The position numbers and the translations under genes are program-made. Under the pieces are notes generated by a model that did no database searches, was not told where the DNA came from, and worked only from the letters and a program-made list of their open reading frames with translations. Below are positions 1 to 21,049 of a stretch of 21,049 nt of DNA, piece after piece. This DNA comes from a virus: positions 1-21,049 of the IMG/VR virus record IMGVR_UViG_3300031951_001435; one strand, given 5' to 3'. The stretch's first letter is position 1, and each line of letters begins with the position of its first letter.

Positions 1-210
1 AGCTTCGTAGAAAGCATTCGTACGTTTCATCTCTTGACACGATTCTTGTGTTAAGAAATAATAGTCTTTGCCTTCAACTTCACCTGGTCTTGCTGGTCTT
101 GTAGTGTAACTTACAGCATATTTGAAACCACGACTCTCTAGATTCTTTCGCATATAGTCCTTGCCTGAAGCACCTGGACCTACTAAGATAATTCTTTTAT
201 GGTTATTCAT
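1..210 (-). CDS. gmk: Guanylate kinase-like nucleoside monophosphate kinase (partial, C-terminus outside window)
   Basis: Seventy codons are visible from an ATG at 208-210; the frame stays open to the left edge, so the gene is cut by the window. Seen: a P-loop (GPGASGKD, residues 11-18) after a hydrophobic strand (RIILV), then SYTTRPARPGE and GKDYYF. The second block is the GMP-binding signature of guanylate kinases, which phosphorylate GMP/dGMP to the diphosphate in the cytoplasm. The residue after the P-loop lysine is Asp instead of the usual Ser/Thr; GKD also occurs in some phage deoxynucleotide kinases, so this need not be inactivating. It follows the glycosylase gene after 29 bases, probably in the same transcript. 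Inferred role: nucleotide supply for phage DNA synthesis. An eukaryotic-type MAGUK scaffold role is not plausible here. Confidence 0.8.
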   Translation of the reverse strand, partial: MNNHKRIILVGPGASGKDYMRKNLESRGFKYAVSYTTRPARPGEVEGKDYYFLTQESCQEMKRTNAFYEA

Positions 211-239
211 GTTGCTTATATCTGTTAATTTGTGTTTGT

Positions 240-1076
240 TTACAATTGATATGCTAAAGGACTAGGTAAATCACTGTATTCACACCAGTTCTCAGCCTGA
301 TCGAATTTTGGATGATACCAGATGGTTCTGCCCTTGTGTTTTTTATGTGACATGTTTGGATTGCCATAACAGAGCATGAACTCATCCCAAGAAGCCATGT
401 CTGTTAGATCTCCGAATGGATTCTCCCAGTCTTTAAGCTGGCCTCCGCCTAATTCGTAGGCTTTTAGCGGCAGGGTTCTACATAGTTCTAGGATCTCTGG
501 TGCCTCTTTAATTGCCACCTTTGCTGGAGCAAATGGATCAATATCCGCTCGTAGAAGGATCTCCGCTCTCAGATAATTGCCAATACCGTTGAAGTACTGT
601 TGGTTCATTAGAACCTCACAGATTGGTTTTAGGAATGCTGTTTTGTCCAGGTTATTGACTACATTGTTGTAGAATTGCTTATACTCTACAGTCGGATCTG
701 GTCCTCTGTTGGCAGACCAGTCTGTGGCCACTTTCCAGCCGCCGAACCTCCTAACATCTACGAAGTCCAAAGAACCTGCTTCGGATTGGAATCTAAGATG
801 TGAGTGTTTTGAAAGTACTCCAGCTTCGATCCATTTAAAATGACCAGACATACCCATACCCATTAAGAGTTTCACCTGGTTGTTAGAGTTCAATTCAGTT
901 AAGGTTAACATTAACTCTTTACCTCTACTCTCAGCCTTAATCGTAAAGCTATGGAAAGGCACTTCTACATCATTGCCTTTATGGACTGGATTCTTTCTGA
1001 CTCCGTAAAAAATCTTGTTCTCAGCAACTTGGTTAACGTAGTCTGCAGTTAACCTTAATTCTGCTAGTTCTGGCAT
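240..1076 (-). CDS. Fpg/Nei-family DNA glycosylase, NEIL1-like with zincless finger
   Basis: A 278-residue protein of the formamidopyrimidine/endonuclease VIII family, which excises oxidised bases and nicks the abasic site. Seen: N-terminus MPELAE, placing the catalytic Pro2 and Glu3 directly after the removed Met; a beta-hairpin lysine at K53 (SRGKELML); FVDVRRFGGW around 105-114; and the helix-two-turn-helix motif NGIGNYLRAEIL at 163-174. The C-terminal finger (about 233-256) lacks the four zinc cysteines of Fpg and ends HKGRTIWY, the arrangement of the zincless finger in vertebrate NEIL1 and some viral Nei proteins, with R250 as the DNA-contacting arginine. The ATG is fixed by the need for Pro2. 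It overlaps the 3' end of the upstream 112-aa gene by 13 nt, which suggests translational coupling. Family is confident; substrate preference cannot be read from sequence. Confidence 0.85.
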   Translation of the reverse strand: MPELAELRLTADYVNQVAENKIFYGVRKNPVHKGNDVEVPFHSFTIKAESRGKELMLTLTELNSNNQVKLLMGMGMSGHFKWIEAGVLSKHSHLRFQSEAGSLDFVDVRRFGGWKVATDWSANRGPDPTVEYKQFYNNVVNNLDKTAFLKPICEVLMNQQYFNGIGNYLRAEILLRADIDPFAPAKVAIKEAPEILELCRTLPLKAYELGGGQLKDWENPFGDLTDMASWDEFMLCYGNPNMSHKKHKGRTIWYHPKFDQAENWCEYSDLPSPLAYQL

Positions 1077-1402
1077 ATGGCCTTGCGTGTTAGTTTTTCT
1101 ATCAGTTCTATGAACTCATCCGAATTTGTTTTACCACCAACATGCCAACGATCATACTCATTCAAAGTATATTGCTCATCGTAGGTCTTCCAGTCATAAA
1201 TGGTAAAGACTTCACCTTTGTACTCAAAGGTCCATTCATACTGAACTTTACCGTCACCGGAATCTTCCGGGCGGAATGTTGGTTCACCAAAGGCCTTGTA
1301 TAAATCATTGAACTTAATGCCAGTGGCCAAGTAGCCTTTTAGGCTGCTACCACCAGTGCGGCCCATTGCCTCTTCTTTCTCTAATTTAGCAAATCGTTTC
1401 AT
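1064..1402 (-). CDS. Conserved phage protein of unknown function (112 aa)
   Basis: A 112-residue soluble, probably alpha/beta protein. Seen: a charged start, a GSSLKGYLATGI segment, FNDLYKAFGEP, then aromatic-rich strands (YEWTFEYKGEVFTIYDWKTY) and RWHVGGK near the C-terminus. From memory, small proteins with this FGEP / YEW / IYDWK / WH(V/I)GG pattern recur in unrelated tailed phages and have no assigned function; I do not assign one. It lies between the 84-aa gene (2 nt upstream) and the glycosylase gene (13 nt overlap), so it is probably read from the promoter at 1681-1713 in one transcript that includes the repair gene and the kinase. No signal peptide, membrane segment or cysteine cluster is visible. 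Confidence 0.7.
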   Translation of the reverse strand: MKRFAKLEKEEAMGRTGGSSLKGYLATGIKFNDLYKAFGEPTFRPEDSGDGKVQYEWTFEYKGEVFTIYDWKTYDEQYTLNEYDRWHVGGKTNSDEFIELIEKLTRKAICQN

Positions 1403-1404
1403 AA

Positions 1405-1659
1405 TTAAGATATTGTTTTTTCGTTTTCACGTTCTTGTTTGCGTTTCTCACGTTCTTCGGTAAGTATCACATCAATGTAGTCGTAGATGTAACGCTTCAT
1501 GTTGTTCAACTTCTCATCGATCTCTTCTGGAGACATAAATTGTTTTTCAATGTGCAAGTCTGATAGATTAGCACCGATGCGTTTAAGTACATCGCAAGTA
1601 GTGAACAATTCTTCTGGAAGATACTCTCTGTGTTCTTTGATAAATTCTTGTTTTGTCAT
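1405..1659 (-). CDS. Small charged hypothetical protein (84 aa), first gene after promoter
   Basis: The open frame reaches back to 1776, but that part would run through the promoter at 1681-1713 and the terminator at 1743-1769. The ATG at 1657-1659 (MTKQEFIKEHREYL) lies about 20 bases downstream of the -7 box and is the likely start, giving 84 residues. The product is helical and highly charged, ending in an Arg/Glu/Lys-rich tail (EEREKRKQERENEK) that could be a short coiled coil or disordered. No recognised domain. It is the promoter-proximal gene of the run leading to the glycosylase and kinase. Function unknown; small promoter-proximal phage genes are often host-takeover factors, but nothing here shows that. 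Confidence 0.65.
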   Translation of the reverse strand: MTKQEFIKEHREYLPEELFTTCDVLKRIGANLSDLHIEKQFMSPEEIDEKLNNMKRYIYDYIDVILTEEREKRKQERENEKTIS

Positions 1660-1680
1660 GTCTTTGTGTTTGATTACAGT

Positions 1681-1713
1681 GTAAATATAATAAGAAAGAT
1701 TGACATATGACAA
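1681..1713 (-). promoter_or_regulatory. Bacteroidota-type promoter P1 for the 84-aa gene operon
   Basis: On the minus strand this reads TTG at 1711-1713, 21 bases, then TATATTTAC at 1681-1689, matching the Bacteroidota primary-sigma layout (TTG, about 19-21 nt, TAnnTTTG). Upstream lie three TGCA-plus-A-tract units spaced 10-11 bases, suggesting intrinsic bending or an UP-like element. Near-copies occur at 3007-3039 and 5938-5970. Confidence 0.75.
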
Positions 1714-1742
1714 TTTTTTTGCAATTATTTTGCATTTTTTTG

Positions 1743-1769
1743 CAAAAAAAAGCCACCCGGAGGTGGCTT
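1743..1769 (-). terminator. Rho-independent terminator after the DUF932-like gene
   Basis: The stem AAGCCACC / GGTGGCTT (1762-1769 with 1750-1757) closes a TCCG loop of the UNCG type and is followed on the minus strand by a run of T. It lies just beyond the stop at 1792-1794. Its T-tract runs into the phased A-tracts upstream of P1, so terminator and next promoter are packed back to back. Confidence 0.85.
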
Positions 1770-1791
1770 CTTGCATGTGTTTTAGTTAGGA

Positions 1792-2931
1792 TTAGTTAAG
1801 AAGTGATCCAACTTGTGCTTGAGGATCAAGTTCGTTAGTTCTCCATGGGTTAGGAACTTGGTTACCAAGATCCCAGTTGCTTCCTAGGAAGTTACCAGCT
1901 TGTACCATCAAGTTGGTAGAGTCTTTATCGGTCATATTGAATGCCAACATCTCAGGAGCGTGAGTTGCTACGTGAGTCATTCCGTTCATTACCGACCAGA
2001 TTGACTGGTTTGAGCGAGCGTTCTTAAGCTCTGGTGTGCTCATGTTGCCAAGTTCAATGTTTGCTGATATGTAAGCGTTGCGGTTCTCGTTGTAAGGAAT
2101 CCAGTTGTCAGCAGCATCACCAACATAATGCTTAATTGCGTTGTGTGCTTTTCCAAGCTCTAACATTGACGCTGGAGTTACCATCGCTTTTTTAACAGTC
2201 TCTTCAAATCCAGCTGGACGGAAACCATTACGACGAAGTTCATTCATGTGGTGGAAGAACTTCTCCATTGAGTCTTTTGACAAGTCAGCAAGAGCATAAG
2301 TTTCTGCTGCAAGAGGAGTAGTAAGTCCGTTTGAACACCACATACGATTTACGTAAGGCATCACTTGGATACCGTTGATTGGTGAGTTTTTCAAAGTCAA
2401 ACCAGCGGTGAAGATCTCATCTGCAATACCGATACCGAACTGAGCAGCTGGATTAGCAACGTTGATGATTACCTCACCTTTGTTACCATTAACACCCCAG
2501 TTAGTGATTTCAAAACCATTTTGATCGATGATTTGATCTGTAAGGTTGATGAAACGCTCGTGGCTGATCATTGAGTTAGTAGTCTTAGAGAAACCAACGA
2601 TCTTCTTGCTCAAAGGAGCCAAGATCAAAGTAATCTCATTCAAGTTGGCAGCCATGGCATTCTTCATCTGATTGATGAATTGTGCTTTAGTCTCTGGGCT
2701 GAAGAGAGTTTCGAACTTCTTAGCAAATTGCTGAGACATCCCGATGATACGCATAAGATCCTTGAAGGCCTCTTTGGTGATCTCCAAACGCTTACCTTGA
2801 TACTCGATAGTAGTATCGTTGATGATTGTAACTTCACGTACCGGAACGGTCTTACGTACTGACTGTGAGTTCAATGTTTCGGCTTTGCGAGCGTTGATCT
2901 CTGTTTGTGAAAGGGTTGTTAAAACTGCCAT
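1792..2931 (-). CDS. DUF932-like phage protein (379 aa)
   Basis: A 379-residue soluble protein. Seen: a variable N-terminus, a central region with FGIGIADEIFTAGL and NRMWCSNGLTTPL (about 195-215), and a C-terminal NQSIWSVMNGMTHVATH. The R-x-x-CSNGL and W-x-x-x-N-x-x-T-H pattern is that of DUF932 proteins, common in phages and plasmids near DNA-metabolism genes; their biochemical role is not established. It is transcribed alone or nearly so: promoter P2 and an AT-rich late-type motif lie upstream, and a strong hairpin terminator lies directly after the stop. The ATG is preceded by an A-rich leader with no Shine-Dalgarno site. Two promoters of different type suggest expression through much of infection, which is inference. 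Confidence 0.65.
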   Translation of the reverse strand: MAVLTTLSQTEINARKAETLNSQSVRKTVPVREVTIINDTTIEYQGKRLEITKEAFKDLMRIIGMSQQFAKKFETLFSPETKAQFINQMKNAMAANLNEITLILAPLSKKIVGFSKTTNSMISHERFINLTDQIIDQNGFEITNWGVNGNKGEVIINVANPAAQFGIGIADEIFTAGLTLKNSPINGIQVMPYVNRMWCSNGLTTPLAAETYALADLSKDSMEKFFHHMNELRRNGFRPAGFEETVKKAMVTPASMLELGKAHNAIKHYVGDAADNWIPYNENRNAYISANIELGNMSTPELKNARSNQSIWSVMNGMTHVATHAPEMLAFNMTDKDSTNLMVQAGNFLGSNWDLGNQVPNPWRTNELDPQAQVGSLLN

Positions 2932-2947
2932 ACTTTTTTGTTTTTTG

Positions 2948-2957
2948 TTATATATTT
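2948..2957 (-). promoter_or_regulatory. Late-promoter-like motif (variant) upstream of the DUF932-like gene
   Basis: The minus strand reads AAATATATAA, one mismatch from the AGATATATAA found before the tail sheath, tail tube, neck gene and tRNA. It ends 16 bases before the ATG at 2931, so this gene may have a second, late start site besides P2. Confidence 0.4.
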
Positions 2958-3000
2958 GGTTTTTAAAATGTTTCAGCTTTTAATGTGCTGTTGTTTTGAT

Positions 3001-3077
3001 TACAGTGTAAATATAATACGAAAAAGTGACATATGACAATTTTTTTGCAATTATTTTTGCCAAAGTTATTAACAATT
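3001..3077. repeat. Promoter-cassette direct repeat, copy A (partner 5932-6005)
   Basis: About 75 bases starting TACAGTGTAAATATAATACG and ending GTTATTAACAATT are repeated at 5932-6005 with one substitution and a one-base length difference in an A/T run. The upstream end supplies the stop codon of the gene before it (TAA at 3069-3071). A third, more diverged copy at 1675-1732 lacks the GTTATTAAC end. Confidence 0.85.
3007..3039 (-). promoter_or_regulatory. Bacteroidota-type promoter P2 for the DUF932-like gene
   Basis: TTG at 3037-3039, 21 bases, TATATTTAC at 3007-3015, as in P1 and P3. A direct repeat TGACA-TA-TGACA (plus strand, 3027-3038) overlaps the -33 region and could be an operator. 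The leader to the ATG at 2931 is long, roughly 70 bases. Confidence 0.75.
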
Positions 3078-3473
3078 TAGGTAATTGGCAATCTGAGCCA
3101 CCACTGAAGGCTCCATTTTGGGATCATTCCACTTCCGGTTCAATCCGGAGGGATGCGGAACCTGCAAATGTTCGATCTTCTGGCTCTGACACCACTTCGA
3201 TGAGATCAAGCCCAGGCAAATCACCTTCTCGTAGTTTGCAACCGACCATCTTTCTAGCAGGATCTCTTTCAGTCTTGGTTTTGCTCCAGCCTCTTCAGAA
3301 CAGTTGCGCCAATCATACTCCTCTTCGTTATAGCCTAGAGATTCCATCCAACGTTTTACTCGTTGAATTGTTTTCGAGGCCTCTCTTGAACCAGCAAAAC
3401 CTGGAGATTGACCAAGTACCAGGATCCTATTGTCTGGTATTGCGTCTGGGCTATTTGGGAAGCGATTACGCAA
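3069..3473 (-). CDS. Short uracil-DNA glycosylase superfamily protein (134 aa)
   Basis: A 134-residue protein resembling the uracil-DNA glycosylase fold, which removes uracil or mispaired bases. Seen: motif A-like ILVLGQSPGF at 17-26, where GQSPG stands in for GQDPY of family 1, and motif B-like HPSGLNRKW at 107-115, where HPSG stands in for HPSP. Between them is VICLG (85-89), a plausible core strand. It is shorter than typical UDGs, so it may be a minimal or non-catalytic member. The only start preceding motif A is a TTG at 3471-3473, directly after an in-frame stop and overlapping the amidotransferase stop by 8 nt; translation is therefore probably coupled. Its stop lies inside the promoter-cassette repeat. 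Superfamily assignment is moderate; activity is uncertain. Confidence 0.65.
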   Translation of the reverse strand: MRNRFPNSPDAIPDNRILVLGQSPGFAGSREASKTIQRVKRWMESLGYNEEEYDWRNCSEEAGAKPRLKEILLERWSVANYEKVICLGLISSKWCQSQKIEHLQVPHPSGLNRKWNDPKMEPSVVAQIANYLNC

Positions 3474-4074
3474 CTTTCAACCTGTCTAAAGGATAACTAT
3501 TGTCTGCAGATTCCATGCGTTCTGGATGCCATTGAACAGCCCAGATTTTACGCTGTATGTCTTCGAATGCTTCCGGAATATAACCACAACCAAAAGAGAG
3601 ATGCGTTACCGTAAAGTTCTTTGCTACAGTTTCACAATACTGATGGTGTCTACTGTTGACTTGTTGCATGTTGTTGTTCAAGTCCATCACCCAATGGTAT
3701 TGTGAGATTCTTTCGCTATGATCTACATCTTCGGTAAAGTCATCACTTCGGTGATCTTCGACAATTGAGTCCACAATGCTTGAGACCTTACCGCCAAAGA
3801 AGTGGTTTAAGACCTGCATTCCACGACAAACACCGATGATCGGTTGATCCGCGTCTAAAGCCATCTGGATCCACTCTAACTCGCGTTTATCTCTGGCAGG
3901 ATTAACACCCAAGTCTGCACCTCCACATAGTAGAAGAGGCCCAGAAATGTCCTGGGCACCTTCTTCTAGGATTACCGCAGAAAAACCATTAGACTCTACC
4001 CACTTGATGTAAGTGTCGAGCTCTTCTTGGCCTTTAGGCGGGGCTATTAGGATATACTTTGGTTGATCCGACAT
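3466..4074 (-). CDS. Class I glutamine amidotransferase, peptidase C26/PuuD-like
   Basis: I start it at the ATG 4072-4074 (MSDQPKYILIAPP), giving 202 residues; the longer frame to 4182 only adds sequence overlapping the preceding gene. Seen: LLLCGGADLGVNP at 47-59 (oxyanion-side glycine motif), the nucleophile elbow GVCRGMQ with C83, NSRHHQ at 140-145, and WAVQWHPE with H183 and E185 completing the triad. NSRHHQ and the overall length fit gamma-glutamyl hydrolases of the PuuD type, which cleave gamma-glutamyl amides; a stand-alone amidotransferase domain giving ammonia to a partner synthetase is the alternative. It overlaps the upstream 74-aa gene by 41 nt and the downstream UDG-like gene by 8 nt. 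The phage role is unknown. Confidence 0.75.
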   Translation of the reverse strand: MSDQPKYILIAPPKGQEELDTYIKWVESNGFSAVILEEGAQDISGPLLLCGGADLGVNPARDKRELEWIQMALDADQPIIGVCRGMQVLNHFFGGKVSSIVDSIVEDHRSDDFTEDVDHSERISQYHWVMDLNNNMQQVNSRHHQYCETVAKNFTVTHLSFGCGYIPEAFEDIQRKIWAVQWHPERMESADNSYPLDRLKVA

Positions 4075-4258
4075 ATATCGCAATGATTTCTTGTTTATTG
4101 CCTTCATTAAGAATCTTATTAATGTAAGCGTTGGTGTTTTTGATGTTTGTATACTCAACACTGTGCTTTGAGTATTGCACAATTACAGTAGAACCTCCTT
4201 CAGTTTTTGAAAGTGGATTTGTACGCATGTGCTCGGTTGGTTTATAGTGTGTGCTCAT
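4034..4258 (-). CDS. Conserved small phage protein (74 aa), unknown function
   Basis: Seventy-four residues from an ATG at 4256-4258, with an in-frame ATG ten codons later as an alternative. Seen: a disordered polar start, then STVIVQYSKHSVEYTNIKN, a helix NAYINKILNEGNKQ, and a final strand EIIAIYVGST. The strand-strand-helix-strand pattern suggests a small folded domain. I recognise no family with confidence. It lies 5 nt after the 189-aa gene and overlaps the amidotransferase start by 41 nt, which supports a coupled operon. Confidence 0.6.
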   Translation of the reverse strand: MSTHYKPTEHMRTNPLSKTEGGSTVIVQYSKHSVEYTNIKNTNAYINKILNEGNKQEIIAIYVGSTKVYPNSPA

Positions 4259-4263
4259 ATTGA

Positions 4264-4833
4264 TTAATTATCGAACCAAAATACTACTCGGACTTCGTTC
4301 TCATCGTCTTGTTCAAGGGCTTTCATTGCAGCCAACATTGCCCGATATTCAGAAGGAATGCGGATCTCATCATCTGGCCATTCTTCAGCTTGTCGTTTAA
4401 GATAGTGCTGGAATGCCTCTTCAAGTTCAGCGGTATTCATCCAAGAATGTGAGTGATAGTCAAGGGCTTCCATCCATTGATCGTCAATGATCTCATAACC
4501 TCGTTCAACCCATTTAAGAGCTTGGGCTCTTGTGAGATAACCAGGCTCTAAATGTCCATTCTCACAGCATTGATCCTCATCGTCAACAATGTGCATATAC
4601 GCTTCGTGTGCTGCTGCAGTGCTCATCTCATCTCTGGGTAGAATACCCTTCGGTTCAAATGATTCCGGATAATCTCCACGCACTCCGGCCAAGATGGCAA
4701 ACATTGTGTAATTGCGACCTGGATTCAAGTGGTCGCCGAAAGACCACCAGTAAGGTTTACGACCTGCTTTTTCTAGGTTCTGAGCCTGCTCTTTATTGCG
4801 GTACTCAATGAACATGTGTATATCTGCTCCCAT
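4264..4833 (-). CDS. Conserved phage protein with MGADIH N-terminus (189 aa)
   Basis: A 189-residue acidic protein starting MGADIHMFIEYR. Seen: WWSFGDHLNPGRNYTMFAILAGVRGDY (roughly 29-55), a cysteine pair (CC) near residue 90 in a HIVDDEDQCC segment, a Trp-rich middle and an acidic C-terminal helix. Proteins starting MGADIH with a GRNY-x-x-FA-x-LAGVR stretch recur in phages and some bacteria without known function; the clustered His, Asp, Glu and Cys would suit metal binding, which is inference. The start is set by this conserved N-terminus. It follows the 149-aa coiled-coil gene after 5 nt and belongs to the P3-driven run. Confidence 0.7.
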   Translation of the reverse strand: MGADIHMFIEYRNKEQAQNLEKAGRKPYWWSFGDHLNPGRNYTMFAILAGVRGDYPESFEPKGILPRDEMSTAAAHEAYMHIVDDEDQCCENGHLEPGYLTRAQALKWVERGYEIIDDQWMEALDYHSHSWMNTAELEEAFQHYLKRQAEEWPDDEIRIPSEYRAMLAAMKALEQDDENEVRVVFWFDN

Positions 4834-4838
4834 GGTAC

Positions 4839-5288
4839 TTATATGATTCGGTTTTTATATGTTTCTCGCCATTCCAAAAATGATGGAGTCTCAGGATCTA
4901 CAGCCTTAAGTGCCTGATACCAGACAAACATTTTTGCATCAGAACTTCTTTGGTAGCTTTCCATCAACTTTTTATTGTAGTCGAAAGATTCTTTATGTAC
5001 CTCGATATTCTCTGCAATGCCTTTAACTTTTGCCTCCAGTTCTTTTAGTTTACTGATCGCCTCAGTTGCAATTATACCTAAGATCGCCTGATCTGTGATT
5101 GTATCTCGTAACGTATTGATCTGAGCCATTATCGGATTAGCTTCTTGCACAAGTTCATTGTGTAATTTTTTAGCATGTTCAAATTGTTCTTGGAAACGGT
5201 TGTATCTCTCTTGTAACTCAAGATCTTCCACCTCTGATTGAAATGCTTTCTTTAAAGCCTTTACTGGGTCGTGTTCTTTCTTTGCCAT
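4839..5288 (-). CDS. Coiled-coil hypothetical protein (149 aa)
   Basis: A 149-residue, almost entirely helical, charged protein. Seen: residues from about 10 to 115 alternate hydrophobic and Glu/Lys/Gln positions (for example DLELQERYNRFQEQFEHAKK and ISKLKELEAKVKGIAENIEV), typical of coiled coil; the last 30 residues (MFVWYQALKAVDPETPSFLE) are more globular. No membrane segment or enzyme motif. It lies 3 nt after the 75-aa gene and 5 nt before the MGADIH gene, so it is in the middle of the P3 transcript. Unknown function; DNA-binding accessory or inhibitor roles are possible but unsupported. Confidence 0.65.
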   Translation of the reverse strand: MAKKEHDPVKALKKAFQSEVEDLELQERYNRFQEQFEHAKKLHNELVQEANPIMAQINTLRDTITDQAILGIIATEAISKLKELEAKVKGIAENIEVHKESFDYNKKLMESYQRSSDAKMFVWYQALKAVDPETPSFLEWRETYKNRII

Positions 5289-5291
5289 AGT

Positions 5292-5519
5292 TTATCGTTC
5301 TAAAATTACAAATGTTCCAAATTCGCGGTCAAAAACTTGTAGGAGATTCTCATAGTCACCGGACATCATCTCATTTACAAGGTCTTGGCATTTACCAGAG
5401 TCCCATCCAAGTTGGCGGCCAAAATTCTTGGCCTTGCCCATTAGGACAAATGCATTACCATCAGGTCCGGTAAGATCAATGATGATCGGTCCAGTTCTCT
5501 CTTCTTTACTTCTTATCAT
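5292..5519 (-). CDS. Conserved phage protein, IDLTGPDGNAF family (75 aa)
   Basis: Seventy-five residues with the core IIIDLTGPDGNAFVLMGKA (12-30), a helix NFGRQLGWDSGKCQDLVNEM and a C-terminal acidic strand FGTFVILER. Small proteins with this LTGPDGNAF-x-L core are familiar to me from many tailed phages, usually among nucleotide-metabolism or unknown genes, and have no assigned function. The start ATG overlaps the stop of the 133-aa gene in an ATGA quartet (5516-5519), a clear sign of translational coupling. Confidence 0.7.
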   Translation of the reverse strand: MIRSKEERTGPIIIDLTGPDGNAFVLMGKAKNFGRQLGWDSGKCQDLVNEMMSGDYENLLQVFDREFGTFVILER

Positions 5520-5917
5520 AGTGCAAATTTTTCACGTAGTTCTTTAATCTCATCTGCGGATTCAAATCCAATGATGTTGTAAACTTCATCATTCTCACCG
5601 AAGATTGGTTTCACAAAGTCTGCTGCAATTAACTCGTCCCAGATCTCGTAGTACCAGTAGAGTTCGAAACCTTGTAGGTTCTTCAGCATGTTTGCTTTCA
5701 TATCTGCAAGTTCGTAACCACTACCATATTTGTAAGGGTTGATGATACCTGCAAGCATATTTGCAATCTCTTCGTCTTCAAGTGCATTGATTGAGAACTC
5801 GATCTCTTTGTACATAAGGTCTTTGATGTTCTCGTTGTACTCATACATCTCGTTTGACCAAGGTTTTACGATTTGGATACCGTGTTTGTAGATTGCTGGA
5901 ATGTTTTTCTTTGCCAT
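5516..5917 (-). CDS. Hypothetical protein (133 aa), first gene after promoter P3
   Basis: A 133-residue acidic soluble protein rich in Tyr, Glu and Ile, mainly helical by eye (NENIKDLMYKEIEFSINALE; then GFELYWYYEIWDELIAADF). It begins MAKKNIPAIYKHG and ends ADEIKELREKFAL. No family recognised. The ATG lies about 15 bases downstream of the expected start site of P3, so the leader is very short and has no Shine-Dalgarno site. It heads a run of six or seven tightly linked genes that ends with the UDG-like protein and the next promoter cassette. Confidence 0.7.
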   Translation of the reverse strand: MAKKNIPAIYKHGIQIVKPWSNEMYEYNENIKDLMYKEIEFSINALEDEEIANMLAGIINPYKYGSGYELADMKANMLKNLQGFELYWYYEIWDELIAADFVKPIFGENDEVYNIIGFESADEIKELREKFAL

Positions 5918-5931
5918 GTCTTTTATTGATT

Positions 5932-6005
5932 TACAGTGTAAATATAATACGAAAAAGTGACATATGACAATTTTTTTGCAACTATTTTGCCAAAGTTATT
6001 AACAA
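5932..6005. repeat. Promoter-cassette direct repeat, copy B (partner 3001-3077)
   Basis: Near-identical to 3001-3077, from TACAGTGTAAATATAATACG to GTTATTAACAATT. As in copy A, the far end abuts or contains the stop codon of the upstream gene (TAA at 6006-6008 here), so the cassette fills the whole intergenic space. Confidence 0.85.
5938..5970 (-). promoter_or_regulatory. Bacteroidota-type promoter P3
   Basis: TTG at 5968-5970, 21 bases, TATATTTAC at 5938-5946. Upstream A-tracts (GCAAAATAGTT, GCAAAAAAATT on the minus strand) are spaced 11 bases, in phase with the helix. It drives the 133-aa gene and probably the run through the amidotransferase and UDG-like genes. Confidence 0.75.
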
Positions 6006-6149
6006 TTACAAATCATCTTCATCAAAGTTAAATTTCTTTGGCTTCTTGCTTCCAGGTTCAAAAAGTTGATCTTTCTTGCGCTTAAAGTCAAGTTTACGTT
6101 TACGCTCTTCCCGGTTAGGTTCATGTGAAGAAGGTTTACGCTTTTTCAT
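6006..6149 (-). CDS. 47-aa highly basic mini-protein with acidic tail
   Basis: A small open frame from ATG at 6147-6149 to TAA at 6006-6008. The product starts MKKRKPSSHEPNREERKRKL, continues with further Lys/Arg-rich sequence (KRKKDQ, KKPKKF) and ends NFDEDDL. It is about one-third Lys/Arg, with four acidic residues near the end. The length, absence of other frames in this interval, and exact fit between the 102-aa gene and the promoter cassette support it as a real gene. A nucleic-acid-binding or charge-mimic role is possible, but no family is recognised. It is 18 nt downstream of the proline-rich gene. Confidence 0.6.
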   Translation of the reverse strand: MKKRKPSSHEPNREERKRKLDFKRKKDQLFEPGSKKPKKFNFDEDDL

Positions 6150-6167
6150 TGTAAATAGAGTGTTAAG

Positions 6168-6476
6168 TTATTGTACAGTCTGGTTCGAATTGCTGGTACT
6201 TGCCACACCAGTGTGAGTTTGGCAATAAGTGATCCAAGGTTGATTTGGATAGGGCACGCCTGGCATATAAGGTGATGGCATCGGTGTTGGTGGATATGCC
6301 GGAAAACTTGGTGTTGGTGGTGTATATGGTGGAGTTGGCATAACCGGAGCATCTGGTGCCATTAAGGTCATTGCCTCTTCAACAGTAATATGTTTCTCAT
6401 CAAGCAAACGTTGAATGATGTCTGCCTTTGATGGTTTAAAATTATAAGTGATCTGAGTTGTGCTTGTGTTTTCCAT
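6168..6476 (-). CDS. Proline-rich small protein (102 aa)
   Basis: The frame is open to 6620, but that extension crosses the tRNA and its terminator, so the start is the ATG at 6474-6476 (MENTSTTQITYNF). Residues 1-40 form a small helical head with KADIIQRLLDEKHITVEEAMTLM, resembling a short helical segment often seen in phage proteins. Residues 45-80 are a Pro/Tyr/Met-rich low-complexity stretch built on PTPPYTPP, YPPTPMPSP and YMPGVPYP; the tail is Ser/Thr/Gln-rich. The low-complexity part suggests an extended or sticky linker. It follows the tRNA terminator, and I see no clear promoter of its own. Function unknown. Confidence 0.6.
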   Translation of the reverse strand: MENTSTTQITYNFKPSKADIIQRLLDEKHITVEEAMTLMAPDAPVMPTPPYTPPTPSFPAYPPTPMPSPYMPGVPYPNQPWITYCQTHTGVASTSNSNQTVQ

Positions 6477-6511
6477 GTTGATTATAATTGCAGATGGATT
6501 GTTTGTTTCAA

Positions 6512-6539
6512 AAAAAAGAGCACCGAAGTGCTCTTTTTG
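6512..6539 (-). terminator. Terminator downstream of tRNA-Ser
   Basis: AAAAGAGCAC (6528-6537 on the minus strand) pairs with GTGCTCTTTT (6514-6523) across a C(TTCG)G tetraloop, followed by further T on the minus strand. It begins within three bases of the tRNA 3' end. The A/T flanks make it symmetrical, so it could also act on the plus strand. Confidence 0.85.
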
Positions 6540-6626
6540 CGGAGGCTCAGGGATTCGAACCCCGGTTACAGTTTCCCGTAAAACAGTTTTCAAGACTGTC
6601 GCATTCGACCGCTCTGCCAAACCTCC
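6540..6626 (-). tRNA. tRNA-Ser (anticodon TGA)
   Basis: An 87-base class II tRNA. The acceptor GGAGGTT (6620-6626) pairs with AGCCTCC (6541-6547), with G as discriminator at 6540. The anticodon arm is ACAGT-CTTGAAA-ACTGT, giving anticodon TGA for UCA/UCG-type serine codons. A long variable arm with a TTAC/GTAA stem, typical of tRNA-Ser, follows, then the T arm with GGTTCGAATCC. The 3' CCA is not encoded (C, A, A follow the discriminator), so it needs a CCA-adding enzyme. An exact late-type motif lies 24 bases upstream and a terminator directly after, so it looks like a self-contained transcription unit. Phage tRNAs typically compensate for codon-use differences or host tRNA cleavage. Confidence 0.95.
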
Positions 6627-6650
6627 ATAATGACTATTGGCCAGTCAGGG

Positions 6651-6660
6651 TTATATATCT
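6651..6660 (-). promoter_or_regulatory. Late-promoter-like motif AGATATATAA upstream of tRNA-Ser
   Basis: An exact minus-strand copy of the ten-base motif also found before the tail tube, tail sheath and neck genes. It lies 24 bases before the tRNA 5' end and 3 bases after the stop of the coiled-coil membrane protein. Confidence 0.55.
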
Positions 6661-6662
6661 GC

Positions 6663-7070
6663 TTAACTTAAAGTTTCAGCGTTTTTTTCGACTGTATTTT
6701 CTAGCTCTTTAAGTTGTCGATGTAAGCTATCTTCCATCGCATGGAATAGATTGTGCATATTGGCTATCTGTTCAGAAACGCCATTCGTTAACTTGTCAAT
6801 TCTAGAATCAATTCTACCGTCAACTTGTCGAATATCTTCGGTAACTTCTTTAATTCTGTCTGTAAGACTGCGTACTTCAGCATTAATTGTGTTGTACATT
6901 GAGTCTTCAGCTCTTTGGTTGTATTGATAGATCTCTTCGATCTCTTTGTTTAGGTTTGCAATCTCTGCACTCAACTTTTTGGTCTGAGCGCTAATTCTGA
7001 ACATACTGTAAACACCGGCAAATGCCAATACAGACAGTACACCCAAAACGAAGTAGTAGATGTTTTCCAT
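6663..7070 (-). CDS. Membrane-anchored coiled-coil protein (135 aa)
   Basis: A 135-residue protein with one N-terminal membrane segment (residues about 4-25, YYFVLGVLSVLAFAGVYSMF) followed by a long coiled coil from about 30 to the end (KLSAEIANLNKEIEEIYQ, LTDRIKEVTEDIRQVDGRID). There is no lipobox cysteine. With one N-terminal anchor and no charged leader, it should be an inner-membrane protein with the coiled coil on one side. An i-spanin-like role or a virion or membrane scaffold is possible, but no spanin partner is visible nearby. It follows the KTSC gene after 55 nt with no clear promoter between. Function not assigned. Confidence 0.65.
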   Translation of the reverse strand: MENIYYFVLGVLSVLAFAGVYSMFRISAQTKKLSAEIANLNKEIEEIYQYNQRAEDSMYNTINAEVRSLTDRIKEVTEDIRQVDGRIDSRIDKLTNGVSEQIANMHNLFHAMEDSLHRQLKELENTVEKNAETLS

Positions 7071-7125
7071 AATTGTCTTAATTTTTTAAAAGACTGGCCA
7101 ATATGTCAAAGAACTTTAGAACCTA

Positions 7126-7383
7126 TTAGAGTTTACCTCCAGCAGGCTCTATGATGTCTTCTGCAGTATGAATCTTTTCAAATTCATATTTAGGTTTGAT
7201 GATTTCATTTAAGGCTCTACCTTGTGAGTCTGCATTGTTAAATGCAAAGAAGTCTTCTTTGGTTACTCCTCGGTAAAGATAACTTGCGTGGCCAAACTGG
7301 ACCAACATAGTCTTGTGTTCGTAATTGTAAGATGCTGACTTGATAGTCGTAGAATCGTACTGTGCTATAACTGATTTAACCAT
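7126..7383 (-). CDS. KTSC-domain protein (85 aa)
   Basis: An 85-residue protein that is essentially a single KTSC domain. Seen: SVIAQYDSTTIKSASYNYEHKTMLVQF (4-30) with the strand pair around NYEHKTMLVQFG, YLYRGV at 36-41, then a helix FFAFNNADSQGRALNEIIKPKYEFEKI carrying the NADS-x-G and I-x-x-x-Y pattern typical of the family. KTSC domains occur alone or fused to nucleic-acid enzymes such as lysyl-tRNA synthetase, and are thought to bind nucleic acid; the name derives from such fusions. No catalytic residues are expected. It lies 39 bases downstream of the 258-aa gene, with TGATATAA (7395-7402) between as a weak promoter candidate. Confidence 0.75.
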   Translation of the reverse strand: MVKSVIAQYDSTTIKSASYNYEHKTMLVQFGHASYLYRGVTKEDFFAFNNADSQGRALNEIIKPKYEFEKIHTAEDIIEPAGGKL

Positions 7384-7422
7384 AATTTTTTATGTTATAT
7401 CAGTCATACTAGAAAGGTTTCA

Positions 7423-8199
7423 TTAACCTCTAGGTAGACTCATTGATGGTTTTGCAGTCGGTGGTTGTTTCATTCCACTAACCATCTTGGTCACACCATT
7501 CTTTGGAAACTTAGGAGTTGGTGCCTGTCCTGTTGGTTTGCTTGCTCCTGGATACATTTCCGGGTTTGGGTTAACCGGACTCTTCATATTATAGTCATTA
7601 ACGCTTGCATTCACCGGGTTATCAATTACACTTGGACCTTTGCCAATTGTATTCTTTAAAGGCTTCGGTTTGTACTGGTTTCTATCCTGGTGGTCGTATT
7701 GTTTTGTCTTTTGCTTTTCAGTGGATTTACTGTTTTGTTCATTCATATAATCCACCTGTTGCTGCTTGTCAGTATCATGAACTGGTTGCGTCTCTTTAGT
7801 TACAACTTTACCACTATAGTCCTCTTTGTTCTGTACATCTGCTTCTGGACCCGTACTGGTTTCGGTCATCCATTTTTCAGTCTTGATCTCATTCTTCATT
7901 GGCACTTTTTCAGCAGCTTTACCATCAACTCTCTTATGTGGTTCTAATGATTTTTTCATGTTCGTAGGACCATTATCAGCATCTCCTTTACCCTTGTTTA
8001 CCATGTTCTTGAATCCAGTATTTTCACCAGAAACCTTATTATTGATTTTAGTACCTGCTTTACCATCACCAAAATCTTTGTTGACGTTACCAAGACCGGT
8101 GTTAAGTTCACCCATGGCCTTCTTGTTAGAGAAGATCTGGTTTAAACCACCCTTACCTGATTCTAGGACATTAAGATTTGTAAATTGAACTTTAGCCAT
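7423..8199 (-). CDS. Disordered low-complexity protein (258 aa), probable virion or tail-associated
   Basis: A 258-residue protein after the tape-measure gene. From about residue 35 onward it is dominated by Lys, Asn, Gly, Gln, Pro and Asp with almost no hydrophobic core. Recurrent short units include NKV..GENTGFKN, NKGKGDADNGP and, near the end, PTGQAPTPKFPKN and MKQPPTAKPSM. Only the first 15 residues (MAKVQFTNLNVLESG) look ordered. No membrane segment, cysteine or enzyme motif. It starts 17 nt after the stop of the 974-aa gene, so it is likely co-transcribed with it; a virion-linked linker or internal protein is reasonable inference. I do not recognise a family. Confidence 0.6.
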   Translation of the reverse strand: MAKVQFTNLNVLESGKGGLNQIFSNKKAMGELNTGLGNVNKDFGDGKAGTKINNKVSGENTGFKNMVNKGKGDADNGPTNMKKSLEPHKRVDGKAAEKVPMKNEIKTEKWMTETSTGPEADVQNKEDYSGKVVTKETQPVHDTDKQQQVDYMNEQNSKSTEKQKTKQYDHQDRNQYKPKPLKNTIGKGPSVIDNPVNASVNDYNMKSPVNPNPEMYPGASKPTGQAPTPKFPKNGVTKMVSGMKQPPTAKPSMSLPRG

Positions 8200-8216
8200 T
8201 TCCGTAAAGTGTATTA

Positions 8217-11141
8217 TTAACCGAAGATACCACCGCCATTAACTTTGACACCGGTGCGAGTCAATGTTGTTTGTAGTGATTTGATTGCAGCAACTACGTC
8301 ATTACCACCTCCACCAAGATCCATTGGGCCAGGGTTTTTAGTGAAGTTACCTTCTTCATCCACGGAACCTTCAGGTGTACCTTGTCCTTCAAGATATTTG
8401 TCAAAGATGTTACCAAGTTCTTGAATGGCTCCAATTAAGTTATCGCCAAGTTCTCTGATTGCACCTTCGCCACCCTTAGAAGAAAGATAACTTAACGCTT
8501 TAATCATCTCGGTAGTCTTATCCATACTAACCTGGTTGATTAACTGAGTTGAACGTGAGATACTCTTATAAGCTTTTGCAATACGTTCTAGTGCTGCAGC
8601 CTGTTTGTCAAATGAAGATTCACTTAAGACCTTCACGAAATTTGTAGCTGCTTTAACAGACGTCAAAGGTACTTTATTACCAATGTTGTACAAAGATTTA
8701 GAAATGCTTTCCATTGGCCACCATAGAGCCTGGATTTTACCAAGATCGATTTCTTTCAGGCCGATGCCGAATTCCTCAGCACCTTCACCTGCGTCTTCAC
8801 CATAATCGACAAAACCCTTAAGGATTTCACCAATTGTTACACCAGCACTACCAGCCATTACGATTGCACTAGCTGCTCTACCAAATCCTTCTAGGATCGG
8901 TACAGTTTCAGCAATACCTTGGCGCATACTAACGATAGTTTCTAAAATCTCTAAAGGTCCTTTCGACTTTTCACCACCAAAGAATGAAGTGATACCATCA
9001 ATAAATTCTGAAGCTGCATTACCCAGTGCTGAAAGTACACCGCCCGCTGCAAGACCTGCTGTAGCTCCAGCTAATAACAATAAGGCCATAGAGATAGCAC
9101 CAATACCAATTGCTAATGGAATCAGGTTTTCAATACCAATCTCATCTTTTAATCTTACCAAGATGTCGATCATCTTATTGATTGGTACTGTGATTAAGTT
9201 AGAGATGTTGTCTGCAATAGAACCAAGATCTGGTAAGAAGTTAAAGATCCAAGCAATAGCCAAGATTGCCACAGCAACGATAATTGCTCCAACTGCAGCA
9301 ATTGCAATTGCGACGATGCCGGCACCACCTCCCATAACTTTACCTAAAATAGCAAGTACTCCACCAAATGAACCAATTGCCAAAGCAGCTTGCGCTGTCC
9401 AATCTAATGGAGGTGAGACAAAGTTACCAGGTAGGAGTGTGAATACCCATGCTACTAAGAAGATAGCTATTGATAGGACAACAGTTACCATTAATGCTTT
9501 TAATAGATCAGTTGTCGATAAGTTGAATTTATTAACTAGGACTGCAATTAGTGCAAATGAGATACCAAACATTAGGAGTGCAACTCCAATCTTAAATGAC
9601 CACATAAAGTCTGGGCCATTCCAAGTATCTGGTAGATGTGTAAACATCCATGCAACACCTAGGATTGCTAAGGCCATGATAACCAGTGCAGCTCCGGCCA
9701 ATAACATCTCTGCGATTGATGCTCCTTGCATTGCTCTAAGGATTAAGGCATAACTAAATGCAAATGCCACCATTGCAAGACCTACAGTTACCGACCACAT
9801 TAAAGGAGGCATATGTGCCAGCATTTCATTCGGGTCTGGTAGCATCATTAAGATCCATGCAGCTCCAACAATACCAGCTGCCATTACAGCAAGAGCAAGA
9901 CCTGCTAAGAGTACCATACCGACTCCTTGCATGTTCGCTTTAATACCTGCGTTGTCTAGGGCTCTAATGATTAATCCCATCGCAAGCGCAACTGGAATCA
10001 AACTAAGACCAACAAGAATTGCAGTTATAAAATGAGCTGCAGTTAAATTTGTATTGATTAGTTGTAGTACATAAGACGCTGCAACTAAACCAGCAACACC
10101 ACCAACCATTACTAACATTGCAAGCCCAACCATCTTAACACCCTCCATGCCACGCATGTGTTTGCTTTTAGCCATGGTAGCCATGATTTGAGAAAGTGAA
10201 AATGCCAAAGGTATCATGATGATTGCAATTCCAAGTGCAGCTAAAAACTGAGCACCTGAAGGTACAGCCATTAATAGTAATAAGTATGAGCTTATCGTTA
10301 ATGTTGCAACCATACCGATCAATGCAACCATACTACCACCCACTAAGCCCCAGATACCACTAGTATCTGTCATACTTGCTTCCATGCCTTCAAAACCAGC
10401 ACTTTTAGTACCAACACCCTTTGCAAGTTGTGCTGCAATTAATGAGAATGCATATCCAAGTGGCACAAACAAAGCTCCAATAAACAAGGCTGTAGCCAAT
10501 TGTACCAATGAAGGTGTAGCCATTAAAGTTAATAAGTAAGATCCGATCACTACAATCGATAACATTCCTAGTAAACCTACTAGGGCTCCAGCAACTCCTA
10601 AGAAGCCACCTTTATTTGTCATTGACTTTGAGGATCCTTCTTTGTCCGTATTCTCCTCTAGTTTCGAACCAAAGAAAGCATCTCCAATTTTTACAAAAGC
10701 CGGTGTAACCAGCATTATAAGACCTGCAATTGCCAATGCTGTAACAATTTGCATTGGTGAGATCGGTGTAACAGTACTTAATATAAGTGAGGCTCCTACA
10801 ATTGCTATCGAGATACCAATCACCATAGCAGCCATTCCAGCCGTATCTTTTAGTGCTTTAAATTTACTAGCATCTCCAAGTAGAGCTTTATCTCTGTTAC
10901 TATCCTCGTCTTTCCTATTCTTCGTTGCATTTCTACCAAAGAACTGCTTGTTCTGTTGGATCAGTAACTGTTTGATGTCACCTAAAAGGGCTGTTTGATT
11001 TTTAATTTCTTCTCCAACGTTATATGTGTTGTCCCATCGCCAAAGAATTGCTTCCATGGAAGTAAGTGCACGGGTCTGTTCTGCTGCAGAACTACCCAGC
11101 TTGGTTAATGGACTTAATAAAACTTGTAGAATGTTATTCAC
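8217..11141 (-). CDS. Membrane-repeat protein in tape-measure position (974 aa)
   Basis: The protein starts with GTG (11139-11141) right after an in-frame stop; the next ATG is 28 codons on. Residues 1-95 are helical and polar. Residues about 100-700 contain roughly eight degenerate tandem units of 65-80 residues, each with a paired hydrophobic hairpin; units end in patterns such as SYLLxLMAxPS, AWILMMLPD, AWMFTHLPD and AWIFNFLPD. Residues 700-974 are helical and amphipathic (ITSFFGGEK, LIGAIQELGNIFDKY) with a glycine-rich end. Its place after the tube and gp26-like genes matches T4 gene 29. Tape measures set tail length and often carry membrane segments used in DNA ejection; at about 1.5 angstrom per residue the tail would be near 145 nm. 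The repeats are unusual enough that a separate ejection or membrane protein remains possible. Confidence 0.65.
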   Translation of the reverse strand: MNNILQVLLSPLTKLGSSAAEQTRALTSMEAILWRWDNTYNVGEEIKNQTALLGDIKQLLIQQNKQFFGRNATKNRKDEDSNRDKALLGDASKFKALKDTAGMAAMVIGISIAIVGASLILSTVTPISPMQIVTALAIAGLIMLVTPAFVKIGDAFFGSKLEENTDKEGSSKSMTNKGGFLGVAGALVGLLGMLSIVVIGSYLLTLMATPSLVQLATALFIGALFVPLGYAFSLIAAQLAKGVGTKSAGFEGMEASMTDTSGIWGLVGGSMVALIGMVATLTISSYLLLLMAVPSGAQFLAALGIAIIMIPLAFSLSQIMATMAKSKHMRGMEGVKMVGLAMLVMVGGVAGLVAASYVLQLINTNLTAAHFITAILVGLSLIPVALAMGLIIRALDNAGIKANMQGVGMVLLAGLALAVMAAGIVGAAWILMMLPDPNEMLAHMPPLMWSVTVGLAMVAFAFSYALILRAMQGASIAEMLLAGAALVIMALAILGVAWMFTHLPDTWNGPDFMWSFKIGVALLMFGISFALIAVLVNKFNLSTTDLLKALMVTVVLSIAIFLVAWVFTLLPGNFVSPPLDWTAQAALAIGSFGGVLAILGKVMGGGAGIVAIAIAAVGAIIVAVAILAIAWIFNFLPDLGSIADNISNLITVPINKMIDILVRLKDEIGIENLIPLAIGIGAISMALLLLAGATAGLAAGGVLSALGNAASEFIDGITSFFGGEKSKGPLEILETIVSMRQGIAETVPILEGFGRAASAIVMAGSAGVTIGEILKGFVDYGEDAGEGAEEFGIGLKEIDLGKIQALWWPMESISKSLYNIGNKVPLTSVKAATNFVKVLSESSFDKQAAALERIAKAYKSISRSTQLINQVSMDKTTEMIKALSYLSSKGGEGAIRELGDNLIGAIQELGNIFDKYLEGQGTPEGSVDEEGNFTKNPGPMDLGGGGNDVVAAIKSLQTTLTRTGVKVNGGGIFG

Positions 11142-11175
11142 TTAAAGCGCTTGATCTTTTTATTTTGCTTATACT

Positions 11176-11184
11176 CTATATATC
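11176..11184 (-). promoter_or_regulatory. Late-promoter-like motif (variant GATATATAG) before the 974-aa gene
   Basis: The minus strand reads GATATATAG, matching the core of AGATATATAA, directly after the perfect hairpin at 11185-11210 and 34 bases before the GTG start. It would give the tape-measure-like gene its own transcript. Confidence 0.4.
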
Positions 11185-11210
11185 AAGGGTCCCACAAAAG
11201 TGGGACCCTT
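11185..11210 (-). terminator. Perfect 11-bp hairpin between the gp51-position frame and the tape-measure gene
   Basis: AAGGGTCCCAC / GTGGGACCCTT with a four-base T loop on the minus strand. The sequence after the stem is GATATATAG, not a T-run, so standard intrinsic termination is doubtful. It may cap the upstream mRNA, act as a processing signal, or separate two late units. Confidence 0.5.
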
Positions 11211-11216
11211 AAAGTA

Positions 11217-11549
11217 TTACTTCATTCTTGGCATGTTCATGCTTGGCATCTTCGGCATACTCATGTTTGGCATCTTCATTCCTGAACGCATGCTTGACAT
11301 TGCCTCATTCTGCTGAGCATTCTGACCTTCTTGTGCCTCTTTCTCTTTCTTCAGATGTTCGATTAAGTCTTTTACGATATACCAGTATTCGTAATAGTCC
11401 ATCTCGTTCAGCTCGCTTGGCTGTATATGAAGGTGGAAATAGAGATAGAATCTAGTCTTAAAGAAGTTCTCCAGAGAGATCTTGAACAATGAAAAGAGTC
11501 TTGATCCCCCCGCGAAAGTTGATGGGGATAACCTCCTCCGAATCCCCTA
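11217..11549 (-). CDS. Frame overlapping the gp26-like gene, probably expressed by frameshift (gp51 position)
   Basis: This frame is open from the TAG at 11547-11549 down to TAA at 11217-11219, so the translatable part begins at 11546. There is no ATG until codon M30 of the short form (11400-11402); the only early start is a TTG at 11487-11489. Seen after the overlap: helical LNEMDYYEYWYIVKDLIEHLKKEKEA, then a Met/Pro repeat tail (KMPNMSMPKMPSMNMPRMK). The missing start, the 32-nt overlap with the previous frame's end and a six-G run at 11506-11511 suggest it is the C-terminal extension of the gp26-like protein, made by ribosomal shift. T4 has genes 26 and 51 in the same order before gene 29. 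As an independent TTG-started gene it would encode 90 residues. Confidence 0.6.
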
Positions 11550-12462
11550 GCATTACTTTCATTTCTGGTTGCAAACCTACTTTCATTTGTTCAGCTAATC
11601 TATAAATTAGCATATATTTTTTTGGATCCCATCCGTTCATTTCGATTTCAAGTTCGAAAAGTCTCTTTTGGTTAAAGAATCTCCAGTCACCGCCTAGGTA
11701 AGGTGCAACTTGGATTAGAGATTGGTCAATGTTTAGGCCTTGTTCTCTACGCTCTCTAATGTACTTAGTAACCTCTTGCATCAAACCGATTGTTGGTGGT
11801 CTCATAACGATCTCACCGTGAGTTCTGGTTTGTACTGCGAATGCACGCATGTTTGGGTCATAGTACTTTTCGATTTCCGCTGGAATTGAGAAGTATTGGA
11901 AGTATTCTCTTCTGATCTCAACTTCATGCTTCTTACCATCTTTAGTTTTGTGCTCAACTTTTAAGTTAGCTTCTGGTTCAGGGAACGTAAGGTCTCTAAT
12001 TGATAAGATTAAGATAAATCTATCCTCTTCACAAAGATCTTTAAAAGAGATTCTAGTTGATCTTGAAGAAACTTGAGTACAAGATTCTACAATAGCATTC
12101 AACTTCTCATCGATGTCCAATAAATTGGTTTCATCCATAGTAGAGAAGTGGCGAATCTCAGCAACTTTTGCAGCTCTGATTTTAATCGAAACATCACCTG
12201 GATAGAATCTACCTCTAGAAGGTAAAGAATCCACTGGTAGTTCGTGCCATCCTAATACTACATCTGGTTTCTCAGCCTTTGCAGGACCAAAGTTCTCGAT
12301 GTTAACTCTGCCTAAGCCATTTGCAGCAATAGTCTCTTCCATTGCTTCAGCTTCTACATTTACTGGCTCCACGTTAGCAGCTTCTGCCATTCTACGTGCG
12401 TTTTCTTTTTCTTCAAGGAATTTAGCCATTTCCTCTTCGTTGTAATTGTTCTCTTCTGACAT
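11458..12462 (-). CDS. T4 gp26-like tail assembly/baseplate-hub protein
   Basis: A 334-residue soluble protein. Residues 1-65 are an acidic, Ala/Glu/Asn-rich disordered lead. From about 68 the pattern is VLGWHELPVDSLPSRGRFYPGDVSIKIRAAKVAEIRHFSTM, with LPSRGRFY followed by a basic strand, as in T4 gp26-type proteins. It continues with LNAIVESC, EEDRFILILSIRDLTF and a long C-terminal helical part. In T4, gp26 works with gp51 and gp28/29 in hub and tape-measure assembly. Position between the tail-tube and tape-measure genes agrees. It starts one nucleotide after the stop of the ribbon-helix-helix gene. Its end overlaps the gp51-position frame, where a frameshift is suspected. Alternative: a generic tail assembly chaperone of the lambda-G type. 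Confidence 0.65.
   Translation of the reverse strand: MSEENNYNEEEMAKFLEEKENARRMAEAANVEPVNVEAEAMEETIAANGLGRVNIENFGPAKAEKPDVVLGWHELPVDSLPSRGRFYPGDVSIKIRAAKVAEIRHFSTMDETNLLDIDEKLNAIVESCTQVSSRSTRISFKDLCEEDRFILILSIRDLTFPEPEANLKVEHKTKDGKKHEVEIRREYFQYFSIPAEIEKYYDPNMRAFAVQTRTHGEIVMRPPTIGLMQEVTKYIRERREQGLNIDQSLIQVAPYLGGDWRFFNQKRLFELEIEMNGWDPKKYMLIYRLAEQMKVGLQPEMKVMLGDSEEVIPINFRGGIKTLFIVQDLSGELL
11506..11511 (-). other. Candidate programmed-frameshift slip site (run of six G)
   Basis: In the gp26-like frame the run is read CGC GGG GGG ATC. A -2 (or +1) slip on the G-run gives GGA TCA AGA in the overlapping frame, which joins 319 residues to about 95 more (about 415 in all). The run forms the 3' arm of a small inverted repeat, ATCCCC (minus strand, 11524-11529) with GGGGAT, and a purine-rich GGAGGAGG lies about 20 bases upstream. 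Confidence 0.45.
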
Positions 12463-12463
12463 A

Positions 12464-12685
12464 TTATTTTGATTTTAGGTTTTTGAGATTTTGTTTTACG
12501 TATGATTTTTGCTCTACAGTTCTTTTTGATAGATCGTCTTTAATTAAATTTCTAATGAATGCACTAACTGATACCGGTCTGGATTCTGTTTCTAAAGCCT
12601 CATTCAATATAATCCTATTAATCTGGTTAACCTCATCGTCGGTTAAAAGAACTTGGAGTTTTCTAGTTAGTTTACTATTTTCCAT
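12464..12685 (-). CDS. Ribbon-helix-helix-like protein in the tail cluster (73 aa)
   Basis: A 73-residue basic protein. Seen: a strand RKLQVLLTDDE (8-18), a helix VNQINRIILNEALETE (19-34), a turn RPVSVS, a second helix AFIRNLIKDDLSKR, then a Lys/Asn-rich tail. Strand-helix-turn-helix with this size and spacing is the Arc/CopG ribbon-helix-helix layout; such dimers bind operator DNA in the major groove through the strand. It lies after a terminator that ends the tube transcript and one nucleotide before the gp26-like gene. An AT-rich ATATAATATATTATC stretch at 12701-12715 may be its promoter. Inferred role: local late-gene regulator. A structural role cannot be excluded. Confidence 0.6.
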   Translation of the reverse strand: MENSKLTRKLQVLLTDDEVNQINRIILNEALETESRPVSVSAFIRNLIKDDLSKRTVEQKSYVKQNLKNLKSK

Positions 12686-12724
12686 GTTTTAGATTATGTT
12701 GATAATATATTATATTTTCAGTGT

Positions 12725-12762
12725 AAAAAAAGAGGGAGAAAGCGCTTGGCGTCCTCTCCCTC
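12725..12762 (-). terminator. Terminator after the tail-tube gene
   Basis: GAGGGAGA (12755-12762, minus strand) pairs with TCTCCCTC (12732-12739) around a 15-base loop, followed by seven T. It ends the sheath/tube unit before the ribbon-helix-helix gene. Confidence 0.8.
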
Positions 12763-12773
12763 CAAGTTTAATA

Positions 12774-13331
12774 TTAGTTAAGTTCTTCTGACCAAACGTC
12801 ACATCTCCAAGTCATCTCAAGTGCTTGAGGATCTGCAGATGAATAGTCTAGTGAATCAGTAAAGCCGATTCCAGAAGTGATGAAACAATCATCTAGAGTA
12901 ATCTTTCTAAAGATGTCACCTTCTCTGTTAAACTGTACGATAACGATTGTACCAACATAGTTCTTTTTAAGACCCATTTCACCGGTCTCAGGATTGTACT
13001 GAGATCTGTACCATTGTCTGATTGTTTTGTAAACGTATGCCTGGTTAGCATCATTCAAGTTCAATGAGAAGTTGATTGTTACGTCAACCGCTGTGCCATC
13101 AGGCATACCTGCATATGATCTGGTAGCGAACTTGTACTTCTGCTCAACTGCGGCAACTTCTCTGTGAAGTGCAGCTAGACCTCCGATCGAGTTAATGTGT
13201 TGTAGAAGTAATTCAGCGCCTGCAATACCTGCTGGAGGTAAGATTGTCACCTCAAACAGGTTAGCCTGTACTGGTTCGAAGTTTCTACCTTTCTTACTGG
13301 TCTGGTCTTCTGAATAGTGTGGTAAAGCCAT
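12774..13331 (-). CDS. Tail tube protein (T4 gp19-like)
   Basis: A 185-residue protein whose rings form the inner tube inside the contractile sheath. Seen: a polar N-terminus, a strand NLFEVTILPP, a long insertion with helices, then FATRSYAGMPDGTAVDVTINFSLN, a helix AYVYKTIRQWYRSQYN, and C-terminal strands GTIVIVQFNREGDIFRKITLDDCFITSG and ALEMTWRCDVWSEE. This mixed beta order and length fit gp19 of T4-like phages (about 163 aa in T4). It directly follows the sheath gene, as in T4, with its own exact late motif at 13350-13359 and a terminator after it, so it can be made in large excess. The A-rich leader before ATG has no Shine-Dalgarno site. Confidence 0.8.
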   Translation of the reverse strand: MALPHYSEDQTSKKGRNFEPVQANLFEVTILPPAGIAGAELLLQHINSIGGLAALHREVAAVEQKYKFATRSYAGMPDGTAVDVTINFSLNLNDANQAYVYKTIRQWYRSQYNPETGEMGLKKNYVGTIVIVQFNREGDIFRKITLDDCFITSGIGFTDSLDYSSADPQALEMTWRCDVWSEELN

Positions 13332-13349
13332 GTTCTTTTTTCTTTTATT

Positions 13350-13359
13350 TTATATATCT
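13350..13359 (-). promoter_or_regulatory. Late-promoter-like motif AGATATATAA before the tail tube
   Basis: An exact copy on the minus strand, 18 bases before the ATG, in the short gap after the sheath gene. It would add tube-only transcripts. Confidence 0.6.
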
Positions 13360-13366
13360 TGTTTTC

Positions 13367-16210
13367 TTATGCGAAGTTACCTGATGCAATTTCACCTGTG
13401 TTCAAGATTGTTACTCTTGATACTAGGATCTCTAGACCTTTAACAGGTTCAACATATGTATCTAGGATACCCATATTGTTGTCGATCACCTCAGAAGTGT
13501 TATTTGTACCATCCATGATGTTTCTGTAATCGTAAACACCACCATCTTTCTTCACTGATTCCATAAAGTTGTCAGCTAAAGTTTTGATCTCAAGTCTTGT
13601 TTGAGCTGTGTTGAACTCAAATAAGTAGTTTTTCAAGATCTCAGCTAGACCATCTTCGATGTAGATCATCGCCTCTCTTACGTGAGCTGAAGAAAGTGCA
13701 GATTGGATTGCTTGTTGTGCAGTTTTATTACCTTTGATTGTTAAACCAACGCCTCTTTCGAAAACGATTGGGTTGATACCAAATGGCTCTAGAACATCTC
13801 TATCATTTTTATCGAATGCATATTCAACACCTTGGATACCAGCACCACTTACAACGCCACGTCTTGGACCAGCGATGATTGCCCATGGCAATGTGTCTGT
13901 GTATTTGTCAATGTAGTTGTTAGAAACATACGCTGCAGGTGGAACAACTTTAGTTCTACCGTTTTCGATGATGTTCAAACCTGGTCCATAGTAGAAACCG
14001 AAGGTAGCACCATCATTCAATGAAGGTAGAGTGTAAAGCGCAGTTGGGTTAAGATTCAAGTTACCACCAGTTGCGATGTAACGTGTGCTGAATGTACCGG
14101 TGTTCTCATCGATAAATGATGGGTTAGTACAAGCTTTGAATTCTTTAACCATTGGTGCATTCAAGATTGCAGAAGCATTTTGACGCTCTTTACAAAGCAT
14201 AGTGATCTCTTCTTTGTTTAGAAGTACATTATCTTCTAATGAACCAAAAGTATCAACTACGTATCTGAAAGTAATTGCATCTTTGTCGATCAACGTGTTT
14301 GAAAGGCCATTACCTGGTCTCAACATGTTTAATAGACCTGCGATAGTCTTTTCAGATTGTGTTGCTCCAGCTAATGGGAACATTTTGTAAGTTGAAGTTG
14401 CCTCTTCGTATCTTTTTAGTGCGAATTCAGGTTCAACAGGCATATTTCTATGTGTGATGAATCTGTATGTGTAAGTTTTATCAGTTGAACCTTCGATAAC
14501 TGGAAGCTTCTGGATTTGTAAGATTCTTGCTAAAGCACCAGTGTCACCGTTAGTTGGCATGTACATACCCACTTTAATGTTTGCGTTGAATGCTGGTTCT
14601 GATGCGTTTAATGCAACAGTCTTAGCGAATGTGAATCTACCAGCACCTTCGTCTGTAAAGTTCCATGCTGAAGTAGGTACTATTTCTACTCTGTCGTTCT
14701 CATCGATGTTAACGATTACAAATGCATCGTTAGTAGTTTGCAAGTAAGGCATCAATGAAGTTGCACTTGTAGTTGCAATAGTAGTTGAGAAGTTACCAGA
14801 TCCTGCTGGAGAGATTTCAATGTCACCACCAACTTGTTGGATGCTACCGATTGCTAAGTACTCACCAACAGTAGCACTTGGTAAATAACCACCATTTGAA
14901 GTAAGGTCGTTTACAGTTAAGTTGCCAATTAGTTTATTCTTAATGATAACCACACCGTTAGTTACTTGGATAACTGTTGCTCCAGACCATGTTGCTGCAG
15001 TACCACCTACAAATTTCTCGTAGATTGCTTTTGAAGCTGTACCGTCTGTAGTGATGGTTGTATGTGTACCGTTATCAGTGATGTTAGTAATTTCTACGTA
15101 CTCACCAGCAATTGATGATCTTAAGAATTTACCTTCAACGATACCAAAGTTATTGATTGCTGATTCTAGGATGTTCTTAACAAGAACTGTGTTTGTAGAA
15201 ACCTCTACGATTTCATCTACTTCTTCTTCAGTAACTGACTCTTTTTGGTCAACATTGTGAGAAAGAAGTTGGTAATCTTGGTAGATGTCAAAACCTTCAC
15301 CTAGCATATCGATTGCTCCTAGAGCATCTTCGTTTACTGCACAGAAAAGACCAGTTCTTCTAGCTTCCATATTGATTAGAGTCTCAATGTAAAGTTGACG
15401 ACCTTCGTTGTCCATGAATTCTGGAATCAATGAACCAGTGTATTGTGCAAGAAGTGTTACCTCTCTCATTGCAGAGAATGCTGAAAGTTGGCTTCTGATA
15501 AGACCATCTTCAGTAAAGTGTACACCGTAAGTTGGGTCATTATTTAATGCTTGTGAATCGAATAGACCTTTGAATACCAAAACGTCGATCATGTAGTCAG
15601 AAACGTATGATAGATCATCAATACCTTCTGGAACGTTACCTTCACCATACCATTCTCTTGCAGTTATCTCAAAACCTGCAGTGCTAGCTGCTTGTCTTAC
15701 GATAATTGTAATAGGATCTTGTTTGATGTTTGCGAATGTGATTGCGTTGTTAGACGCCGCTGATGTGTTACCTGCTAGAGCTAGTAGGTTTGCGTCAGTT
15801 GGAGTCCAGAATTTATCTTTATCAAAGATTGATGCGTACTCTGCAGTACCACCATCTGCTGAAAGACCTTGCTCACCACCGTTAGTTGCTGGTGATACGT
15901 AAGTGATCTCATCGTCTTCGTCTTCAGTAGTTAGGTTTAATGCAAGGATTGGACCTCTAGTTAGTGCTTCCAAAGCTGATCTGTGGAAGAACATTCCTTT
16001 TCTTTCTAAAGTTTTGTCTACTGAGCCGAAAACAGCTTTAAACTGTTCCATGTCTTCTAGATAAACTGGAGTGTTGTAAGGACCCTTTTTAGAGTGACCA
16101 ACAATCAATCTAATTGTCTCTGCTGGGATATTAACCGTTTGAGATTTGTCAAATTCTAGGCGGTAAACACCTGAACTCTTGAACTGTTGTAATTGAGGAC
16201 TTAATGCCAT
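13367..16210 (-). CDS. Tail sheath protein (T4 gp18-like, enlarged)
   Basis: A 947-residue sheath protein that wraps the tail tube and contracts on infection. Seen: N-terminal SSGVYRLEFD with a strand-rich start that includes VGHSKKGPYNTPVYLEDM; a C-terminal core with WAIIAGPRRGVVSGAG, VFERGVGLTIKGNKTAQQ, a helix SSAHVREAMIYIEDGLAEILKNYLFE and ILVSRVTILNTGE. These C-terminal elements are the conserved sheath fold. T4 gp18 has 659 residues; the extra 290 or so lie mainly in the middle, in beta-rich, Thr/Ser/Gly-rich sequence (roughly 320-600) likely to form outward-facing domains. An exact late motif lies 28 bases before the ATG, and the tube gene follows. Confidence 0.85.
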   Translation of the reverse strand: MALSPQLQQFKSSGVYRLEFDKSQTVNIPAETIRLIVGHSKKGPYNTPVYLEDMEQFKAVFGSVDKTLERKGMFFHRSALEALTRGPILALNLTTEDEDDEITYVSPATNGGEQGLSADGGTAEYASIFDKDKFWTPTDANLLALAGNTSAASNNAITFANIKQDPITIIVRQAASTAGFEITAREWYGEGNVPEGIDDLSYVSDYMIDVLVFKGLFDSQALNNDPTYGVHFTEDGLIRSQLSAFSAMREVTLLAQYTGSLIPEFMDNEGRQLYIETLINMEARRTGLFCAVNEDALGAIDMLGEGFDIYQDYQLLSHNVDQKESVTEEEVDEIVEVSTNTVLVKNILESAINNFGIVEGKFLRSSIAGEYVEITNITDNGTHTTITTDGTASKAIYEKFVGGTAATWSGATVIQVTNGVVIIKNKLIGNLTVNDLTSNGGYLPSATVGEYLAIGSIQQVGGDIEISPAGSGNFSTTIATTSATSLMPYLQTTNDAFVIVNIDENDRVEIVPTSAWNFTDEGAGRFTFAKTVALNASEPAFNANIKVGMYMPTNGDTGALARILQIQKLPVIEGSTDKTYTYRFITHRNMPVEPEFALKRYEEATSTYKMFPLAGATQSEKTIAGLLNMLRPGNGLSNTLIDKDAITFRYVVDTFGSLEDNVLLNKEEITMLCKERQNASAILNAPMVKEFKACTNPSFIDENTGTFSTRYIATGGNLNLNPTALYTLPSLNDGATFGFYYGPGLNIIENGRTKVVPPAAYVSNNYIDKYTDTLPWAIIAGPRRGVVSGAGIQGVEYAFDKNDRDVLEPFGINPIVFERGVGLTIKGNKTAQQAIQSALSSAHVREAMIYIEDGLAEILKNYLFEFNTAQTRLEIKTLADNFMESVKKDGGVYDYRNIMDGTNNTSEVIDNNMGILDTYVEPVKGLEILVSRVTILNTGEIASGNFA

Positions 16211-16238
16211 TGTTGTTCTTTATTTTTTTTTGCTTTTA

Positions 16239-16248
16239 TTATATATCT
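16239..16248 (-). promoter_or_regulatory. Late-promoter-like motif AGATATATAA before the tail sheath
   Basis: An exact minus-strand copy, 28 bases before the sheath ATG, in the 53-base gap after the terminase gene. It would uncouple abundant sheath synthesis from terminase. Confidence 0.6.
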
Positions 16249-16263
16249 GTCCTATTTTGGATT

Positions 16264-18093
16264 TTATTTTAGTAGGTCATAAATATCATATTGAAGATCT
16301 CCTTCGTTATCGTTATCTCTATAGAGAGTACGTTCCATTTTACTGTGAAGCTCCTCATCTATTATATCTAACAATTCTTCTACCGCATCAGCATAATCCG
16401 TTGTGTTGAAATATTCTGTAGCTGTAATTGCAGTCATGATAATATCATCATGTCCCATCTGAGCTCCGTAAGAGCCGTTTGGCATCTTACCGAAAAGAGA
16501 GGCTTCAATGACGGTCATTTCATCTGTAACTTCTATTCTATGACTGCGGTATAGTTTAGCAAAGTTTTGACAAAAGATTGCCTTATTGTCTGCTTTTAGT
16601 CTAATACCTGGCTTTAAACTCTTACCATCATGCCTATGTTTGAATCGGATAATCATATCATCATCAAAGTCATTTCTTTGTGGGAAAACCGTTCTCATAT
16701 ACTGGATCAAGACAGAACCATATGTGTTATATTCAATGATTAGTTTTACGTTCTCATTATAAAAAATGTCAATTGACAATGTATATAAAACTTTAGCAAA
16801 GTCTTCAATTACGTGCTTATTGCTGCTGAATCTACCAACTTGTCTAAGTTTAAAAAAGTCATAGAGTGCACCTGGTGTTGTAACGTTATCAATCTCCTTC
16901 TCTGTCATTGGTGCCAATTCAAACATGTTGATAACTGAAAAGTCACCACCATTACCTTCGGCAATATCCACTGTAAAGAGCCAATACTTATCACTGTATC
17001 TTGCAGTCTCTATATCAAAGCTTGGATCCCATTCCAGGCAGCCCTTCACATCAATGCTAATATCATCAAATTCATCAAGTTCATGATGTACATATTTTTT
17101 CATACGCTTTCGCATACGTTTAATATCAATTGGATCTAAGAGTAGATTTGATGAGCTGACGAATTCATTACCATACTGTCGGTTGAAGGCCTCAATTGTA
17201 CCTAGGTTACCCAGCTCTCTCTGGTACCAAGCATCATCTCGGTCTGGGTGTTCCCACCAGTCAATACGCATTGCCTTGTACTCATTCTCACCTCTCTCTG
17301 CCGCAGCATAGATCTGATAGAACTTGTTAAATCCGTTTGGTGTTGATGTAATTGTAATCCTAGAAACCTTAGAGGCTGAAAGCGTTGGATAAACGTTTTC
17401 GTAAAAGACATCCACAATTGAAGGGTGGATGTGGGCAAACTCATCCAAGTATAAGTTATGGATGGTAAAACCGATACCTGCCTTTGCAGTTGTAGACTGA
17501 CCTACTAGACGGCAACCATTATCACATCGAACGTTCATTACGTCATACTTGATAATACCTGGCTTCATAAAGAAAGGCAAGTTCTCAATTACCACCTTCG
17601 CTTTATCGATAATCTCTTTGGTTGTATCTGATTTGTTTGCAAGAAGTAGAGTGTTCTTGTCAACGTTAAATGTTAAGTACCAAGCGTTGAAGATTGATGC
17701 TGTTACTGTCTTACCCATCTGTCTAGATGCAAGTACAATGTTGAATCTCTCATGTTGGAAATTACGCAACATCCTCTTCTGGTACTCTCTAAGTTGTACT
17801 TGTTGAATACCGTTATCCGTCATTACCACAGCATACTTCTCAGCGAAGTAAACAATATCACTTGCACATTTTGCAAGTTCCTGAATCTCTTCATCAGTAT
17901 ACTCAAATACAATTCCACCTTTACGTAAGAATTGTTTACCTTCATAGAATGGTAACTTGATCTTAGGGCGATAACCCTGGTCTAATGCTAAAGCCAGGTC
18001 ATTAATCTGCTTCGTAGACCAGACGATTCGGTCTGCATCTACATCAGATTCTCCTTTTGGAATCCACTTGTTATCTCCTACGTAATCGCTCAT
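16264..18093 (-). CDS. terL: Terminase large subunit (T4 gp17-like packaging ATPase and nuclease)
   Basis: A 609-residue DNA-packaging motor subunit. ATPase half: Walker A ASRQMGKT at 122-129, Walker B NLYLDEF at 213-219 with D217 and E218, and coupling motif TSTPNG at 249-254. Nuclease half (RNase H fold): FTVDIAEG with D376, IIEYN with E454, and GHDDIIM with D549/D550, the three acidic metal-binding sites. All key residues are present, so it should be active in translocation and headful cutting. It follows the small subunit with a single base between them and precedes the sheath, as in T4 (16-17-18). The ATG at 18091-18093 gives a leader typical of gp17 proteins. Confidence 0.95.
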   Translation of the reverse strand: MSDYVGDNKWIPKGESDVDADRIVWSTKQINDLALALDQGYRPKIKLPFYEGKQFLRKGGIVFEYTDEEIQELAKCASDIVYFAEKYAVVMTDNGIQQVQLREYQKRMLRNFQHERFNIVLASRQMGKTVTASIFNAWYLTFNVDKNTLLLANKSDTTKEIIDKAKVVIENLPFFMKPGIIKYDVMNVRCDNGCRLVGQSTTAKAGIGFTIHNLYLDEFAHIHPSIVDVFYENVYPTLSASKVSRITITSTPNGFNKFYQIYAAAERGENEYKAMRIDWWEHPDRDDAWYQRELGNLGTIEAFNRQYGNEFVSSSNLLLDPIDIKRMRKRMKKYVHHELDEFDDISIDVKGCLEWDPSFDIETARYSDKYWLFTVDIAEGNGGDFSVINMFELAPMTEKEIDNVTTPGALYDFFKLRQVGRFSSNKHVIEDFAKVLYTLSIDIFYNENVKLIIEYNTYGSVLIQYMRTVFPQRNDFDDDMIIRFKHRHDGKSLKPGIRLKADNKAIFCQNFAKLYRSHRIEVTDEMTVIEASLFGKMPNGSYGAQMGHDDIIMTAITATEYFNTTDYADAVEELLDIIDEELHSKMERTLYRDNDNEGDLQYDIYDLLK

Positions 18094-18094
18094 A

Positions 18095-18751
18095 TTATTC
18101 TACTTCTACGTCTTCAATATCTTCTTCAGCGTTGCTCTTTAAACCTGCTTGAATCGCTGCCATTAAGTCTTTGGTACCGCGTTGTACATTGCCGTTGGTA
18201 GTATCTCCACCTACGGATTCAATTTCACGTTGGTCATCTCTTTTACGGTAGATCTCAATGTCTCTTGCAATTCTCTTGGTAGATTCTTCTGCTGCCATTA
18301 AGTACATTGTCTGTGACTTAATAATATCCAACATTGATTTTTGTAAGGTTGCTAGTACCTCAAACATTCTAGGTGCTAGTTCACCACCATCAATTGTTTC
18401 CAATAGAGTGGTTAGGGCTCTTTCGCCGGCTTGTAACTGATAGATTAGAGAAGACATGGTCATCTCATCCATCTTTTTCTTCGCCTGAATATATTCATCC
18501 TTCTCGATAATATCCGAGTCTAGATAGAATTTCATTAGGCTGGTAATTGTCTTTCTCGCTTTATTAGTGGCTTTTTCTTTTAGCTCACCATAGTCTACAG
18601 TTCTTGCTAATGATGTAGGTCTTGTCTCAACTGGTAAATCCATTGGATCACTTTCAATGTCAAGTGACTCATCATCTCCAATCAAGAAATCAAGCTCTTT
18701 TCTAATCTCATCAGCCTGTTCTGATATACTTCTCTTTTTGCCTTCGCTCAT
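18095..18751 (-). CDS. terS: Terminase small subunit (T4 gp16-like)
   Basis: A 218-residue helical protein placed directly before the large terminase. Seen: acidic flexible N-terminus (DDESLDIESDPMDLP), a central coiled-coil/helical core from about 55 to 165 (LKEKATNKARKTITSLMKFY, TMSSLIYQLQAGERALTTLLETI, LATLQKSMLDIIKSQTMYLM), and a disordered acidic C-terminus. Central helices that form an oligomeric ring with flexible ends are the T4 gp16 design; it recognises viral DNA and stimulates the gp17 ATPase. The call relies mainly on gene order and this shape, as small terminases diverge fast. It has an AT-rich late-like element upstream (18769-18779). Confidence 0.7.
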   Translation of the reverse strand: MSEGKKRSISEQADEIRKELDFLIGDDESLDIESDPMDLPVETRPTSLARTVDYGELKEKATNKARKTITSLMKFYLDSDIIEKDEYIQAKKKMDEMTMSSLIYQLQAGERALTTLLETIDGGELAPRMFEVLATLQKSMLDIIKSQTMYLMAAEESTKRIARDIEIYRKRDDQREIESVGGDTTNGNVQRGTKDLMAAIQAGLKSNAEEDIEDVEVE

Positions 18752-18768
18752 AAGGTATTAATTTATAG

Positions 18769-18779
18769 TATATATTGCA
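18769..18779 (-). promoter_or_regulatory. Late-promoter-like AT-rich element before terS
   Basis: The minus strand reads GCAATATATAC followed by TATAAATTAAT, combining the ATATATA core with a string close to the T4 late promoter TATAAATA. It ends 17 bases before the ATG. A variant, not an exact copy. Confidence 0.35.
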
Positions 18780-18786
18780 CTAAGTA

Positions 18787-20733
18787 TTAGCGCGGCTGGT
18801 TGTACTTTCTCAAGCCAATCGAAGGAACTGCATTGTCAATAATATATGCTAGGTTGTTGTCTCTAACAATATACTGCTGCAGCATATTTAAGTGTTGATC
18901 CTGGCCAATTGTCTTCTTGAAGAGTCTGATGTTTGTAACATCCATCTTACCTGGCATTAAGGTCCAGTTCTTATTCACTGACCAACCGTATTGGTTTGCA
19001 AAACTCTTTACTTCAGAATTAAATAGCGTTAAGGTTTGTGCGTTACTTGTAGCAGTTGATCTATTACTATTAGGATCTAATTTATATAAATGTACTGAGA
19101 TTTCACTGAACACATTGTTAAGGTTAAAGACTAAACCATACCAAGTGTCATTGGTCAAAGCAACTTGATTGCTTAATGTGTGTAAGTCTCCGTTGATTCT
19201 AACTTTAGTTGCATTCGGTGTTAAGATGATTTGTAAACCCTCTCCATTCTGCCAAGCATCAACTAGGATCTGTTCTGTACCACTAGTAAATCTAGGTCTA
19301 AACCAGGCTGTAAATGCCAGGTTCTTATTTACTGCAAGTTCAGACATTTGTTTGTAAATTAATGCATTCACTCCTTGGTCTAGGATTGAATCCATCTTAT
19401 AATAGTTCTTTGCAACTACAGTCCATCTATTTCTAATCTCACCATCAATTATATCAAGTTGATCGTGGATTCTAAGTCTGGTGCCATCTGATACCTCACG
19501 ATAGACTGTTTGGTACTGTTCTGGTTTCGTGATCTTAGTGTACTCTTCTTGAATCTCTTCACCAAAGATCTCCTCAATACCGACAGTTAGATCATCAACT
19601 TCTTGTTCGATTAATGTATCTGTATGGATGCTTGAAGCTCGGTCCTCGAATTTTTTCAGCATCACTTTCCAATAGGTTAAGTTCAAGTTGAACTCATCAG
19701 CATATGAAACTGCGTTTACCTCATACATTCTATTAATTAATGGAAAGTATAAGTAGTCTCTAACTCTAGGTTTCGGTCCGATACCAAATGCTGCTTCAAA
19801 TTGAGTCTTGGTAATATGCACTTCAAAATCTTCAAAGCCAATGCCAAAAATATCGTAGTTTAATTGTTGTGTTGGCAACTCATTGTCTGGTACCATTACC
19901 TTGAATTCACCTTGTTCTACTACATTATAGAGAGAATACTCCATCAAGATTACATCTCTACTTCTTTGATCTGGTTCAACTCTAAAGTATTTTACAGTGT
20001 GGCCCCAAATTGCAGTTGAAACGTCACTCAATTGACGATACATTGCTGCTGGTTTCTTTAAGGCATAAGGATTGTATACTGGTGCTGAACATGCAATAAT
20101 ATTTGCACAACCATCAAAAGCATAAGGCTCCGTACAGTCATCACAGAATTGTGGACAAACTACAATCGTACCTTCTGAAGTTTCTAACTCAAATGTAATT
20201 GAGAGTAGAGTTAAACTTCTTGCAGCTGATAATCTGTCAACTACCAGTTTAAGATCTAACCAAAGTGGTTTTTCAGGATCGAATGTCAATGCAAATAGAT
20301 CACCTGGATTCTCGTCCTTATTTAAAGGTCTTAACTCACTCATCTCAGCTCCATCGCTATAGACTGCTGATTGAGACCAACGGTACTCATAAGTGAATTT
20401 ATTGTTATTGTCAGGTAGTAGATAGAACTTAAGTCCTTCTGCTGTAAAAGGTGCAGACTCAACCATTGTGAAGGTTGAAGTATTAATAACCTGGTCAACT
20501 GTGTAAACTTGGTTACCTACGATAAATTGATCTCCAGACTCAAGTGTGAATGGATGGTTGACACATTGTACTTGCTTGGTAGCATTGACAAAATTTAATC
20601 TGCCTGTAGTTTGAGGTGCTGTTACACCAACCACTATATCGTAGTCTAATACTCGGATTGCGTTGTTATAAGGCTCTTTTAGCCTTGCCATAACAACATC
20701 CCCTATCTCGTTTGCTGTAAAATTTTTAACCAT
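18787..20733 (-). CDS. Probable neck protein (T4 gp14-like region) with lectin-like C-terminal domain
   Basis: A 648-residue structural protein. Residues 1-110 are beta-rich. Residues 190-215 hold a cysteine cluster (C193, C197, C200, C209, C215) that could bind metal. Residues 290-365 (YDIFGIGFEDFEVHITKTQFEAAFG, YLYFPLINRMYEVNAV, LTYWKVMLKKFEDR) resemble the conserved part of T4 gp14-type neck proteins as I remember them. Residues about 460-600 (LAFTAWFRPRF, GLQIILTPN, WYGLVFNLNN, ISVHLYKLD) form the strand pattern of LamG/concanavalin-like jelly rolls. T4 gp14 has 256 residues, so this is a neck core with additions. Position before terS/terL fits T4 13-14-15-16-17. The LamG-type domain could decorate the neck or bind surface glycans. 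An exact late motif precedes it. Confidence 0.55.
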   Translation of the reverse strand: MVKNFTANEIGDVVMARLKEPYNNAIRVLDYDIVVGVTAPQTTGRLNFVNATKQVQCVNHPFTLESGDQFIVGNQVYTVDQVINTSTFTMVESAPFTAEGLKFYLLPDNNNKFTYEYRWSQSAVYSDGAEMSELRPLNKDENPGDLFALTFDPEKPLWLDLKLVVDRLSAARSLTLLSITFELETSEGTIVVCPQFCDDCTEPYAFDGCANIIACSAPVYNPYALKKPAAMYRQLSDVSTAIWGHTVKYFRVEPDQRSRDVILMEYSLYNVVEQGEFKVMVPDNELPTQQLNYDIFGIGFEDFEVHITKTQFEAAFGIGPKPRVRDYLYFPLINRMYEVNAVSYADEFNLNLTYWKVMLKKFEDRASSIHTDTLIEQEVDDLTVGIEEIFGEEIQEEYTKITKPEQYQTVYREVSDGTRLRIHDQLDIIDGEIRNRWTVVAKNYYKMDSILDQGVNALIYKQMSELAVNKNLAFTAWFRPRFTSGTEQILVDAWQNGEGLQIILTPNATKVRINGDLHTLSNQVALTNDTWYGLVFNLNNVFSEISVHLYKLDPNSNRSTATSNAQTLTLFNSEVKSFANQYGWSVNKNWTLMPGKMDVTNIRLFKKTIGQDQHLNMLQQYIVRDNNLAYIIDNAVPSIGLRKYNQPR

Positions 20734-20756
20734 TGGTCCGCATTGGGCTCTTTTTT

Positions 20757-20766
20757 TTATATATCT
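20757..20766 (-). promoter_or_regulatory. Late-promoter-like motif AGATATATAA before the neck gene
   Basis: An exact minus-strand copy, 23 bases before the ATG at 20733. It overlaps the last codons of the upstream gene, its final TAA being that gene's stop. Confidence 0.55.
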
Positions 20767-21049
20767 AGATCCCTGTCGGTAACAATTAATACTTCAGGAT
20801 TATCCGATTCATATCGCTCTAGATCCTGAATTAGCATATTGATTAGATTAAAGTTCTCGCTGGTATTATTTTCGGATAAGTACATATCCAACTGGTTTAA
20901 GAGTTCAGCAAGTTTAAAGACCTTAAATGTAGTTGGGTTCTTTAAAAGTCCAGCTCGGTGTAAGATTCTGTTGACATATCCCAATTCATGTTGGTTAAAT
21001 CTGTCAAAGAGTCTGTATGTACCTCTTAAGGTTTTTACGTTGAATTTAA
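20757..21049 (-). CDS. C-terminal part of a probable head-tail connector gene (5' end outside window)
   Basis: The frame ending at 20757 stays open to the right edge: codons upstream of 20984 read KFNVKTLRGTYRLFDRFNQ, with no stop, so the TTG at 20982-20984 is not the start and the gene is partial. At least 96 residues are visible: a basic helical segment (YVNRILHRAGLLKN), an amphipathic helix (FKVFKLAELLNQLDMYLSEN), a second one (NFNLINMLIQDLERYE) and an acidic end. In T4-type order it sits where neck gene 13 would be, but no specific gp13 motif is seen, so the name is inference from position only. Confidence 0.6.
   Translation of the reverse strand, partial: KFNVKTLRGTYRLFDRFNQHELGYVNRILHRAGLLKNPTTFKVFKLAELLNQLDMYLSENNTSENFNLINMLIQDLERYESDNPEVLIVTDRDLDI

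Follow-up and report, generated by a model that had tools for sequence, protein, structure and literature searches.

A 21,049-base stretch of viral DNA, here called the window, carries among its tail genes two overlapping reading frames, the second of which has no evident start of its own. How do ribosomes reach that second frame, and what is its product? The surrounding gene order is of the T4 type: neck protein, gp16-position protein, terminase, sheath, tube, a 73-residue protein, a gp26-like gene, the extension encoded by the second frame, and a 974-residue tape-measure candidate. All features lie on the minus strand unless noted. The tape-measure candidate (8217-11141) is hydrophobic, begins with GTG directly downstream of the extension and is assigned on position and composition only, since profile searches returned no family match for it.

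Overlapping frames ahead of a tape-measure candidate

The gp26-like gene (11458-12462) encodes 334 residues related to PF12322 (T4_baseplate), a relationship found in profile, hhalign and predicted-structure matches. The PF12322 profile scores 21 bits (E 3e-4), below the curated cut-off of 24.5 bits, and the protein is therefore described as a relative of the family and not filed as a member. Its own family matches the cyanophage gp26 family by hhalign (E 1e-6 over 213 columns) and T4 gp26 directly, though weakly (E 4e-5 over 67 columns). The predicted fold matches baseplate hub subunits and hub assembly proteins of many myoviruses in BFVD, themselves predictions, with E values down to 1e-10; a fold search of the PDB with the gp26 model gave no match at E < 0.1, that is, nothing among solved structures. 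Homology, gene position and analogy with G/GT proteins suggest that this short form is a G-like tail assembly chaperone.

At the junction the 334-codon frame reads ATC AAC TTT CGC GGG GGG ATC, with six Gs at 11511-11506. The second frame lies in +1 (equivalently −2) relative to it. Its open stretch begins at 11546 and ends with a stop at 11217, and the first ATG comes no earlier than about codon 50. These details agree with the initial annotation, which had also proposed a frameshift joining the gp26-like and gp51-like frames into a product of about 414-415 residues. Such a fusion is probable and fits the position of a tail assembly chaperone.

About 45% of synonymous recodings also leave the +1 frame open, so that openness by itself is weak evidence; it was rejected as proof and conservation was used instead. 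A query with the gp26-like protein retrieved Lak megaphages and other huge uncultured phages, Sphingomonas phage PAU, Flavobacterium phage MaF61, Chryseobacterium phages MA9V-1/2 and Tenacibaculum phages PTm1/5, and further loci came from three IMG/VR scans. In 176 of the 178 loci with a readable gp26 stop, a set that includes the best 80 of 357 and the best 80 of 186 from the last two scans, the second frame is in +1 and open for at least 19 codons upstream of that stop; the exceptions are L144 and L147. Counts of loci and junctions here and below take related sequences as separate. Past the gp26 stop the +1 frame runs for a median of 74 more codons, and short continuations are contig ends, L144 and L147, and a TAG in Lak-B5, which is presumably read as Gln. 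The Lak phages have been described as alternatively coded (PMC8346664). Beyond the gp26 stop the frame is under strong purifying selection, with pS 0.68 and pN 0.05 between the window and L001. The overlap of the two frames is therefore real and not a product of chance. Two marks of a G/GT locus are thus found here: overlapping frames upstream of a tape measure gene, recognized in this case by position only, with the second lacking its own start, and an offset and overlap kept in relatives under constraint on both frames.

Homopolymers are error-prone, and a wrong base count in the six-G run would turn the two frames into one uninterrupted gene, a caution raised when the locus was first annotated. 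That explanation is refuted, because relatives with a different sequence at the run keep the same offset, which recurs in those 176 independently assembled loci, mostly without a homopolymer.

The extension (11217-11513) is 98 residues long, with three predicted helices followed by a flexible tail rich in Met, Pro and Lys. Profile comparison makes it a homologue of the T4 gp51 C-terminus. The link runs through the cyanophage extensions and the PHROGs, since hhalign applied directly to the single sequence of T4 gp51 gave no match. The extension matches phrog_634 ('baseplate hub assembly catalyst') in 8 of 12 members and the cyanophage gp51-like extension at E 3e-10; the cyanophage extension in turn matches phrog_634 in 10 of 10 members and residues 200-243 of T4 gp51, its C-terminus, at E 0.0015. 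Pa5oct-type matches to the extension query lie inside a homing endonuclease on the opposite strand and were rejected. If one base (C 11514) is skipped, so that TTTC is read as one step, the predicted long form is a gp26-gp51 fusion of 414 residues (11217-12462). The gp26-like domain and the extension were modelled separately, and the proposed shift site falls directly after the last, C-terminal β-hairpin of the predicted gp26 fold, at the domain edge.

The probable site of the frame transition

The junctions compared number 72 non-redundant sequences, 70 of them alignable, with 35 in the window clade and 26 in the L017 clade. An in-frame TTT followed by C occurs in 64 of the 70, the window included, where it lies just upstream of the G-run, at 11514-11517 (0-frame AAC TTT CGC; next +1 codon GCG, 11513-11511). 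An in-frame UUU plus C at the frame transition is characteristic of the UUU_C class of +1 sites.

Each wobble base of the first frame also serves as the middle base of a +1 codon, and a collapse of wobble variation is therefore a signature of dual coding. From the region upstream to the stretch between motif and stop, synonymous differences fall from 0.45 to 0.15 in the window clade and from 0.43 to 0.05 in the L017 clade, and over the last 13 gp26 codons they are 0.04 and 0.03, respectively. In the L017 clade the codon that precedes TTT CCC still shows a wobble difference of 0.51, and from TTT on the values are 0, 0, 0. In the window clade the wobble positions are nearly frozen at codon −15 and from codon −12 to the stop; the +1 frame of this clade is only weakly conserved from UUU to codon −15, and the exact shift site consequently rests in part on the L017 clade. 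Across these alignments, the dual-coding signature begins at the Phe (TTT) codon and runs to the gp26 stop.

The codon that would wait in the A site is usually rare: CGC, CGT or CCC. CGC makes up 16 of 24 window-clade Arg codons at this site versus 15 of 918 elsewhere, where AGA accounts for 730, and CCC follows TTT in 32 junctions versus 18 of 761 Pro codons elsewhere. The exception is CAA, which is not rare, in five junctions. The motif itself also has misfits. Six of the 70 junctions, forming one subclade (L128, L130, L134, L138, L161, L163), carry UUC_CCA in place of UUU_C; the constraint still starts at the same codon there, though +1 re-pairing would be poor, and another mechanism may operate. 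Further misfits at this place are MA9V, PTm1 and L018, with UUU_C placed elsewhere or replaced in the first two and in one huge phage.

The initial annotation had placed the shift on the six-G run (11506-11511), just downstream of UUU_C, as a −2 or a +1 slip. GGG could re-pair in the window and in L001, but these are the only two of the 72 junctions to have the run: its position reads CGT GGC GGC GTC in L002, CGT GAC GGC ATC in L006 and CCC AAC GGA GCC in the L017 clade, all with the same frames, and few codons of the overlap vary as much as those of the run (synonymous difference 0.47-0.58). The alignment of relatives initially suggested as a check thus upholds the frame offset and not the run, and a shift there is very improbable. 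The −2 direction is likewise disfavoured. A Mu-type shift calls for a conserved site that allows −2 re-pairing, which a run confined to the window and L001 does not supply, and the conserved TTT C gives no good −2 re-pairing and favours +1. A nearly invariant CTT TTC or ATT TTC within the overlap (about 11496-11491 in the window) could instead serve as the site, through a −2 slip of UUC to UUU or a +1 slip of CUU. This is quite unlikely, as the motif is not universal (ATA TTC in Lak phages, CTA TTC in L145, ATC TTT in L133), the +1-frame constraint starts earlier (Ser at codon −15 in 34 of 35 window-clade junctions; from codon −21 in the L017 clade), and dual coding of LF/LFS already predicts its conservation. 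A prfB-like shift at the gp26 stop itself (CUU_UAA), suggested by the conserved CTT CTT TAA, was rejected because the residues that the +1 frame encodes ahead of the stop are conserved, and T4 gp51 keeps them.

The second frame might also be a separate gene, reached without any frameshift by translational coupling from an internal TTG (11487-11489), the only start-like codon near its head. In the window clade 23 of 35 junctions have TTG here, and in the L017 clade 25 of 26 have ATG, while Cygsa01 and K469, which are T4-like and outside the clade, have an ATG overlapping the gp26 stop. The +1 frame, however, is constrained from about 30 nt upstream of these start codons, including an [ILV]F before the start. 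Many lineages encode the Leu with non-start codons, and TTA, CTG, TGC, AAC and TAC are also seen at the TTG position; five window-clade junctions contain no ATG, GTG or TTG anywhere in the overlap. Moreover, the Shine-Dalgarno-like sequence of the locus is about 43 nt from the TTG, and in T4 gp51 a gp26-like domain is fused to the extension. The TTG is present, as first reported, but it is not conserved as a start codon and was rejected as the start of the second frame, and independent initiation is on the whole unlikely.

A Shine-Dalgarno-like element presented by a hairpin

The purine-rich element initially noted about 20 bases before the G-run is confirmed as a Shine-Dalgarno-like GGAGGAGG (11532-11539), 20 nt before the run and 14 nt upstream of UUU. 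It lies in the loop of a hairpin, GGGGAT-TCGGAGGAGGTT-ATCCCC (11524-11547), and the loop, with its GAGGAGG, presents the element. The initial annotation had paired ATCCCC (11529-11524) with the G-run; this pairing is possible, but the one conserved in relatives is with GGGGAT at 11547-11542.

GAGG or GGAG precedes the site in 68 of 70 junctions, compared with a background of 7.3%, and the Glu codon at the element is GAG, almost never GAA. The hairpin is conserved as well. Its equivalent in the L017 clade has 98% of its stem paired and shows eight double changes, all at one pair; none of 500 shuffles reaches this level. The case is weaker for the window group, in which 95.5% of pairs are kept in 11 relatives through UA/CG/UG exchange and 42 of 500 shuffles do as well. 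A direct covariation test on one pair of columns gave P = 4e-6, uncorrected for relatedness.

Bacterial Shine-Dalgarno elements stimulate +1 shifts at a spacing of 3 nt and −1 shifts at 9-14 nt (PMC5009743). The spacing between element and shift site is 11-23 nt here, mostly 14-18 nt, and not the roughly 3 nt upstream of the shift codon that is typical of prfB. The element might act through a pause, or by way of its hairpin folding again behind the ribosome.

Proposed short and long chaperones in T4 and its relatives

The best explanation of the locus, which is drawn from sequence comparison throughout and is probably correct, is a +1 slip at UUU_C that yields short (334-residue) and long (414-residue) forms of a tail assembly chaperone. 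Most ribosomes would finish the gp26-like gene at its own stop, yielding the G-like form. A smaller share would slip one base forward at AAC_UUU_CGC, the P-site peptidyl-tRNA-Phe re-pairing from UUU to UUC as CGC, a rare codon, stands undecoded in the A site. The shifted ribosomes would then read 98 more codons in +1 and produce a GT-like form with a helical gp51 C-terminal domain. The likely client of both forms is the tape measure protein, whose gene follows directly, and the likely role of the extension is to bring in tube or hub subunits.

A close parallel in arrangement is lambda gpG/gpGT, also two products of one gene that lies between tube and tape measure, where the long form arises by a frameshift near the 3' end and the offset is conserved while the sequence diverges. 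In contrast to the −1 shift of lambda, the shift proposed here is +1 and the proteins belong to the gp26/PF12322 group. A +1 shift at TTT-CGC has been proposed for the tail chaperones of HF1-group haloviruses (PMC7230728). These viruses can be likened to the window by motif, direction and place in the tail operon alone; they are archaeal, and no GAGGAGG hairpin is described there. The PA-X product of influenza A is made at UCC_UUU_CGU, with +1 re-pairing of the Phe tRNA from UUU to UUC as the favoured mechanism (PMC3498833). It shares with the window a P-site slippery UUU_C followed by a rare Arg codon, and differs in its eukaryotic ribosome, unrelated protein, other preceding codon and lack of a Shine-Dalgarno element. 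Bacterial prfB (CUU_U, with the element 3 nt upstream) likewise combines a +1 shift with an internal Shine-Dalgarno-like sequence.

The G-T frameshift has been reviewed as conserved among long-tailed phages 'except T4' (PMC5009743). The window locus would be a G/GT tail-assembly-chaperone frameshift, of a known kind, in the very lineage that the review sets apart, and its +1 signal would be unusual. In T4 (L023, 3803-5229), PF12322 covers the length of both gp26 and gp51, whereas phrog_634, the C-terminal extension that the long form here shares, matches gp51 (at 147-246) and not gp26. Because both are full-length PF12322 proteins, these matches make gp51 a C-terminally extended paralog of gp26, and the pair apparently corresponds to the short and long forms. 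T4 keeps 26 and 51 as separate genes, as the initial annotation had it, and has no frameshift there; the same annotation was wrong to give them the order seen here, for in T4 they lie on opposite strands.

The Kyanoviridae also have a gp26 with a homologous domain and, as a short 'gp51', a homologous extension in a shifted frame, but they carry a −1 heptamer in place of the +1 site. Among cyanophage-type loci (L024, L188-L191, L197, L198-L277), T_TTT_TTY occurs in 80 of 80 non-redundant junctions, as T_TTT_TTC in 79 and T_TTT_TTT in one. It stands one to three codons before the gp26 stop, with the gp51-like extension in −1 and a Shine-Dalgarno-like GAGG a few codons upstream. Wobble differences at its two Phe codons are 0.00 and 0.03, versus 0.43 and 0.74 at the neighbouring codons. 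Several junctions have no nearby ATG: S-RIM2, P-RSM1 and, outside the cyanophages, SRB7757. The heptamer looks like a conserved, unannotated −1 frameshift. A literature search, which covered open-access papers and few of those under subscription, found no report of frameshifting in the gp26/gp51 family, this heptamer included.

The same pair of proteins thus seems to be made by a −1 shift, a +1 shift, overlapping genes (Cygsa01, K469) or duplicated genes (T4), and the arrangement, initially thought new to a T4-type tail, is widespread and not unique to this phage. It is reasonably likely that the T4-like superfamily is no exception to the G/GT rule. Its ancestor would have expressed gp26 and a gp26-gp51 fusion by frameshifting; the cyanophages would keep a −1 site, a large lineage of Bacteroidetes-type and huge phages, including Lak, would use a +1 UUU_C with the Shine-Dalgarno-like element in a hairpin, and in T4 gene duplication would have given 26 and 51. 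The data suggest that relatives of T4 do frameshift, in two directions, and that T4 has divided the short and the long chaperone between genes 26 and 51, so that an old gap in T4 tail assembly becomes directly testable. If true, this adds to the bacterial viruses a natural class of +1 signal conserved in well over a hundred contigs. Annotation would need correction too, since PAU, PTm1, MA9V, P-RSM1 and further genomes on deposit either lack the long form or start it wrongly. Public records leave the extension out or begin it late, examples being PAU gp94, MA9V1_007 and PTm1 ORF-023, with no entry in P-RSM1 (L013, L015, L016, L191 and similar).

Other features of the window may be recorded. 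A terminator-like hairpin, AAGGGTCCCAC-TTTT-GTGGGACCCTT (11185-11210), separates the extension from the tape-measure candidate; together with the TGATATATA that follows this strong stem 3' of the extension (11177-11210), it is a putative terminator or promoter. Similar hairpins with GATATATA are found in L001, L002 and L006. The 73-residue protein between the tube and gp26-like genes (12464-12685) gave no family match and by eye resembles a small DNA-binding protein of the ribbon-helix-helix kind. The neck protein (18787-20733) has a weak T4_neck-protein match and, in its C-terminal part, a weak concanavalin-like (Laminin_G_3) match. Guanylate kinase-like (1-210), formamidopyrimidine-DNA glycosylase-like (240-1076), uracil-DNA glycosylase-like (3069-3473) and class-I glutamine amidotransferase-like (3466-4182) genes are also present, as is a tRNA-Ser (tga) at 6539-6626, which is overlapped by a listed ORF of 150 residues (6168-6620).
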